From NCBI GenBank assembly GCA_018660265.1, contig JABJKS010000012.1:1-64000 (forward strand): a DNA stretch of 64,000 nt, given 5' to 3'. The notes beneath the pieces are model-generated. The model made no database searches. It was not told the origin of the DNA and saw nothing but the letters and a program-made list of their open reading frames with translations. Positions within the stretch are counted from its first letter, which is position 1, and every line of letters begins with the position of its first letter. The DNA is from Rhodospirillaceae bacterium (GTDB taxonomy: Bacteria > Pseudomonadota > Alphaproteobacteria > GCA-2731375). This document shows positions 1 to 64,000 of the stretch, in pieces. The translations under genes and the position numbers were made by a program.

Positions 1-585
1 AATGGGTGTCGCATCCAGGGGCTTCAATGTACCCAGCCCGGCGGCGGCCAGGTCGCGGGCAATGCCGCGGACGCCCAGGCAATCCTGTTTGTTCGGCGTG
101 ACGTTGATATCGACGACCGGATCATCCAGGCCCATGATTTCAGCGAACGGTGTGCCGATGGGGGTGTCTTCGGGCAGATCTATAATGCCGTCGTGTTCAT
201 CGCTCATCCCCATCTCGCGTTCGGAACAGAGCATGCCGTTGGATGCTTCACCGCGAATGTTCGATGGTTTCAACAACATGCCGTTGCCGGGGATGGTGGT
301 CCCTGATGGCGCGAAAACGCCCTTCATGCCCGTGCGCGCGTTGGGGGCACCGCAGACCACCTGAATATGCTCATCGCCTGTATCAACGATACAGACCCGC
401 AAACGGTCGGCGTTGGGGTGCTGTTTCGCCTCGATCACATAGCCCACCGTAAAAGGGGCCAGATCGGTGGCGCGATCCTCCACGCCCTCCAACTCCAGCC
501 CGATGGCGGTGAGTTTATCTGTGATCTCGACCAAGGTGGCATCCGTGTCGAGATGGTCTTTCAGCCAGGCAAGGGTGAACTTCAT
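1..585 (-). CDS. pheT: Phenylalanine-tRNA ligase beta subunit (N-terminal 195 codons, cut by window edge)
   Basis: Beta chain of the cytosolic alpha2-beta2 enzyme that charges tRNA-Phe. Only the N-terminal part is present; the reading frame stays open to base 1. The start [20 protein letters not shown] is typical of PheT. The segment from about residue 45 ([19 protein letters not shown]) is the EMAP/tRNA-binding OB fold, and [20 protein letters not shown] follows as in other bacterial PheT proteins. The ATG at 585 overlaps the pheS stop in an ATGA tetranucleotide, so the two subunits are translationally coupled, which suits the equal stoichiometry of the complex. The B3/B4, B5 and anticodon-binding domains lie outside the window. 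Confidence 0.96.
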
Positions 586-1655
586 CGGGACAACCCTCCA
601 GCCATGGTGGGCACATCCAGGGGGACGAAGCCGTAATGATGCAGCCAACGCAGATCGCTATCGAAAAAGGCGCGCAGATCGGGGATGCCGTATTTCAGCA
701 TGGCGATGCGGTCGATGCCCATGCCCCAGGCAAAGCCCTGCCATTCGCTGGCATCCAGGCCGCAGTTCTCCAACACCCGGGGATTGACCATGCCGCAACC
801 CAAAATCTCCAACCAGTCATCGCCCTCGCCAATGGCCAGCTTGCCGCCCTCGTAAGAACAGCCGATGTCCACCTCTGCCGATGGCTCGGTGAAGGGGAAA
901 TAGCTGGGGCGAAAGCGCATGCGGATGTTATCCACCTCAAAAAATGCCTCGCAGAACGCCTCCAACGTGCCTTTGAGGTGGCCCATATGAATATCCTTGC
1001 CGATCACCAGACCTTCGATCTGGTGAAACATCGGCGTATGGGTCTGATCAGAATCTGAACGATAAGTGCGCCCCGGTATCACAATGCGATGGGGTGGGGG
1101 GGTGTCCTGCATGGTGCGGATCTGTACGGGGGAGGTGTGCGTCCGCAAAACCATGGGCATATCATCATCACGCTTGGGCAGATAAAACGTATCCTGCATC
1201 TGCCGGGCGGGATGCTCCGGCGGGATGTTCAATGCGGTGAAGTTATGAAAATCATCCTCGATATCCGGCCCTTCCGCGATGGTGAAACCCATATCGGCAA
1301 AGATGGCGGCGATCTCGTCCATAACCTGGCTGACCGGGTGAATGCGGCCCTGGGCCTGATGACGAACGGGCAGGGTCACGTCAATGCCCTCGGTCGTCAG
1401 GCGTGCTTCCAATTCAGCTTCATGCAGGGTCAGCTTGCGCCCTTCAATGGCTTCAGCCACGGCCTCCTTGACCTTGTTCAGGGCGGCACCCGCGTCCCGG
1501 CGTTCTTCCGGTGCCAATTGACCCAGGCCCTTCATCTGGGCCGTGATCCGGCCCTTTTTACCCAGGGCGGCAACCCGCGTCGTTTCCAACGTGGCCAGAT
1601 CGGAAGCAGCGGCCACTTCGGCCAAAAGCTCGTCCTGCAGGGATTGAATATCCAT
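582..1655 (-). CDS. pheS: Phenylalanine-tRNA ligase alpha subunit
   Basis: Catalytic chain of phenylalanyl-tRNA synthetase, 357 residues, the usual length. An N-terminal coiled-coil arm (about residues 1-85) is followed by the class II catalytic core. Motif 2 is around [16 protein letters not shown] and motif 3 around [18 protein letters not shown], near residues 315-332. The ATG at 1655 begins [14 protein letters not shown]. The stop overlaps the pheT start (ATGA). A terminator-like hairpin at 1709-1743 separates pheS from rplT upstream, so pheST probably has its own promoter or is reached only by readthrough. I found no phenylalanine-rich leader peptide of the E. coli pheM type. Confidence 0.97.
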
Positions 1656-1708
1656 CGTTATGATTTCGCTTTCACGCAGTTATTTTCGGGGCATAGAGGA
1701 TGCCAAAA

Positions 1709-1743
1709 GAAATGGGGGCCGCCGTTGGACGGACCCCCATTTC
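1709..1743 (-). terminator. Intrinsic terminator (or attenuator) between rplT and pheS
   Basis: Read on the minus strand, GAAATGGGGG and CCCCCATTTC form a perfect 10-bp stem, and the 15-base loop holds a small CCGT/ACGG stem. TTTT follows at once. It sits about 90 bases after the rplT stop and about 55 bases before the pheS start. It probably ends rpmI-rplT transcripts, but its place in front of pheST also allows an attenuator role. Confidence 0.75.
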
Positions 1744-1800
1744 CTAACTTAATCTGTCTGGGGCCCGATCTTTAGATCGAAAGCCCGGTCGCTCAATTAA

Positions 1801-1829
1801 AACTTAAGTCCGGCAGAACTTAAGTCCGG
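1801..1829. repeat. 13-bp tandem direct repeat after rplT
   Basis: AACTTAAGTCCGG occurs at 1801-1813 and again at 1817-1829, separated by CAG, just downstream of the rplT stop. It looks like a small local duplication. I see no function. Confidence 0.7.
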
Positions 1830-1832
1830 GGC

Positions 1833-2189
1833 TTAAGCCAGTGCGGCTTCAGCCTGATCAACCAGGGCCTTGAACGCCTCAGGCTCACGAACAGCAAGAT
1901 CGGCCAACACTTTGCGATCGATCTCGATGCCCGCCAACTTAAGGCCGTTCATAAATCGGGCGTAGTTGACACCATGCTCCCGGCTGGCCGCGTTGATCCG
2001 TTGGATCCACAGGCCGCGAAAGGTCCGCTTTTTAACCCGACGGTCACGATAAGCGTATTGCCCCGCTTTTTCGACCGCCTGTTTGGCAATGCGGATGGTG
2101 TTCTTGCGCCGGCCTTGATAGCCTGACGCTTGTGCTAAAACTTTTTTGTGTTTGGCGTGAGATGTCACACCGCGCTTTACACGTGCCAT
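1833..2189 (-). CDS. rplT: 50S ribosomal protein L20
   Basis: Large-subunit protein needed early in 50S assembly; 118 residues, the normal bacterial length. The N-terminus [18 protein letters not shown] is diagnostic, followed by the basic helix rich in RR/KK and the globular part with [20 protein letters not shown]. It lies 116 bases after rpmI and must share its transcript. In many bacteria L20 represses its own operon by binding the leader RNA; the hairpin upstream of rpmI at 2541-2577 could be such a target, but this is inference. Confidence 0.98.
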
Positions 2190-2305
2190 TTTCTAAAACT
2201 CCCAGCAGAGAGCATGTTCCTATTAAACATGCTCTGGCTTTTAAAACGAGAAATTGAACCAATCACTTGGGTCGCGAAAGCGACTCCAATTCATCGAAAA
2301 TTTCT

Positions 2306-2503
2306 CTAGCCGTAAGGCATGAATTTTTTGATGATCTTCGCATCCGCAGCCGACATCATCGTGGTACCACGATGATTGCGGATCTGCTCTTTCGTGCGTT
2401 TGATCATACCGTGCTGCTTGCCAGCCTGGGTGCGGCGGACCTTGCCGGTCGCCGTCAACGAAAAGCGTTTTTTCACGCTCGATTTGGTCTTCATCTTGGG
2501 CAT
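2306..2503 (-). CDS. rpmI: 50S ribosomal protein L35
   Basis: Small, very basic large-subunit protein of 65 residues. [20 protein letters not shown] is the conserved L35 start and the C-terminus ends [10 protein letters not shown] strong ribosome binding site, AGGAGG, lies 8 bases before the ATG. The usual upstream partner infC (IF3) is absent: the next gene upstream on this strand is merA. A promoter at 2599-2627 and a terminator-like hairpin at 2541-2577 precede it. Confidence 0.97.
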
Positions 2504-2534
2504 TTTGAGCCTCCTAAAGGTTAGGATAAGTCAT

Positions 2535-2577
2535 AAAAAACGGCGACCAGGCATGCCCCGGGCATCAGCCCGCGCCG
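2535..2577 (-). terminator. Terminator-like hairpin in the rpmI-rplT leader (candidate attenuator)
   Basis: On the minus strand a long imperfect hairpin forms from nested arms: CGGCG/CGCCG outside, CGGGC/GCCTG in the middle (one G-U), and ATGCC/GGCAT inside with a CGG loop. Six T residues follow (2535-2540). It lies between a good promoter and the rpmI start, about 30 bases from the ATG. It could end merFA transcripts, attenuate rpmI-rplT, or both. Confidence 0.65.
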
Positions 2578-2598
2578 GTGCGCCGCAAAGAAGGCCGG

Positions 2599-2627
2599 TT
2601 TATAGCGCCGCGCCCTGTAATTCGCAA
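2599..2627 (-). promoter_or_regulatory. Sigma-70-like promoter for rpmI-rplT
   Basis: On the minus strand TTGCGA and TATAAA are separated by exactly 17 bases. The box lies about 100 bases before the rpmI start and just past the merA stop at 2636, where a promoter is needed because infC is absent. Assigned from consensus match and position only. Confidence 0.65.
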
Positions 2628-2635
2628 GTGATGTT

Positions 2636-4054
2636 TCACCCCGCACAGCAGGATAATTTGGCGACATCTTTCTCAAACGTCTGAGCTGCAAGTTTCAGGC
2701 CTTCAACCGTGGTGAGGTAGGGGAAAATCATCTCGCCCAACTCGATATAGGTCATGCCCTGGCGGATCGCCAAGGCGGCGGTTTGGATGCTGTCGGCACC
2801 TTCTGGGGCCAGAATATGTGCGCCCAGCAGGCGTTTCGTGGTCTTGTCAGCGATTAGCTTGATAAGACCACGGGTATCGCGCGCGGCCAGGGCGCGGGGG
2901 ACGTATTCGAGGGGTAGCAGGGATGTCGCGACATCATAACCCGCTAGGATAGCGCCGGCCTCGGTCAGACCTACGGTCGCCACCTGTGGGTCCGTGAAGA
3001 CCACGGCGGGCATGGCATGATTGTCGTACGTCAGGCTGTCACCGTTCAGGGCGTTTTGGGCCGCAATCCTGGCACCGTAGGCGGCCATATAGACGAATTG
3101 ATCCGTGCCCGTGACATCGCCTGCGGCATAGATGCCGGGGCGCGATGTGTGCATGCGGTTATCGACGGCGATGCCGCCGTTGGCGACGGTATCGATGCCG
3201 GCGGTTGCCAGGTTCAGACCGTCGGTATTGGCGAGGCGACCGGCGCACAGCAGCAGCCGTTCGGCCGCCAAAATTCGTGGCTCGCTGCCCATTTGAACGG
3301 ACAACGCAATGCCCGTATCAGACTGCGTAACGCTCTCATAGCTGAGGCCATCAAAGACCTGCAGGCCTTCATCGCGAAGGTAGCCGCGCAGAGCATCGGA
3401 TACTTCTGGTTCTCCTTCGGGCAACAGGCGGCTGCGGCAGGCGATTGTCACCGCCACGCCGGCACGGGCCAGCATCTGGGCCACCTCGCAACCAATATAG
3501 CCGCCCCCGATCAACAGGATGGAGCGGGGTAGTTCCGCCATTTCGAACGCGGTGGTGGAGGTTAAATAGGGGATGCCGGCCAACCCTGGAATGTCGGGCA
3601 CATTGTTTTGGGAACCGGTTGCAATGATGATCTTGTCTGCCGCTACGGGCGCGTCGTTGCAAAGCAGATGATCAGGCGAAAATGTTGCCTGCCCTTCGCA
3701 ATAGGCAACGTCGGGGTAGTTGTCCAATTGATCAAGATACTTGCTCTGGCGCAGGGTTTCGACGAGGTCATCCTTTTGCGCCACCACGGCGGTCCAATCT
3801 GCCAACTCAGCCCTGGCCCGTATGCCCGCGAAACGTTCCGCGTTGCCATTGTGCAGGGTCTCGGTCGCCCGGATCATGGTTTTTGACGGCACACAGCCGA
3901 CGTTGACACAGGTCCCGCCAATGGTGCCATGGCCGATCAAGGCCACGCGGGCACCTTGTTCGGCAGCAGTGATCGCGGCGGAAAATCCTGCCGATCCAGC
4001 CCCGATAACGGCCAGATCATAACTGCCCTCGGGTCGGCAACAGTCAGCCGTCAT
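2636..4054 (-). CDS. merA: Mercuric reductase
   Basis: Cytosolic flavoenzyme that reduces Hg(II) to volatile Hg(0) with NADPH; 472 residues from the chosen ATG at 4054. FAD-binding IGAGSAGFSAA is at residues 17-27, the redox-active pair C49/C54 lies in GGTCVNVGCVPSK, a second Rossmann motif is IGGGYIGCEVAQ, and the C-terminus ends KLSCCAG with the vicinal cysteines that deliver Hg(II). The frame is open back to 4141, but 4054 is preferred because it overlaps the merF stop (ATGA) and gives a normal N-terminus. There is no N-terminal heavy-metal-associated (NmerA) domain. Instead the short tail carries a vicinal pair, C5-C6. It forms a two-gene operon with merF. Confidence 0.95.
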   Translation of the reverse strand: MTADCCRPEGSYDLAVIGAGSAGFSAAITAAEQGARVALIGHGTIGGTCVNVGCVPSKTMIRATETLHNGNAERFAGIRARAELADWTAVVAQKDDLVETLRQSKYLDQLDNYPDVAYCEGQATFSPDHLLCNDAPVAADKIIIATGSQNNVPDIPGLAGIPYLTSTTAFEMAELPRSILLIGGGYIGCEVAQMLARAGVAVTIACRSRLLPEGEPEVSDALRGYLRDEGLQVFDGLSYESVTQSDTGIALSVQMGSEPRILAAERLLLCAGRLANTDGLNLATAGIDTVANGGIAVDNRMHTSRPGIYAAGDVTGTDQFVYMAAYGARIAAQNALNGDSLTYDNHAMPAVVFTDPQVATVGLTEAGAILAGYDVATSLLPLEYVPRALAARDTRGLIKLIADKTTKRLLGAHILAPEGADSIQTAALAIRQGMTYIELGEMIFPYLTTVEGLKLAAQTFEKDVAKLSCCAG

Positions 4055-4290
4055 GTTTTCACCCGTTTTCGAAGGGCCACGGCAAAGATTGCCAGTCCGA
4101 CAAAACAGACCAGGGCGGGAAGCAGGATGAAGTCCATCCACGCACCAACGATGGATGACAGGCCAACAGCGGCCAATAATGCCACCAAAGCCGGGGTGAA
4201 ACAGCAGACCGCCATGACGACGGCACCGCCGATGCCGATGCTCAACAGCTTGTTCGAATTCTTTTCATCGACCTTCGTATCATCGGCCAT
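4051..4290 (-). CDS. merF: MerF-like mercury(II) uptake protein
   Basis: Small inner-membrane protein, 79 residues, with two membrane helices (about 15-45 and 50-72). It would carry Hg(II) into the cell for MerA. The motif CCFTPALVALLAAVGLS, with the cysteine pair C29-C30 in the first helix, matches MerF, as does LLPALVCFVGLAIFA. Known MerF proteins carry a second vicinal pair near the cytosolic C-terminus; here the end is RKRVKT with no cysteine, and only C62 remains. The ATG at 4290 is chosen because GGGGA lies 8 bases upstream and because the longer frame from 4317 begins at the promoter itself. Neither merT nor merP is present. Confidence 0.85.
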   Translation of the reverse strand: MADDTKVDEKNSNKLLSIGIGGAVVMAVCCFTPALVALLAAVGLSSIVGAWMDFILLPALVCFVGLAIFAVALRKRVKT

Positions 4291-4320
4291 CGTGGCTATC
4301 CCCATAGATATGTTCATGCT

Positions 4321-4351
4321 AATCTACATCCCGTAGTAACTACGGGAACAA
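4321..4351 (-). promoter_or_regulatory. MerR-type operator/promoter for merFA
   Basis: On the minus strand TTGTTC (4346-4351) and TAGATT (4321-4326) are 19 bases apart. That is the over-long spacer typical of promoters untwisted by MerR. The spacer holds a perfect dyad, CCCGTAGT-A-ACTACGGG, at 4330-4346. The divergent merR starts at 4360, so one MerR dimer could govern both directions. Confidence 0.85.
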
Positions 4352-4359
4352 GGTTAAAT

Positions 4360-4803
4360 ATGGCCCTTCACAACGATGTTATGAGTGGGGACGTTAGAGT
4401 TGGCGAAGCCACAGACCTGTCGGTTGGCGGTTTGGCGAGGCAGACCGGCGTGCATCTGGAGACGGTGCGCTATTATGAAACCATCGCCATTATGCCGCCG
4501 CCGCCGCGAAACGCTGCCGGTCATCGCCGCTATGGCCCGATACATGTAAAGCGCCTGACGTTCGTGAAGCGGGCGCGGGAGTTGGGCTTTACCCTAAAAG
4601 AAGTGCGTGCCCTGTTGGGCCTGGTGGATGGCGGGGACTATACCTGCGGTGAAGTGCATGATCTGACCCTGAACCACCTGCACGACGTCAGGGAAAAAAT
4701 CGCCGACCTGCAACGCATGGAGGTTACCCTGGCGGAAATCTCCGACAAATGCGCCGATGGCACCATCCCCGATTGCCCTGTTATCGAGACGCTGTTTCGA
4801 TAG
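4360..4803 (+). CDS. merR: Mercury-responsive MerR-family transcriptional regulator
   Basis: Dimeric DNA-distorting regulator, 147 residues. The winged helix-turn-helix covers roughly residues 20-70 (LARQTGVHLETVRYYE, then GHRRY), followed by the long dimerisation helix. Three cysteines, C96, C131 and C139, are spaced 35 and 8 apart, close to the three Hg(II)-binding cysteines of Tn501 MerR (35 and 9 apart). This supports mercury rather than another metal. AAGG precedes the ATG by 7 bases. Compared with Tn501 MerR there are some 14 extra N-terminal residues, so the internal ATG at 4381 is a possible alternative start. It is divergent from merFA across the operator and runs on into the next gene with an 11-base gap. 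Confidence 0.9.
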   Translation: MALHNDVMSGDVRVGEATDLSVGGLARQTGVHLETVRYYETIAIMPPPPRNAAGHRRYGPIHVKRLTFVKRARELGFTLKEVRALLGLVDGGDYTCGEVHDLTLNHLHDVREKIADLQRMEVTLAEISDKCADGTIPDCPVIETLFR

Positions 4804-4814
4804 GTGGTTCAGCG

Positions 4815-5144
4815 ATGCGGGATAAGCGAAATTTTCTACGACTGGATCTGACCACAAAGATGGATCGCACTCAGACCCTGACAGTGATCCCGCGCCTTAT
4901 TAACGGTTGCGGCGGTTGGATTATTGATCACACTTTATTTTCAAACATCTCAGCCTCAATCATTTTCGAAATGCCCCTGGCTGCAACAGGTGATTTGCTG
5001 GCCCGAATGGAAGCGGCGGGATATCGCCCAAACCTACGAGATGAATATCCCACCGGAACAGAGGGCGACGTACGCGGCAGCGTCGCCATTACTTTCATCC
5101 ATGACGAACCGGACATGAAACGGGATGTCCCGGCCTTTGGATGA
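4815..5144 (+). CDS. Hypothetical protein linked to merR
   Basis: 109 residues, family not recognised. It starts 11 bases after the merR stop, so it is probably cotranscribed with it. The core VIPRLINGCGGWIIDHTL followed by SIIFEMPLAATGDLLARME suggests a small soluble alpha/beta fold, in which the FEMPL strand precedes a helix, as in dimeric ferredoxin-like folds. There is one cysteine, in NGCGG. No signal peptide or membrane helix is visible. An internal ATG at 4860 (MDRTQTLTVI) gives a 94-residue protein and may be the true start. The position suggests, but does not show, a role in metal response. Confidence 0.65.
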   Translation: MRDKRNFLRLDLTTKMDRTQTLTVIPRLINGCGGWIIDHTLFSNISASIIFEMPLAATGDLLARMEAAGYRPNLRDEYPTGTEGDVRGSVAITFIHDEPDMKRDVPAFG

Positions 5145-5148
5145 TTAT

Positions 5149-5177
5149 CATACTTTAAACATACTTTGATCGTATGT
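5149..5177 (+). promoter_or_regulatory. Candidate operator of the parDE pair
   Basis: CATACTTT is repeated directly at 5149 and 5160, and ACATAC-N7-GTATGT forms an inverted repeat at 5159-5177. The site lies 30 bases before the antitoxin start, where ParD-type ribbon-helix-helix proteins bind for autoregulation. Confidence 0.55.
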
Positions 5178-5206
5178 TAAGGTTGGCAAAATTGAGAGGC
5201 TGAAGC

Positions 5207-5458
5207 ATGACCATGACCCGCAAGACGATCACCATTTCTGATGCGATGGACGAATGGGTGAAAACACAAATCGGCACGGGCCGTTATGGCAACGACAGCG
5301 AATATTTCCGCGACCTGATCCGCCATGACCAGGAACGTCAGGAAAAACTCACCAACCTGCGCGCCGCGATAGAGGTCGGGCGCAACAGCGGCGTTTCTGA
5401 CCGGACCATGGATGAGATATTGCAAAGCCTGACTTTGGAAGCAAATAGTGAGGTATAG
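5207..5458 (+). CDS. parD: ParD-family antitoxin
   Basis: Antitoxin of a type II toxin-antitoxin pair, 83 residues. The N-terminus MTMTRKTITISDAMDEWVK forms the ribbon-helix-helix DNA-binding fold, and GRYGNDSEYFRDLIR is the conserved second helix of ParD/CC2985-type antitoxins. The C-terminal tail (about 50-83) would wrap the toxin. The stop overlaps the toxin start by 11 bases, the usual coupling. A GAGG-like site precedes the ATG, and an operator-like repeat lies just upstream. Confidence 0.9.
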   Translation: MTMTRKTITISDAMDEWVKTQIGTGRYGNDSEYFRDLIRHDQERQEKLTNLRAAIEVGRNSGVSDRTMDEILQSLTLEANSEV

Positions 5459-5741
5459 CCTTTCCGAAGCGAGCATCGGAGACATTGAGGGCATTTACCG
5501 CTACACGTTAACGCAATTTGGTACTGCGCAAGCGGTTGCCAATCACGGCAGTTTGGAGCAGGCGTTCGAGAGGATTTGCGAATACCCCCAGATCGGCCGT
5601 CAGCGCCCGGAGATTGATGAATTGACGCGCTCCCTCGTCCATCGGTCCCATACGATCTATTACGAGATACGCGCGGACCACATCTTCATTCTGCGCATCC
5701 TGCATGGCCAACAAGATCCCATGCGCCATCAAATTAGGTAA
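5448..5741 (+). CDS. parE: ParE-family toxin
   Basis: Toxin of the RelE/ParE superfamily, 97 residues; characterised ParE proteins poison DNA gyrase. Family signs are an early helix with IGDIEGIYRYTLTQFG, the central FERICEYPQIGRQRPEID, and the closing strand pair TIYYEIRADHIFILRILHG. Length is normal and no frame break is seen, so the pair looks intact. It follows the merR segment on the same strand, with no other mobility gene nearby. Confidence 0.9.
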   Translation: MRYSLSEASIGDIEGIYRYTLTQFGTAQAVANHGSLEQAFERICEYPQIGRQRPEIDELTRSLVHRSHTIYYEIRADHIFILRILHGQQDPMRHQIR

Positions 5742-5778
5742 AGGATCGCCGTTACGATTCTTATCCTCATAAATATAA

Positions 5779-6627
5779 CTAAGAGAAGATACGGTACAAC
5801 ACTGTCCCACGCGCCACCAGCTGGCCTGTGCCAGCGTCGGCGACTTCGACGTCGTTCCAGTACATCTCGTTGTCCCGATAGCCCACGTTACCATAGGCAA
5901 CCAGATCAGCCTTGGGCGGGGCGGAGAAAACCTGCGCCTGGATCGACGGTGTGGAGGCTTTGAATTTGCCCAAGCCCGTGATGGACCACGAACACATGGC
6001 ACCCGCCGTATCCAGCAGGGCCAATGCTGCACCTTCGTGAACGCCGCCGGCTAAATCGCTATTGCCGTCTTTCCAGGGCATGACCAGACGGACCTGGCCA
6101 TCGCGCATGAAGTCCATGGCGATGCCCCGGCCAGAAATAAACGGATTGGCGGCGATGCGATCACCCATGAAGCCCGGATCAACCTCCCCATCGTCACCTT
6201 TGGCGATGGGTTTTTCCGCTTCATCCCGGCCCTGACGGCCGCGCACGGCAATGGAACATTGGGCAATGGCCTTGCCTTCATCCCCCGTGACATCGACCAC
6301 TATGAAACACAGCTCCTTACCCCGGCGCATCAGACGCGCGGTGGCCTTGATTTCTTCGCCAATGGCAGCAGCCAGATAGTTGATCTGAAAATCCATGGTG
6401 TGCCAGGGGCCGGTGTCCGCGCCCAGAACATGGCGGGCCAGGGCATGGGCCGCGGTAACGGCGGCGGAGGCGGCCACGCCGCCATGCAGGGCATTGCCCG
6501 GGTTGGCATTGGCCTCGGCAAACGGCAGGGCGATGGTCGCTGCCTCGTCTGTCAGATTGGCCAAGGTCATGCCGATGGTTTGGCTGTAGGCGGATTGGTC
6601 GACCCAATCTTTGACGAAATCGCTCAT
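5779..6627 (-). CDS. Tandem hotdog-fold thioesterase (PaaI-like)
   Basis: 282 residues with two hotdog domains. The first (about 1-135) has the active-site type motif NPGNALHGGVAASAAVTAA. The second (about 150-282) has DLAGGVHEGAALALLDTAGA. Both resemble PaaI/YbgC-type acyl-CoA thioesterases that hydrolyse acyl-CoA in the cytosol. The tandem form supplies two half-sites in one chain. It lies 15 bases downstream of the zinc dehydrogenase on the same strand, so the two are probably cotranscribed. The acyl group cannot be read from sequence. Confidence 0.85.
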   Translation of the reverse strand: MSDFVKDWVDQSAYSQTIGMTLANLTDEAATIALPFAEANANPGNALHGGVAASAAVTAAHALARHVLGADTGPWHTMDFQINYLAAAIGEEIKATARLMRRGKELCFIVVDVTGDEGKAIAQCSIAVRGRQGRDEAEKPIAKGDDGEVDPGFMGDRIAANPFISGRGIAMDFMRDGQVRLVMPWKDGNSDLAGGVHEGAALALLDTAGAMCSWSITGLGKFKASTPSIQAQVFSAPPKADLVAYGNVGYRDNEMYWNDVEVADAGTGQLVARGTVLYRIFS

Positions 6628-6642
6628 GGTTAAATCTAACCT

Positions 6643-7740
6643 CTAAGACATATTTGGTATTAAACAGGAATGGATGGATTCTTCGTTTGGGATCTCACGC
6701 GCCAGAACCTGGATTGCACGCTCCGCATCGCGCAGATCGAAATTGTGCGTGTGCATCATTTCCAACGGCGCGGTGCGGGACTCGATCAGGTTGATGGCCT
6801 TGTCATAGCCCGTGGAGGTCACGCCGATGACGCCTTTAATGGTGATCTCCTTCATCATGATCTTGTCGGAGACGAAGCCGGGAATATTCTTGTATCCCTT
6901 CATGCCGGCCAGGACGATGGTGCCGCCTGAACGTACATAGCTGAGGGATTCCGCCACGGGTTCCACTGCATAGGAGGTGACATCAACGACGATGTCGGCA
7001 CCCTTGCCGTTGGTCAGCTCCCGAATGCGCTGTTTGGCGTTTTCATTCTCCACATCGATGGTGTGGTCAGCCCCGAAAGCTTTGGCGATGCGCAGCTTTT
7101 CCGCATCCGCCGCCAGGCCGGTGACAATAACCTTGGACGCGCCCGCATCCTTGCAGGCCAGGACCGATGCCAGGCCCCGCTGACCAGGGCCCAAAATAAC
7201 CACCGTGTCGCCTGGTCCCGTGCCGGGCACCTCAACCGCCCAGCGGTAACCGGCACCAAGGGGATTGAACATGACGGCGATTTCCGGTGCCAGGGTCTTG
7301 TCCATTTTGTGGACGATGGAATTGGCATGCACGAACATGAACTCGGAATAGGCACCCCACAGCCCCGGCGCATCGCTCAGGGGAATATAGGAATAGATCC
7401 GCCGTTCATCACACAGGTGATATCGCCCGCCCAGGCATTCAGAGCAAAAGCGGCAGGACAGCATGGTCTCCACCGCCACCCGGTCACCCACATCAACGCC
7501 CCAGCGCCGGGCAGCGCGGTCACCAATAGCCTCGATGATGCCCAAAGGTTCGTGTCCGGGAACAGCAGGCATGGGCGCACGGATGACGCCTTCGTATTGT
7601 TCATAGTCGCTGCCGCAAATGCCACAGGCCTCAATCCGCAGCAAGGCGCTGTCCGCATCGATCTCCGGGATTGGCAGACTTTGCGCTTCCAATTTACGCG
7701 GCGCGGTCTGTACCATGGCCATGCTGGTTTTTTGCACCAT
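6643..7740 (-). CDS. Zinc-dependent medium-chain alcohol dehydrogenase
   Basis: MDR-superfamily oxidoreductase, 365 residues. Catalytic zinc ligands lie in EACGICGSDYEQYEG (near residue 40) and GHEPLG. The structural zinc loop is CRFCSECLGGRYHLC, which has four cysteines. The nucleotide-binding motif GPGQRGLASVLACKDAGA is near residue 185. Substrate is unknown; threonine/sorbitol dehydrogenase-like enzymes are the nearest relatives in pattern. It heads a two-gene minus-strand unit with the thioesterase. A perfect 14-bp palindrome lies upstream at 7822-7835. Confidence 0.88.
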   Translation of the reverse strand: MVQKTSMAMVQTAPRKLEAQSLPIPEIDADSALLRIEACGICGSDYEQYEGVIRAPMPAVPGHEPLGIIEAIGDRAARRWGVDVGDRVAVETMLSCRFCSECLGGRYHLCDERRIYSYIPLSDAPGLWGAYSEFMFVHANSIVHKMDKTLAPEIAVMFNPLGAGYRWAVEVPGTGPGDTVVILGPGQRGLASVLACKDAGASKVIVTGLAADAEKLRIAKAFGADHTIDVENENAKQRIRELTNGKGADIVVDVTSYAVEPVAESLSYVRSGGTIVLAGMKGYKNIPGFVSDKIMMKEITIKGVIGVTSTGYDKAINLIESRTAPLEMMHTHNFDLRDAERAIQVLAREIPNEESIHSCLIPNMS

Positions 7741-7821
7741 GAATAGGTTCCCCCACTTATTATCTGTTCATTTTGATTTGGCCGCAGTTTAGGGCAAAGC
7801 GCCTATGGTCCCAAATTTATT

Positions 7822-7835
7822 CTAACGCGCGTTAG
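7822..7835. promoter_or_regulatory. Perfect palindrome CTAACGCGCGTTAG between divergent genes
   Basis: A 14-bp perfect dyad in the 166-base gap between the alcohol dehydrogenase (minus) and the CMD-family gene (plus). Its form fits a TetR-type operator. No TetR gene occurs in the window, so the regulator would act from elsewhere. Confidence 0.5.
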
Positions 7836-7906
7836 TTTTCTGTTGTTTCACGGGTGGGAAACCGGCACTTTGCAGCCTGAGATATTTTACCAAGGAGTTT
7901 GCGAAA

Positions 7907-8488
7907 ATGACGACCATTGAACCGCGCATCCCCATGCTGGCGGAGGATGAAGCCCGCGCCATTGGCAAGGAAGTGGGTGTGCCCTCGACCATGGCGGGGC
8001 TGAACGTCTTTCGCACCATATCCCATCATCCGGAGCTGGCGGGCGTCGTGGCCAAGCAACTGGCTATGCTGCTGTATCGGGGCAACAAGCTGGATGAGCG
8101 TTTGCGGGAATTGATTATCATGCGGATCGGCTGGCGTACGGGCGCTATGTATGAATGGACCCAGCATTGGCCGGTATCCCTGCGCATTGGGTTGAGCGAG
8201 GAAGAGATCCTGGCGGTTCGTGATCCCGCCAATGCCACATGCCTGGGCGCGGCCGAGCTGGCGGTGCTTGCCGCCACGGACGACGTCCTGGACAACGGCG
8301 GGGTGGGTGAGGCGGCCTGGCAGGCCTGTGGCAAACATCTACACACAAATGAAGAACGATTGGAGCTGGTGGCAGCGATCTGCAATTGGAATACGTTCTC
8401 GATCATGCTGAAAAGCCTGCACATCGGCCTCGAAGACGGCGTGGCCGCCTGGCCCCCCGACGGAGTGCCTTCGCCCAACGCTGACTAG
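7907..8488 (+). CDS. Carboxymuconolactone decarboxylase (CMD)-family protein
   Basis: 193 residues of the CMD/AhpD-like helical fold. The central RLRELIIMRIGWRTGAMYEWTQH matches the family core, in which many members have CEWxxH; here a tyrosine replaces the cysteine. No CxxC pair is present, so an AhpD-like peroxidase role is unlikely and a lactone/decarboxylase or binding role is more plausible. It is divergent from the alcohol dehydrogenase and overlaps the 3' end of the YqaA-like gene by 4 bases. Confidence 0.82.
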   Translation: MTTIEPRIPMLAEDEARAIGKEVGVPSTMAGLNVFRTISHHPELAGVVAKQLAMLLYRGNKLDERLRELIIMRIGWRTGAMYEWTQHWPVSLRIGLSEEEILAVRDPANATCLGAAELAVLAATDDVLDNGGVGEAAWQACGKHLHTNEERLELVAAICNWNTFSIMLKSLHIGLEDGVAAWPPDGVPSPNAD

Positions 8489-8907
8489 ATTGCCAGTAGT
8501 GCAACAATGATATAGCGCCCGGTCTTTCCAATGGCGACGAGGCCCAGAAAGACCGGGAAGCGCACCCGCAGAACGCCCGCCACGACCGTCAGCGGATCGC
8601 CGACGATGGGCAGCCAGGCGAATAACAGGGACCACAGGCCAAAGCGTTGAAACCAGGTGCTGGCCCTGTCTTGCTGGCGCGCTGACAGCGGGTACCATTT
8701 CCGGCCCGTGAATTTCGACAGATAGCGCCCCAGGACCCAATTGACCGCCGCACCGGCGGTATTTCCCGCACTGGCGACGGCGATGGCCGGCCATAGCATC
8801 CCCGGATCATCCGCAACAATGGCCCATAGCACCACCTCGGACGCCGCCGGTAAAATCGTGGAGGCGACGAAGGCGTTGAGAAATAGGGCAATAAGGGATG
8901 TGGCCAT
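8485..8907 (-). CDS. YqaA/DedA-like inner-membrane protein
   Basis: 140 residues with about four hydrophobic segments. The pattern SEVVLWAIVADDPG, SAGNTAGAAVNWVLGRYL and FAWLPIVGDPLTVVAGVLR matches YqaA, a short branch of the SNARE-associated/VTT (DedA) family that includes lipid flippases. It is transcribed toward the CMD-family gene and their stops overlap. Substrate unknown. Confidence 0.85.
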   Translation of the reverse strand: MATSLIALFLNAFVASTILPAASEVVLWAIVADDPGMLWPAIAVASAGNTAGAAVNWVLGRYLSKFTGRKWYPLSARQQDRASTWFQRFGLWSLLFAWLPIVGDPLTVVAGVLRVRFPVFLGLVAIGKTGRYIIVALLAI

Positions 8908-8919
8908 GCGGCCAAAGAT

Positions 8920-9108
8920 TTAGCCCAAGCCGGCTACCTTGCGCAAGCAGGCTGATTTGCCGCTTTGCCAGTAACCATTGCAACGGGACAACATGCTTTG
9001 CTGCCGTCTGGTGCTTTCAGCCTGACGCCAATCCATGGGCGCTACTGTGGGGCGGGCGTTTGAGGCGCGGCTGGCTTCAAATATAGAGGCGGCATAAATC
9101 TGTATCAT
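8920..9108 (-). CDS. Possible small protein of unknown function
   Basis: A 62-codon frame (MIQIYAASIFEASRASNARP...) with three cysteines and a basic C-terminal half. Support comes from GGGAG 9 bases before the ATG and from its place divergent to the LysR gene. No family recognised and no homology evidence; it may be chance. Confidence 0.3.
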   Translation of the reverse strand: MIQIYAASIFEASRASNARPTVAPMDWRQAESTRRQQSMLSRCNGYWQSGKSACLRKVAGLG

Positions 9109-9155
9109 GGGGTGTCTCCCGGTTCGTGTTGATGATGCATAGATAGGGATTATTT

Positions 9156-9178
9156 TATAATTTGAAAAACGAATTATA
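9156..9178. promoter_or_regulatory. LysR-type binding dyad upstream of the regulator gene
   Basis: TATAATT and AATTATA are separated by 9 bases in a strongly AT-rich stretch 36 bases before the regulator's ATG. The T-N11-A geometry is that of LysR-type autoregulatory sites. Confidence 0.5.
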
Positions 9179-9213
9179 TTTATGATGATAATTAGAATGT
9201 GTTATCATTGTTT

Positions 9214-10083
9214 ATGCAGAGGGATCTGGAAATCGACCTGTTGCGCGCCTTTGTCGCTGTCGCAACCCACAAGAATTTTACCCAGGCCGCGGGCGTCCTG
9301 GGGCGAACCCAGTCTGCCATCAGCATTCAGATTAAACGGTTGGAGGAGATTGCCGGTCTGCGCCTGTTCGAACGGACCAACAAGGCGGTGACGATCACGG
9401 CCCAGGGCGAAACATTGTTGGACGATGCCAATCGAATTCTGCAATTGAATGATGAGGCGTTGAGCCGCCTGCACCAGCCGGAGGCTGATGGTCTGGTGCG
9501 CATTGGCACCCCGGATGACTATGCCACCTATCTATTGCCCCAGGTGCTGTCAGACTTCTCCACCGCCTACCCACGGGTTCAGGTAGAAGTTGTTTGCGAC
9601 GATGTCGTGGATTTGCTGCGGCGATTGGATCAGGGCAAGTTGGATTTGGTGGTCGCGGCCCATCCAAACAAGAACAATTCCGGCGAGTTTATCCGCCGCG
9701 AACCTTTGCATTGGGTCGCGGCATCAAACTTCTATTGTGAGCCGGGAGAGCCGGTGCCCCTGGTGATCTATCCACATGGCTCCGTCTGCCGGGAGATCGC
9801 CTTAAAAGCATTAGGCCGGGCGGGGACGTCGTGGCGTATTGCCTATTCTACACGCAGCGTTGCGGTGATCCACAATGCGGTTGCCGCAGGCTCCGGGGTG
9901 GCGGTATCGGAAAGCGCCACAATTGAAGATGGTTTCGAAATTCTTGATGGCAGGGATGGCTTTCCGCCCCTGCAGGACATCGTGATTGCGCTGCATCGGC
10001 GGGCGGGCAGCGAAGCACTGGCCGCTGTGGCATTGGCGGCGGAATATATTGTTCAGGGTCTAAAAAATTCAGCCATGCAATAG
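9214..10083 (+). CDS. LysR-family transcriptional regulator
   Basis: 289 residues from the ATG at 9214; a GTG at 9199 is the alternative start. The N-terminal helix-turn-helix covers about residues 5-63 (LLRAFVAVATHKNFTQAAGVL, then SAISIQIKRLEEIAG). The C-terminal co-inducer domain includes VRIGTPDDYATYLLPQVL, the IlvH/LrhA-like start. It is followed after 180 bases by dctPQM, which it probably controls. The inducer may be the TRAP substrate, but this is inference from position. Confidence 0.9.
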   Translation: MQRDLEIDLLRAFVAVATHKNFTQAAGVLGRTQSAISIQIKRLEEIAGLRLFERTNKAVTITAQGETLLDDANRILQLNDEALSRLHQPEADGLVRIGTPDDYATYLLPQVLSDFSTAYPRVQVEVVCDDVVDLLRRLDQGKLDLVVAAHPNKNNSGEFIRREPLHWVAASNFYCEPGEPVPLVIYPHGSVCREIALKALGRAGTSWRIAYSTRSVAVIHNAVAAGSGVAVSESATIEDGFEILDGRDGFPPLQDIVIALHRRAGSEALAAVALAAEYIVQGLKNSAMQ

Positions 10084-10112
10084 CTTCGGAACGGTCCGAA
10101 AACTTGCCACGT

Positions 10113-10166
10113 TTGCAACCGATTGCAACCTATGCCGGATTCGACAACACGCCTTTAACTAGTTAA
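10113..10166 (+). promoter_or_regulatory. Repeats upstream of dctP: TTGCAACC pair and TTAACTAGTTAA dyad
   Basis: TTGCAACC occurs at 10113-10120 and 10123-10130. A perfect 12-bp palindrome, TTAACTAGTTAA, lies at 10155-10166. Both are in the 179-base gap before the TRAP operon and are candidate regulator sites. Confidence 0.4.
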
Positions 10167-10262
10167 GGTTAATGGACGGGGATGAAGCGTAGCCTAGTCT
10201 GCTGCTTGTATGAGCGTCCGGATGCTGCGGTCGTCCCCTTGCAAAAATATGGGAGGTGACAA

Positions 10263-11285
10263 ATGAATTATTCAATCAGAACTTTGTTTAAGGCTGGTGT
10301 CGTCGCGGCGATATCTATGGGTGTCAGCGGCGCGGCAATGGCTGCGGAATTCAATCTGCGTTGGGGCCATTATCTGGGGAAGGGACCGTTCCTGGAAGTC
10401 GAACAGGACTTCGCGAGACAGATTGAGAAACGAACCAATGGCCGCGTGAAAATTTCAATTACCTACGCCGGTGGTCTTGGCAAAGGTAACGAGGTAATGA
10501 CCCTGGCCGGGCGTGGTGCAATTGATATGGCAGCGGCGCCACCCAGCTATTACGCTGAACAATTGTTGTACTGGAAGGTTTTCCAGATGCCGTTCATCTT
10601 TTCATCACCGGAACAGGCGATGGATGTGCTGGCGAAATCCTTGGCTGAATTCCCGGTTTTTAACGAAGAAATGGACAAGATGAATGTCAAATGGTTGTTT
10701 CAGCAACCACTGGGCGTCTACTTCCTGACCGGGCCAGGTGCCAATTGCGACAGCGTTAGTGGCCTGAAGGGTAAAAAACTTCGTAGTTTCGGCAGTTCCG
10801 TACCTAAGGCGCATGCTGCGATTGGCGCAGTGCCGGTGTCTGTGCGTCCGGTGGAAGTTTATGAGGCCCTGCAACGGGGCACCATCGACTATTCCTTCCT
10901 CAACGCAGGCAATATTCAACAGTACAAACTGTATGAACCCGGCAAATACAGCTGTGGCCCGATCATGGCGATCACCGGCCATAACGTCCTCATTGGCAAA
11001 AAGACCTGGAACAGGTTGCCGAAGGATATCCAGGAAATTTTTGTCGATCAGGGCAAAAAAACCCATGCCAAATACCTGGCTTGGTTGTCGGCATTCGAAG
11101 CTAAAGCGGTGTCCTCAATCACCGAAAAGGGCGGTGTTGTGAAAAATTTCCCATCTTCGGAGCTGAACAAGTGGAAAGCGGCGGCGCCCGATACCTTGAA
11201 TGTTTGGGTCAAGGATATGGAAAAACGCGGCCAAGGTGCCATGGCTGCCAAAGTGGCTGCGCGCTGGCGTGAACTGACCAAGTAG
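10263..11285 (+). CDS. dctP: TRAP transporter periplasmic solute-binding protein (DctP family)
   Basis: 340 residues. A cleavable signal peptide (about 1-27, ending GAAMAA) sends it to the periplasm, where it captures an organic-acid type ligand. Family signs are FNLRWGHYLGKGPFLEVEQ, the LAGRGAIDMA segment, and KLRSFGSSVPKAHAAIGAVP followed by VYEALQRGTIDYS. Two cysteines (in NCDSV and YSCGP) could form a disulphide. GGGAGG 7 bases before the ATG is a strong ribosome binding site. It leads the dctPQM operon, and a hairpin after it suggests that it is made in excess of the membrane parts. Confidence 0.94.
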   Translation: MNYSIRTLFKAGVVAAISMGVSGAAMAAEFNLRWGHYLGKGPFLEVEQDFARQIEKRTNGRVKISITYAGGLGKGNEVMTLAGRGAIDMAAAPPSYYAEQLLYWKVFQMPFIFSSPEQAMDVLAKSLAEFPVFNEEMDKMNVKWLFQQPLGVYFLTGPGANCDSVSGLKGKKLRSFGSSVPKAHAAIGAVPVSVRPVEVYEALQRGTIDYSFLNAGNIQQYKLYEPGKYSCGPIMAITGHNVLIGKKTWNRLPKDIQEIFVDQGKKTHAKYLAWLSAFEAKAVSSITEKGGVVKNFPSSELNKWKAAAPDTLNVWVKDMEKRGQGAMAAKVAARWRELTK

Positions 11286-11313
11286 TCAGCGTCGCGCAAT
11301 TCGATCTAGGTTG

Positions 11314-11349
11314 GCCCGCCCCCCAGTTCTATAGAGCTGAGGGGCGGGC
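11314..11349 (+). terminator. Intercistronic hairpin between dctP and dctQ
   Basis: GCCCGCCCC and GGGGCGGGC form a 9-bp GC stem enclosing a second stem, CAG/CTG around TCTATAGA. A pyrimidine-rich run with scattered T follows, not a clean T-tract. It could partly terminate or stabilise the dctP message. Confidence 0.6.
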
Positions 11350-11395
11350 AGCCTTTCTTCTTATTATTGGCAAATGTTACCCAGGTTTGGTGCCT

Positions 11396-11971
11396 ATGCA
11401 GAAGTTTAGCGACCTTGTAGAGCGGTTCGCCCTGGCGGTATTGCTGATCGGCGGCGCGGGCATGGTGACGGCGATGTTTCTTGGTGCCGGCGACGTTGTC
11501 GGCACGCAATTTTTTGGCTGGCCTATTCCGGGCGTCCTGGAAATTACGGAAAGCACCATGACACTGATTGTTTTCGGTGCCTTGGCCTATGCCCAGATCC
11601 GTCGAAATCATATTCGGGTGGAGCTTATTTATTCTCATATGGGCCCTCGAACCAGGGCGGCTATGGATGTGGCGGCGAATGTGGCCGCCATCATATTTTT
11701 TGGCTTTCTGCTTTCCGAGGCTATCGCCGAGGGGATGACGAGTTGGCGGATTAGGGAAACCGCCGATGGCTTGATCCAATTCCCCTTGTATCCGGCCAGA
11801 TGGATCCTGATCAGTGGCACGGTGATGCTGTTGTTGCAGTTGGGCTTGCACACAATCCAGGATTTGGGCCGTGTTTCCAGTGGCGAAGAGCTGGAGGAGC
11901 GTGATGATCTACCGCCTATCCCCGGCCTGCCCGATCTTCCAGATCCCAACAGCTTTGACCGAAAACCGTAG
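11396..11971 (+). CDS. dctQ: TRAP transporter small membrane subunit (DctQ family)
   Basis: 191 residues from the ATG at 11396 (the frame is open from a TTG at 11387). Four membrane helices are visible; ITESTMTLIVFGALAYAQ lies in helix 2, and the motif AQIRRNHIRVELIYSHMG after it is typical of DctQ. It joins DctM to form the permease that takes ligand from DctP using a sodium gradient. A hydrophilic tail of about 35 residues, rich in proline and aspartate (PPIPGLPDLPDPNSFDRKP), extends past the last helix. Confidence 0.9.
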   Translation: MQKFSDLVERFALAVLLIGGAGMVTAMFLGAGDVVGTQFFGWPIPGVLEITESTMTLIVFGALAYAQIRRNHIRVELIYSHMGPRTRAAMDVAANVAAIIFFGFLLSEAIAEGMTSWRIRETADGLIQFPLYPARWILISGTVMLLLQLGLHTIQDLGRVSSGEELEERDDLPPIPGLPDLPDPNSFDRKP

Positions 11972-11989
11972 TTAAACAAGGTATTCCCC

Positions 11990-13300
11990 GTGCTTGATCC
12001 TGCAACAACCGGCATTCTTGTCACCGCCCTTTTGTTTATCATGCTGGCCGTCGGCGTCCACATCGGTGTGGCGTTGGGTTTGTCCGGAATTTTAGGCATG
12101 TACCTTGCCATTGGCCCGGATGCCGCATTGGGGCAACTGGCGACCATCCCTTTTTCGACCACCAATTCGTTCACGTTGGCGGTGATCCCGCTGTTTATCC
12201 TCATGGGCTCGTTGGCGACGCAGGCTTCCCTGACCACGGATCTATACCGTGCCGCCTTTAACTGGTTGGGGCGTTTGCCGGGTGGCTTGGCCATGGCGAC
12301 CACCCTGGCCTCTGCCGCGTTTGGTGCGGCCTGTGGTTCCTCCGTCGTTAACGCCGCCGTGTTCACCCGCATGGCTCTGCCCGAGATGACCAAGTACGGC
12401 TATTCAAAGCGGCTAAGTGCCGGTTGCATTGCTGCTTCGGGCACCCTTGCCTCCCTCATCCCACCCAGCATTCTCATGGTGGTCTATGCCATCATTACAG
12501 AGCAATCGGTCGGCGTCCTGCTGATCGCGGGTTTGGTGCCCGGTATCATGTCCGCGTCAATCTATATGCTGGGTATCTATATTCGCGCCAAGCGCAACCC
12601 CGAGATCGCGCCGATCCCGGATATCAGAATTTCATGGAACGAACGTTTCCGCTCCCTCTATGGGGTTTGGGGCGTGCTGTTCCTGTTCATGTTGGTTATC
12701 GGTGGCATTTATGCGGGCTTTTTTACCCCCACCTATGCCGGTGCCGTGGGCGCGTTCGGGGCGTTTATTATCGTCGTGGGCAAGCGGCGTCTGAACCGCA
12801 GCATGTTGGTTGATACCTTCAAGGACGCGGGCATCACCACCTCGGTGATTTTCATTATCGTAATCGGCGGTATCATTTTCGCGCGCTTCCTCACCTACAC
12901 CGGTCTGGTTGCCAGCATCTCCGACATCTTGTTGGGCCTGCAATTGTCGCCCTACCTCTACTTGGCCAGTTTCGCGGTGCTCTATCTTGTGTTGGGCATG
13001 TTGATCGACCCCATCGCGATCATGGTCATGACCCTGCCGGTGATGTTCCCCATACTGACCGGGGCCGGTTTCGATCCTATTTGGTTGGGGGTTATTGCCA
13101 TCAAGCTAGCGGAAATATCGTTAATTACGCCGCCTGTTGGACTCAACGTCTATGTGGTGCGATCTGCCTCGCCTATACCGTTGACGTTGGAGGATGTGTT
13201 TGCCGGCATCATGCCGTTCCTATTTCTGGACATCCTGACCCTGGGGCTGTTGATCGCTTTTCCACAAATTGTCCTGGCCTTGCCCAATTTGATGTTCTGA
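11990..13300 (+). CDS. dctM: TRAP transporter large membrane subunit (DctM family)
   Basis: 436 residues, about 12 membrane segments, the channel-forming unit. Family motifs: AVIPLFILMGSLA, ASAAFGAACGSSVVNAAVF, and AGCIAASGTLASLIPPSILMVVYA; the C-terminal AEISLITPPVGLNVYVV is almost universal in DctM. GTG at 11990 is the apparent start, 18 bases after dctQ. The operon likely ends here or continues weakly into the broken exporter gene. Confidence 0.93.
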   Translation: MLDPATTGILVTALLFIMLAVGVHIGVALGLSGILGMYLAIGPDAALGQLATIPFSTTNSFTLAVIPLFILMGSLATQASLTTDLYRAAFNWLGRLPGGLAMATTLASAAFGAACGSSVVNAAVFTRMALPEMTKYGYSKRLSAGCIAASGTLASLIPPSILMVVYAIITEQSVGVLLIAGLVPGIMSASIYMLGIYIRAKRNPEIAPIPDIRISWNERFRSLYGVWGVLFLFMLVIGGIYAGFFTPTYAGAVGAFGAFIIVVGKRRLNRSMLVDTFKDAGITTSVIFIIVIGGIIFARFLTYTGLVASISDILLGLQLSPYLYLASFAVLYLVLGMLIDPIAIMVMTLPVMFPILTGAGFDPIWLGVIAIKLAEISLITPPVGLNVYVVRSASPIPLTLEDVFAGIMPFLFLDILTLGLLIAFPQIVLALPNLMF

Positions 13301-13420
13301 CCGGGTTCCCGGTTCACCATGCAAGGCTGGTCGGGTATACTGGCGCAGTATTCAGTCAATAGGGGTCGCGCTCGCGATCCAATTGATTGATCCCGCGCGA
13401 AATTTACTGGATATCACCTG

Positions 13421-13949
13421 ATGACATGGACGACCTGGGCCTCGCTTGTGGCGATCTGTTGCCTTGGGGCCATGTCGCCAGGTCCCAGCCTTGCTGTGGT
13501 CCTAAGGCAGACTGTTAATAACGGCCGGGGGCATGGGCTGGCTGCCAGTTGGTGTCATGCTCTTGGCGTTGGGCTATGGGCCATCGCAACGATTGCGGGG
13601 TTGGCCGTCGTTGTGGCGCAATCGCAAACATTGTTCGCCATCATTACCTGGTGTGGTGCGGGCTATCTGGCGTGGCTGCGATGGGGCTTTGATATCCTTC
13701 CTCAATCCGAAACTGGCAATATTTTTTATTGCATTGTTTTCGCAGTTCCTGATCAAGGATGGCAGCATGGCTGATCACGGCATCATGGTCGGAACCGTGA
13801 CAGTCGTGGACGGGCTTTGGTATACCATAGTGGCCGTTGTGTTATCCCATGGCCGCATTTTTAGTGCCTTGCAACGGCGCAGCCAGTTGGTCAATCGATT
13901 GACCGGCGGCGTGCTGATCCTGTTGGCCTTACGCGTCGTAACATTATAG
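13421..13949 (+). pseudogene. LysE/RhtB-family exporter, broken by a frame-shifting deletion
   Basis: The first frame (13421 to about 13690) gives MTWTTWASLVAICCLGAMSP through AGYLAWLRWG, a normal LysE start with the MSPGPSLAVVLR motif. The homologous protein then continues in another frame as SFLNPKLAIFFIALFSQFL through to the stop at 13949, with GTVTVVDGLWYTIVAVVLS and a final helix. Together they cover about 176 codons against about 205 for the family. The missing part is the loop before the NPK motif, roughly 30 residues. So a deletion of non-multiple-of-three length near 13683-13700 removed that loop and shifted frame. No functional exporter can be made unless this is a sequencing error. 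Confidence 0.8.
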
Positions 13950-13978
13950 TTTTAATTTTTAGGGGACACCGAAATCCG

Positions 13979-14602
13979 ATGATGAAGTTATATTATTCGC
14001 CCAATTCCTGCTCCCTTGCCTCGCACATCGCATTGGAAGAGGCAGGGGCTGACTACGAAGCCGTACGCCTTGATTTCACCAAGGAAGATCAAAAGGCGGC
14101 GGACTATCTGGCCATTAATCCAAAGGCACGGGTGCCCTCGTTGATAACCAATCAAGGTGTGTTGAGCGAGACGCCCGCGTTGTTATTGTTTATCGCGCAA
14201 AGTTATCCCGATGCCGCCCTGGCACCCTTGAATGACCCATTCGCCTTGGCCCAGGCTCAGGCGTTCAACAGCTATCTCTGCTCTTCCGTGCATGTGGCCC
14301 ATGCCCATTTGCGCCGTGGCCACCGTTGGGCCGATGATCCGGTGGCGATTGAGGCGATGAGGGCCAAGGTGCCGCAATCTGTTGGCGAATGTTTTGATCT
14401 TATCAATAACACCATGATCAAAGGGCCTTGGGTGCTCGGGGATCATTACAGCATTTGCGATCCGTATCTGTTTACCTTGACGGGCTGGTTGCCGGGCGAT
14501 GGGATCGACAGGGCCGATTTGCCCAACGTGGATGCCCACTACCAGCGCATGTCGGCGCGGGCAGCCGTGCAAAAGATCGTCGCCATCCATGCCGGAACAT
14601 GA
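13979..14602 (+). CDS. Glutathione S-transferase
   Basis: 207 residues. The N-terminal thioredoxin-like domain begins KLYYSPNSCSLASHIALEEA, the beta-class GST pattern with the SxxCSLA site, followed by INPKARVPSL and the SETPALLLFIA glutathione-binding turn. The C-terminal helical domain follows from about residue 88 and ends with the usual W-x-x-GD and SICDPYLFTLTGWL. It would conjugate or isomerise an electrophile with glutathione in the cytosol. The next gene overlaps it by 14 bases, so the two are cotranslated. ATG at 13979 or 13982. Confidence 0.9.
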   Translation: MMKLYYSPNSCSLASHIALEEAGADYEAVRLDFTKEDQKAADYLAINPKARVPSLITNQGVLSETPALLLFIAQSYPDAALAPLNDPFALAQAQAFNSYLCSSVHVAHAHLRRGHRWADDPVAIEAMRAKVPQSVGECFDLINNTMIKGPWVLGDHYSICDPYLFTLTGWLPGDGIDRADLPNVDAHYQRMSARAAVQKIVAIHAGT

Positions 14603-15371
14603 ACGCTATCACCAAGACGGGGTGGTGAAGCTCACGGATGCTTTGGACGCACGCAGTCTGGCCCAGGTCAGAACAGCCTATGAATGGAGCTTGAATAACC
14701 TGGGCCCCCACGGCAAAGGTGGCGATTGGTTGAGCGCGGAGACGGAAACTTTCGAAGACAAGGCGAACCCCGGCGCGCCTGAAATTTACGAAGGGTTTCT
14801 GCGGCAAAGCGGCCTGGCGGGTTTGGCACGCGACATACTGCGCAGCGAAGACCTTTGGTTCATGTACGAACAGGTCTTCAAAAAGGCCGGGGGCTGCAGG
14901 CGCACCCCCTGGCATCAGGATGGTTCCTATTTGGCTGTGGACGGTGATCACTTGATCGTTTTCTGGATCAGTTTTGCCGCCGTGCCGAAGGCGGAGGCGT
15001 TGGAATTCGTGGTCGGTTCCCATCAGGGCCCTTTGTACAATGGCTCCACCTTCAACATCGATGACCCGACCGAGCCGATTTATCCCGACGATACCCTGCC
15101 GCGCCTACCCGACATCGATGCAAGGCAACGGGATTTTGACATCGTTTCCTGGGCCACCGAACCGGGCGATATCATTGCTTTTCACCCCAATCTCCTGCAC
15201 GGCGGTGGTGCCACGATGGATAGGGTGCGAGAGACGGTATCCCTGCGGTTTTTCGGTGATGACGCTGTCTATGCCCCGCGCCCCGGCCCCTGTGGGCCGC
15301 GCATTGCGGGTCTGCATGATGCATTGACAAAGGGGGATGCCTTTCGCTATCCGGCATTCTTGAAGTTGTAA
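14589..15371 (+). CDS. Phytanoyl-CoA dioxygenase (PhyH)-family protein
   Basis: 260 residues from the ATG at 14589, which lies inside the end of the GST gene. The frame is open further back to 14499, but the overlap start gives a normal N-terminus (PEHERYHQDGVVKL). The Fe(II) ligands are the HxD in WHQDGSYLAVDGD and the distal histidine in FHPNLLHGGGATMDR, whose arginine would bind 2-oxoglutarate. So it is a non-haem hydroxylase. A TauD-like dioxygenase follows, giving two different Fe(II)/2OG enzymes in a row after a TRAP transporter. Substrate unknown. Confidence 0.88.
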   Translation: MPEHERYHQDGVVKLTDALDARSLAQVRTAYEWSLNNLGPHGKGGDWLSAETETFEDKANPGAPEIYEGFLRQSGLAGLARDILRSEDLWFMYEQVFKKAGGCRRTPWHQDGSYLAVDGDHLIVFWISFAAVPKAEALEFVVGSHQGPLYNGSTFNIDDPTEPIYPDDTLPRLPDIDARQRDFDIVSWATEPGDIIAFHPNLLHGGGATMDRVRETVSLRFFGDDAVYAPRPGPCGPRIAGLHDALTKGDAFRYPAFLKL

Positions 15372-15421
15372 ATAGTTGCCAGGATGTTAGAAATAGTCAT
15401 TTGAAACGACGGAGGCCGGTC

Positions 15422-16291
15422 ATGCAATTTACACCGCTGAACGATGCTATTGGTGCCCGTGTTGATGGGGTTGATCTGGCCGCGGACATTGATGCGGCGG
15501 ACTTCGCGGCCATTCATCAGGCTTGGCTGGATCATTGTGTGTTGTTGTTTCGTGGCCAGGATTTAACGCCGGGCGGGTTAACGAATTTCGCAGCAAAATT
15601 TGGTCCTCTGGAACCACCCCCCGGTAGTGAGAAGGATTTGCGGGCGGATTCCGGCGCGGACGAGGCCCGGGATATGTGGATCATCTCGAACGTGGTGGAG
15701 AATGGCAAAGCCATCGGTGCCCTGGGCAATGGGGAGGCGGAGTGGCATTCCGATATGACTTATCTGGATGTGCCGCCCACAGCATCCGTTCTGTTTGGCC
15801 ATGAAGTGCCACCATCCGGGGCCAATACCTGGTTTGCCAACATGTATGCGGCCTGGGACAATATGCCCGATGATCTGCGCCGCGCCGTCGTGGATGCCCA
15901 GGCGTTGCACAATTCCTCCTACACCTCTGCAGGCGAACTGCGTCGGGGCATGGATGAAGTCACCGATGTCCGCGACGCACCGGGTGCTGTTCACCCTTGT
16001 GTCATTCGCCATCCCGATACCCAGCGTCAGGCCTTGTTTTTGGGCCGGCGCACCAACGCCTATATCAAGGGGTTGGAGGTTGCCGACAGCGAGGCATTGT
16101 TGGACCGGCTATGGGATTATTGCGTGGATAAGAATTTCACCTATTCCCACAATTGGCAGCCGGGCGATGTGCTGATCTGGGACAACCGTTCCACCCTGCA
16201 TCGCCGGGACGCGTTCGACCCCAGTGCCCGGCGTATTCTGTGGCGTTGCCAGATCGCGGGCAGCGCCCTGCCATCGGCCAGTGCAGCCTGA
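15422..16291 (+). CDS. TauD/TfdA-family dioxygenase
   Basis: 289 residues from the ATG at 15422, chosen because GGAGG lies 6 bases upstream. Fe(II) ligands are H and D in AEWHSDMTY (about residue 117) and the histidine in DNRSTLHRRDAF, with the arginine of ARRILWR for 2-oxoglutarate. These are the full TauD set. The family hydroxylates taurine, 2,4-D, carnitine and related small acids. Together with the TRAP importer, GST and PhyH protein it suggests breakdown of an imported acid; the actual compound cannot be told. It converges on the acyl-CoA dehydrogenase with a 16-base gap. Confidence 0.9.
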   Translation: MQFTPLNDAIGARVDGVDLAADIDAADFAAIHQAWLDHCVLLFRGQDLTPGGLTNFAAKFGPLEPPPGSEKDLRADSGADEARDMWIISNVVENGKAIGALGNGEAEWHSDMTYLDVPPTASVLFGHEVPPSGANTWFANMYAAWDNMPDDLRRAVVDAQALHNSSYTSAGELRRGMDEVTDVRDAPGAVHPCVIRHPDTQRQALFLGRRTNAYIKGLEVADSEALLDRLWDYCVDKNFTYSHNWQPGDVLIWDNRSTLHRRDAFDPSARRILWRCQIAGSALPSASAA

Positions 16292-16307
16292 TTTGGACAC
16301 AGTGACT

Positions 16308-17474
16308 TTATTTCTCGATAAATGAGCGTCCGATCAATTGGCGATGGATTTGATTGGTGCCTTCGTAGATCTGGGTGATCTTGGCATCCCGCATATAACG
16401 TTCCACCGGATAGTCCCGGCAATAACCATAGCCGCCGTGTAACTGTACCGCTTCTGTGGTGATGTGCATGGCCAGGTCCGAGGCGCGCATTTTCAGCATG
16501 GATGCCTCGATCCCGATGTCATCTTCACCCGCGTCGATCATTCGGCCCACCCGCCACAGCCAGCTTTCGCAAAGCGCCAGATCCGTCGCCATGTCCGCCA
16601 GCATGAACTGGATGCCTTGGAATTCGATAATGTTACGCCCCGATTGTTGCCGTTGATTGATATAGGCCACCGCATCCTCAAACGCGACGCGGGCAATGCC
16701 CAGTGCGTGGGCCGCGATCGAGGGGCGGGATTTGTTCAGGGCGGAGAACAATATCTTCAGACCATCACCCGGTTCGCACATCAGGTTGGCGCGCGGTACG
16801 CGGATATTGTCGAAGGCGAGAGAGACGGTGGAACAGGCCCGCTGACCCATCTTGTCTTCCTTGCCGACAACAGACAGCCCCGGCGTGCCTTTTTCCAGCA
16901 GCACGACGGAGATTGCTGCCTTGTCATTCTCAATCTCCGACCATTTGCCGAACAGCACAAACAGATCAGCCTGATCGCCCTGGGTGATGAAGGTCTTGCC
17001 GCCGGTGATAATGATGTCATCTCCATCCGGGGTGAATTTGGTCTTCATGCCCGTGGCATCCGACCCGGCGGTCGGCTCAGTGATACAAAGAGAGACCAGG
17101 CCACCCTTGGCGATGTTGGGTAGCAGACGCTGTTTTTGTTCTTTGGAGGCAAAGTCGATCACCGGTTTGACCGCATGAAATGTGGTGCCCCAGACCATTG
17201 CCGTCGCCGCGCAGGCCTTGGCCATCTCCCGGATCGTGGCCAGATAGCTGACGTAGGAGGTCTTCGTGCCGCCATATTCATCCGGGATAAACATGCCGTT
17301 CAGGCCCAAATTATTGATCGCATGAACATTGTCCCAAGGGAATTCACCGCTAAGATCATAGGCCGCCGCGTTCGGCTGCAATCGATCCCGGCACAAGGCG
17401 CTGACGGCATCCAATATCAGCCGCTCTTCCTCGGGCAGATCAAGGCTATCGTCGATGCGTTTGAGAACGTTCAT
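16308..17474 (-). CDS. Acyl-CoA dehydrogenase
   Basis: 388 residues, the normal length for this FAD enzyme, which makes a 2,3-double bond in acyl-CoA and passes electrons to ETF. Signatures: LCITEPTAGSDATGMKT (residues about 130-147) and, near the C-terminus, QLHGGYGYCRDYPVERYMRDAKITQIYEGTN given here as two linked family motifs. The catalytic glutamate of short/medium-chain types would be the one in IYEGTN. It belongs to a minus-strand unit with the SDR and enoyl-CoA hydratase, so one beta-oxidation-like route is likely. Confidence 0.94.
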   Translation of the reverse strand: MNVLKRIDDSLDLPEEERLILDAVSALCRDRLQPNAAAYDLSGEFPWDNVHAINNLGLNGMFIPDEYGGTKTSYVSYLATIREMAKACAATAMVWGTTFHAVKPVIDFASKEQKQRLLPNIAKGGLVSLCITEPTAGSDATGMKTKFTPDGDDIIITGGKTFITQGDQADLFVLFGKWSEIENDKAAISVVLLEKGTPGLSVVGKEDKMGQRACSTVSLAFDNIRVPRANLMCEPGDGLKILFSALNKSRPSIAAHALGIARVAFEDAVAYINQRQQSGRNIIEFQGIQFMLADMATDLALCESWLWRVGRMIDAGEDDIGIEASMLKMRASDLAMHITTEAVQLHGGYGYCRDYPVERYMRDAKITQIYEGTNQIHRQLIGRSFIEK

Positions 17475-17485
17475 GTGGTAACACC

Positions 17486-18220
17486 TTACAAATTAATGCT
17501 TTGCCCGCCATCGATGAAGATGGTTTCACCGGTTAGGCTGGGCAGATCCTCCGCCACCAGCAAGGCGGTCAGGCGGGCAATTTCATTCACCTCTGCCGCA
17601 TCGCCCGTGGGAATGCGGCGCTGAATGAAGTTCCGGAAACTTTCGTGTGTCATGTATTCCGCATTCAGATCCGTCTTTACGAAGCCAGGTGCCAGATTGA
17701 TGAGGCGAATTTTCTCGTGCGCCCATTCCACCGCCAAGGTCCGGGTCAACGCGCCTATGGCTGCCTTGGAACAACTATAGGCCAGGTTCCGTTTGGCCCC
17801 TAAGCGTTCAAAGAACGAGCCGATATTGATAATCAATCCACCGCCATTGGCCACCATGTGGGGGCGAACCTCGCGGCAGGCCAGGAAAGGCCCGGTGATG
17901 TTGGTGGCCAGGATCTTTTCGAAATCCGCTTTGGCTAGTTCGGCGCTGACGCCTTCCAGATGCAGGCCGGCATTGTTGATCAGAACATCGATCCGCCCGG
18001 CCTGTTCCGACAGGCCCTGAAAGGCAGCGACAATTTGACCTTCATCTTCCATATCGCAGGCAAAGTTCAGTAGATCGCCTTCGATGTCCCGGTCTTCGGG
18101 GCCAACTCCCTTGCGGGACAGGCAGCCAATAGTGTGCCCCCGGGTTGCAAGTTCAGCAACCAGGCCGGAACCTATACCCCGGCTGGCACCGGTGATGGCA
18201 ATGACTTTGCCCGCCGTCAT
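17486..18220 (-). CDS. Short-chain dehydrogenase/reductase
   Basis: 244 residues, classical SDR. Cofactor motif TGASRGIGSGL near residue 10, NNAG in VLINNAGLHLEG, catalytic serine in IINIGSFFERLG, and YxxxK in LAYSCSKAAIGAL. The start ATG at 18220 sits next to the enoyl-CoA hydratase stop, with a GTG one codon upstream, so the genes are coupled. In this setting it may oxidise a 3-hydroxyacyl-CoA, but sequence alone does not settle the substrate. Confidence 0.92.
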   Translation of the reverse strand: MTAGKVIAITGASRGIGSGLVAELATRGHTIGCLSRKGVGPEDRDIEGDLLNFACDMEDEGQIVAAFQGLSEQAGRIDVLINNAGLHLEGVSAELAKADFEKILATNITGPFLACREVRPHMVANGGGLIINIGSFFERLGAKRNLAYSCSKAAIGALTRTLAVEWAHEKIRLINLAPGFVKTDLNAEYMTHESFRNFIQRRIPTGDAAEVNEIARLTALLVAEDLPSLTGETIFIDGGQSINL

Positions 18221-18222
18221 CA

Positions 18223-18990
18223 CTAACGATCCTTGAAGTCAGGCGCGCGTTTTTCCAAAAACGCCGTGGCACCTTCGATCGCATCCTCGCCCTGAAAGGC
18301 CAGTGTGTTCAGGTCCCGTTCTATCAACAACCCTTCCGCCAAGGCGGATTGATCCGCCCGCATCACCGCCTCCCGGCCATAGCGCAGGACGGGGAGGGAG
18401 AAACCGGCAAACTCACGGGCGTAGGCGATGGCACCATCTATAGCCGGGGCTTCGACCAGGCGATTGATCAGGCCCATGCTCAAAGCTTCCTCAGCCGCGA
18501 CCATGCGCCCGGTCATGACCATATCCAGGGCGCGGCCCTGGCCGACAAGACGGGGCAGGCGCTGGGTGCCGCCGTAGCCGGGGATCAGGCCCAGCTTAAT
18601 CTCCGGCACGCCAAGTTTTGCGTTCGCCGTCGCCACCCGCAGGGTGCAGGCGGTGGCCAGTTCCAAACCGCCACCCAGGGCAAAGCCGTTGATCACCGCC
18701 AGGGAAGGGATGGAAAGGCTGTCCAGCTTGGCAAAGGTGTTTTGGCCCAATTCGGTTGCCGCAATACATTCGACAACATTGCGGCCCATAAATTCGGAAA
18801 TATCGGCACCGGCGCAAAAAGCTTTCTCCCCGGTCCCGGTAATCAGTATGGCGCGGGCATCGGATGCGGCTGCTTCATCAATGGCGGCACCGATATCCTT
18901 GACCACTTGAACGGATAGAGCATTCAGTGCCTCTGGCCTGTTCAGTGTGATCAACGCGAATTCATCAATCCTTGAATATTCGACGGGCAT
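18223..18990 (-). CDS. Enoyl-CoA hydratase/isomerase family protein
   Basis: 255 residues from the ATG at 18990, chosen because AAGGA precedes it by 8 bases; the frame is open to 19152 but the extra part is not crotonase-like. Oxyanion-hole segments are AFCAGADISEF and GFALGGGLELATACTLRVA, and catalytic glutamates are in LGVPEIKLGLIPGYGGTQ. The pattern is that of a true hydratase. It heads the ECH-SDR-ACAD unit on the minus strand. Confidence 0.93.
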   Translation of the reverse strand: MPVEYSRIDEFALITLNRPEALNALSVQVVKDIGAAIDEAAASDARAILITGTGEKAFCAGADISEFMGRNVVECIAATELGQNTFAKLDSLSIPSLAVINGFALGGGLELATACTLRVATANAKLGVPEIKLGLIPGYGGTQRLPRLVGQGRALDMVMTGRMVAAEEALSMGLINRLVEAPAIDGAIAYAREFAGFSLPVLRYGREAVMRADQSALAEGLLIERDLNTLAFQGEDAIEGATAFLEKRAPDFKDR

Positions 18991-19078
18991 GGGCGGGTTC
19001 CTTCTCAACAATTGGATAAATGGAAGTGTAGTTTGGCCCAACATTGGGGACAAGGCCGTGAGCCGACGGTGCCGTGCG

Positions 19079-21466
19079 CTATAGTGCCGCAATCTCGCGG
19101 CGCAACTCCGCCAACAAGTTGCTGCTTCTTCCAAGGTGCAAGGCTTCCGCATCCAGGATCGCGGTGAAGGCGCGCTTTTTTATGGCCCGGATATCAATAT
19201 TCGCTGCGGCACCCTCCAGGGCGGCACTGTCCACGACGATGTCGATCAACCTTTCCGCCCCATGCAGGCGTCCCCATAGATAGTCGTTTTCCCGATGGCG
19301 GCGGCTGAAAAAAGCCGCGAAATGGCCCAGACCCACGCCCTTCAGGATCGTATCGGCGCTGCCATGGCGCAGACTGTTGGCATCATCGGGGGAAATTCTG
19401 TCAACCCGGATTTCATCAAATTCTCCCACATCCCGCCACGACGTGACTGTGAAAGCCAGGACGTCCCAAAAGGCAAAGCCCAGGAAACTGTTCAGCAATG
19501 AGCGTTGCGCTTCCAACGGTAAATCGGCGCTTGCTGCCTGGTCGAGCATATGATCAACCCGCTGGCCAACGCCGCTAAGGCTGAAATCATCTGCCAACAG
19601 GCCGATCAGGGCACCAATATTGCTCTCCTGTCCGCCTTCGATAGCTATTGCCATGGCACGGGTGCGCCGGCTCAACACGCCGATATCCCGGCAGCGGCGC
19701 AGATCCTCCAACAAATCATAGACCTGGCCCTTGATGGTATCCAAAGCGCCGGCAGCCTCCGGCGTTCGGAACGTGCCATACATCTGGTTCAAACCACGGA
19801 CCACGAAACGCAAGCGGCGGGCCCGGTAATCAGCGTCAAGGCCGCGTAAAAAAGCCGATTGCGCCGCTTCATTGCTACCGCCTGCACGACTGCCACCGAG
19901 AGGAAAGACCCCGGCCATATTGGCCCAGTCGCGCAGGCGCTCAGCCCAGACATCAATGGCGGCCCGGTCCGGGCGCTTTGATGCGGCCTGGGCCAGAATA
20001 TTGGCCAGACTTTCGATGATGGCCTCGATACGCAGGCGAAGATAGCCTTGATAGGCATAGCCCGATCGTTCAGCCGCCAGCTTTCCCGAGGCAGCGCGCC
20101 AATCAGCGATATGTTCCGCGTCGGCCTGGGCTATACCGTCCTTGCCAATTACTTCCTCCACCATCTCGTCGATCTGTGGCGTGGCGCTGTCCAAGACAGT
20201 CTTCAGGCGACCGACCCGGACGTTAAAGCCATGGATCCAATCCAATTCATCCCGGATCGGTTCATTGCGTGGAATATCGGATAGGGCCCCTTTCAGGGTG
20301 CGCAACATGGATGGGGCGCGGCGTTGGCTATCGGTGTTCCTGCCACCACCGTCTTCGGGGTCGGGATCAATATAGACCAGGCGGCGGTCGACCTGCCGGT
20401 AGGCGGGACGTTGTTTGATGGACTCGATGGCCTGGGCAAACGGTTTGTTGTTCAGGACGCTGCCGTCAATGAAGGCGGTGTCTTCCGGGCTTTGCCCGGC
20501 GATCTCATAGGCCGTAAAATTGCTGGACAGGAATTTCTCTCTACCTGGCCATAGGGCCTTGCGCCGGTCCAACAGGCGGTCGATTTCTGATATCCGTGCG
20601 GGGGGGAAGGCACCTGGGAAGGATGATGTCGCACGGGCGGCAAATACCAGGGCGGGCAGGTCAGGCGTGCCGAAATCCGTACTCATTCGTTCGCCGGTAA
20701 AATAGCGGTGGCGGAAATGCAAAGTATGGCGATGTTCCCGTTCGGTTATGATATGCGGATCATGCAGGGGAATACGTTGATTATAGCCGAAAAAGTCCGT
20801 CAAGGTGACATACAGATCCAGCCACTGTCCCGCCGGGGTAAGCGAGGTGGGGGCGTGTCGGGTGCCCCCACGGGCACTGCTGCTACTGCCCCCATCCATT
20901 GCCGTCATAGCATCGAGCAGGTTACTGCATAGGGCCGCGCCGCCGAATGGTGGTCGGAACCATCGGGAGCGGACGAACAGGGATAATTTATCCCGCATTT
21001 CCTGATCCGGTGCCAGGCGCGCGACCTTGCGCCGGGACAGACCCCAACGCAGAACAGGGCGCAGGATCCATTTGCTCCACATGGATGCCCGACGGTCAGG
21101 TGCAAGCAATTCCGAGACATCTGCCTGGTCCAGCCACATATCGCGCAGCGGGTCAAAGGCCAGATCCAGGGCCAGGGCCCGGGCTAAAACAATGCCGTTG
21201 ATGCCGCCTGCCGATGCGCCCGCGATCACGTCCACCACCACGTGCAGGTCCAGGTGCTGGCCAATCTCGCGCAACAGATCCAGATAGACCGCTTCCGTGT
21301 CCGTATAGTCGCTGTTGGCGGCGCGTCCACCTGCATCAACGCGGGCCTGATGATCGGCCGAGGCGCGTACCAGCTTCAATATTTCCTTGCTGACCCCATG
21401 CATATAGACGGCCAGGGAAACACCGCCATAGCAGACCAGGGCGAGGCGTAGTTCCTTTTCCCGCAT
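19079..21466 (-). CDS. Patatin-like phospholipase-domain protein (large form)
   Basis: 795 residues. The N-terminal patatin domain has the oxyanion region LALVCYGGVSLAVYMHGVS near residue 8, the serine nucleophile in GASAGGINGIVLA, and the partner aspartate in DGSVLNNKPF, giving the Ser-Asp dyad of lipid acyl hydrolases. A helical region of about 400 residues follows, as in bacterial patatin-like proteins with a DUF3376-type C-terminus. No signal peptide is visible. The ATG at 21466 overlaps the carboxyltransferase stop (TAATG), so it is translated by reinitiation after that gene. The tie to an acyl-CoA carboxylase is striking; function unknown. Confidence 0.88.
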   Translation of the reverse strand: MREKELRLALVCYGGVSLAVYMHGVSKEILKLVRASADHQARVDAGGRAANSDYTDTEAVYLDLLREIGQHLDLHVVVDVIAGASAGGINGIVLARALALDLAFDPLRDMWLDQADVSELLAPDRRASMWSKWILRPVLRWGLSRRKVARLAPDQEMRDKLSLFVRSRWFRPPFGGAALCSNLLDAMTAMDGGSSSSARGGTRHAPTSLTPAGQWLDLYVTLTDFFGYNQRIPLHDPHIITEREHRHTLHFRHRYFTGERMSTDFGTPDLPALVFAARATSSFPGAFPPARISEIDRLLDRRKALWPGREKFLSSNFTAYEIAGQSPEDTAFIDGSVLNNKPFAQAIESIKQRPAYRQVDRRLVYIDPDPEDGGGRNTDSQRRAPSMLRTLKGALSDIPRNEPIRDELDWIHGFNVRVGRLKTVLDSATPQIDEMVEEVIGKDGIAQADAEHIADWRAASGKLAAERSGYAYQGYLRLRIEAIIESLANILAQAASKRPDRAAIDVWAERLRDWANMAGVFPLGGSRAGGSNEAAQSAFLRGLDADYRARRLRFVVRGLNQMYGTFRTPEAAGALDTIKGQVYDLLEDLRRCRDIGVLSRRTRAMAIAIEGGQESNIGALIGLLADDFSLSGVGQRVDHMLDQAASADLPLEAQRSLLNSFLGFAFWDVLAFTVTSWRDVGEFDEIRVDRISPDDANSLRHGSADTILKGVGLGHFAAFFSRRHRENDYLWGRLHGAERLIDIVVDSAALEGAAANIDIRAIKKRAFTAILDAEALHLGRSSNLLAELRREIAAL

Positions 21467-23049
21467 TAGGGCCGAATACCGAAATGACGCGGTCCCAGCA
21501 ACTCGGGCAACAAGGGCTGTACCAGCTTGATCCAATCGCATAGCAGGGGCCGGGTTTCCCGGGGGTCGATCAGTTCGTGGAAATTATAGGATTCCGACCG
21601 TGGGAAGGGCGACAGGCGGGCAGCTAATTCATCCTCCAGCTCCTTGCGCCGGGCCTCGGGGTCGTCCGCTGCCGCGATCTCCCGGCCAAAGGCGACGGCA
21701 ACGCCACCTTCAAGGGGCAGGGCACCCATCTCCGCCGAGGGCCAGGCCAGAATATAGGCATCCGGTCCGTAATGCGCTGCTGCCGCTACGCCATAGTTCT
21801 TGCGAATGATGACAGAGGCCCAGGGTGCGGAATAGGTCGCTGCTGCGTTGACCGCTGCCGTGCCATAACGGATCGCCCCGCCGCTTTCCGCCTCGGGCCC
21901 AATCATAAAGCCTGGTTCGTCCACCAATGAGATCATGGGCAAATGAAAGGTGTCACAAATTTCTATGAAACGGCGAACTTTTTGCGCCCCTTCCGAAGTC
22001 ATGGCACCGGCGTAATAGCGGCCATCGTTGGTCAGGATGCCGACGCTCTGCCCGTTCATGCGTGCCAGGCCAGTGACCTGGCCGGGCCCGTATTTGCGTC
22101 CCATCTCAAAGAAAGAGCCTCTGTCCACCACCGCATCGATCAACTTGCGAATGTTGAAGGCCTTGCGCCGGTTGCGAGGTATGACGCTGGCCAAACTATC
22201 TTCGGCCCGGTCCGCCGGATCACCGGTATCCACAATGGGTGCAAGTTCCCAGACGTTTTGCGGCATGTAGCTTAAGAAAGTGCGGATCTGGGCCAATGCC
22301 TCCGCTTCGTTCTCTGCCACTGCATCGACGACGCCATTGGCGGCATGAACATCGGCCCCGCCCAGCTCCTCTTTGCTGACGGAAACGCCTAAAGCGCGCT
22401 CCACCACCGCCGGGCCGGCAATCAGGATTTGCGCCGTATCCCGCGCCATAGTGACGAAGTGAGAAGCCACGAGGCGCGCCGCCGGTAGACCTGCCACGGG
22501 CCCCAAAGCAGCAGAGGCGACGGGGACCATGGCCATGGCCTCGGCTACGGATTTAAAGCGTGGGGGGGATGCGACGCTGTCGCCAACCGTTGCCGCACCG
22601 CGGCCTTTTTTGCCCGCGGCGCCCAACACCGAACCACCACCGCCTTCGTGCAGCCGGACCAGGGGCACTTTATAGCGGCAGGCCAGTTCTTCCGTATAGA
22701 CGCTCTTGCGCAGACCCGCCACGGTAGGGGACCCGCCGCCGATGGTGAAATCCTCGCCGCCCACGATGCAGGGCCGTTCGTTGATTTGGGCAAAGCCCAG
22801 GATGAAATTACCCGGTGTGAAACCGGTCAAATTGCCCTGTTCATCCTTTTCCGCGCCACCGGCTCCCATGCCGGTCTCCTTAAAGCTGTCCGCATCGATC
22901 AGGCCATCGATACGTTCCCGCAGGGTCATGCGCCCTTTGGCATGATGTTTTGCAACAGCCTCCACGCCACCATGTTCTTTTGCCATGGCGCGGCGTTGAT
23001 GGATCTCGGCGATTTCTCTATCCCAGTTTTCCGAATTATCCGAACTCAT
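21466..23049 (-). CDS. Acyl-CoA carboxylase beta (carboxyltransferase) subunit
   Basis: 527 residues from the ATG at 23049 (the frame is open to 23181). Both crotonase-like carboxyltransferase halves are present: the N-terminal HHAKGRMTLRERIDGLID and GGSPTVAGLRKS, and the C-terminal FVDEPGF-type site in SLVDEPGFMIGPEAESGGA. It would move CO2 from carboxybiotin to propionyl-, methylcrotonyl- or a related CoA. No biotin carboxylase/BCCP gene lies next to it, so the alpha subunit must come from elsewhere. A similar paralogue sits at 33022-34581. It is coupled to the patatin-like gene. Confidence 0.92.
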   Translation of the reverse strand: MSSDNSENWDREIAEIHQRRAMAKEHGGVEAVAKHHAKGRMTLRERIDGLIDADSFKETGMGAGGAEKDEQGNLTGFTPGNFILGFAQINERPCIVGGEDFTIGGGSPTVAGLRKSVYTEELACRYKVPLVRLHEGGGGSVLGAAGKKGRGAATVGDSVASPPRFKSVAEAMAMVPVASAALGPVAGLPAARLVASHFVTMARDTAQILIAGPAVVERALGVSVSKEELGGADVHAANGVVDAVAENEAEALAQIRTFLSYMPQNVWELAPIVDTGDPADRAEDSLASVIPRNRRKAFNIRKLIDAVVDRGSFFEMGRKYGPGQVTGLARMNGQSVGILTNDGRYYAGAMTSEGAQKVRRFIEICDTFHLPMISLVDEPGFMIGPEAESGGAIRYGTAAVNAAATYSAPWASVIIRKNYGVAAAAHYGPDAYILAWPSAEMGALPLEGGVAVAFGREIAAADDPEARRKELEDELAARLSPFPRSESYNFHELIDPRETRPLLCDWIKLVQPLLPELLGPRHFGIRP

Positions 23050-23289
23050 GGGGCTGTAAACTCCTGTGCGATTCAATTCGGCGCATGGTACAGCGGCCAT
23101 GGGGGGCAAGACCAGAGGCGCAAAGCCGTTATCTTGGCCGACGCTGTGACCCAGAAATTTGCATTCGCGACAGTTTGCCACATCGCTGTTTTGAAATATA
23201 ATATTTACAAGGAATCTGTAACTGGCGACGAGCTGGTTTGCATAGAATACTGGGCCCGTTTGTCACCGTAAGAAATTTGGGGAACATTG

Positions 23290-24903
23290 ATGCATTTCCT
23301 TTCCATGCTGATCCTGGCGCTTGGTGCCGTGGCTACCTTGACCCTTGCCTTAAAGGCCAGCGATGGGGTGATGAGTTTTCACGCCGCCCTCATGGCGTTG
23401 TTCTTCCTCGTCGGCATCTATCTTCTGAACCGAAGACGAGGCAATCTTACGGACGATAGCGGCTATGAAGACGGCATTATCCGGGCCGGGGCCATTGCCT
23501 CGACCTTTTGGGGTGTCATTGGCTTCATAGTCGGTCTGGTTATCGCCTTGCAATTGGCCTTTCCGGTTCTGAACTTTGATCTGCCTTGGACGAATTTTGG
23601 ACGTCTGCGCCCCCTCCATACATCAGCCGTGATCTTTGCTTTTGGCGGCAATGTCTTGTTGATGACGTCTTTCCATGTGGTGCAGCGTACCTGTCGGGCG
23701 CGCCTTGCGGGCGGTTGGGCACCGTGGTTCGTGTTTTGGGGCTATCAGCTGTTCATCGTCATGGCCGCCACGGGCTATGTCCTCGGCGTTACGCAATCGA
23801 AAGAATATGCCGAACCTGAATGGTATGTAGACCTTTGGCTGACCTTGGTCTGGGTGGTTTATCTACTTGTCTTCCTAGGCACCCTGTGGAAACGCAAGGA
23901 GCCTCATATCTATGTCGCCAACTGGTTCTATCTGGCCTTCATCGTCACTGTGGCGATGTTGCATATCATCAATAACCTGGCCATCCCCGTCAGTTGGACA
24001 GGAACGCGGTCCTATGTGGTTTGGGGTGGGGTGCAAGATGCCTTGACCCAGTGGTGGTACGGCCATAACGCAGTTGGTTTTTTCCTGACCGCCGGCTTTT
24101 TGGCGATCATGTACTATTATGTGCCCAAACGGGCTGAGCGGCCGATCTATTCCTATCGTCTGTCTATCGTCCATTTCTGGTCTTTGATCTTTCTTTATAT
24201 CTGGGCCGGGCCGCATCATCTGCATTACACCGCCCTGCCGGAATGGTCCCAGACCCTGGGCATGACCTTCTCCATCATGTTATGGATGCCGTCCTGGGGT
24301 GGCATGATTAATGGGCTGATGACCTTGTCGGGCGCCTGGGACAAGCTGCGTACGGACCCGGTGTTGCGTATGATGGTGGTTTCCATCGCCTTCTACGGCA
24401 TGTCCACCTTCGAAGGGCCGTTAATGGCCATCAAGGCGGTCAATGCGTTAAGTCATTACACGGACTGGACCATCGGGCATGTGCATTCCGGTGCTTTGGG
24501 TTGGGTCGCCTTTGTCTCATTCGGGGCGCTGTACCACATCGTACCGATTTTGTGGGGCCGCCAGCGGCTGTATTCCCTGGCCCTGGTCAACGTCCATTTC
24601 TGGATCGCCACCTTTGGCATCGTACTCTACATCACCGCCATGTGGGTTTCGGGTATCCTGCAAGGCCTGATGTGGCGGGCCTATGACCATCTGGGCTTTT
24701 TGGAATATTCCTTTGTCGAGACGGTGGAGGCGATGCATCCTTTCTATGTCATCAGGGCATTGGGCGGCTTGTTGTTCGTCATCGGCGCCTTGATCATGGC
24801 CTACAATTTGTGGCGCACCATGCGCGGTGATCTTCGGGATGAAGCTGCCCCGGTGGAAGCCAGCGGTGGACCAAACAGCGCGGCAGTGGGAGCGGCATCA
24901 TGA
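23290..24903 (+). CDS. ccoN: cbb3-type cytochrome c oxidase subunit I
   Basis: 537 residues from the ATG at 23290. This is the haem-copper subunit of the high-affinity terminal oxidase in the inner membrane. Ligands visible: the histidine in [16 protein letters not shown] (low-spin haem), CuB histidines in [11 protein letters not shown] and [14 protein letters not shown], the likely cross-linked tyrosine in [10 protein letters not shown], and HVHSGALGW near residue 400. Two extra N-terminal membrane helices (about residues 1-50) precede the common core, as in FixN of rhizobia. No FNR/FixK box of the TTGAT-N4-ATCAA form is visible upstream. ccoO overlaps by 4 bases. Confidence 0.97.
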
Positions 24904-25628
24904 TTAAGCACGCAGTCTTTGAAAAGAACTCCATCCTGCTGACCGTCGGCATTTTGATCGTGGTCGCCATTGGCGGGATCGTCGAACTGGCACCCTTGTT
25001 CTACCTCGAAAGCACCATTGAGGAAGTGGAGGGTATGCGTCCCTACACGCCGTTGGAGCTGGCGGGGCGTGACATCTACATCCGCGAAGGTTGCTACAAT
25101 TGCCACAGCCAGATGATCCGTCCCTTGCGTGACGAGGCGGAGCGTTATGGCCATTACAGCCTGGCAGCGGAAAGCATGTACGACCATCCCTTCCAGTGGG
25201 GTTCAAAACGCACGGGCCCGGACCTGGCCCGGGTTGGCGGACGCTATTCAGATGAATGGCATGTCGCGCATATGATTGCCCCCCGGGATTTGGTGCCCGA
25301 ATCTGTGATGCCCGGCTATCCCTTTCTGGCCACGACGCCATTGGATGCCGCCGACATCGCGGATCATCTAAAGGCGAATCAAATCGTCGGCGTGCCTTAT
25401 TCCGACGAGATGATCGCCACCGCCGCCGCCGATCTGGCGGTCCAGGTTGATCCTGATAGCGACGAGTTGGAAGCGTTTGAGGCGCGTTACCCAAAGGCCC
25501 AGGTCCGTAACTTTGATGGTAATGGCGAGATGATCTCCGAACTGGATGCTCTGATTGCCTATCTGCAAATGCTGGGCACCCTGGTTGATTTCACAACCTA
25601 CAAGGCCGAAGGCCAGAACCTGCGCTAA
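24900..25628 (+). CDS. ccoO: cbb3-type cytochrome c oxidase subunit II (mono-haem cytochrome c)
   Basis: 242 residues with one N-terminal membrane anchor (about 12-35) and a periplasmic haem domain. The CxxCH site is in [18 protein letters not shown]; the axial methionine is probably in [29 protein letters not shown] is conserved in FixO/CcoO. The start overlaps the ccoN stop (ATGA). It passes electrons from CcoP to CcoN. Confidence 0.97.
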
Positions 25629-25655
25629 GCAGCGCTTGGCGAAAGGGAGACTGAG

Positions 25656-25805
25656 ATGAATTATTCCGAAGCTTACGAATTCGCCCAGACCTACGGCCTG
25701 TTGTATCTGGTGGCGTTGTTCATTGGCGCGTTGGTCTATGCCCTGTGGCCTGGCAACCGTCGGCGTTTCAAGGAGGCGGCTGAAATTCCGTTGCGAGAGG
25801 ATTGA
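25656..25805 (+). CDS. ccoQ: cbb3-type oxidase small subunit
   Basis: 49 residues: MNYSEAYEFAQTYGLLYLVA, then a membrane helix ending ALWPGNRRRFKEAAEIPLRED. The single helix near residues 13-31 followed by WPxNRxxFxxAA is the CcoQ/FixQ pattern. A GGGAGACTGAG site precedes the ATG. It lies between ccoO and ccoP, 4 bases before the latter. CcoQ stabilises the assembled oxidase. Confidence 0.93.
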   Translation: MNYSEAYEFAQTYGLLYLVALFIGALVYALWPGNRRRFKEAAEIPLRED

Positions 25806-25809
25806 ATAC

Positions 25810-26685
25810 ATGACCAAGGCAACGAACGACCGGCCAATTGATGACGTCAGCGGTATGGAGACCACGGGCCATGAGTGGGATGGCATCACCGAATTGGACT
25901 CTCCGCTGCCGCGCTGGTGGCTGTGGACCTATTATGCCTGCATCATCTGGTCGGTTGCCTATTGGATTGCGATGCCGGCATGGCCGTTGGTTTCCGATTA
26001 TACCAAGGGTTTGCTTGGTTATTCCCAACGGGGCCAGCTGTCTGACGAAATTGCCGCTGTGAAGGCGGGTCAGGCGGATCTGGCAGCCCGCACCGCGAAG
26101 GCTTCGTTGACGGAAATTAAATCTGATCCGGAATTACTGGAATATGCACTGGCGGGCGGCCGTTCCGCTTTTGCCGTAAATTGTATCCAATGCCATGGTT
26201 CCGGTGCCTCAGGCAGCGACGGTTATCCCAATCTGAATGATGATGATTGGTTATGGGGCGGCACGATGGAGGCGATCCATACCACAATTCAATATGGCAT
26301 TCGCGCCGAACATGACGACAGCCGGGCCAGCGACATGCCCGCCTTTGGCCAGGATGAGATGCTCAACCCGCAACAGGTGGATGCGGTGGCTGACTATGTC
26401 ATGGCGTTGAGCCGGGATGACGGCGTGGCGGATACCTTGCCCGGCAAATTGGTCTTCGCCGAGAATTGCGTTGATTGCCACGGTGCCAAAGGTCAGGGCG
26501 ATATAGAATTGGGCGCGCCAAATTTGCGCGACCATATCTGGCTGTATCAGGGTGGTAAGACCATGGCCGTGGATATTGTCACCAACAGCCGCGCGGGCAT
26601 GATGCCGGCCTGGGTTGATCGTCTGGACCCGGTCACGGTGAAGCAACTGGCCGTTTATGTCCATTCTCTGGGCGGCGGCGAATAG
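25810..26685 (+). CDS. ccoP: cbb3-type cytochrome c oxidase subunit III (di-haem cytochrome c)
   Basis: 291 residues from the ATG at 25810. The N-terminus HEWDGITELDSPLPRWWLW is the CcoP/FixP hallmark, followed by one membrane helix (about 38-60). Two haem c sites are CIQCH and CVDCH, roughly at residues 122 and 214, with methionine ligands likely in DMPAFGQDEM and GMMPAW. It accepts electrons from soluble cytochrome or the bc1 complex. The stop TAG shares one base with the ccoG GTG start. Confidence 0.97.
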   Translation: MTKATNDRPIDDVSGMETTGHEWDGITELDSPLPRWWLWTYYACIIWSVAYWIAMPAWPLVSDYTKGLLGYSQRGQLSDEIAAVKAGQADLAARTAKASLTEIKSDPELLEYALAGGRSAFAVNCIQCHGSGASGSDGYPNLNDDDWLWGGTMEAIHTTIQYGIRAEHDDSRASDMPAFGQDEMLNPQQVDAVADYVMALSRDDGVADTLPGKLVFAENCVDCHGAKGQGDIELGAPNLRDHIWLYQGGKTMAVDIVTNSRAGMMPAWVDRLDPVTVKQLAVYVHSLGGGE

Positions 26686-28211
26686 TGAGTTCGGCCGTGG
26701 ACACGGCATCACCTAAATCCGAACCCGACGACAAGGTCCCCCCTGTCGTCCCAGCTGTCGTCCCAGCCGAAACTATCGAGACTGTTGAGACGGTCGACGT
26801 CAAGGCTCTGAATACCAGGGCCCCTGGTGCACTGTACAAGAAGCGGGAAAAAATCTTCCCCCGGCGTGTCTATGGTACCTTTCGCAATGTGAAATGGGCC
26901 GCCATGACCGTGGCTCTGATTGTCTATTACTGGACGCCCTGGTTGCGCTGGGATCGTGGGCCCGGCGCGCCAGATCAGGCCGTTCTGATTGATATTCCGG
27001 GTCGCCGTTTCTATTTCTTCTTTATCGAAATCTGGCCTCAGGAAATTTACTACATCACCGGTATTTTGGTCATTGCCGCCCTGGCGCTGTTTTTGTTGAC
27101 GGCGGTCGCGGGCAGGGTCTGGTGCGGTTATGCCTGTCCACAAACAGTCTGGGTTGATCTGTTCCTGGTCATCGAACGGTTTATCGAGGGCGATCGAAAT
27201 GCCCGCATCCGCCTGGACAAAGCGCCCTGGACGTTGGCCAAATTGGCCAAGCGGGTTAGTAAACATAGCGTATGGCTGGCCGTGGCGGTTCTGACCGGGG
27301 GTGCCTGGGTGTTCTATTTTGCCGATGCGCCGACATTGTTTATTGATCTGGTGACTTTCCAGGCCGATGAAATCGCCTATACCACCGTTGCGGTGCTGAC
27401 TGCCGCCACATACACCTTGGGTGGCTTGGCGCGGGAGCAGGTATGCACCTATATGTGCCCCTGGCCGCGTATCCAATCCGCCATGATCGATGAAGAGTCC
27501 CTGATCGTCTCTTACCAAAACCAACGCGGCGAACCGAGAGGTAAAGGCGGCAAGCGTGAGGGTCTGGGTGATTGCATCAGCTGCAATCAGTGCGTTGTCG
27601 TCTGTCCCATGGGAATTGATATCCGGGATGGTATGCAGTTGGAATGCATCTCGTGCGCCCTGTGCGTGGATGCCTGTAACGGCGTCATGGCGAAAATCGG
27701 CAAGCCTCTGAATTTGATCGGCTACAACACCTTGGCCAGCTACAACCAGGGCGAAGAATTGCAGCGCAAGGATCTGCATCTGCTGCGCCCGCGGACTATT
27801 CTGTATGCGGTGCTGATCGCCATCGTCGGCGTTATCATGTTGGTTGCCCTGTTGACCCGCCCAACGTTGGAGCTGAATGTCCAGCGGGATCGCAACCCAC
27901 TTTTCGTGTTGCTGTCGAACGGTGATATTCGCAATGGCTATACCATCAAGATTCTCAACAAGGTACATCAGACCCGGCAATATCGCTTGGACGTGGAAGG
28001 CCTGCCGGCGGTGAAAATCAAGGTAATCGGGCGCGATGACGGTAACGCCAGGTTTACGGTCAAGGCCGATCGCCTGGCCTCGTTTCGGGTGCTGATAGCG
28101 ACGCCACGGGCAAATCTAAAGGCCGGGACGACGGATGTCCGCTTCCGCCTGACCGATCTGACTGATAAAACAGTTGCCGACAACGATACGGTATTCCGGG
28201 GGCCGAAATGA
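26685..28211 (+). CDS. ccoG: Cytochrome c oxidase accessory protein CcoG (FixG)
   Basis: 508 residues, starting with GTG at 26685. Membrane helices surround a polyferredoxin part. The RVWCGYACPQTVWVDLF and CTYMCPWPRIQ motifs precede the two 4Fe-4S motifs CISCNQCVVVCP and CISCALCVDAC (about residues 300-330). The C-terminal Ig-like domain (from about 385) includes IKILNKVHQTRQY. The first 60 residues are unusually acidic/proline-rich with a PPVVPAVVPAET stretch. CcoG is linked to copper reduction for CuB assembly. The stop overlaps ccoH by 4 bases. Confidence 0.95.
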   Translation: MSSAVDTASPKSEPDDKVPPVVPAVVPAETIETVETVDVKALNTRAPGALYKKREKIFPRRVYGTFRNVKWAAMTVALIVYYWTPWLRWDRGPGAPDQAVLIDIPGRRFYFFFIEIWPQEIYYITGILVIAALALFLLTAVAGRVWCGYACPQTVWVDLFLVIERFIEGDRNARIRLDKAPWTLAKLAKRVSKHSVWLAVAVLTGGAWVFYFADAPTLFIDLVTFQADEIAYTTVAVLTAATYTLGGLAREQVCTYMCPWPRIQSAMIDEESLIVSYQNQRGEPRGKGGKREGLGDCISCNQCVVVCPMGIDIRDGMQLECISCALCVDACNGVMAKIGKPLNLIGYNTLASYNQGEELQRKDLHLLRPRTILYAVLIAIVGVIMLVALLTRPTLELNVQRDRNPLFVLLSNGDIRNGYTIKILNKVHQTRQYRLDVEGLPAVKIKVIGRDDGNARFTVKADRLASFRVLIATPRANLKAGTTDVRFRLTDLTDKTVADNDTVFRGPK

Positions 28212-28711
28212 TCCGGGCAGGGGACATGATGGGGCAAATGACCGGGCGCAAGGTGCTCGCCATGCTATTGGGCTTTTTCGGCCTGATCCTTGTGGTCAAT
28301 GGCATCTTTTTATACTTCGCCCTGAACAGCTTCAGTGGTTTGTCGACCGAAAACGCCTATGTGAAAGGATTGAATTTCAATCAAACCATCGCGCAGGGCC
28401 GGGCTCAGGAGATGGCTGGCTGGCAGGTGAGCGCCACAGTCACAAACGTAGGGACTTCGCCGGAGATCATATTGATCGTTCGTATCACCGATCCCCAGGG
28501 CCGGCCCCTGGACGGTTTGACGTTGTCCGGGCAATTGCGCCGACCGACCCACGCGGGCAAGGACCTTGTGCTGACCTTTCAGGGTCAAGGGCAGGGTGAC
28601 TACCGCACCACTGTCGCGCCCGGGGCCCTTGGGCAATGGGATCTGCGCCTTGCCGCGCAGATTGATGATGCGGCAGACTACCGTTGGGAAAAGCGCCTAT
28701 GGCTGAAGTAG
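28208..28711 (+). CDS. ccoH: cbb3 oxidase assembly protein CcoH (FixH)
   Basis: 167 residues. One N-terminal membrane helix (about 20-40, LLGFFGLILVVNGIFLYFAL) and a periplasmic beta-domain. LSTENAYVKGLNFNQTI is the typical FixH segment after the helix. It helps assemble or stabilise the oxidase. The start overlaps ccoG (ATGA) and the end overlaps ccoI by 13 bases. Confidence 0.93.
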   Translation: MIRAGDMMGQMTGRKVLAMLLGFFGLILVVNGIFLYFALNSFSGLSTENAYVKGLNFNQTIAQGRAQEMAGWQVSATVTNVGTSPEIILIVRITDPQGRPLDGLTLSGQLRRPTHAGKDLVLTFQGQGQGDYRTTVAPGALGQWDLRLAAQIDDAADYRWEKRLWLK

Positions 28712-30897
28712 CGCCCCATCAATTTGAGGTCGTGGATGCGGCGGCGTTCGTCCGTACGGACGACGCAGGTGTCGCCTCATTGAACCTGGCGGTGGAAAAC
28801 CTGCATTGTGGCGGCTGTGTGCGCCGTATTGAGAGTGTCCTGGCGGCACAGGAAGCAGTGACCTCCGCCAGGGTCAATCTGACCACCCGCCGTCTGGCCC
28901 TGCATTGGCTGGCGGACCAGGCGGAAGCTGGGGATCTGTTGGGGACCATTTCCGAATTAGGTTATCGGGTGGTGCCTTTTGATCCCGATATCCTGGCCAA
29001 TGAAACAGCCAGTGAAGACCGTGTGTTGCTCCGCGCCATGGCTGTGGCGGGTTTTGCCGCCGCCAATGTCATGTTGCTGTCCGTTGCCATTTGGGCCGGC
29101 GAAGGGGAGATGGGCCCGGCAACGCGCGATCTGCTGCATTGGATATCCGCATTGGTGGCGCTGCCGGCGGTGGCCTATGCGGGCCGGCCCTTCTTCCGTT
29201 CCGCCTGGGTGGCGGTGAAGCAGGGCGTGATGAACATGGATCTGCCCATATCCGTGGCGGTGTTGATGGCGGCGGGGACGTCGTTGTATGAAACCATCAA
29301 TCATGGCCAGCATGCCTTTTTTGACGCCTCTGTCGGCTTGTTGTTCTTTTTGTTGATCGGTCGCTACCTGGATCGCCGGGCACGCAGCAAGGCGCGGTCC
29401 GCGACAGAGCAATTGTTGTTGCTGGGTGCCGTCGCGGCCCATGTGGTTGGTCCGGATGGACAGGCCCGTGCCCTGCCGATTGGCACCGTTACCCCTGGTA
29501 TGGTGGTCCGCGTGAGCCCCGGCGACCGGGTGCCCGTGGACGGCACGATTAGTTTGGGGGGTGGAGAGGTTGATGCATCTTTGATCAATGGGGAAAGTGA
29601 GCCCTGCGCCATCAAGGTCGGTGATTGGGTCCATGCAGGTACCATGAACCTATCCAGCCCCCTGGAAGTTACGGTGGCCGCAGCCGGTGATGATACCCTG
29701 TTGGCGGAAATCGTGCGCCTGACGGAGGTGGCGGAACAAACCAAGGCGGCTTATGTACGCCTGGCTGATCGCGCCGCACGGATTTACGCCCCGGCTGTAC
29801 ACTTGCTGGCGCTGTCGGGTTTTCTGGGTTGGTGGTTGCTGGGGGGGCTTGCCTGGCAGCCATCCTTATTGATCGCCGTGGCCGTGTTGATCATCACCTG
29901 CCCTTGTGCCCTGGGATTGGCCGTGCCGGTGGTTCAGGTGGTCGCCTCAGGTTTGGCCATGCGGCGGGGCATCCTGGTCAAGACGGGCGATGGGTTTGAG
30001 CGTTTGGCCCAGGTCGATACCCTGGTATTCGACAAGACCGGTACGCTGACCCATGGCCGGCCGGAGTTGGTCAATGGAAATGAAATTGCCTCGACGGACC
30101 TGGCCCAGGCAGCCAGCCTGGCGGCGGGCAGCCGGCATCCCCTTTGCCAGGCCCTGGTCCGCGCGGCGGGTCCCGTATCGGCGCAATTGGCGGTGCAGGA
30201 AATTCCCGGCATGGGGCTTGAATGCAACGGACTGCGTTTGGGTAACCGGGCCTGGTGCGCGGTTGAAGGTGCTGATGTCGAAGACGGCAACAGTGAATTA
30301 TGGTTTGCCCGACCGGGCCACACGCCCATTCGTTTCGCCCTGCGTGATCGGCTAAAGGCGGACGCCGTTGCGGTGATCGGCAAGCTGCAAAAGGCCGGCT
30401 GGCAGGTCGAAATTGTCTCCGGTGATCGGGCAGCGGTGGTTGGTCCCATTGCCCAGGCGTTGAATGTCGCGACTTGGCGGGCCGATTGCCGCCCGGATGA
30501 CAAGGTCGCCCATCTTCAGGAACGCTCAGCGGCGGGTCGCAAAGTGGCGATGATCGGCGATGGCATGAACGATGCACCGGCCCTGGCCGCGGCACATGCC
30601 TCCCTATCCCCGGCGCGGGCCGCCGACGTGGCCCAGGCGGCAGCCGACTTCGTTTTTCAAGGTGAAGGCCTGGCCCCCGTGATGGCCGCATTGGAGCTGT
30701 CGCGGCAGGCCCGACGACTAATTTTGCAGAATTTTAGCCTTGCCCTGGCCTATAATCTTCTCGCCGTGCCCCTGGCCCTCGCCGGATTTGTGACGCCCCT
30801 GGTGGCAGCCATCGCCATGTCCTCGTCATCCTTGCTGGTGACCCTGAATGCTTTGCGCCTGCACCTCCGACAGCAACACGGGGGTGGCGTGCTATGA
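28699..30897 (+). CDS. ccoI: Copper-translocating P-type ATPase for cbb3 oxidase (CcoI/FixI)
   Basis: 732 residues from the ATG at 28699. The N-terminal metal-binding domain has C37/C40 in NLHCGGCVRRIESVL. Eight membrane helices, an actuator loop with GESEP (LINGESEPC), the membrane CPC in TCPCALGLAVP, the phosphorylation site DKTGTLTHGRPEL, and the hinge GDGMNDAPALAAA are all present, so the pump looks functional. It exports copper for CuB insertion rather than for bulk resistance. It overlaps ccoH before it and ccoS after it. Confidence 0.96.
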   Translation: MAEVAPHQFEVVDAAAFVRTDDAGVASLNLAVENLHCGGCVRRIESVLAAQEAVTSARVNLTTRRLALHWLADQAEAGDLLGTISELGYRVVPFDPDILANETASEDRVLLRAMAVAGFAAANVMLLSVAIWAGEGEMGPATRDLLHWISALVALPAVAYAGRPFFRSAWVAVKQGVMNMDLPISVAVLMAAGTSLYETINHGQHAFFDASVGLLFFLLIGRYLDRRARSKARSATEQLLLLGAVAAHVVGPDGQARALPIGTVTPGMVVRVSPGDRVPVDGTISLGGGEVDASLINGESEPCAIKVGDWVHAGTMNLSSPLEVTVAAAGDDTLLAEIVRLTEVAEQTKAAYVRLADRAARIYAPAVHLLALSGFLGWWLLGGLAWQPSLLIAVAVLIITCPCALGLAVPVVQVVASGLAMRRGILVKTGDGFERLAQVDTLVFDKTGTLTHGRPELVNGNEIASTDLAQAASLAAGSRHPLCQALVRAAGPVSAQLAVQEIPGMGLECNGLRLGNRAWCAVEGADVEDGNSELWFARPGHTPIRFALRDRLKADAVAVIGKLQKAGWQVEIVSGDRAAVVGPIAQALNVATWRADCRPDDKVAHLQERSAAGRKVAMIGDGMNDAPALAAAHASLSPARAADVAQAAADFVFQGEGLAPVMAALELSRQARRLILQNFSLALAYNLLAVPLALAGFVTPLVAAIAMSSSSLLVTLNALRLHLRQQHGGGVL

Positions 30898-31043
30898 CCG
30901 GACTATTGATCCTGATCCCCGTGGCGCTATTTCTGGGGCTGTTGGGTTTGGCCGCGTTTTTATGGGCCCTACGCACCGGCCAATTCGATGATCTTGATGG
31001 CGCGGCCGAACGAATTCTATATGACGATGACAGCAAACCATGA
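30894..31043 (+). CDS. ccoS: cbb3 oxidase maturation protein CcoS
   Basis: 49 residues: one membrane helix (about 4-26) then WALRTGQFDDLDGAAERIL and an acidic tail ending DDDSKP. The W-A-x-x-x-GQFDDL motif is the CcoS/FixS signature. The ATG overlaps the ccoI stop and its own stop overlaps the GNAT start, both as ATGA. CcoS is needed for haem and copper insertion into CcoN. Confidence 0.93.
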   Translation: MTGLLILIPVALFLGLLGLAAFLWALRTGQFDDLDGAAERILYDDDSKP

Positions 31044-31504
31044 TTGAAATTCGTGAAGACGATCTGTCTGGGCCGGAAATTGCCGCACTGTTGCAGGCGC
31101 ATCTTTCCTTTACGGGTGGTAATTCACCCGCCGAAAGCATGCACGCCCTTGATCTCGCGGCCTTGCGGCTGCCGGAAATTATGTTCTGGACTGCATGGGA
31201 GGGTGCGGACCTATTGGGCTGCGGGGCCCTCAAGGAACTGAACCTGGAACATGGTGAGATCAAATCCATGCATACGGCGGCGGCGCATCGCGGCAAAAAA
31301 ATTGGCGCGCGCATTTTAGATCATATCCTGGCAGTGGCGCGGCAACGGGGCTATCAACGTATCAGCCTGGAGACAGGCTCCATGGAGGCCTTTGCCCCGG
31401 CCCGTGCCCTGTATGCCCGTCACGGCTTCACCCCCTGTGGGCCCTTCGCAGATTATGTGGAAGATCCTTACAGTGTATTTATGGCCTTGGACCTGGCGGC
31501 CTAA
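31040..31504 (+). CDS. GNAT-family N-acetyltransferase
   Basis: 154 residues. The acetyl-CoA binding motif A is in EIKSMHTAAAHRGKKIGARI (R-x-x-G-x-G/A pattern), followed by RISLETGSMEAFAPARALYARHGF and the closing CGPFADYVEDPYSVFM, as in YjdJ/ElaA-like acetyltransferases. The start overlaps ccoS by 4 bases, so it is read as part of the oxidase operon. Whether it modifies an oxidase factor or simply rides on the promoter is unknown. Its stop overlaps that of the convergent amidohydrolase. Confidence 0.88.
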   Translation: MIEIREDDLSGPEIAALLQAHLSFTGGNSPAESMHALDLAALRLPEIMFWTAWEGADLLGCGALKELNLEHGEIKSMHTAAAHRGKKIGARILDHILAVARQRGYQRISLETGSMEAFAPARALYARHGFTPCGPFADYVEDPYSVFMALDLAA

Positions 31505-32934
31505 AGTCCTTCGGCTTTCAATTTCTCGACGTCTTGTTCCACCACCGTGCCTTTGAAAAAATCCGGGTTCATGCCTGCATGCATGCCGACCACATTGGCA
31601 TAGGTGAAGTCGCGAAAATCGGCCTCTGTGACGAAACCATCGTCCAGCATCTCATAGGCCTCTACCATCACCTTGGTCATATCGGGCACATCCCAATGGC
31701 CGATGTCCGAGCCCAGAATGGCGTTCAGTTTCGCGCCGTAATGGTTCAGCTTGGTATCGAAGGCGACGGCGGTCATACGGTCGTCCGCTTCTGATCCGAA
31801 ATAGAAGTTTTTTTCAAAGATGCGCTGAATATCCTTGCCGCCCTGAATGCCGGTCCCGGCGAAATCGTCAAGTTCTTCCGGGGCGCAGAACAATTGTGAA
31901 TTGGCGGGCTGGTGTGGGTCTTCGCGAACCCGTGCAGCGGTCAACCTATCGTCGCCATATTTCTCGAACATCTCGATAATCAGGTCCACGTCCAGCTTGG
32001 CCGGGTCCAGATCGCGGGAAAGGGCATCCAGATTACGTTTTTCCCAATATTCGAACAGGCTGTTGTAAAGCTGCGCGCCCCAGCCGGCACCGCCCTCCAG
32101 GAAGCAGAACTTCAGGTCGGGGAAGCGTTCCGGTACGCCGCCGAAAAACAACGCCCGGCAGAAATATTCGCTGCCATGGCCAAAGGAATTAAGGGAGTTA
32201 AAGCAATAATTTTTTGACGAATTATGGGTCGTGCCGGGCCCGCGAAAGGCATTGTGGCAGCTGGGTGCTACGCCAAGTTCGACGCATTTCGCCCAGACCG
32301 GATCATAGGCATCGCCCTGATCCAGGGCCGGGGTGTGCATGACCATGGCCAGATGGGACAGATGGGGGGCCTCTTTGGCAATCTGTTCGGGGGGACTGTA
32401 CAGCATGGTGTTCATGACAATGGCCTTTAGACCCAATTCATTGACGGCGAATTCCAACTCCGCCACCGCTTCATCGGGCTTGGTCATGGGGATCAGGGCG
32501 GCGGGGGTCAGACGGTCGGAGACCTCCCTGAACATATCCGCGTACAACATGTTCATGGCGCGATAGACCACCGGGCGCAATTCGTCGTCGTCTATGCGCA
32601 TGACGCTTAGGGCCAGGGTGCCGTATACGACGCCGAAATCGATGCCGGCATCATCCAGGCGGGCGCGGTAAAGTTTCGGCAGCATGGCGGTGGCGCGATC
32701 AATGGATCCGGGGCCGGAGTTCCCGACCCAGACAGCACGGCGGCTCGAACCTGATGGATCGGCCCGTAGAATTTTCTCATACCGCCCCGCGATGTCGGGC
32801 CCGCCGACCTGGCGAACGAAGTCCAGTACGGCAAAGGTGGACTCTATCATGTGACCATCTGCATCGACCACCGGATGGTTCAGTTTGGCCCGAATGTCGG
32901 CACCCGTCAGATGACGATCTGCATGGCTTGTCAT
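31501..32934 (-). CDS. Amidohydrolase-related (Amidohydro_2) metal-dependent hydrolase
   Basis: 477 residues. The N-terminal DADGHMIES corresponds to the metal-binding HxH-type strand end of the ACMSD-like TIM barrel, although here it reads DGH. Further candidates are the histidines in LAMVMHTPALDQ and SCHNAFRGPG, and the aspartate in ILGSDIGHWD. Relatives decarboxylate or hydrolyse aromatic or cyclic acids. It is divergent from the carboxyltransferase at 33022 across 87 bases, so the two may share control. Substrate unknown. Confidence 0.83.
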   Translation of the reverse strand: MTSHADRHLTGADIRAKLNHPVVDADGHMIESTFAVLDFVRQVGGPDIAGRYEKILRADPSGSSRRAVWVGNSGPGSIDRATAMLPKLYRARLDDAGIDFGVVYGTLALSVMRIDDDELRPVVYRAMNMLYADMFREVSDRLTPAALIPMTKPDEAVAELEFAVNELGLKAIVMNTMLYSPPEQIAKEAPHLSHLAMVMHTPALDQGDAYDPVWAKCVELGVAPSCHNAFRGPGTTHNSSKNYCFNSLNSFGHGSEYFCRALFFGGVPERFPDLKFCFLEGGAGWGAQLYNSLFEYWEKRNLDALSRDLDPAKLDVDLIIEMFEKYGDDRLTAARVREDPHQPANSQLFCAPEELDDFAGTGIQGGKDIQRIFEKNFYFGSEADDRMTAVAFDTKLNHYGAKLNAILGSDIGHWDVPDMTKVMVEAYEMLDDGFVTEADFRDFTYANVVGMHAGMNPDFFKGTVVEQDVEKLKAEGL

Positions 32935-33021
32935 TGTTCCCTCCCAAATTCAACGGGGCCCAGGTTAGATCATGGGGAAAAAGCCGTCTATAATGGGTCC
33001 AGGTAAACTTTGGGAGTTGTC

Positions 33022-34581
33022 ATGGACTGGCAGGAAGAAAAAGACGAGTTGGTAAAGCGTAATGCCCTGGCCCAGAACCTGGGTGGTGCGGACAAAATTG
33101 AACGTCAGCATAAGGGCGGTCGTCTGACGGTTCGTGAGCGGATTGACCAGATCCTTGATCCCGACAGCTTTCAGGAAATCGGCGCTCTGGCAGGCGCCTT
33201 CGGCTATGATGAGAGCGGTAATATTGTTGAGCATTCGCCGACAAACTGCGTCATGGGACGGGGCCGGATTAATGGCCAGCCGATTGTCATATCCGGCGAT
33301 GATTTCACCGTGCGCGGCGGCTCGGCTGATGCCACGATCTGGGAAAAGGCCAAGTATCCCGAAACCATGGCCAACGAATTGCGCCTGCCCATTGTGCGCC
33401 TGATCGAGGGTTCGGGTGGCGGTGGCTCCGTCAAAACCATCGAAACCAAGGGCCGGGCCAATTTACCCGGCGGCCTTGGCAATACCTCGGGCTTTGACAT
33501 TCTGGCCGAGAATATGGCCACCGTGCCTGTTGTGGGCCTGGGCCTGGGTTCGGTTGCGGGCCTGGGGGCGGCACGCCTTGCGGCCAGCCATTATTCCGTA
33601 CTGGTGAAGGATATCGGTGCCATGTTCGTGGCCGGCCCGCCGGTGGTGAAACATATTGGCGAGGATCTGGACAAGCAGGAACTGGGTGGCCATGCCATTC
33701 AAACTGCGGCAGGCGGGGTTGATCACGCAGCAGACAGCGAGGAAGACGCCTTTGAATGCGCCCGGCAATTCCTGTCCTACATGCCGCCATCGATCTATGA
33801 CCTGCCGCCCCGTGGCGAGCAGCTGGATGATAGCAGCCGTCAGGATGAAATGCTCGACAGCATCATCCCGAAGAATACGCGCAAGGTCTACCGTATGCGC
33901 AAGATCATCAATTCGCTGGTGGACCAGAACAGCTTCTTTGAAATGGGCAAGATGTTTGGCCGGTCCATCATCACAGGCTTGGCCCGTTTGGACGGCTGGC
34001 CCGTGGCCATCATCGCGTCTGACCCGCATTTCTATGGCGGGGCCTGGACCTCGGATGCCTGCGATAAGATCATCCGCTTTGTCGATATGGCCGAAACATT
34101 TCATCTGCCCGTGGTCTATCTGGCAGACTGCCCCGGCTTTCTGGTCGGGGGCGAGGCGGAACGTACCGGCGTCATCCGCCATGGGGTGCGCGCCATGACG
34201 TCGATCAACCAATCCACCGTGCCATGGTGTTCCATTATTATCCGCAATTCTTTCGGCGTGGCGGGTGGTGCCCATCGCCCGGTGGGCCGCTATTCCGTGC
34301 GCTATGCCTGGTACACGGGGCGCTGGGGCTCGCTACCCCTGGAAGGCGGGATTGAGGCCGCCTATCGCGCCGATCTGGATGCCGCAGACGACCCGGTGGC
34401 CAAATTGAAAGAGATAGAGGAGCGTCTGAACCGCCTGCGTTCGCCCTATCGGACAGCGGAAGTGTTCTGGATTGAGGATATTATTGAGCCCCATAAAACC
34501 CGGCCTTTGTTGTGCGACTTTGCCAATCTGGCGGCACCCCTTCGCACCCCTGGGCCAGTAAGCTTCGGCATGCGGCCCTAG
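33022..34581 (+). CDS. Acyl-CoA carboxylase beta (carboxyltransferase) subunit, second copy
   Basis: 519 residues from the ATG at 33022, preceded by GGGAG. N-terminal GGRLTVRERIDQILDPDSFQ and a glycine-rich loop EGSGGGGSVKTIETKG mark the carboxyltransferase N half. The C half has the carboxybiotin site in YLADCPGFLVGGEAERTG. The family includes propionyl-, methylcrotonyl- and geranyl-CoA carboxylases; VKTIETKGR is unlike typical PccB. No biotin carboxylase partner lies nearby. It shares its general plan with the copy at 21466-23049 but the sequences differ clearly, so they probably use different acyl-CoAs. Confidence 0.92.
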   Translation: MDWQEEKDELVKRNALAQNLGGADKIERQHKGGRLTVRERIDQILDPDSFQEIGALAGAFGYDESGNIVEHSPTNCVMGRGRINGQPIVISGDDFTVRGGSADATIWEKAKYPETMANELRLPIVRLIEGSGGGGSVKTIETKGRANLPGGLGNTSGFDILAENMATVPVVGLGLGSVAGLGAARLAASHYSVLVKDIGAMFVAGPPVVKHIGEDLDKQELGGHAIQTAAGGVDHAADSEEDAFECARQFLSYMPPSIYDLPPRGEQLDDSSRQDEMLDSIIPKNTRKVYRMRKIINSLVDQNSFFEMGKMFGRSIITGLARLDGWPVAIIASDPHFYGGAWTSDACDKIIRFVDMAETFHLPVVYLADCPGFLVGGEAERTGVIRHGVRAMTSINQSTVPWCSIIIRNSFGVAGGAHRPVGRYSVRYAWYTGRWGSLPLEGGIEAAYRADLDAADDPVAKLKEIEERLNRLRSPYRTAEVFWIEDIIEPHKTRPLLCDFANLAAPLRTPGPVSFGMRP

Positions 34582-35444
34582 TTAGCCGTACCGTTGAGGG
34601 CCCAATCGTAGGCGGTATCGTCGAAACCGCTATGGCTGCTAAGGCGTCGGGATAAGGCAGGGTCTGCGTAGCGCTTCAGGTGCGCCAATACGCCGGCCTC
34701 GTCGCCGCCAAAATCGGCGATGAACCATTCGTAGATGGTGGATACGGTAAGTTTTCCGTCTGCAAAACGGACACCCCGGGGGTGGTTGATATAGGCCTGT
34801 GCCGCAGCGTCCAACCGGGCCTCCATATCCTGGGCCCTATAGGCGGTGAGGCCAAGATTGGGGCAGCCAAGGGACGCGCAGTTGAGGGCATAATGGGTGC
34901 GTGGATCACCCCACAACGGGCGCAGGATGCGGTGTTCCATATCGTTCAAACTGACGGCTTCACCTTCGATCTGCAGTAGTTTTTTGTCCCAGGGGCCAAA
35001 GCTGAAGAAGCCTGGTGAGATGTTGATCTCCATGATCGTGTCGACGGGGAAATGATCAAGCACGACCTTGATCGTCAGGGCATTGTACAGATTGATCCAA
35101 TAGGCCCGCTGTTGCGCCCGGTTGTAGGTGGAGATCGGCAGCGCAGCCAGGCGCGCCACATCCTGATCCAATGCCGCCCGGTCGGCCTTTGTCACCGCGA
35201 CATAGCGGAATAGATTGATACCGGTGCTTGAAGGTCTGAGGTATTTGGCCAGCAGCGTGTCCCAGGCGGTAAAATCGATCTCCGCCGGGTTATTCTGATC
35301 GGCTGTTTTCCAGCGGGGCCAGGGATCGGCAGCAGGTGCAGCCTGTGCCTCGAAAGAGCGAAAACCCGATGGTGCTGCCAGCCAGAACATCATCGCCACG
35401 GCCAGCAGCAGAACCAACCGGAAACGGTCGCCACGCATTTTCAT
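34578..35444 (-). CDS. DUF547-domain secreted protein
   Basis: 288 residues. A signal peptide or anchor (about 1-35, ending EAQAAPAAD) suggests a periplasmic location. The DUF547 core has RAYWINLYNALTIKVVLDHF, the paired NCASLGCPNLG with two cysteines, and FIADFGG near the end; these are the conserved elements of the family, whose biochemical role is unknown. It lies 3 bases after the EamA gene on the same strand, so they form an operon. The stop overlaps that of the carboxyltransferase. Confidence 0.88.
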   Translation of the reverse strand: MKMRGDRFRLVLLLAVAMMFWLAAPSGFRSFEAQAAPAADPWPRWKTADQNNPAEIDFTAWDTLLAKYLRPSSTGINLFRYVAVTKADRAALDQDVARLAALPISTYNRAQQRAYWINLYNALTIKVVLDHFPVDTIMEINISPGFFSFGPWDKKLLQIEGEAVSLNDMEHRILRPLWGDPRTHYALNCASLGCPNLGLTAYRAQDMEARLDAAAQAYINHPRGVRFADGKLTVSTIYEWFIADFGGDEAGVLAHLKRYADPALSRRLSSHSGFDDTAYDWALNGTAN

Positions 35445-35447
35445 GAC

Positions 35448-36374
35448 CTAAGCTCCTTCCGTCGCGGTGACTATTGCCTTTGCGCTTTTCTTTTTTGCCC
35501 TGGCTTCACGATGGGCGATGTAGCTGGCGGAGACAACGATGATGCCACCTCCAACCCAGGTCCACAAATCCGGTTCCTCGCCGAATATATAGAACCCCAA
35601 TATCGTCGCCCAAACCAGTTGCAAAAAAGTTATAGGCTGCAGGGCGGTGACTTCGGCCAGACGAAAAGCCTGGGTCATGGTCAGATGCCCGAGTGTGGCG
35701 AGGCCCGCGACCGCAATCAGCCAGATGGTTTCCTCCATCGTCGGTGTCCGCCAGACATAGAGGGCGGGCGGCAGCAGGGCCAAAGTTACGAAGATGCCTG
35801 TGGAGAGCACAATGGTTCCATTCGCCTCCGTCTCGGTCAGTTTCTTGGCCATCAATAACGAGGCGGCGAACAATGGCGCGGCAACCAGCTGGGCAATAGC
35901 GCCCAATTCGATCACCTGTAAACCGGGGCGGATAATCACCAGGGCGCCTGCGAAGCCAAAGATCACCGCACCAATGCGCCGCATATACAGCTTTTCGCCC
36001 AGGAAAATTGCGGCCCCTATGGTGGCAAAGATGGGTGCGGTAAAGCCCAGCGCGGTCACTTCCGCCACGGGGATATGGGCCATGGCGTAGAACCATAATC
36101 CCACACCCACGGCATGCAACAAGCCGCGAGCGGCATGCAGACCATAGCGTCGGTTGCGCCCGCGAAAACTTTTCACCTCGCGCAGAATAATGGGCATCAG
36201 GAAAATCAACGCAATGGCATAGCGCAGAAAGGCCAGTTGCACCGGATGCATTGTGCTGCCGACATGGCGCACCACACCGGTGACACCGACAAAGATCAGG
36301 CCGGTCAGGAACATCCAGGCAATACCCTTGGCATTACCGCTGGAGGCAGCGAAAATCGCGTGCAACTTAGTCAT
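35448..36374 (-). CDS. DMT-superfamily (EamA) transporter
   Basis: 308 residues with ten predicted membrane helices in two EamA repeats (about 15-150 and 165-290). VGLWFYAMAHIPVAEVTALGF and LGHLTMTQAFRLAEVTALQP are the matching end-of-repeat motifs. The basic tail AHREARAKKKSAKAIV is cytosolic. Members export amino acids or metabolites; the substrate here is unknown. It is the first gene of a two-gene unit with the DUF547 protein. Confidence 0.9.
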   Translation of the reverse strand: MTKLHAIFAASSGNAKGIAWMFLTGLIFVGVTGVVRHVGSTMHPVQLAFLRYAIALIFLMPIILREVKSFRGRNRRYGLHAARGLLHAVGVGLWFYAMAHIPVAEVTALGFTAPIFATIGAAIFLGEKLYMRRIGAVIFGFAGALVIIRPGLQVIELGAIAQLVAAPLFAASLLMAKKLTETEANGTIVLSTGIFVTLALLPPALYVWRTPTMEETIWLIAVAGLATLGHLTMTQAFRLAEVTALQPITFLQLVWATILGFYIFGEEPDLWTWVGGGIIVVSASYIAHREARAKKKSAKAIVTATEGA

Positions 36375-36492
36375 TTAAACCTGGGGCCCCAATACGTTCA
36401 TGTCCCGTAGTGCCACAATACGGACTGCTTTACCTGCGCTAACGCCGCAATACAGCCATGCGCCGGAGATTGGCATGCGCCGATATTTACCT

Positions 36493-36557
36493 AATGATAT
36501 AAAGGTGTATCATTCAGGGCGCTAACAAGTGCTAAACGTAACTGTCGGATCGTTACG
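36493..36557 (+). promoter_or_regulatory. Inverted repeats upstream of the PotD-type gene
   Basis: AATGATA-N8-TATCATT lies at 36493-36514 and CGTAAC-N9-GTTACG at 36537-36557. Both are in the 207-base divergent gap between the EamA gene and the solute-binding protein and end 25 bases before its ATG. They are candidate operators; no regulator gene is adjacent. Confidence 0.45.
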
Positions 36558-36581
36558 AAATAAGACAAACAGGGAAAAATT

Positions 36582-37757
36582 ATGAAACAGATGGAATTTA
36601 ATCGCCGTGTGCTGCTGCAAAGCGCCACTGCAATGGCTGCAATTGGTGCGGCGGGTGGACTGAACATGGGTTCGGCGCAGGCCGCTGGTCCGTTGAAGCT
36701 TTGGACGATTGGTATTGCCAAAGTAGGTGCTAAGGATTGGAGCGCCATGGCAGGCCAGGCAGGCATAGAAATTGCCTATAATGCCAAAAGCGCGCGGGCT
36801 GATGAAGCTATTCAGAAAATGGTCGTTGGCGATGGCTCCAAATTATATGACGCCATGTCGGACAACGGCGGCGGAATGGAAGATGCTCTTGCCTCCCAAG
36901 GCGCGGTGGTGGAGCTGGATACATCGAAAATTCCGAACTGGAAGAATATCCTGCCCATCTATAACCCGGGCGGCGCGGCGGCTGAGACCATCCGCCACAA
37001 GGGCAAGGTTGTGGCCGTGCCCTACATCTCGAACGCCGACAGCTTGGCCTATAATTATGACAAGATCGGTGCCGATATAGATTCCTGGGAAGCCATGTTC
37101 GATGCCCAATTCAAAGGCCGGGCCGCCATGCAGAACGATTTTGGGCCGACCCTGACCAACACTGCGATTTACCTCAAGGAAAGCGGTAAACAGGATATCG
37201 ATAATCCCTCAAACATGAACCCGTCGGAAGTTAAGGGCGTATGCCAGTTCCTCATTGCGCAAAAGAAGAAGGGTCAGTTCCGCACATTCTGGGATGGTTT
37301 TGGCAATGGCCTCAATCTGCTGGCCTCGGAAGAAGTATTGGTGTCCTCGTGTTGGGAGCCGATCCAGATCGTCGCGGCTAAGAAATCCAAGATGGATATC
37401 CGCTACGGCACCATGAAGGAAGGTCATCAGACCTGGAACAATGCCTTTATGTTGACCAAGGGCGGTCAGGCACGGGGTCAATCGGATGCGTTCTATAAGT
37501 TGATGAACGTCTATCTTTCCACATGGTTCGGGGCCCGTACCCTGGCGACCTTTGGCTTTGGCCCGCAAATGCAGGGCGTGAATGAATATGTGGAGGCCAA
37601 TCCCAAGGATTTTGATGCCAAGACCAAAGCGCTTTTAGCGGCCCGTTTGGCGGGCAAGGCAGATCGTTACGCGGTGAAGGGTAATTCCTGGCAGAACGTA
37701 TTCCCAACCCATATTCGGGACTATCAGGATTGGTGGGCGCGGGTACAGGCGGCCTAG
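36582..37757 (+). CDS. ABC transporter periplasmic solute-binding protein (PotD/polyamine type)
   Basis: 391 residues. The N-terminus FNRRVLLQSATAMAAIGAAG carries twin arginines (residues 8-9) and a hydrophobic stretch ending AQA-A, so Tat export is likely. LKLWTIGIAKVGAKDWSAM starts the mature part. VPYISNADSLAYNYDKIG and CWEPIQIVAAKK are conserved in the spermidine/putrescine family. It binds the ligand in the periplasm and serves the three following genes. The pocket cannot be read well enough to tell polyamine from another cationic solute. Confidence 0.9.
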   Translation: MKQMEFNRRVLLQSATAMAAIGAAGGLNMGSAQAAGPLKLWTIGIAKVGAKDWSAMAGQAGIEIAYNAKSARADEAIQKMVVGDGSKLYDAMSDNGGGMEDALASQGAVVELDTSKIPNWKNILPIYNPGGAAAETIRHKGKVVAVPYISNADSLAYNYDKIGADIDSWEAMFDAQFKGRAAMQNDFGPTLTNTAIYLKESGKQDIDNPSNMNPSEVKGVCQFLIAQKKKGQFRTFWDGFGNGLNLLASEEVLVSSCWEPIQIVAAKKSKMDIRYGTMKEGHQTWNNAFMLTKGGQARGQSDAFYKLMNVYLSTWFGARTLATFGFGPQMQGVNEYVEANPKDFDAKTKALLAARLAGKADRYAVKGNSWQNVFPTHIRDYQDWWARVQAA

Positions 37758-37783
37758 GCCCGACGAACCGCTACGGTACTTAG

Positions 37784-38713
37784 ATGACTGAAGTTAGTCC
37801 GCGATTGGGCGGGATGGGAGGCAGCGATATCACTGCGCCCATCCCGGCTGCGCGCCTGCGTCTACAGCGCCGCCTTAGCCGGGCGCTGTTTTTACTGCCG
37901 ATCATCTTCATGCTGGTGTTTTTCGCCTTGCCCCTGGCTCTGACGGTGGTGTGGAGCGTGTTTGAGCGCACCATGTTCTGGATGAAGCCTGGGTTTACCT
38001 TGTTTGCTTACGAGAATTTCTTTTTCTCCGCCCGATTGGAAAATTTTCTCTCCTCAATGATGCATTCGTCCGTTTCCGTGGTGGTGTCCTTCGTCCTTGG
38101 TTTTCCTATTGCGGTTTTCGTGCGGCGGCGCATACCCCAAGTGGCCCAGCATCGGGTCATCCTACTGTTCATTCTGCCCTTCATGGTGTCAGAGATCATT
38201 CGCATCTTTGCCCTGCGCCCGGTGTTGCAGCGTACGGGCCTGGTCAATACGGTTCTATTGGAACTTGGCGTGATATCCGAACCTATCACCGCGATCCTCT
38301 ACACCCCTATGGGGGTGATCATTGGCGAGGTGATGTCGTTCCTGCCCTTTATCGTTTTTGCCGGGTTTTTGGCCATGGAGGCGGTGCCGAAATATATCTT
38401 CGAAATTTGCGATGACCTGGGCGCGCCACGCCATCGGGTTTTCCTCGATGTCATCCTGCCCCTGGCGGCACCAGGCATATTCGCGGGCGGCGTGTTCATT
38501 TTCGTCAATGGCCTGGGCGTGGCACTGTTGCCTAATATCCTTGGGGGCCCGGGTGCCGTGAATGCGGGATTGATCGCAACCCAAGCCATTTCGGCGCTGG
38601 ATTTTCCCCTGGCCATGGCGGTAAGCGCGATCATGATGGCGACCTTGTTAGGTCTGTTGTATCTGGGGCACCGTCTGTTTGACCTGACCCGCATTTTGTC
38701 ACCCATAAACTAA
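37784..38713 (+). CDS. ABC transporter permease (PotB type)
   Basis: 309 residues, six membrane helices after a hydrophilic N-terminus of about 35 residues. The EAA loop that contacts the ATPase is ICDDLGAPRHRVFLDVILPL near residue 210. It lies 26 bases after the binding-protein gene and 16 before the second permease, in one operon. Confidence 0.92.
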   Translation: MTEVSPRLGGMGGSDITAPIPAARLRLQRRLSRALFLLPIIFMLVFFALPLALTVVWSVFERTMFWMKPGFTLFAYENFFFSARLENFLSSMMHSSVSVVVSFVLGFPIAVFVRRRIPQVAQHRVILLFILPFMVSEIIRIFALRPVLQRTGLVNTVLLELGVISEPITAILYTPMGVIIGEVMSFLPFIVFAGFLAMEAVPKYIFEICDDLGAPRHRVFLDVILPLAAPGIFAGGVFIFVNGLGVALLPNILGGPGAVNAGLIATQAISALDFPLAMAVSAIMMATLLGLLYLGHRLFDLTRILSPIN

Positions 38714-38729
38714 GGGGCAACGGAGTATT

Positions 38730-39620
38730 ATGGGCGACGACTATACAAGGCTTTGGACCTACCGCCTGAAATGGCTGTACACCTTGTTGGTGGTGTTCAC
38801 CCTTATGCTGCCGGTTTTCTATGTGATTTATATTTCCTTCAACCAAAATGGCTTTGGCGCGCGGGACTACGTCTTCACCCTGGAATGGTACGGCGATATT
38901 TTTTCTGATCTGTTGTTGATGAATGCCTTGGGCAATACCATGTTGCTGGCCGCGATCACCATGTTGGCGGCAGTGCCCTTGGGCTTGATCGCCGCCAGTT
39001 TCTATAAGGCCACGGAGGCTAAGTTGCTGACGGTGACGTTGTTGCTATCGCCTTTGTTCGTGCCGGCGGACATATTGGGTTCCGCCCTGTTGGTATTTTT
39101 CAAGAACCTGAACATTGCCTGTGCCACGGTGGGGGAGTGGCTGGGCATCAGTTGGTTCGATACCTGGTTTGAACTGGGCTATTTCTCGGCCCTGGTCGGT
39201 TTGATCATCTATACCATTCCCTACATTTTCGTGGTCATCCTGATCACCATGGGCCGCTATAAGGAACAACAGTCCGAGGCCGCGCGCAGTTGTGGTGCCA
39301 CGGCCTGGCAAGCCTTCTATCAGGTGGAGTTTCCACAAATTCGCGCCGGCGTTTTTTCCGCCTGCGCCTTCACGCTGATCCTAACGTTCAACGAATACAC
39401 CCGGACATCGTTGCTGAAAGGCGGCTATGACACCATTACCTCGGTGCTGATTTCGCAAATGTTGAACGAAGGTATGTCCGAACAATCCTATGCCATGAGC
39501 AGCCTGATCAGTTTCATCGCCATCGCCGTGATCGGCAGCATCATCCTTTATACCCTTGTGCATACCGACCGCCTGGACCGTGAGGCCCGGGCCAAGGCGC
39601 AACCCCTGATGTCGACGTAG
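38730..39620 (+). CDS. ABC transporter permease (PotC type)
   Basis: 296 residues, six membrane helices. The EAA loop is SEAARSCGATAWQAFYQVEF near residue 190, and FNEYTRTSLLKG after it is typical of PotC-like permeases. Forms the membrane channel with the preceding PotB-type protein. The ATPase gene starts 12 bases later. Confidence 0.92.
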   Translation: MGDDYTRLWTYRLKWLYTLLVVFTLMLPVFYVIYISFNQNGFGARDYVFTLEWYGDIFSDLLLMNALGNTMLLAAITMLAAVPLGLIAASFYKATEAKLLTVTLLLSPLFVPADILGSALLVFFKNLNIACATVGEWLGISWFDTWFELGYFSALVGLIIYTIPYIFVVILITMGRYKEQQSEAARSCGATAWQAFYQVEFPQIRAGVFSACAFTLILTFNEYTRTSLLKGGYDTITSVLISQMLNEGMSEQSYAMSSLISFIAIAVIGSIILYTLVHTDRLDREARAKAQPLMST

Positions 39621-39631
39621 TATGGAGTGAT

Positions 39632-40732
39632 ATGAACCAGCCAAACGAAATTGCTGTCCAGGTCAGTGGATTGTCCAAGAACTACGGCGCGGTGCAGGCT
39701 TTGCGCGGGGTGGATCTGTCGATTGGGGCGGGGGAATATTTTGTCCTGCTTGGGCCTTCGGGCGGCGGCAAGACGACATTGCTACGGCTGCTGGGTGGCT
39801 TTATCCGGCCCAGTGCGGGCCAGATCCTTTTGCATGGAAGGGACGTCTCGGAACAGCCACCGAACCGTCGGCCCACATCGATGGTGTTTCAAAGTTTCGC
39901 CCTGTTTCCCCATATGACCGTGGCCCAGAACGTCGGCTATGGCTTGCGTCTGCGCCGTTTGCCCAAGGCTGAAATTGCCAGCCGGGTCGATGCCATGCTT
40001 GAACTGGTCGGCCTCTCGGCGCTGGCGGGTCGTATGCCCCATGCCCTTTCAGGCGGCCAGCAACAACGGGTACAACTGGGCCGGTCGTTGGTGTTGGAGG
40101 CTGATATTCTGCTGCTTGATGAACCCTTGGCCGCCCTGGATGCCAAGCTGCGCAAGGACATGTGCCTGGAGTTGAAACATCTACAGGAACAGGTCGGCAT
40201 TACCTTCGTCCATGTCACCCATAACCAGGAAGAGGCCATGACTGTGGCCGACAATATGGCAATCATTGCCAATGGTGAACTTGTGGAGACCGGTACCGCG
40301 CAAGATTTATATGAAAACCCCCGGCGGCGTTTCACGGCTGATTTCATCGGCGAGAATAATATTTTTGACGGCCGCGTGTCCGGGTTGACCAGCGGCGGGG
40401 TGGATGTCGATCTGGGTTTTGCGATATTGACGGTTGATGCCCATGGACAGACGCCACGGGTTGGTGACAATGTTTCCGTCTCCGTCCGCTCTGAACTGGT
40501 GCGGGTATTGGGCCGGGGTGAGGCACCCGATGCCCTGTTGCAGAGCGTACCGGCAACCTATGGAGAGGCGGTCTATCTGGGCCTGGCGACATCCCATGTG
40601 GCCAGCCTGGCAAACGGTGATGCGATTGTCGCGCGTCATATCTCGCGTGGTGACGCCTCTGATGTGTTTGAGGCTGAGGCTCAGGTCACGTACGCTTGGC
40701 CGCGGGCCAGGATGCGCTTGCATCTGTCTTGA
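39632..40732 (+). CDS. ABC transporter ATP-binding protein (PotA type)
   Basis: 366 residues. Walker A GPSGGGKTT (about residue 40), Q-loop VFQSFALFPHMTV, signature LSGGQQQR, Walker B ILLLDEPLAALD, and switch HVTHNQEEAM are intact. A C-terminal TOBE domain begins near residue 280 (VSVSVRSELVRV). It drives the importer of the three genes before it. The operon likely continues into the CMD-family gene 40 bases on. Confidence 0.94.
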   Translation: MNQPNEIAVQVSGLSKNYGAVQALRGVDLSIGAGEYFVLLGPSGGGKTTLLRLLGGFIRPSAGQILLHGRDVSEQPPNRRPTSMVFQSFALFPHMTVAQNVGYGLRLRRLPKAEIASRVDAMLELVGLSALAGRMPHALSGGQQQRVQLGRSLVLEADILLLDEPLAALDAKLRKDMCLELKHLQEQVGITFVHVTHNQEEAMTVADNMAIIANGELVETGTAQDLYENPRRRFTADFIGENNIFDGRVSGLTSGGVDVDLGFAILTVDAHGQTPRVGDNVSVSVRSELVRVLGRGEAPDALLQSVPATYGEAVYLGLATSHVASLANGDAIVARHISRGDASDVFEAEAQVTYAWPRARMRLHLS

Positions 40733-40772
40733 ATTTGATCATTTAAACAAGGTTTATAGAGAGGAAATATCC

Positions 40773-41174
40773 ATGTCAGACAGCGAAAACTACAAAAAAG
40801 GCCGGGAAATCCGGGCCGAACTTATGGGTCCGGCAATGGTCAAGGATATGGCCGCGAACACCTACAATAACCCAACCATGGAAAAATTCGGCCAGTACAC
40901 GTCCGAAGCCATCTTCGGCATGCTGTGGTCCCGTCCTGGCATCGATCTGAAACTGCGAACATTAATCTGCGTAATTTCAGATACCTGCGGGGCCCGTTGG
41001 CCCGAGTTGGATATTCATTTGCGCATGGCCCTGCGCCAAGGCTGGACAGAGGATGAATTGGGTGAAGTTCTGTTGCATCTGGGCGGCTATATCGGCGTGC
41101 CGGCGATCCGGGAGGCCATGGTCATCGCCAATGAAGTCTTCACCGCTGTGGCGAAAGAAGGTGCCGGTGATTGA
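40773..41174 (+). CDS. Small carboxymuconolactone decarboxylase-family protein
   Basis: 133 residues from the ATG at 40773, chosen because GAGAGGA lies upstream; the same frame is open far back inside the ATPase gene but without meaning. LKLRTLICVISDTCGARWPE and LGEVLLHLGGYIGVPAIREA match the CMD fold of 4-carboxymuconolactone decarboxylase-like proteins. One cysteine lies in DTCGA, but there is no CxxC. It sits between a PotABCD-type importer and a fused TRAP permease; its role is unknown. Confidence 0.85.
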   Translation: MSDSENYKKGREIRAELMGPAMVKDMAANTYNNPTMEKFGQYTSEAIFGMLWSRPGIDLKLRTLICVISDTCGARWPELDIHLRMALRQGWTEDELGEVLLHLGGYIGVPAIREAMVIANEVFTAVAKEGAGD

Positions 41175-41225
41175 CCGATTGACCTGAACGAGGCGATGGT
41201 TAATTTGCGGGGTATGTTAAATCCG

Positions 41226-41345
41226 CTAGTGGTGCGAGCGAAACAGAAGAGTCCTTCTGTTTCGTGTCTCGCGCACCACGATTCTTAAGAGTCTAGTGGT
41301 CCGATCCTAGCGGATGGGTACCATCCGTTAGGATCGGACCACTAG
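41226..41345. repeat. 120-bp element of two long palindromes with shared ends
   Basis: The element begins CTAGTGGTGCGA and ends TCGGACCACTAG, so its ends are inverted copies. The left half (41229-41279) is a hairpin of GTGGTGCGAG-CGAAACAGAA with its complement, loop GAGTCC and a small bulge. The right half (41293-41345) has 25-base arms starting CTAGTGGTCCGATCC, with one mismatch (G-U in RNA) and a 3-base loop. It ends 21 bases before the TRAP gene ATG. It may be a dispersed palindromic repeat or a small non-coding mobile unit. It is too far from a T-tract to be an ordinary terminator. Confidence 0.8.
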
Positions 41346-41366
41346 GTGCGTAACAGGAGTTTTTCC

Positions 41367-43331
41367 ATGGTGGAGCAATATGGACAGTCCGAAAATATGG
41401 ATGACGCTCCACCGTTGGAAGTTTACGAGGAAATCGGCAAGGCGCGGGTAACCGGCGTCGTTTACTGGTTGACGCTGTTTCTGGGTGGCTTTGGTATCAT
41501 TGTGGCGATCAATCAGACTTTTAGTCTGAACGCCTTTAACTTTGTCCTCATCGACAATCAATATTTTTACCTTCTGATTGCGATCTTCCTGTCTCTCGCG
41601 TTTTTGATCTTTCCCGCGCGCAAAAAAGACGCCTCGCATGTGCCCCTCTATGATTGGGCTTTGTTCGCCGTAACCATGGCAACGTCCCTGTTCCTGTCCT
41701 ATCACGGCGGCGACATGATCGACAAAGGTTGGGACCTTGTCGCCCCGCCCGGACCGACGACGGCGGCGGCTATCATGTGCTTTCTGGCCATGGAGGGCGT
41801 GCGCCGGGCCGGCGGCACCATATTGTTCGGCGTTTGTATGGTGTTTTTCACCTTTCCCCTGTGGACGGACTTCGCGCCGGGCTTTTTATGGGGTGCGGGG
41901 AAAACGCCCGTAGAGCTGGTGCGTGCTTATGCCATGGGGTTTGAGAGTATCGTCGGCATGCCCATGCGGGTGGCGGGAAATATCCTTATTGGTTTTTTGG
42001 TTTTTGGTGCTGCATTGGTGGTCACGGGAGGCGGCGAATTTTTCATGAATTTTGCCGCTGCCTTGTTGGGCAGGACCAGGGGCGGCCCGGCCAAGGTCGC
42101 CATTCTTTCCAGTGGATTTTTCGGCTCTCTCAGCGGCAGCGTCATATCCAACGTCGTGACCACGGGGCAATTGACCATTCCGACCATGAAACGCGCGGGC
42201 TACACCCCGGCCTATGCGGCCTCGGTCGAGGCGTGCGCGTCCACGGGCGGGACCTTGATGCCGCCGGTGATGGGGGCAGTTGCCTTTCTGATGGCGGAAT
42301 TCCTGAATATTCCTTACCGGGACATCGTCATTGCGGCTGCCGTGCCGTCGTTTCTGTTTTATCTCGCCCTGCTGCTGCAAGTCGATTGCTATGCCGCCGT
42401 CAAGGGCCTGAAAGGACAACCCGCCTCGGAAATCCCCAGCCTGTGGGGCACCTTAAAGGATGGTTGGTTTTATCTGTTTAGCCTGCTGTTGCTTGTCTAT
42501 CTGCTGGTCTGGGCAAGAATGGAACTCTATGCCCCCTACTATGCGACGGCGGTGTTGCTGGCGTCTGCCGCGATTTTCAGGAAAAAGGAACGACGGTTCA
42601 ATTTCACCAAATTCCGCGAGTTGATCATCGAATCCGCATCGATCATTGCCAGCATTATCGCCATTCTGGCGGGCATTGGCGTTATTGTCGGGTCTTTGGC
42701 CTTCACAGGCGTGGGCGGGGCCTTCTCCCGTGAATTGCTCGGCTATGCGGACGGTAACCTGCCCCTTCTGCTTGCCATGGGGGCGTTGACCTCCTTCCTC
42801 CTCGGCATGGGGGTCACGGTCAGTGCCTGTTATATCTTCCTCGCCATCGTCATGGGGCCTGCCCTGATCGAATTCGGCCTGGACCCTATCGCCTCTCATC
42901 TGTTCATCCTCTATTGGGGCATGATGTCTTACATTACACCGCCCGTCGCCTTGGCGGCTGTCGCAGCGGCGGTGATCGCCAAATCCGGCGCTATGGAGAC
43001 GGCATTCCTGGCCATGCGCCTGGGTTCGATCAAGTTCATATTGCCGTTCATTATTGTACTGACCCCATCGTTGATTATGCGGGGGGAGCCCGGTGCGATC
43101 GTTATCTCTATTGCGGCCTGCGTTGCCGCCGTACTTCTTATGTCGGCTGGCTTCGAGGGCTATTTGTATGGTGTTGGGAAATTGCAATGGCCCACAAGGA
43201 TCGCCTTGCTGGTCGCGGCAGCCGGGTTCATCTATACGGACATATATAGCTATATGGCGGCTGCCGTCCTGGTCGTGGTGACCTATTGCGCGCATCTGTT
43301 TTTGTTCCGCACACGAGAGGCACCGGGTTAG
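41367..43331 (+). CDS. TRAP transporter permease, fused 4TM/12TM (DctQM fusion)
   Basis: 654 residues from the ATG at 41367 (CAGGAG lies 8 bases upstream). The N-terminal DctQ-like part (about 1-130) is joined to a DctM-like part with ILSSGFFGSLSGSVISNVVT, ACASTGGTLMPPVMGAVAFLMAEFL and MMSYITPPVALAAVAAA. Fused permeases usually pair with a TAXI-type binding protein. None is encoded next to it, so the binding protein must come from elsewhere. The 120-bp palindromic element lies directly in front. Confidence 0.93.
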   Translation: MVEQYGQSENMDDAPPLEVYEEIGKARVTGVVYWLTLFLGGFGIIVAINQTFSLNAFNFVLIDNQYFYLLIAIFLSLAFLIFPARKKDASHVPLYDWALFAVTMATSLFLSYHGGDMIDKGWDLVAPPGPTTAAAIMCFLAMEGVRRAGGTILFGVCMVFFTFPLWTDFAPGFLWGAGKTPVELVRAYAMGFESIVGMPMRVAGNILIGFLVFGAALVVTGGGEFFMNFAAALLGRTRGGPAKVAILSSGFFGSLSGSVISNVVTTGQLTIPTMKRAGYTPAYAASVEACASTGGTLMPPVMGAVAFLMAEFLNIPYRDIVIAAAVPSFLFYLALLLQVDCYAAVKGLKGQPASEIPSLWGTLKDGWFYLFSLLLLVYLLVWARMELYAPYYATAVLLASAAIFRKKERRFNFTKFRELIIESASIIASIIAILAGIGVIVGSLAFTGVGGAFSRELLGYADGNLPLLLAMGALTSFLLGMGVTVSACYIFLAIVMGPALIEFGLDPIASHLFILYWGMMSYITPPVALAAVAAAVIAKSGAMETAFLAMRLGSIKFILPFIIVLTPSLIMRGEPGAIVISIAACVAAVLLMSAGFEGYLYGVGKLQWPTRIALLVAAAGFIYTDIYSYMAAAVLVVVTYCAHLFLFRTREAPG

Positions 43332-43354
43332 CGGTTAACAATGTCGGCGCGGGG

Positions 43355-44116
43355 TTATTTGCCCCGGCTCGCCAGGAAGGCCTCAATCACGGCCTGGGCC
43401 TCGCCCTTGGCATAGGATTCCTGTTGCCCCAGGACGCCGGCGCGGAAAGCCTCATCAAAGCCGGACAGGGCAATCTCGCGAAAGCGGGCCTTGGTCCGGG
43501 CCCATGCGACGGCAGGTTTGGCGGCCAGGGTTTCCGCGACTTCGCAGGCTTTGGCGACAACCTGATCCGCCTCAACCATATAGTTGATGAGCCCTAGGTC
43601 GTGGGCCTCGCCGGCCTCCATCAGGCGACCGGTCATGGACAATTCCTGGTTCTTGGACCAACCTAAATGCAGGGACATCCAATATGAACCCATGATGGAT
43701 GGTATGGCCGCATTGATCTCCGGCTGGCCCATGCGGGCACCAGGATGACAGACGCGCAGGTCCGATACCAAGGCCATTTGAAAGCCGCCGCCTGCGGCGA
43801 TGCCGTTGATAGCGGCAATGACCGGTTTGTTGGTCATGAGGATCTGTCGATAGATATTGCAGGCGCCACCGAACCATTGTTCGATATCGGCGACCTGCAT
43901 GTGGCGGGCTTCCTGCAGATCGACCCCGGCGCAAAAGGCCCGATCCCCCGCGCCCGTCAGGACAATGCCCGTAACGCTGTCATCGTTGTCCAATTCGATC
44001 AACGAAGCGGCAACGCCCTTGGCCAAGGCGACGGAAATAGCATTCAGATTTTCAGGCCGGTTGAACCGCAGAATAGCGATCTCACCTTTACGTTCGACTT
44101 CAACGACATTGCTCAT
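43355..44116 (-). CDS. Enoyl-CoA hydratase/isomerase family protein
   Basis: 253 residues from the ATG at 44116; a GTG at 44125 with GGGAG four bases before it is an alternative. Oxyanion motifs: AFCAGVDLQEA and GIAAGGGFQMALVSDLRV. At the position of the first catalytic glutamate the motif is MGQPEINAAIPSIMGSYWM, in which the second acidic residue is not clear, so the activity may be other than hydration. Downstream of phaC by 34 bases on the same strand, hence probably in its transcript. Confidence 0.9.
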   Translation of the reverse strand: MSNVVEVERKGEIAILRFNRPENLNAISVALAKGVAASLIELDNDDSVTGIVLTGAGDRAFCAGVDLQEARHMQVADIEQWFGGACNIYRQILMTNKPVIAAINGIAAGGGFQMALVSDLRVCHPGARMGQPEINAAIPSIMGSYWMSLHLGWSKNQELSMTGRLMEAGEAHDLGLINYMVEADQVVAKACEVAETLAAKPAVAWARTKARFREIALSGFDEAFRAGVLGQQESYAKGEAQAVIEAFLASRGK

Positions 44117-44150
44117 GGTTTGCACTGAACTCCCACCACTTAGTTGTCAG

Positions 44151-45998
44151 CTATTTTCCGTCCGAACGAACCAGGACATAGCTGCCCGGTGCATCTTCTA
44201 AGACCGGGGCGCTATCGCTGCCCGGCTGCCGCGCCTCGACCATTTCGCTCGATTGATTGGCAACCCATTCTCCCCATTGGGTCCACCAGGACCCCTCGTG
44301 CTGGGTTGCACCTTCAAACCATTCATCCGCCGTCGCGGGGTTCTCGCCATTGCTCCAATAGCCGTATTTGTTTGCTGATGGTGGATTGACGATGCCCGCG
44401 ATGTGGCCTGAACCGGCTAGGGTAAATGTCGTTTCCCCGCTATACAGTTGTGTGGCCACATAGGTGCCTTTCCAAGGGGCGATATGATCTTCCTTGGTGG
44501 AGATAATGTGCACCGGAATATTGACCGCGCGAAGGTCTATTGCGCAGCCGCCTAACTCGATGCCGCCCGGCTGGGACAGCAAATTCTGCTGATACATTTT
44601 GCGCAGATAAAAGCTGTGCATCTTGGCCGGCATGCGGGTGGAATCTGAATTCCAATACAGCAGATCAAAGGGGAAAGGGTCCTTGCCCATCAGATAGTTG
44701 TTGATGACAAAGGACCAGATCAAATCGTTCGAGCGCAACATATTGAACGTGGTCGCCATGGTGGAGCCATCCAGGATGCCGCCCTGATCCTCCATCTTCT
44801 GTTCCAACTGATCCAGCTGTTCATCATCTATGAAGACGGATAGCTCGCCCGCGACAGTGAAATCCACCAATGTAGTGAAAAAGGTCGCCGATTTTACGCG
44901 TGTATCGTCGTTGGCCGCCATATGGGCCAGGGTTGCGCCCGTTAAGGTGCCGCCCAGGCAATAGCCGATGATATTGACGTCATCCTCACCACAAGCGGCT
45001 TTGACGCCATCCAAAGCGGCGTAAATGCCTTCAAACATATAATCTTCAAAGGTTTTCTCGGCCAGGCGTTGATCGGGATTGACCCAGGATATGACGAAGA
45101 CGGTCAGGCCTTGTTCCACGGCCCATTTGATGAAAGAATTCTGCGGCTTTAGATCCAGGATATAAAATTTATTAATCCAGGGCGGCACGATCAACAAGGG
45201 CCGCTTATTCACTTGTTTCGTGGTTGGTTCATATTGGATCAATTGTATCAGATCGCTCTGCCAAACAACTTTGCCCGGGCTGACGGCGATATTCTCACCC
45301 ACCGTGAAAGCTTCGTCATCGGTCATTCTGATCGCCAGCTTGCCTTTGCCGCGCTCCAGATCATCAAGCATGTTGCTTAAGCCCCGGACCAGGTTTTCGC
45401 CCTTGCTTTCAATGGTTTCGCGAAGGACCTCTGGATTGGTGGCGACAAAGTTCGTCGGCGCCATGGCATCGGTGAATTGCTGGGTATAGAAATCCACCTT
45501 GCGGGCCGTTGCATCATCCAGGCCGTCGACGTCATGTACGGTGTTTTGCACCCAGCGGGAGGTCAGTAGATAGGATTGCTTGATAAAATCGAATATCTGA
45601 TTGCTTTCCCATTCCTCACCGCGAAAGCGTTTGTCTCCCTTTTCGGGCGCAGCGACTGGGGTTGACCCCCCCTGCGCGCCCCCCTTCGCCCCTTGCCCCA
45701 ACATGCCTTGGGCAGCGTTCTGCCATAGGTTCATATAATCCTTCCACAGGGCCATCTGCGCCTCAGCCAACTTTGCCGGGTCGGCCATCATTTGGGACGT
45801 AAGTTCCATAAACGCGGCACCGATTTTAAAGGGATCGGTGTCGACCTGACCGCCGTCTTTAGCTTGCTGGGCTAGGAAGTCGTTAACCAGGTTCTGGCAT
45901 TGTTCAGCCACCTTGATCATGTTCTCGGAGAATTCCGCGACTTGATCTTCTGGCGATGGGGGCGATGTAGAGGCATCGTTTCCGCTATCTTGCGTCAT
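44151..45998 (-). CDS. phaC: Class I poly(3-hydroxyalkanoate) synthase
   Basis: 615 residues. The enzyme polymerises 3-hydroxyacyl-CoA at the surface of PHA granules. The lipase-like box with the active cysteine is IIGYCLGGTLTG (about residue 345); the catalytic aspartate is probably in ISTKEDHIAPW and the histidine in AGSGHIAGIVNPP. LIVPPWINKFYILDLKPQNS is a class I hallmark. The N-terminal 110 residues, including a glycine/alanine-rich GAKGGAQGGS linker, are the variable part. No phaA, phaB or phasin gene is near. An enoyl-CoA hydratase follows. Confidence 0.96.
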   Translation of the reverse strand: MTQDSGNDASTSPPSPEDQVAEFSENMIKVAEQCQNLVNDFLAQQAKDGGQVDTDPFKIGAAFMELTSQMMADPAKLAEAQMALWKDYMNLWQNAAQGMLGQGAKGGAQGGSTPVAAPEKGDKRFRGEEWESNQIFDFIKQSYLLTSRWVQNTVHDVDGLDDATARKVDFYTQQFTDAMAPTNFVATNPEVLRETIESKGENLVRGLSNMLDDLERGKGKLAIRMTDDEAFTVGENIAVSPGKVVWQSDLIQLIQYEPTTKQVNKRPLLIVPPWINKFYILDLKPQNSFIKWAVEQGLTVFVISWVNPDQRLAEKTFEDYMFEGIYAALDGVKAACGEDDVNIIGYCLGGTLTGATLAHMAANDDTRVKSATFFTTLVDFTVAGELSVFIDDEQLDQLEQKMEDQGGILDGSTMATTFNMLRSNDLIWSFVINNYLMGKDPFPFDLLYWNSDSTRMPAKMHSFYLRKMYQQNLLSQPGGIELGGCAIDLRAVNIPVHIISTKEDHIAPWKGTYVATQLYSGETTFTLAGSGHIAGIVNPPSANKYGYWSNGENPATADEWFEGATQHEGSWWTQWGEWVANQSSEMVEARQPGSDSAPVLEDAPGSYVLVRSDGK

Positions 45999-46137
45999 GA
46001 GGATACTCGTTCCTTAGTTTGACGTAGGCTTGCTTCGCCATACAATGCATTAGTGATTCGTTTAATACTTCCGTTGTTATTGGCATAGATAGCCGAAATC
46101 TATATCAATGGCCATTGTTGTGCTAATCAGGGCGATA

Positions 46138-46163
46138 ATTTATTTGGCTGTCGCCAAGTAAAT
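46138..46163. promoter_or_regulatory. Dyad between phaC and the OmpA-like gene
   Basis: ATTTATTTGGC-TGTC-GCCAAGTAAAT: 11-base arms with one mismatch and a 4-base loop, 29 bases before the OmpA-like ATG and 140 bases before phaC. Candidate operator or leader hairpin in the divergent promoter region. Confidence 0.5.
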
Positions 46164-46191
46164 TGCCAACTATTTAGGGAGCGTATGCGGG

Positions 46192-47832
46192 ATGAAGCAA
46201 CAGAACGCAGCAGAATATGAAGGCAAGTTGACACAGAGACGCCGCATCAAATTGCGTCTTGGTGCCCCGATGCTGACATTGACAATGGCCCTAGCCCTGG
46301 CAGGTTGCTCGCAAGTCCCTGACTGGGCCAATCCGGTTGAGTGGGTTGATGGCGCGGCAGATGGCATGGGCAGCATGTTTGACGGCATATTCAGTGACGA
46401 TGTGGGCACATTGCCCCCGGCACCAAAGCCCGTCAAAACAGCGAAGGAAGTCCCCGGCGCGGACAAACCGTTCCCAAAACTCGGTGACACACCGAAAGCA
46501 CCGGCGACGCTCAATTCAGCGACCGAACGGACCAAAATCGCCAATAACCTGGTCGCGGACCGTGATAATGCCCGTTATACGGACCAGGATCTACGGGCTG
46601 GCGATCTACGCCTCGCCGCCGCACCGCCGCCGCCGAAACCCATGGTCGTCTCGAAAACAAAACCGGCCTCCATGGTCAAGCAGCCCTCGACATCGGCGGA
46701 CACAGGCAAGTTGACGGCCATCCCAACAATTAAGGGCACGGCTGAAAAGCCCGCATCGCCGTCTTTACCTACGTCGCCGAAACGCATGGCCCAAGTCGCC
46801 GACGGCAGCAGTGGCTTGACCAAGGTGCCTTCCATCGTGCAACGCCGGGGCGGTCTACCGCCCCCCCCGACGCCAGTTACGGCGAATTCGCGGGGGCCCA
46901 TTCCGAAAATTGTGCAAAGGGCTGGGGATAGCGGCGCGCTACAAAATTTACCGGTTACCGCAGCGTTGCCGAAACCGCCTGCAATTGCCGCACCAGCTAC
47001 ATTGACACCGGTTCCGCCCGCCACCTCAGCTGGGCCCACGGCACCGGGCGCACCCGTCCGGGTCGCCTCTGCTACAACACCACAGCTGGTGGCACCGCAA
47101 TTGGTAGCACCACAATTGGTCGCGCCGACAATGCAGGCCAGCCAAACGGTTATGCCATCGACGCCGTCGGTACAGGTCAACCTGCCTCTGGGGCAGGACC
47201 AATCCATTTTGGCACAGACCTTTAATTCTTCGTTGTCGGCACAGGGGAGCCCCGTTGTGCGCCGGCCTGGACATATCTTCAATGCGCCGAATGCGGCACC
47301 GATCGGCGGGCAATGGCCCACTGTCGTGCCAGGGGTGGTGCAACAGGCCTTCAACGCCTCTCTCGACGGTAATGATCGTGACGTACAGACTGTTGCCGGC
47401 GTGCTGACGCCGGTCATGCAGGCTCCGCAGATGAGCAATGAGATAGCCCGGGCGACGGCCCAGGGAACGGTTCGTCGATTGCCTGGTGCGCCTTTGCTCA
47501 TTCGTTTCAGGCATGGTTCAACACGCCTGACAGGGACTGAGAAAAAGCGCCTGTCCCAATTGGCCAATCGGGCTCGCCAGGAAGGTAAGATGATCTATGT
47601 GGTCGGACATGCCAGCCAGCGCACGGGGGATATGGATTACGCCAAACATAAGTTGGTGAATTTTAATGTTTCCCTGGATCGGGCCAACAGTGTGGCGGGC
47701 GAATTACGCAGCCGTGGCGTTGCCGCCACACAAATTGTTGTGGAGGCCAAGGGCGATGCGGAGCCGTTGTATTTTGAATTTATGCCCGATGGTGAAGCAA
47801 AAAATCGCCGGGTTGAGGTTTTTGTTCGTTAA
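46192..47832 (+). CDS. OmpA-family lipoprotein with long proline-rich linker
   Basis: 546 residues. A hydrophobic segment ends in the lipobox LALAGC (cysteine near residue 40), after an unusually long basic N-region of about 25 residues. From about 80 to 330 the chain is rich in proline, alanine and threonine, with QLVAP repeated in tandem (near residue 302). The C-terminal OmpA/peptidoglycan-binding domain starts near 430: LLIRFRHGSTRLTGTEKKRL, VVGHASQRTG, and NRRVEVFVR. It is probably an outer-membrane lipoprotein that reaches through the periplasm to the cell wall. The middle segment has no family I recognise. Confidence 0.82.
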   Translation: MKQQNAAEYEGKLTQRRRIKLRLGAPMLTLTMALALAGCSQVPDWANPVEWVDGAADGMGSMFDGIFSDDVGTLPPAPKPVKTAKEVPGADKPFPKLGDTPKAPATLNSATERTKIANNLVADRDNARYTDQDLRAGDLRLAAAPPPPKPMVVSKTKPASMVKQPSTSADTGKLTAIPTIKGTAEKPASPSLPTSPKRMAQVADGSSGLTKVPSIVQRRGGLPPPPTPVTANSRGPIPKIVQRAGDSGALQNLPVTAALPKPPAIAAPATLTPVPPATSAGPTAPGAPVRVASATTPQLVAPQLVAPQLVAPTMQASQTVMPSTPSVQVNLPLGQDQSILAQTFNSSLSAQGSPVVRRPGHIFNAPNAAPIGGQWPTVVPGVVQQAFNASLDGNDRDVQTVAGVLTPVMQAPQMSNEIARATAQGTVRRLPGAPLLIRFRHGSTRLTGTEKKRLSQLANRARQEGKMIYVVGHASQRTGDMDYAKHKLVNFNVSLDRANSVAGELRSRGVAATQIVVEAKGDAEPLYFEFMPDGEAKNRRVEVFVR

Positions 47833-47945
47833 GGCTCGCCCTGGCGGGATAATTCGGGCATAAAGCACGCCCTTTTTGACGGTTTGCCGGTGGTTGCGCC
47901 GCTGGCTGCCGCCCGCACTATTTCGAAAACAAATGATGACGTCCG

Positions 47946-49166
47946 ATGCCCTTTGAATTCCATCGCATAAAGCGCTTGCCGCCCTATGTTTTTGCCGAGG
48001 TCAACGCCATGAAGGCTGCCGCGCGCGCCCGGGGCGAGGACATCATTGACTTTGGCATGGGCAATCCCGATACCCCGCCGCCGCAACATATCATCGATAA
48101 GTTGGTGGAAACGGCCCGGGACCCACGGACCCACCGCTATTCCACATCCCGCGGTATTCCCGGCCTGCGCCTGGCCAATGCGAATTATTATCAGCGCCGC
48201 TTCGGCGTTGATATCGACCCCGAAACGGAAACCATCGTCACCCTGGGCTCGAAAGAAGGTCTCGCAAATCTGGCCCAGGCGATAACCACACCGGGCGATG
48301 TTATTTTGGCCCCTAACCCCTCTTATCCGATCCACCCCTATGGCTTTATCATTGCAGGTGCGGTGATCCGCCACGTGCCGGTGGGGCCAAACGAGGATTT
48401 CTTTACTAATCTCGAAGCCGCCGTACGCCATTGTGTGCCGCCGCCAACAGCCGTGGTTTTGAATTATCCATCCAATCCCACGGCAGAAGTTGTCGATTTA
48501 GCGTTCTACGAGCGGGCAGTGGCATTTGCCAGGGAACATAACCTGTACCTGCTCTCGGATCTGGCCTATGCCGAGATTTATTTTGACGGCAACCCGCCGC
48601 CTTCGATCCTGCAGGTGCCTGGTGCCAGGGACGTCGCGGTGGAATTCACCTCTCTATCAAAAACCTATTCCATGCCCGGCTGGCGCATGGGCTTTGCCAC
48701 CGGCAATCGCCGTTTGGTAGCGGCCCTCACACGGATAAAATCCTATCTGGACTACGGTGCCTTTACGCCAATCCAGGTCGCAGCCTGTGCCGCGCTGAAC
48801 GGACCCCAGGATTGTATCGAGGAGATCCGCAGCCTTTACCGAAATCGCCGGGATGTGTTGATCGGCGGTCTGGATGCCGCTGGTTGGAAGGTACCCTCAC
48901 CCCAGGCTACAATGTTTGCCTGGGCACCGCTGCCGAAGGGGTTCGAGCATTTGGGTTCCATGGAATTCTCCAAACAATTGTTAAGCAAGGCCAACGTGGC
49001 CGTCTCGCCGGGTATTGGCTTTGGTGAATATGGTGATGGCTTCGTGCGCATTGCCTTGGTTGAGAACGAGCATCGTTCACGCCAGGCCATTCGAAATATC
49101 AAGCGCTTCATACAGGAATATAGAGATATGGACATCGGCGACAAACACCCCGTGGCGGCGCAATGA
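47946..49166 (+). CDS. Class I/II pyridoxal-phosphate aminotransferase (AlaC/DapL-like)
   Basis: 406 residues. The PLP lysine is in SLSKTYSMPGWRMGF (about residue 240); LNYPSNPTAEVVD and SDLAYAEIYFDG give the asparagine and aspartate/tyrosine that hold PLP. The pattern is that of alanine/LL-diaminopimelate aminotransferases found next to hom in many alphaproteobacteria. It probably transaminates an amino acid of the aspartate family; the exact substrate is open. The hom ATG overlaps its stop (ATGA). Confidence 0.9.
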   Translation: MPFEFHRIKRLPPYVFAEVNAMKAAARARGEDIIDFGMGNPDTPPPQHIIDKLVETARDPRTHRYSTSRGIPGLRLANANYYQRRFGVDIDPETETIVTLGSKEGLANLAQAITTPGDVILAPNPSYPIHPYGFIIAGAVIRHVPVGPNEDFFTNLEAAVRHCVPPPTAVVLNYPSNPTAEVVDLAFYERAVAFAREHNLYLLSDLAYAEIYFDGNPPPSILQVPGARDVAVEFTSLSKTYSMPGWRMGFATGNRRLVAALTRIKSYLDYGAFTPIQVAACAALNGPQDCIEEIRSLYRNRRDVLIGGLDAAGWKVPSPQATMFAWAPLPKGFEHLGSMEFSKQLLSKANVAVSPGIGFGEYGDGFVRIALVENEHRSRQAIRNIKRFIQEYRDMDIGDKHPVAAQ

Positions 49167-50470
49167 CCGGGGCCCCCAAAGGTTCGCCGTTACGTTTAGG
49201 CATTGCCGGTCTGGGCACGGTAGGTGGCGGCGTTATTCGTATGGTGGAGGAAAACGCCGATCTGCTGACTGCACGTTGTGGCCGGTCGGTCCAAGTCACA
49301 GCCGTGTCCGCCCGCGACCGTAGTCGTGATCGGGGCTTGGATCTTAGCGCTTTCGCTTGGCATGATGACCCGGTTGATCTGGCCCGCAGCGATGAAATTG
49401 ATGTTTTTGTGGAATTGATCGGCGGCGACGAAGGGCCGGCCCGGGACGCAGTGGAGGCCGCTATCGCGGCTGGTAAAGATGTGGTCACGGCAAACAAGGC
49501 ACTGATCGCCCATCACGGCACGGCCCTGGCCAGGGCGGCGGAGGATGCGGGCGTGGCCCTGAATTTCGAGGCGGCGGTCGCAGGCGGTATCCCCATCGTC
49601 AAGGCTATGCGCGAAGGGTTGGCCGGGAACCGCTATGCGCGGGTCTATGGTATCCTGAACGGCACCTGCAACTATATTCTTTCCGCCATGCGGGACAGCG
49701 GGCGGGATTTCGGCGATGTTTTGGACGAGGCGCAGGCCCTGGGCTATGCCGAAGCGGACCCGGCCTTCGACGTTGACGGCGTCGATGCGGCCCACAAGCT
49801 GGCCATTCTGACTTCATTGGCATTCGGCTGTCCGGTCAACCTGGATGCGGTGTATATCGAAGGTATCCGCCAGGTTTCCGCCATCGACATCGATTTTGCG
49901 ACAGAGCTTGGCTATCGCATCAAGCTATTGGCCATTGCCCGCTTGACCGACCATGGTGTGGAACAACGTGTGCATCCCTGCATGGTGGCCGAGGGAACCT
50001 CCATTGCCCATGTGGACGGGGTCTTCAACGCGGTGATGGCGGAAGGTGACTTTGTCGACCGGGTGTTGTTTGAAGGCCGCGGCGCGGGTGAGGGGCCGAC
50101 GGCCTCTGCCGTTGTCGGCGATCTGGTGGATATTGGGCGAAATATTCGTCTTCCCGCCTTCTCGGTTCCCACAGCAAGTTTAAAAGCTTTACAGCCCGCG
50201 CCCATGGACAGTCACGTTGGGCCCTATTATGTGCGTTTGTCGGTGGTTGACCGGCCAGGTGTGATCGCTGACATATCGGCGATCCTGCGGGATCAGCATA
50301 TATCCATTGGTTCATTGTTGCAGCGGGGCCGGGACCCTGGTGAAGCGGTGACCGTGGTCTTAATTACCCATGAAAACGAAGAAGCGGCCATGGTCCGTGC
50401 GATGGCCTCCATCGGCGGGCTGGAGGCTGTCTTGGAAGAACCAAAAATCATCCGTATCGAGGCGCTGTAG
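49163..50470 (+). CDS. hom: Homoserine dehydrogenase
   Basis: 435 residues. Reduces aspartate semialdehyde to homoserine in threonine/methionine synthesis. The cofactor motif is GLGTVGGGVIRM (near residue 14), VVTANKALIAHHG is conserved, and the catalytic lysine is in the DPAFDVDGVDAAHKLAIL segment. The C-terminal ACT domain (about 350-430; YYVRLSVVDRPGVIADIS) would allow threonine feedback. It is coupled to the aminotransferase and followed after 41 bases by glpX. Confidence 0.96.
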   Translation: MTGAPKGSPLRLGIAGLGTVGGGVIRMVEENADLLTARCGRSVQVTAVSARDRSRDRGLDLSAFAWHDDPVDLARSDEIDVFVELIGGDEGPARDAVEAAIAAGKDVVTANKALIAHHGTALARAAEDAGVALNFEAAVAGGIPIVKAMREGLAGNRYARVYGILNGTCNYILSAMRDSGRDFGDVLDEAQALGYAEADPAFDVDGVDAAHKLAILTSLAFGCPVNLDAVYIEGIRQVSAIDIDFATELGYRIKLLAIARLTDHGVEQRVHPCMVAEGTSIAHVDGVFNAVMAEGDFVDRVLFEGRGAGEGPTASAVVGDLVDIGRNIRLPAFSVPTASLKALQPAPMDSHVGPYYVRLSVVDRPGVIADISAILRDQHISIGSLLQRGRDPGEAVTVVLITHENEEAAMVRAMASIGGLEAVLEEPKIIRIEAL

Positions 50471-50511
50471 TTTCGTTACAATAAAAATACATAGAATCAT
50501 AGGAACGCCTA

Positions 50512-51474
50512 ATGTCCGAAAAAATCATATTGGACCGCAATCTCACCATCGAGGCTGTACGTGTCACCGAAGCCGCTGCCATCGCTGCTGCGGAGGTAAT
50601 GGGCCGTGGCGATGAAAAGGCGGCCGATCAGGCTGCCGTTGATGCCATGCGCACCGCCCTTAACCGCCTGCAAATGGCGGGCACCGTGGTTATCGGAGAG
50701 GGGGAGCGTGACGAAGCGCCGATGCTTTATATCGGTGAAGAGGTCGGTACCGGCGATGGGCCAAAGATCGATATAGCGCTTGATCCCCTGGAAGGGACCA
50801 CCATCACCGCCAAGGGCATGCCGAATGGACTGGCCGTACTGGCTTTGTCCGAGGCTGGTGGGCTGTTGAATGCGCCTGATGTCTATATGGACAAAATTGC
50901 GGCGGGTCCCAATGTGCCCACCGAAGCAATAGACCTGGATAACACCCCGGGTGAGAATATCGCCAGTATTGCCAAGGCCCTGGGCAAGGATACCAAGGAT
51001 GTGGTGGCCTGTATTCTTGACCGCCCCCGCCATGGCGAATTGATCGCCGCTGTGCGAGAGGCCGGTGCCCGTATCGTGTTGATCGGGGATGGCGATGTGG
51101 CAGGTGTTATGGCCACGGCCATGCCGGAAACCGGTGTCGATATTTATATGGGTACAGGTGGTGCGCCCGAAGGGGTTTTGGCCGCCGCCGCGCTACGTTG
51201 TATCGGCGGTAACATTCAGGGCCGTTTGCTGTTCCGTAATGATGATGAAAGGGGCCGGGCCGCCAAAGTGGGGGTTGAGGACCTGAACCGGAAGTACGAA
51301 ATCACCGATCTGGCATCTGGCGATGTAATTTTTGCCGCCACCGGTGTGACCGACGGCAATATGTTGCAGGGCGTGCGACGGACGGCCACCACGTTGTCGA
51401 CCGAATCCGTGGCCATGCGGGCCCGCACCGGCACTGTGCGCTGGATCCGTATGCAACACCCTATCCGTAAGTAG
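50512..51474 (+). CDS. glpX: Class II fructose-1,6-bisphosphatase
   Basis: 320 residues, the normal GlpX length. Metal-binding signatures are GEGERDEAPMLYIGEEVG and ALDPLEGTTITAKG, with GTGGAPEGVLAAAALRCIGG towards the C-terminus. It removes the 1-phosphate in gluconeogenesis and makes fructose-6-phosphate. The hom-glpX-recJ order recurs in alphaproteobacteria. AGGAACGCCTA before the ATG serves as the ribosome site. Confidence 0.96.
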   Translation: MSEKIILDRNLTIEAVRVTEAAAIAAAEVMGRGDEKAADQAAVDAMRTALNRLQMAGTVVIGEGERDEAPMLYIGEEVGTGDGPKIDIALDPLEGTTITAKGMPNGLAVLALSEAGGLLNAPDVYMDKIAAGPNVPTEAIDLDNTPGENIASIAKALGKDTKDVVACILDRPRHGELIAAVREAGARIVLIGDGDVAGVMATAMPETGVDIYMGTGGAPEGVLAAAALRCIGGNIQGRLLFRNDDERGRAAKVGVEDLNRKYEITDLASGDVIFAATGVTDGNMLQGVRRTATTLSTESVAMRARTGTVRWIRMQHPIRK

Positions 51475-51485
51475 CCCGTAGCCAT

Positions 51486-53306
51486 ATGACCGACGCAGCG
51501 TTTTCGTCCTCAATAGAGGATAACGCTGCCGTATTGGGTGTTGCACAGTCGGTATCCGCTCGTCTGTGGCAACAGCGGCCGGGTGATGACCGAACCGCCC
51601 AGGCACTATCCCAACGACTTGGGGTGCCGGATGTTGTGGGCCGGGTTTTGGCCGCCCGCGGCGTCGGCTTGGAAGACGGCGATGATTTTCTGAACCCGAC
51701 TTTGAAATCCGCCCTGCCGGACCCATCCCGTCTGCGGGATATGGACAAGGCCGCCGATCGTCTGGCGGACGCCATAATGGCTGGCCAAAAGGTGGCGGTG
51801 TTTGGCGACTATGACGTGGATGGTGCGACCTCATCGGCACTTCTTGATCGTTATTTCCGCGCTATCGGTGTTGGCCTGACCGTCTACATTCCCGACAGGC
51901 AAAAAGAAGGTTACGGCCCAAACGGCCCCGCTTTAGTGGCTTTGCGGGAACGGGGCGTGGATGTGGTCGTGACCGTGGATTGTGGTATCGCCTCGTTTGA
52001 AGCGCTGCAGATTGCCGCCGATGCGGGTCTGGACACCATCGTCGTCGATCATCATCAGGCTGAACCGCGCCTGCCCGTGGCGCATGCGGTGGTCAATCCG
52101 AACCGATTGGACGATGATAGCGGCCTGGGTCAGCTGGCGGCTGTTGGGGTTTGTTTCCTGTTGGTCGTCGCACTGAACCGAACTTTGCGCGCGCGCGGCT
52201 GGTTTGCGAACAGCAGGGAGCCCAACCTGCTGCAATGGCTGGATTTGGTTGCCTTGGGAACCGTTTGCGACGTGGTGCCCCTGACCGGGTTGAACCGTGT
52301 GCTTGTCGCCCAAGGGTTGAAAGTGGCCGCCCGGCGGGACAATCCGGGGCTGGCTGCCTTGGCCGATCAGGCCAATATGGATCAAAAGCCCGGTGCGTAT
52401 CATTTTGGGTTTGTCTTTGGCCCACGTTTGAATGCCGGTGGTCGGGTTGGCAATTCCCATCTGGGCGCGAAATTGCTGGCCACCGACGATATGGACGAGG
52501 CCCAGGCGATCGCTGCTAAGCTGGATGAATTCAACCTTGAACGGCGCGAGATTGAGGCCGGAATTCAAGCCCAGGCCATGGAACAGGCGGAGGCGAAGGC
52601 CACAAGTGGTAATGCGGGGGCCCAGCCGTTGTTATTTCTGGCTGATCAACGCTGGCATCAAGGCGTTATCGGCATTGTCGCCTCCCGCTTGAAAGACCGC
52701 TATCGCCGCCCGGCTATAGTGGTGGCCCTCGATGGCGAGGTCGGCAAAGGCTCGGGCCGCTCCATCCCCGGTGTTGATCTGGGCGCTGCAATTACCGCCG
52801 CCAAACAGGCGGGTCTGTTATTGGCAGGCGGCGGCCATGCCATGGCGGCGGGCCTTACGGTGGCGTTGGATAAGTTGGACGCGTTGGATGCGTTTTTGAC
52901 GGATCGTATAGGCCAGGCCATGGATGGGCAGCCGCAAAGCCATGCATTGGGCCTGGACGGCGTTTTGACCGTATCGGGAGCCTCCCGCGATCTTTTTGAC
53001 ACTCTGGAAGGCGCGGGCCCTTATGGTGCGGGGCATCCCGAACCCCGTTTCGCTATTGCCAATGCTGATATCGTCAAGGCCGACCTGGTGGGGCAAAATC
53101 ATGTCCGTGTGGTCCTCGCCGGTGCCCGTGGCGGCCGCCTGAAGGGCATTGCCTTTGGTATCGCCGACAGTCCTCTGGGGCAGGCCTTATTGTCATCCCG
53201 TGGCCGTGCGATGCACCTGGCGGGACACCTGCGCGCGGATGATTGGCAGGGCCGGCGGGGGGTGCAATTGTTCATTGAAGACGCCGCATTCCCCGAAAAA
53301 CAATAG
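51486..53306 (+). CDS. recJ: Single-stranded-DNA-specific 5'-3' exonuclease RecJ
   Basis: 606 residues. The DHH-family core has motif I FGDYDVDGATSSAL (near residue 100), VDCGIASFEA, and DHHQAEPRLPVAHAVVNP as motif III. The DHHA1 part near the C-terminus includes GGGHAMAAGLTV. The OB-like end includes GRLKGIAFG and ends EDAAFPEKQ. It trims DNA in recombination and mismatch repair. It lies 11 bases after glpX in the same operon; the tRNA gene begins 110 bases downstream. Confidence 0.95.
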   Translation: MTDAAFSSSIEDNAAVLGVAQSVSARLWQQRPGDDRTAQALSQRLGVPDVVGRVLAARGVGLEDGDDFLNPTLKSALPDPSRLRDMDKAADRLADAIMAGQKVAVFGDYDVDGATSSALLDRYFRAIGVGLTVYIPDRQKEGYGPNGPALVALRERGVDVVVTVDCGIASFEALQIAADAGLDTIVVDHHQAEPRLPVAHAVVNPNRLDDDSGLGQLAAVGVCFLLVVALNRTLRARGWFANSREPNLLQWLDLVALGTVCDVVPLTGLNRVLVAQGLKVAARRDNPGLAALADQANMDQKPGAYHFGFVFGPRLNAGGRVGNSHLGAKLLATDDMDEAQAIAAKLDEFNLERREIEAGIQAQAMEQAEAKATSGNAGAQPLLFLADQRWHQGVIGIVASRLKDRYRRPAIVVALDGEVGKGSGRSIPGVDLGAAITAAKQAGLLLAGGGHAMAAGLTVALDKLDALDAFLTDRIGQAMDGQPQSHALGLDGVLTVSGASRDLFDTLEGAGPYGAGHPEPRFAIANADIVKADLVGQNHVRVVLAGARGGRLKGIAFGIADSPLGQALLSSRGRAMHLAGHLRADDWQGRRGVQLFIEDAAFPEKQ

Positions 53307-53416
53307 CAAATTCATAGCAAATCAATGGCACCTGACCTATTTCTGCCCGTAACGCAGAAAATACATAGTTCAGGCTTGCTTTTCCCTGCTTATTTAGCTA
53401 CTTCCTCCCTCATCGC

Positions 53417-53492
53417 CACCCCGTAGTCTAAAGGTTAGGATGTCGGTCTTTCACACCGAAGATGCTGGGTTCAAGTCCCGCCGGGGTGGCCA
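53417..53492 (+). tRNA. tRNA-Glu (anticodon UUC), atypical
   Basis: A 76-base cloverleaf with encoded CCA. Acceptor CACCCCG pairs with CGGGGTG, then discriminator G73. The D-stem is GTCT/GGAT with U13-G22 and A46, as in tRNA-Glu. The anticodon stem TCGGT/ACCGA is perfect and the loop CTTTCAC gives UUC. Odd points: the first pair is C1-G72 rather than G1-C72, the variable loop has five bases (AGATG) rather than the four common in tRNA-Glu, and the T-stem has a C49-C65 mismatch and U50-G64. It may be a minor or divergent copy. Confidence 0.88.
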
Positions 53493-53663
53493 TAATTTTC
53501 AATGACTTAAGCGTCGTTGCCGCACGCTTGTTGTGGGTTTTCAATCTTCTTTCAAACATTTTTGCACTGGACGGCGGCCTTGATGGGGCCGCCTATTGCT
53601 ATATTTGCCGGAATTTTCGTGGAAATTTCAGGTAAATCATGTTAACTGATTGAAAAATATAGT

Positions 53664-53704
53664 GTTGTATATGTTATTGTGATATCAGGTTAATTCTATA
53701 CAAC
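53664..53704 (+). promoter_or_regulatory. Inverted repeat GTTGTATA/TATACAAC upstream of the nucleotidyltransferase gene
   Basis: Eight-base perfect arms, 25 bases apart, flank an AT-rich stretch 23 bases before the ATG. The region from 53600 to 53720 is clearly more AT-rich than its surroundings. Could be a repressor site. The remaining bases from 53493 to 53663 hold a weak GGCGGCC/GGCCGCC hairpin at 53573-53593 and no gene. Confidence 0.4.
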
Positions 53705-53726
53705 GCACTGCGCGCTACGAGGTAAG

Positions 53727-54764
53727 ATGATGTTTTCTGACCTGACAGCAGAGCAATCGCGGCAAATCATCGATGCAGAGCAGGTTTTTGCGACGTTGCG
53801 TGATGCGAAATCAGAACTCAATGAGCGATACGCGGGCTCCATGTTCTGGGCGAGGTCAAGGGGAAGGCGGTATCTGCGCCGAACTATCAAAAAGGTCACG
53901 ACATCACTGGGCCTAGAGGATGAAGGAACACAGGCAACTTACGAGGCCTTCGTTGAAGGTCGCTCGCGTGCAATTGAAATTCGCGACAATTGTCGAAAGC
54001 GACTGGAAGATATGGCCCGGGTTAACCGCGCCTTGCGCATCGGGCGGGTTCCCAATGAGGCGGCGCGATTGCTGCGTCGCCTAGACGATGCGGGGATTTT
54101 GGGTCGACAAATTAAGGTTGTCGGCACAAATGCCCTGTTTGCCTACGAAGCGGCAGCGGCGGTGCGACTGCAATCCGACATTTTGGCGACGGGTGATATT
54201 GATTTTCTGTTCGATGCCCGCCGACGTCTCCGATTGCTTGGCGAAGGTGATCAACAATCCTTGCTGAAGGTGCTGCAAAAGGCTGACAGGAGTTTTAAGC
54301 CCAGGTCAAAAAATGCCTACAGCGCAGCCAATAGCCGTGGCTATATGGTTGATTTAATTGCGCCCATAAGTAAACAGCCCATGCAGCCAGGAGCGAATGA
54401 GCGTCCCAATAGTATTGCAGCGCTTGGCGGCAAGGTCGAAGATGATCTGGTCGCTGTCGCCGTGGATGGATTGATATGGCTCGAAAATGCGCCATCTTTC
54501 GAACAGATTGCCTTCGGTGACGACGGCATGCCTGTACGGATCGTAACAATAGATCCGCGTATCTTTGCAGCTCATAAATTATGGCTGTCAGCGCGGGCGG
54601 ATCGAGAACGCATCAAGCGTGGTCGAGATCATCAACAAGCCCTGGCTGCCTATTTGATCGCCCGGGACTATCTGGGATTGAGGTTCGATGATCGCGAAGC
54701 CTTGGCCGCCTGTCCTGGACAAATGATTGCCGCGCTGGATGATGCTTTTGGCGAAGCGCCATAA
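53727..54764 (+). CDS. GSU2403-family nucleotidyltransferase-fold protein
   Basis: 345 residues of a polymerase-beta-like nucleotidyltransferase family (NTP_transf_8 type). Core: KVVGTNALFAYEAAAAVRL (near residue 130), then the acidic ATGDIDFLFDARRRLRLLG with DxD-like metal ligands, and later SRGYMVDLIAP supplying the third acidic residue. An N-terminal helical part (1-120) precedes it. ATG at 53727 or 53730, with GAGG just upstream. It stands alone behind the tRNA-Glu gene. Its substrate is unknown; such enzymes transfer nucleotides to proteins, RNAs or small molecules. Confidence 0.85.
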   Translation: MMFSDLTAEQSRQIIDAEQVFATLRDAKSELNERYAGSMFWARSRGRRYLRRTIKKVTTSLGLEDEGTQATYEAFVEGRSRAIEIRDNCRKRLEDMARVNRALRIGRVPNEAARLLRRLDDAGILGRQIKVVGTNALFAYEAAAAVRLQSDILATGDIDFLFDARRRLRLLGEGDQQSLLKVLQKADRSFKPRSKNAYSAANSRGYMVDLIAPISKQPMQPGANERPNSIAALGGKVEDDLVAVAVDGLIWLENAPSFEQIAFGDDGMPVRIVTIDPRIFAAHKLWLSARADRERIKRGRDHQQALAAYLIARDYLGLRFDDREALAACPGQMIAALDDAFGEAP

Positions 54765-54858
54765 TTTTCCATTTATATTTCGAATTGGGGCATGTGCGCT
54801 ATAGCCTCGGGTCGTGTATAATCAGCGAAATATTTTATGCTGATTGCGCGAGAATGTT

Positions 54859-55317
54859 ATGAGTGAGTTGCAGAGCGAATTTCTGTTCGAGATGAAGCTG
54901 GATGTTTCCCCGGGCCTGAGTATGGGTAAGACACCATTCGGAAAGCGCTGGTTCGCCGAGGTGACGGGGGGCAGTTTTGCAGGACCGCGCATGCGGGGCC
55001 GCGCCCTGCCGGGCGGCGGCGATTGGGCCTTGATGCGGGCCGATCACGTATTACAGCTCGATGTACGGATCACTTTGGAAACCGATGACGGGGCCATTGT
55101 CTACGTGACTTACCGTGGTGCCCGCCATGGGCCAAAAGATGTTATCGCGCGATTGGCTGCGGGTGAACCGGTGGATCCTGCGGATTATTATTTTCGCACC
55201 GCACCGTTTTTTGAGACGGCATCGGAAAAATACGCCTGGCTGAATGGCATCATTTGTGTTGGCAAGGGTCAGGAAACGCCTGATGGTGTCATCTATAGAC
55301 TGTTTCAGGTTCTGTAG
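54859..55317 (+). CDS. DUF3237-family protein
   Basis: 152 residues from the ATG at 54859. LSMGKTPFGKRWFAEVTGGS, GGDWALMRADHVLQLDVRIT and YYFRTAPFFETASEKYAWLN are the conserved stretches of this beta-barrel family of unknown activity. There is no signal peptide. It is followed after 16 bases by a small membrane protein and may be cotranscribed with it. Confidence 0.87.
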   Translation: MSELQSEFLFEMKLDVSPGLSMGKTPFGKRWFAEVTGGSFAGPRMRGRALPGGGDWALMRADHVLQLDVRITLETDDGAIVYVTYRGARHGPKDVIARLAAGEPVDPADYYFRTAPFFETASEKYAWLNGIICVGKGQETPDGVIYRLFQVL

Positions 55318-55333
55318 GGGGAGTGCGGTAAGT

Positions 55334-55600
55334 ATGGGAAATATCGACATCCGAAAGCTGTTGGGTACGGGCATTAAATTGCTGTTGGTCTGCCTGTTGG
55401 TGGGCTGGATTCTTTCGGTGATTGAAATCGATGCACTTGGCTTTATCCGCTTCCTCTCCCAATCCCTGCGCAACGCGGGGGAATTGGCGGCTGATGCTGT
55501 GCGCTGGGGAGTGCCGTATATCCTGCTTGGTGCCGTGGTCGTGGTGCCGTTCTATATCCTCAAACTCGGGCTGGATTTGTTGAAACGCCGCAGGAAATAA
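55334..55600 (+). CDS. Small two-helix membrane protein (DUF6460-like)
   Basis: 88 residues from the ATG at 55334. Two hydrophobic helices (about 12-30 and 57-78) with a basic end, LKLGLDLLKRRRK. The layout IKLLLVCLLVGWILSVIEID then GVPYILLGAVVVVPFYILKL resembles short alphaproteobacterial membrane proteins of unknown role. The frame is open further upstream, but only this start gives a separate protein after the DUF3237 stop. Confidence 0.7.
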   Translation: MGNIDIRKLLGTGIKLLLVCLLVGWILSVIEIDALGFIRFLSQSLRNAGELAADAVRWGVPYILLGAVVVVPFYILKLGLDLLKRRRK

Positions 55601-55644
55601 TGCCTCATATCATTTAGAGGCGATCTCGATTGGAAGGTTCCGTT

Positions 55645-56457
55645 ATGTCTCATGTATCCGTACGCCGCGAAGGCGCTGTCGCCATTATCACTTTCAATCT
55701 TCCCGACCAGTTCATGACAAATGAGACGGTCAGCGAATTAAATGCCGCGACGGAAGCGCTGGACAAGGATGAAAGTTGCCGGGCGATGGTTTTCACAGGC
55801 GGGGAAGAGGGTGTTTTTATCCGCCATTTCTCGGTCAAGGTGCTGGAGGAGATGTCGGACGACCTGCGGGCGCGCGGCAAGACATTTTCAGATCAACGCC
55901 CCATGGACCGGGACCGGGAATTGGATATCGTATTCAAACGCCTCGCCAGCACACCGAAGATCACCATCGCGGCCATCAATGGTTTTGCCATGGGCGGCGG
56001 TTTTGAATTCTGCCTCTCCTGCGATTTGCGTATTGCCCAGGATGGTGACCACACCCTGGGCCTGCCAGAGGCGAAATTGGGAATCCTACCGGGCGGCGGC
56101 GGCACGCAGAAGCTGGGACGCCTCGTGGGTCAGGCGCGCGCCCTGGAAATGGTCCTGCGGGGCCGCACCGTGCCCCCGCGCGAGGCGCTCGAATACGGCA
56201 TGGTGCACGAGGTCACAGACGGCCCCGTACTGCCTCGTGCGTTGGAGCTGGCCCAGGAATACGCCGTCATCGCGCCTTTGGCATTTGCCCATATCAAGCG
56301 TCTGCTGCGCATCGAATTGGATAAGCCCCTGGAAGAGGGTCTGATTATGGAAAAGACCCTGTTCCTGGATTTGCTCGTCTCCGACGATGCTTCCAAGTTG
56401 ATGAAGCGCATGAACGACGGCGATCTGGATATTCGCGAAGTGCCCCAAGGGGACTGA
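55645..56457 (+). CDS. Enoyl-CoA hydratase/isomerase family protein
   Basis: 270 residues from the ATG at 55645, preceded by GGAAGG at 7 bases. Oxyanion-hole segments: the first is FTGGEEGVFIRHFSVKVLEE, where the usual AFCAGAD is replaced by VFIRHFS, and the second is GFAMGGGFEFCLSCDLRIA. LGLPEAKLGILPGGGGTQKL gives the glutamate region. The altered first loop suggests an unusual member. It converges on the hotdog-fold gene with a one-base gap. Confidence 0.9.
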   Translation: MSHVSVRREGAVAIITFNLPDQFMTNETVSELNAATEALDKDESCRAMVFTGGEEGVFIRHFSVKVLEEMSDDLRARGKTFSDQRPMDRDRELDIVFKRLASTPKITIAAINGFAMGGGFEFCLSCDLRIAQDGDHTLGLPEAKLGILPGGGGTQKLGRLVGQARALEMVLRGRTVPPREALEYGMVHEVTDGPVLPRALELAQEYAVIAPLAFAHIKRLLRIELDKPLEEGLIMEKTLFLDLLVSDDASKLMKRMNDGDLDIREVPQGD

Positions 56458-56458
56458 T

Positions 56459-57286
56459 TTAGCCTTCGGTGACTTGGCGCGGTTGGTAGATCGCCGTATG
56501 TTCGATATGGGCCAGGGGGCGGGTGCCTTGGGCCAGAACCAGGGCGTCCAGCTCCACAAAAAGGTGGCCTTTGCGTTCGTAGTTTTTCACCACCTTGGCC
56601 CGGATCGATATGTCCGCGTCGTGATGTGCGGTCGCGAAATGCTGCACTTTACTACCCACATGGATCCAGGGGCCAAGCACCACATTCTGCGTTAGGGCCC
56701 AATTGCCAAAGCGCAACAGATGGCCTGGGTGGATCAGGTTTTCAGCCGCATAGAGGGGCAGGTCTTCGCGCACATCGCCTTGATAGGCAGCCTCTGTCGC
56801 GCCATCACAGTTGATTTCGTAGGTGCCCAGCAAAGCGCCCTCGGGCAGCGAGCCAGGTGCTGCGGGCGGGCGTTCATCGGGCAGGGGGGCCACTTTATAG
56901 CTGGTCAGGTCCGGCACGGGGGCGGCATCGTTCGGCATGCCAACGGTACCCTCGGCGCAAAGCTGCCCGGCACTTTCCACCCTGATCGCCATGGAATTGG
57001 TATGATGGGGAATAGCCTCTGCCGAAATGGTTGCCATCGCACCTTCATAAACGGGTTTGATGAAGCGGCAATCCGCCGTGCCCCGCGCTAACCAATCCTG
57101 GCCCCAGCGGGCCACAGCCGGGTGCGTCATGTAGGCATAGATATCGACGCCGGGGACCAGACCACCACTAAAGCCGAATTTCTTGGCGACCGTGTCGTCA
57201 TGGATTTTGTTTTCGGAATCTTTTGCCGTGTTGTAGGCCTCTACCTGATAGTCGGCAAACGCAGCAGCAGTATTTGTGGTGGTCAT
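56459..57286 (-). CDS. Hotdog-fold (MaoC-like) protein
   Basis: 275 residues. The N-terminal half has AKDSENKIHDDTVAKKFGF and GLVPGVDIYAYMTHPAVARW, the dehydratase-type hotdog helix in which D/H-type residues act in R-hydratases. The second half (about 165-275) looks like another hotdog strand set ending ALVLAQGTRPLAHIEHTAIY. A CoA-thioester dehydratase or thioesterase role is likely, but the family is weakly conserved. It follows the FAD oxidoreductase on the same strand after 24 bases. Confidence 0.7.
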   Translation of the reverse strand: MTTTNTAAAFADYQVEAYNTAKDSENKIHDDTVAKKFGFSGGLVPGVDIYAYMTHPAVARWGQDWLARGTADCRFIKPVYEGAMATISAEAIPHHTNSMAIRVESAGQLCAEGTVGMPNDAAPVPDLTSYKVAPLPDERPPAAPGSLPEGALLGTYEINCDGATEAAYQGDVREDLPLYAAENLIHPGHLLRFGNWALTQNVVLGPWIHVGSKVQHFATAHHDADISIRAKVVKNYERKGHLFVELDALVLAQGTRPLAHIEHTAIYQPRQVTEG

Positions 57287-57310
57287 GTGGATGCTCTCCT
57301 CAACGCGCCC

Positions 57311-58648
57311 TCATTTATCATCAAGGGCATCACGAAAGTTATAATAGGTGCGCGTCGCCGTCACGGCTAATCCACGCAGAAAATGCAGCGGCAAAGGCCG
57401 CGGCTTCATATTTGGGAAGTCAAATTCCGGTTGGCTTGTCCCTAAGGCTTTATCGGCCAAAATTTTGCCCATCATGGTGGCCATGGCAACGCCGCGACCG
57501 TTAAAGCCCAGGCCGGCCCACAGCCCCGGTGCCAGTTCATGCAGATGGGGATAATGATCCGTGGTCAAGGCGACCTTGCCGTTCCAGGCGAATTCGAAGT
57601 CGATCTCGCCGGCATCGGGCAACAGGTTGTGAATGCGTTGACGCAGGCCGTCATAAATATTGACCGCGCCGCTTTCATAGGCGGATCCGCCGCCGCCCAT
57701 GATCAGGCGGCCATGCGCATCCTGGCGGAAATACCACAGCACCCGGTGCGTATCGGATAGCACCTCGCCACCGCCCAAAATTCTGCCCCGCATGTTTTCG
57801 CCCAAAGGCGCGGTGGCGACCTGCACGCTGAAGACGGGCACAACGGTTTGTGCCAGGCCGGGCCACAGGCCGTCCGTATAGCCATTGGTGGCGATGATGA
57901 CTTTATCGGCCCGCAAAGCGCCATGGGCCGTTGTGACGCGCCAATTCTGGCCATCCCGGCTTAAATCCGTCACCGGTGAAGCGCCATAGATGCGCGCGCC
58001 ATTCTCAATCGCGGCCCTGGCCAGACCACGGGCATAGCTGAGGGGTTGGAGGCCGCCGCCGCGCTTATCGATCCAACCGCCGTGATAGCGGTCATCACCC
58101 ATACGTCGGGACAATTCATCCGCTTCCAGCCAGGCAACATTGGCGTCGCGGGCGGCCCAATCCCCATGGCGTTTTTGTAGATCCCCCAGCATATGGGGCA
58201 TATGGGCGGCCTGGATCCAACCGGTCTGCTGGCCATCGCAATCAATTTCAAAGCGTTTGATCAGATCAAAGACCAGGTCGGCGGCAGCGCCCGATGCCCG
58301 CACCATGGCCTCGCCGTCCTTTTCGCCAAACCGGCTCAATATCTGCCGCGGATCTTCCTTCAGGCCGGGTATTACCTGGCCGCCGTTGCGTCCCGAAGCA
58401 CCCCAGCCTGGCTCCGCTGCTTCCAAAACTGCCACATCCGTGCCGCCTTCATTGGCAGTGGCCAAATGCAGGGCCGCCGACAGCCCCGTAAATCCGCCCC
58501 CTATAATTGCCACATCGGCGCGCCCCTCACCCGCTAACATGGGCGTTTCAGGCGCTGGTGTGGCAGTTGCGGCCCATAAAGAGGGCGGCAAGGTCAAATT
58601 TGCCACGGATTTAGTTTGGTCTGATTTGGTATAGGATGTCTGGCTCAT
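57311..58648 (-). CDS. FAD-dependent amine/amino-acid oxidoreductase (DadA/PuuB-like)
   Basis: 445 residues. FAD motif ADVAIIGGGFTGLSAALHLA near residue 45, followed by EPGWGASGRNGGQVIPGLKE, the region of covalent or tight flavin contact in gamma-glutamylputrescine oxidase-like proteins. The C-terminal GLGFNGRGVAMATMMGKILAD is typical. It would oxidise an amino group in the cytosol, perhaps of a polyamine derivative, which would suit the PotABCD-type importer 17 kb away; that link is inference. Confidence 0.9.
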   Translation of the reverse strand: MSQTSYTKSDQTKSVANLTLPPSLWAATATPAPETPMLAGEGRADVAIIGGGFTGLSAALHLATANEGGTDVAVLEAAEPGWGASGRNGGQVIPGLKEDPRQILSRFGEKDGEAMVRASGAAADLVFDLIKRFEIDCDGQQTGWIQAAHMPHMLGDLQKRHGDWAARDANVAWLEADELSRRMGDDRYHGGWIDKRGGGLQPLSYARGLARAAIENGARIYGASPVTDLSRDGQNWRVTTAHGALRADKVIIATNGYTDGLWPGLAQTVVPVFSVQVATAPLGENMRGRILGGGEVLSDTHRVLWYFRQDAHGRLIMGGGGSAYESGAVNIYDGLRQRIHNLLPDAGEIDFEFAWNGKVALTTDHYPHLHELAPGLWAGLGFNGRGVAMATMMGKILADKALGTSQPEFDFPNMKPRPLPLHFLRGLAVTATRTYYNFRDALDDK

Positions 58649-58679
58649 GGCATCACTTTAGCACGGGAAGATGGAAGAG

Positions 58680-59495
58680 ATGGAGGCGGCAGTGAAAATA
58701 ATTGGCCTTGCCCTGGTCGCCTATGCGGCTTTGGTTGCCGGTTGCACCATGGTCCAGCGTTCTTTGATGTATTTCCCCGATGATGCGCTGCCCTCACCCA
58801 GCGATGCCGGCGCACCGGGATTTCAAGTCGTGACTTTGCGGACGACCGATGGCCTCGCCCTGGTATCCTGGTATCAACCGGCCAAAAAAGGCTTCGCCAC
58901 CATCGTCTATTTTCAAGGCAACGGTGGCAATATCGCCCAGCGTATATACAAGACCTTGCCATTGGTCCGGGCAGGCTATGGCCTGTTGCTGGTGGGCTAT
59001 CGCGGCTATGGCGGTAATCCGGGCAAACCCAGTGAAGAGGGATTATATGAAGACGGTCGGGCGGCGTTGGCATATCTCCAGGAACAAGGTCTGCCGCATG
59101 AACGGCTGATCCTATTGGGGGAATCTCTTGGCACCGGGGTTGCCGTGCGCATGGCCTGGGAAACCAGCGTCAGGGCTGTAATATTGGAGGCACCTTATAC
59201 CTCGACCGTGGATGTGGGCCAGGCAGCGTATTTCTTTTTGCCCGTGGGATTGCTGATGTATGACCGTTTTCCTTCTGTCGACCTGATTGCCGAGATTAAG
59301 GCACCTTTGTTGGTGGTCCATGGAGAGGCGGACAGGATTATCCCAACCCGTTTCGGCCGCAGGCTGTATCGCGCGGCCAGCCAGCCAAAGGAGGCGCATT
59401 TTCTGGCTGGGGCCAGCCATAATGACATGGTCGAATTCGGCTTATTGGATATTGAATTGAGGTTTCTGGCGGGATTAAAAAAGCCGTCAGGGTAG
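58680..59495 (+). CDS. Membrane-anchored alpha/beta hydrolase
   Basis: 271 residues from the ATG at 58680. A GTG at 58692 with GGAGG 5 bases before it is an equally good start, and an ATG also lies at 58671. The hydrophobic N-terminus with LVAGC may be an anchor or lipobox. Catalytic triad: serine in LLGESLGTGVAVRMA, aspartate in VHGEADRIIPTRFG, histidine in AGASHNDMVEFG; oxyanion HG-like region in YFQGNGGNIAQR. It resembles Bem46/ABHD-type proteins; substrate unknown. Its stop overlaps that of the convergent phosphodiesterase. Confidence 0.88.
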   Translation: MEAAVKIIGLALVAYAALVAGCTMVQRSLMYFPDDALPSPSDAGAPGFQVVTLRTTDGLALVSWYQPAKKGFATIVYFQGNGGNIAQRIYKTLPLVRAGYGLLLVGYRGYGGNPGKPSEEGLYEDGRAALAYLQEQGLPHERLILLGESLGTGVAVRMAWETSVRAVILEAPYTSTVDVGQAAYFFLPVGLLMYDRFPSVDLIAEIKAPLLVVHGEADRIIPTRFGRRLYRAASQPKEAHFLAGASHNDMVEFGLLDIELRFLAGLKKPSG

Positions 59496-60950
59496 GGGTG
59501 CTGCGTCATCCCGCTGGCCATGCGCCAGATAACGGCAGCCGCCAACTTCGTCCGCATGCAGGCTCTGTCTATAATGGTCGCCGTGCGCGGTGCTTGTCTT
59601 TTCAGGCCGTGAGGGCGGTGCCGTAATCATCCCACCGGCGGAAATTTCATGCAGAACCCGCCCGTCCATGGCGGGAGCCTCCAGGCCCAGGGCGTGAAGC
59701 ATGGTTGGCAGGATATCGATAATCCCTGTTGGTGCGGTCACTTTTGTCTCCGTTGCGAATAGACTGCCCGAAAACGCAAGGATCGTGCTGACTTCGTAGG
59801 GGGAAAGACCGCCATGCATGCCGCAGCCGGTCGGTATTTCCGGGTTGTCATGCAGGCAACGGCCCAGCAGACCGCCATTGGGCGCAACGTCGTCACGGTT
59901 CAGGACAAATACAATGTCCCCCGTGCGAACATGTTCCAGGTTGGCGGCGGCCAGGGGCAGACTACCTGGCGGCTGTGCGCCGTCCTTCATCTGTCTGGCG
60001 AATATGGGGCCGCACCAGGGTTGTTCCTGTAGCCAGGCAACCAGGCGCCCTTGGATTACGCTATCCCGCGCGTAGAGAGCAGCACAGGTGCCAGCGATCA
60101 GGTCAGCATCACCGTTCGGACCGAAAGAAAATCCGGCGGCGCGGAACTTCGCCTCCAAATCCAGGGGTGCGCCATGGGTGGCCACATGGCCATGATCAGA
60201 CAGGACAATGATCTGCAGGCATTCGGCGCGACCGCTTTCCTGGCGCCAATCCAGCAATCGCCCCAAGACATGGTCGGCGTGACGAATGGCGGCGGCGGCT
60301 TCCGGGCTTTCAATACCACGGTAATGAAAGGGCGTATCGGGGTCGGAGAACCACAGGATAGCCGCGCCTGGGTCCCGACCGACCGCAACCTCTTCCATAT
60401 AGGCATCGACGACCCAGTCGATCTGCGCCCGATTTGGCAGATCGGCCTTGGGGATTGGGCGAAAGGCGTCGACCACGGCACCGCCTGCCAACGGCGTGGC
60501 GGATTTATCCAGACCATGCAAAGACATATTAAGCGCCCCCAGGGCCTCGGCCCGGTGATGCAGCAGACGATTGCCGCCTGCGGTGCCGCACCCGATCACG
60601 GCCAGTTCCCGGCCCGCCTGGTGTAGAATTTCGCCTAGGCTGGGCGCGGTCAAAATGCCGTCCAGGGCCCGGTCGGCATGGCTTAGAGCATCAAAATCGG
60701 CGGTGTTCAGAAAACCGCCCGCCGCCGGTTCCATGAATTTATTGGCCACCATGCCGTGTTGTCCGGGATGGCAGCCGGTAATCAGGCTGGCCTGATTGAC
60801 CCGGGTTTCGGTGGGGAAAACACCACGGCTGTCGGTGCAATGGGCACCCTGGCGGCAAAAGGCGGCCAGGTTGGGTGTTAGGTCATCATCCACCATGTCC
60901 GGGCGCAGGCCATCGAAGGCAACAATAAGAAATCTGATATCATCGGTCAT
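59487..60950 (-). CDS. Alkaline-phosphatase-superfamily phosphodiesterase/nucleotide pyrophosphatase
   Basis: 487 residues from the ATG at 60950 (the frame is open to 61061). AFDGLRPDMVDDDLTPNLAA carries the first metal aspartate, PTETRVNQASLITGCHPGQHG the threonine nucleophile, LWFSDPDTPFHYRG more metal ligands, and VLSDHGHVATHG the DHG signature. This is the type I phosphodiesterase/NPP fold. No signal peptide is visible, which is unusual for the family. Substrate unknown. Confidence 0.9.
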   Translation of the reverse strand: MTDDIRFLIVAFDGLRPDMVDDDLTPNLAAFCRQGAHCTDSRGVFPTETRVNQASLITGCHPGQHGMVANKFMEPAAGGFLNTADFDALSHADRALDGILTAPSLGEILHQAGRELAVIGCGTAGGNRLLHHRAEALGALNMSLHGLDKSATPLAGGAVVDAFRPIPKADLPNRAQIDWVVDAYMEEVAVGRDPGAAILWFSDPDTPFHYRGIESPEAAAAIRHADHVLGRLLDWRQESGRAECLQIIVLSDHGHVATHGAPLDLEAKFRAAGFSFGPNGDADLIAGTCAALYARDSVIQGRLVAWLQEQPWCGPIFARQMKDGAQPPGSLPLAAANLEHVRTGDIVFVLNRDDVAPNGGLLGRCLHDNPEIPTGCGMHGGLSPYEVSTILAFSGSLFATETKVTAPTGIIDILPTMLHALGLEAPAMDGRVLHEISAGGMITAPPSRPEKTSTAHGDHYRQSLHADEVGGCRYLAHGQRDDAAPLP

Positions 60951-61054
60951 CAGGCAACTTAGCAAATTGACCCCGCCTGCGCCAAGTGTTGGCAGCCTGG
61001 GTTGCTCTATGCCAAGATAGGGTTCCTTCCCTTTGTGTATTCGGTGCGTTTTCC

Positions 61055-62677
61055 ATGGCAACAGATACTTCGAATTGGACCCTGGTGGATCTGGTCCGCC
61101 GTCAGGCCGACGCCTATGGCGAGCGGGAGTTTATTTCATTCGAACAAGGTCCACGGCTGACCTTTGCGCAACTGAACCAGGACAGTGATGATATTGCCCA
61201 TCGCCTGCGCGCCTTGGGTGTCGCGCCAGGTGAGCGGGTTATGGCTCTGGTCAAGAACCGGGTGGAATTTCTGCTCTCCATGATCGCGACCAACAAGCTC
61301 GGCGCCATCTTTGTGCCTATCAATACCGAGTTGAAGGGCGCATTCCTGCAGCATCAAATGCATAATTCCGCGCCTCGGGTCGTCTTGGTGGACGCGGAAC
61401 TGATCCCTGCTTTCGACGGAGTTGCCCCTGGCGATGACAAGGTTGACGCCGTGGTCGTCGTTGCTGGTGTGGTGCCGGACGTTATGCCGGATGTTTTCGA
61501 CGGCGCGCGGCATTTGAGCTTCACCGAGCTAACACATTTGGCGCCTACTGCCGACACAGGTCTGGTTTCTCCTGAACCCGGCGATATCTCGTGCATCATG
61601 TACACCTCGGGTACCACCGGGCCATCAAAGGGTGTGCTGATGCCCCATGCCCATATGTACCTGGGTGGCTATGGCGTCGCCAGGTCTATCGGGATGAATG
61701 AAGATGATTGCTATTACATCTGCATGCCGCTGTTCCACGCCAACGCCTTAATGATGCAGACTATTTCCACGCTGATCAGCGGCGGCCGGGCCCACGTGGT
61801 GGAACGTTTTAGCCCCAACCGTTGGCTCGATGAGGTCCGCGCCTGTGGCGCGACGTTGACCAATGCCCTTGGTGTCATGCCGGAATTCATTTTCCGCAGC
61901 CCAGCCGGCGGCAATGATACGGACAACAACCTGCGGATTGTTTTGGCAGTGCCTGTGGCAGAAGAATGGGCAGCCGCGTTCGAGGCCCGGTTCGGCGTGC
62001 AGATCTTCCAAGGTTTCGGCATGACCGAATGCAATATGGTGGCCTACTCCAATCCTGGCGACCCATTGGTGGCGGGATGTGCCGGTCATATTCTGGCTGA
62101 TTTCTTCGACGTGCGCATCGTTCATCCGGACACTGATCTGGCGTTGCCTAATGGAGAGGTTGGCGAGATTGTGGTGCGGCCAAAAGTGCCGGGCGGTTTC
62201 ATGGCCGGCTATTTCAAGATGCCTGAACGTACGGTGGAGGCATGGCGCAATCTGTGGTTCCACAGTGGTGATGCGGGCAAGCTGGATGATCGGGGACAGT
62301 TGCATTTTGTCGATCGGATCAAGGATTGCATCCGCCGCCGGGGCGAAAATATCTCCTCGTTCGAGGTGGAACAGGTTTTGAACAATCATCCAAGCATTTC
62401 CGAAAGCGCGGTGATTGGCGTTAAGACGGCAGATGCCGGTGGTGAGGAAGAGGTTATGGCGGTGATCGTCGGGCAGGGTGAGGTCGATAACACGGCTCTG
62501 TTGGACTATTGCGTTGATCTGATGCCCCGCTATGCGGTGCCGCGATTTGTGGTGCGGGTCGCGGCATTGGAAAAAACGCCGACGGGAAAATTACAAAAAC
62601 AGGCCCTCCGTGATGGAGGTGTTACGGCAGATACCTGGGACCGGGAGACGGTCGGTTACAAAATTGCACGACTTTAA
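61055..62677 (+). CDS. AMP-forming acyl-CoA synthetase (ANL superfamily)
   Basis: 540 residues from the ATG at 61055. The P-loop-like motif is CIMYTSGTTGPSKGVLMPHA (near residue 190), the adenylate motif FQGFGMTECNMVAY, hinge GDAGKLDDRGQLHFVDRIKD, and the catalytic lysine in KTPTGKLQKQALRD near the end. It activates a carboxylic acid to its CoA ester with ATP. The closest patterns are crotonobetaine/carnitine and medium-chain ligases. A TPP-dependent enzyme follows 27 bases on, on the same strand. Confidence 0.93.
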   Translation: MATDTSNWTLVDLVRRQADAYGEREFISFEQGPRLTFAQLNQDSDDIAHRLRALGVAPGERVMALVKNRVEFLLSMIATNKLGAIFVPINTELKGAFLQHQMHNSAPRVVLVDAELIPAFDGVAPGDDKVDAVVVVAGVVPDVMPDVFDGARHLSFTELTHLAPTADTGLVSPEPGDISCIMYTSGTTGPSKGVLMPHAHMYLGGYGVARSIGMNEDDCYYICMPLFHANALMMQTISTLISGGRAHVVERFSPNRWLDEVRACGATLTNALGVMPEFIFRSPAGGNDTDNNLRIVLAVPVAEEWAAAFEARFGVQIFQGFGMTECNMVAYSNPGDPLVAGCAGHILADFFDVRIVHPDTDLALPNGEVGEIVVRPKVPGGFMAGYFKMPERTVEAWRNLWFHSGDAGKLDDRGQLHFVDRIKDCIRRRGENISSFEVEQVLNNHPSISESAVIGVKTADAGGEEEVMAVIVGQGEVDNTALLDYCVDLMPRYAVPRFVVRVAALEKTPTGKLQKQALRDGGVTADTWDRETVGYKIARL

Positions 62678-62704
62678 AATTGGAAAATTGAAGAGGAATA
62701 GATC

Positions 62705-64000
62705 ATGGCACAGCTAAACGGTTCGGAAATTCTGGCAAAAGCTTTGAAGCGGGAGGGGGTGGATGAGCTGTTCTTCCTCATGGGCGGCCCCATGCTGGCA
62801 GCGGAAGCAGCCACCATCAATGAAGGTATTCGGTGTATTGATGTGCGCCACGAACAGGCCGCTGCGATGATGGCGCAAGCGTATAGCCGTCTGCAACAAC
62901 GCCCCGGTGTCTGCATGGCAGCCTCCGGCCCGGCGACGATCAATCTATCTACCGGCCTGGCCAATGCCTTGATCGATTGCTGCCCCGTGGTGGCTTTGGG
63001 CGGGGCCGGCCCTGTTTCGGGTTATGGCCGTCAGGTCTTCCAGGAAATAGACCAGATGGAGATTATGTCCGGCTGTGTAAAATACGCCGCCCGCGTCCAT
63101 GATGCCCGTCGCATCCCCGAGATGCTGAATGTTGCCATGCAGCGCGCCATGTCGGGTAAACCTGGCCCGGTCTATCTGGATTTGCCGGGCGATGTGCTTT
63201 ATCAGATGGTGGACGAGGATAAGATCGATTGGTCCCCCTCCGAACGCCCCATTCTGGGCGCCCGTCCCCCCGCACCGCAGGCGCAAATCGATGAGTTGGC
63301 CGCCGCCCTGGCCAAGGCGGAACGCCCGGTGCTGCTGTCAGGCAGCGGTGTGATCTGGTCCCAGGCGTGGGAGGAATTGCATGCCCTGGTCGATGCCACG
63401 GGCATTCCGTTCTACACCACACCCCAGGGCCGTGGTGTGGTACCCGAAGATCATCCCTGTTGCTTCCCCGCCGCCCGTTCGACGGCGTTTCGGGATGCGG
63501 ATCTGATTGCCGTGGTCGGCACCCGGCTGAACTATATCGTGGCCCACCTGGCCCCGCCGCGATTCTCGGGCGATGCCACCATCGCCCGCATCGATATTGA
63601 TGTCGAAGAAATCGCCGGCAGTCCGCGGCACCTTGATATAGGCATTGTTGCCGACGCCAAAACCGCGTTGGGGCAATTGAATGCCGCCATCGCAGGTAAG
63701 GTCGACCCAAGCCAATATGATGCCTGGCGTAAAAATCTGGCGGAAGTGGAAGCCTCGAAACGGGCCGGGCCGGGCAGCAACAGCCTCTCTGATGCCGTGC
63801 CCATCCACCCCTTGCGCCTGTGTGAAGAAGTGAAGAATTTCATGGATCGGGACGCGATTTTGGTCGTCGACGGTCAGGAGATCCTGAATTATGGTCGCCA
63901 GTCCATGCCCACATATGCGCCGGGCCATCGCCTGAATTCGGGTCCGTTCGGTACCATGGGTGTGGGTCTGCCGTTTGGTCTGGGTGCGAAGGTGGCAAAG
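62705..64000 (+). CDS. Thiamine-diphosphate-dependent enzyme, lyase/decarboxylase type (cut by window edge)
   Basis: First 432 codons; the frame is open at the window end. The TPP-activating glutamate is in DVRHEQAAAMMAQAYSR (near residue 50), and GPATINLSTGLANALIDCCP follows as in oxalyl-CoA decarboxylase and 2-hydroxyacyl-CoA lyase. A Rossmann-like middle domain (about 195-330) and the start of the C-terminal Pyr/PP domain (LVVDGQEILNYGRQ, FGTMGVGLPFGLGA) follow. GAAGAGGA precedes the ATG. The partner acyl-CoA synthetase upstream favours a CoA-ester substrate over acetolactate synthesis, but this is inference. Confidence 0.88.
   Translation, partial: MAQLNGSEILAKALKREGVDELFFLMGGPMLAAEAATINEGIRCIDVRHEQAAAMMAQAYSRLQQRPGVCMAASGPATINLSTGLANALIDCCPVVALGGAGPVSGYGRQVFQEIDQMEIMSGCVKYAARVHDARRIPEMLNVAMQRAMSGKPGPVYLDLPGDVLYQMVDEDKIDWSPSERPILGARPPAPQAQIDELAAALAKAERPVLLSGSGVIWSQAWEELHALVDATGIPFYTTPQGRGVVPEDHPCCFPAARSTAFRDADLIAVVGTRLNYIVAHLAPPRFSGDATIARIDIDVEEIAGSPRHLDIGIVADAKTALGQLNAAIAGKVDPSQYDAWRKNLAEVEASKRAGPGSNSLSDAVPIHPLRLCEEVKNFMDRDAILVVDGQEILNYGRQSMPTYAPGHRLNSGPFGTMGVGLPFGLGAKVAK

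What the first reader, a model, noticed from the sequence alone, without database searches (positions are those of the whole stretch)
41226..41345. 120-bp element made of two long palindromes with matching inverted ends
The ends CTAGTGGT and ACCACTAG are inverted copies, and CTAGTGGT recurs at the start of the second palindrome. Both halves fold into long hairpins of about 20-25 bp. Such paired palindromes resemble REP/BIME-like or MITE-like units moved in trans. It sits directly before a TRAP permease and may affect its expression.
Basis: seen in the sequence. Interest (0 to 1): 0.55.

Follow-up and report, generated by a model that had tools for sequence, protein, structure and literature searches.

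The report
Mobile twin-hairpin DNA element
The 120-base stretch is one copy of a small, gene-less mobile DNA element made of two hairpins that inserts at the sequence CTAG; relatives with the same layout but different hairpin sequences are scattered through Alphaproteobacteria, and the enzyme that moves them is unknown.

Summary
In detail: window 41226-41345 is CTAG, hairpin 1, a 13-nt spacer, then hairpin 2 bounded by CTAG. It is dispersed: 19 places in its own genome, 12 nearly full length, and 7 of 10 other genus members. One relative has the empty site, consistent with one CTAG becoming two. It is a non-autonomous, MITE-like mobile element, not a local operator or RNA. A RAYT link is not supported: three element-rich genomes lack Y1 transposase genes, and 15 Y1 matches elsewhere lie beside no copy.

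The wider pattern is less ordinary. Elements of the same layout occur in many Alphaproteobacteria. Bulges lie almost only in inner hairpin arms (103 against 3). The same genome carries a second family with other hairpins but the same 13-nt spacer. The window copy is atypical: its hairpin 2 lost the usual TTT bulge. No autonomous partner was found; a DDE transposase acting in trans is my inference. Closest described kinds: MITEPsy1, and the alphaproteobacterial repeats RIME and Bru-RS, whose sequences I could not see.

The parts
41226..41229 (.). left outer CTAG: target site copy / outer end of hairpin 1
   Evidence: 23 of 36 full-length copies keep CTAG here
41229..41279 (+). hairpin 1: outer arm 41229-41249, loop 41250-41253, inner arm 41254-41279
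   Evidence: fold; pair counts
41265..41269 (+). TGTCT bulge in the inner arm of hairpin 1
   Evidence: mean column conservation 0.983, above arms, loops and spacer
41280..41292 (+). spacer GATTCTTAAGAGT, near-palindrome around CTTAAG
   Evidence: the same 13 nt lie between other hairpins of a second family in this genome
41293..41345 (+). hairpin 2; in this copy nearly perfect because the TTT bulge of the inner arm is missing
   Evidence: 34 of 36 full-length copies keep the bulge, the window copy and L043 do not
41293..41296 (.). inner CTAG at the foot of hairpin 2
   Evidence: a second-family element has inserted exactly here in relative G001
41342..41345 (.). right outer CTAG: target site copy / outer end of hairpin 2
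   Evidence: 31 of 36 full-length copies keep CTAG here
41367..43331 (+). downstream gene, TRAP transporter DctM component (context, not part of the element)
   Evidence: PF06808 E = 1e-87
40776..41174 (+). upstream gene, carboxymuconolactone decarboxylase family (context)
   Evidence: PF02627 E = 1.1e-12

Best explanation
The 120 bp are one copy of a non-autonomous, MITE-like transposable element. Shown: many copies with unrelated flanks, inverted homologous outer ends, and CTAG at both outer ends. The empty site in one relative fits one CTAG turned into two. Inferred: a transposase encoded elsewhere binds the two outer arms, which are uninterrupted inverted repeats, and joins the ends to a CTAG (YTAR-like) target, duplicating it, as IS5-type DDE transposases do. 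Each outer arm has its own inverted copy inside, so each end can fold into a hairpin; the inner copy almost always carries a 3-5 nt insertion, which I read as marking it as 'inside' so that only the outer arm is used as an end. The perfect hairpin 2 of the window copy would be a later templated repair of one arm from the other (quasipalindrome correction). Sub-estimates: mobile element 0.97; four-base CTAG duplication 0.85; DDE enzyme in trans 0.55; bulge as inside/outside mark 0.35.
For: Copies and flanks. Empty site: G006 contig 66 aligns on both sides with 21 bases between the two blocks, against 22 in the window if the element and one CTAG are removed. A cleaner four-base duplication for the sister family: in G001 it lies between CTAG and CTAG inside a family-1 copy whose uninterrupted sequence is known from other copies. 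Outer arms of the two hairpins match at 18 of 24 positions, counted by hand on forms seen. Bulges: 103 in inner arms, 3 in outer arms over 61 elements; bulge columns are the most conserved ones (0.983 and 0.990 against 0.925-0.938 for arms). Symmetric target preference: C at the first outward base 39 of 72, A 1 of 72; G at the third 33 of 72; differs from ordinary CTAG sites of the own genome, p = 4e-5 to 0.01. Precedent: MITEPsy1, 100 nt, duplicates CTAG or YTAA and moves in experiments (PMC3189936, passages seen).
Against: No autonomous copy with these ends: no inward-facing pair of ends 0.5-5 kb apart in 11 genus genomes, 6 named relatives and 3 further class genomes, two of them single-contig assemblies (read by eye). 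No transposase was tied to the element, so the enzyme class is inference. The empty site is diverged (TTGA-like where CTAG would be), so it fixes the length and not the exact bases. Arms paired within each end are unusual for a DDE-type MITE and usual for HUH-type (IS200/IS605, RAYT) substrates (recalled).
Confidence: 0.6

Rival explanations
1. REP/BIME-like unit: each hairpin is a REP-type palindrome with a tetranucleotide foot, moved as single-stranded DNA by a Y1 (RAYT/TIRYT, HUH) transposase.
For: Two inverted homologous hairpins with conserved bulges look like a BIME; bulged hairpins are what Y1 enzymes bind (recalled). The own genome has three Y1_Tnp genes.
Against: No Y1_Tnp match in G061, G003 and G063, all with many copies or ends. 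None of the 15 Y1 rows (14 genes, about 1.5 kb each side, some cut by contig ends) carries an element end or the spacer; the one CTAGTGG, in L269, is not an element. No GTAG or CGTC tag. CTAG lies at both outer ends.
Confidence: 0.15
2. Local operator or regulatory RNA of the TRAP operon that happens to be palindromic.
For: Strong fold; position between a gene and the TRAP gene.
Against: 19 places in the genome with unrelated flanks; absent at the same site in G006; no Rfam match above a gathering score, the one hit is a microRNA model at 28 of 80 bits.
Confidence: 0.02
3. Relic of an extinct system: copies no longer move and persist because insertions at CTAG outside genes are nearly neutral.
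For: In the own genome copies are diverged (86-100 %) and many in the genus are truncated. Stop-codon placement equals background.
Against: The Kiloniellaceae MAG OFTM296 has many nearly identical copies, which points to recent spread there.
Confidence: 0.2

Closest known systems
MITEPsy1 of Pseudomonas syringae (PMC3189936, passages seen)
   Same: about 100 nt, non-coding, inverted ends, duplicates CTAG or YTAA, shown to move
   Different: one pair of 18-nt inverted repeats, GGAAGGTCTGAAAAAGCC; no twin-hairpin layout described in the passages seen; thought to derive from ISPsy2
Bru-RS1/Bru-RS2 of Brucella (seen through passages of PMC2266754, PMC3163539, PMC10800456 and PMC2267715; original 1994 paper not seen)
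   Same: 103-106 bp palindromic repeats of an alphaproteobacterium, insertion hot spots of IS711, which duplicates TA at YTAR
   Different: sequence not seen, so homology and twin-hairpin layout could not be tested
RIME (Rhizobium-specific intergenic mosaic elements; named in passages of PMC2573895 and PMC2245857; original 1995 paper not held)
   Different: sequence not seen; membership not testable here
REP/BIME with RAYT (PMC3733652, passages seen)
   Same: paired inverted palindromes, intergenic
   Different: REP units are 20-40 bp with a GTAG or CGTC tag; no Y1 gene tied to this element

Membership tests
Bacterial MITE | short, without coding capacity | tested here: met
   118-126 bp in 36 full-length copies
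Bacterial MITE | terminal inverted repeats | tested here: met
   outer arms match at 18 of 24 positions, by hand
Bacterial MITE | target-site duplication | tested here: inconclusive
   CTAG at both ends in most copies; empty site fits in length, diverged in sequence
Bacterial MITE | dispersed multiple copies | tested here: met
Bacterial MITE | autonomous element or transposase with matching ends | tested here: inconclusive
   none found in 20 genomes; many are fragmented assemblies and only exact 12-base ends were sought, so absence is weak
REP/BIME (RAYT-linked) | GTAG or CGTC tag at the foot | tested here: not met
   foot is CTAG
REP/BIME (RAYT-linked) | RAYT gene flanked by the repeat | tested here: not met
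RIME | sequence of the described element | not testable with these tools
   paper not held
Bru-RS | sequence of the described element | not testable with these tools
   only described in words in the passages seen

The most novel reading that the evidence does not exclude
Alphaproteobacteria carry one superfamily of twin-hairpin CTAG elements defined by form, not sequence: two hairpins, an insertion always in the inner arm at a similar height, and a short conserved spacer, while the hairpin sequences turn over or are exchanged. The enzyme reads the bulged hairpins and the spacer rather than a fixed end sequence, and would be a transposition system not yet described.
Probability: 0.22. Interest if true: 0.72.

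Novelty: new variant of a known kind. Interest (0 to 1): 0.48.

Why it matters
Small repeats of this size are often set aside when alphaproteobacterial genomes are annotated. Showing that several unrelated-looking repeats share one layout, one kind of target and, within a genome, one spacer gives a concrete handle for finding the enzyme that moves them, and predicts that described repeats such as Bru-RS and RIME may belong to the same class. The copies also seem to show hairpin arms being corrected against each other, a natural record of templated mutation.

Tried and rejected
RAYT link: rejected. Autonomous partner by end pairs: none; a scan of 1.44 Mb of fetched sequence (loci overlap, so not all distinct) for YTAR-flanked inverted ends 0.7-2.7 kb apart gave two hits, both in L136, which turned out to be two inverted copies of a third twin-hairpin family, with nothing transposase-like among the listed ORFs by eye. 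A sequence beside two half copies (L016, L054) looked like a partner but is an unrelated multi-copy element, ends ..CATTTCCCAGAT, that had landed in the spacer. Stop-codon targeting: 14 of 36 full-length copies end a reading frame of at least 140 codons with the TAG of an outer CTAG, but so do 36 of 171 ordinary CTAG sites, 36 of 91 once sites inside long frames are set aside; no preference. Rfam: nothing above a gathering score. Plasmids: no meaningful match in five searches; the 12 Burkholderia rows are a 28-base stretch at E = 0.09. Viral contigs: 0. The first covariance model, R1, had a poor automatic structure and was not used. Literature: searches of an open-access library listed no paper that I recognised as describing this element; I read passages of nine papers only, and subscription papers are mostly not held.

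Full report
What is there. Window 41226-41345 reads CTAG, hairpin 1, GATTCTTAAGAGT, then CTAG, hairpin 2, CTAG. The fold is far beyond chance (z = -12.3, 0 of 200 shuffles), and hairpin 2 is the longest palindrome found in the 64-kb window by a scan for arms of 14 or more.

It is dispersed. Blast of the 120 bp against the own genome (5.55 Mb, 121 contigs) gives 31 rows at 19 distinct places; 12 places cover at least 118 of the 120 bases at 86-100 % identity. The flanks are unrelated. Among 61 genomes (own plus 60 relatives), 9 match: the own one, 7 of 10 other genus members (two of them, G005 and G006, by one weak fragment), and one genome of another genus in the family, G013.

Empty site. The two genes around the window copy are side by side in G006, 81 % identical on the left, with 21 bases between the aligned blocks; removing the element and one CTAG from the window leaves 22. 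The bases at the site are diverged (TTGA-like), so the length and not the letters supports a four-base duplication. A sister-family element inside a family-1 copy of G001 lies between two CTAGs exactly where family 1 normally has one, which shows the duplication more cleanly for that family.

Anatomy. From 36 full-length copies of six genomes (those fetched loci in which at least 108 positions aligned; partial copies were left out): outer CTAG intact in 23 of 36 at the hairpin-1 end and 31 of 36 at the hairpin-2 end. Pair counts on alignment A2: 90.6 % of cells paired; 37 cells with changes on both sides against 15.9 in shuffles, 28 of the 37 in two pairs, 13-45 and 15-38, which separate two lineages. 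That is real covariation but few independent events, and arm-to-arm correction can produce it without selection. The bulge columns are the most conserved part (0.983 and 0.990; arms 0.925-0.938; spacer 0.882; loops 0.796-0.882).

The window copy is atypical. 34 of 36 full-length copies keep the TTT bulge of hairpin 2; the window copy and L043 do not, nor does the partial copy L016. In L076 and L173 the other arm has the complement of the bulge instead, and a copy in the Kiloniellaceae MAG, L227, lacks the corresponding bulge that its sister copies have. Some copies have a symmetric hairpin 1 (L051, L184). I read these as arm-templated correction; it is inference from the sequences.

Short forms. 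In G003, G001 and G010 several copies have hairpin 1 reduced to about 14-21 bases, by deletions whose edges are the repeats TGGTG or ACCA. Whether these spread as such or arose repeatedly is open.

Wider distribution. A degenerate pattern for one outer end, run over 84,980 species genomes, gives 35 stretches; the records named are alphaproteobacterial or, in one case, only 'Proteobacteria'. They include a Kiloniellaceae MAG with many nearly identical copies, Chelativorans, Nitratireductor, Lichenibacterium and Magnetospira; a few of these stretches are decayed or cut and show only part of the layout. Contig lengths suggest that SI072_bin164, PW10, PW8 and BS150m-G9 are members of the window's genus. 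A covariance model built from 11 diverse members finds 14 of 289 class genomes, own included, in 13 genera; only 12 candidates per genome were scored, so copy numbers are lower bounds.

Common form. Over 61 elements, 36 of family 1 and 25 others picked from the loci in hand, each half was folded separately: 103 asymmetric bulges of two or more bases lie in inner arms and 3 in outer arms. The 36 copies of one family are not independent; in the printed rows of the 25 others the larger side of every such bulge is the inner arm. The halves were cut at a fixed fraction of the length, which misplaces the cut in the second family, and five of the 25 show no bulge on the left half and five none on the right.

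A second family in the same genome. In a 400-kb sample (20 stretches chosen by position, not by content) eight TCTTAAGA sites lie outside family 1, and seven are the centre of another twin-hairpin element, some decayed. In the best-preserved one (L225, 105 bp) the spacer equals that of family 1 over 13 nt (score 28, 0 of 500 shuffles reach it). Of the four hairpin comparisons two are at shuffle level (162 and 397 of 500 reach the observed score) and two are weakly above it (34 and 16 of 500), so the hairpins are at most remotely similar. A third family occurs in G001. Chimeric or abutting copies of family 1 with family 2 or 3 exist (L192, L195, L204, L076). This is the least expected result here: the spacer is kept while the hairpins differ. 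Common descent with hairpin replacement, exchange between families, or shared selection on the spacer would all fit. Outside the genus the spacer is different, often near AGATCAATNG (by eye).

Target. Flanks of the 36 copies show C at the first outward base in 39 of 72 and A in 1 of 72, and G at the third in 33 of 72, against 171 ordinary CTAG sites of the own genome (p = 4e-5 to 0.01). The copies come from six genomes and the background from one, so composition may contribute. Placement at stop codons equals background.

Which enzyme. Y1_Tnp (PF01797) genes: 3 in the own genome, none in G003, G061 and G063, which hold many copies or ends; none of 15 rows (14 genes) lies by a copy. Ends of a full-size partner: no inward pair 0.5-5 kb apart in 11 genus genomes (4 without any match), 6 named genomes (one without any match) and 3 class genomes. 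MITEPsy1 duplicates CTAG or YTAA (PMC3189936, passages seen), and IS711 duplicates TA at YTAR with a preference for Bru-RS (PMC2266754, passages seen). That ISPsy2 and IS711 belong to the IS5 family of DDE transposases is recalled. I therefore favour a DDE enzyme in trans, at 0.55.

Context. The downstream gene is a TRAP DctM component and the upstream one a CMD-family gene. No promoter-like and no terminator-like site was found inside the element. An effect on the TRAP gene is possible and untested.

Noticed in passing
L225:17974-18078 and L210, L212, L215, L222 (own genome): A more abundant second twin-hairpin family with the same spacer: seven copies seen in a 400-kb sample, some decayed.
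   Followed up: partly
L136:803-909 and 1549-1655 (G001 contig 397): Two inverted 107-bp copies of a third twin-hairpin family about 0.64 kb apart, one abutting a solo hairpin 1.
   Followed up: partly
L265:565-669 (Chelativorans): A 105-bp CTAG-bounded twin hairpin, one half of which resembles a palindrome I recall as common between genes of Hyphomicrobiales; the recall is untested.
   Followed up: no
L016:1560-1699 and L054:1525-1720, and contig ends in G003, G004, G005, G007, G008: A multi-copy mobile element with ends ..CATTTCCCAGAT that breaks assemblies; its two partial reading frames match no Pfam family.
   Followed up: partly
L087:2547-2595 and 3290-3328 (own contig 78): A Y1 transposase gene lies between two copies of a different hairpin, GGGACACAATAC...GTATTGTGTCCC.
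   Followed up: no
L305:1618-1757 (G042, single-contig genome): A 140-bp CTAG-bounded element with very long hairpins (-94 kcal/mol by RNA parameters).
   Followed up: no
L052:1501-1634 (own contig 45): A strongly diverged member with the layout of family 1 and a longer hairpin-1 loop.
   Followed up: partly
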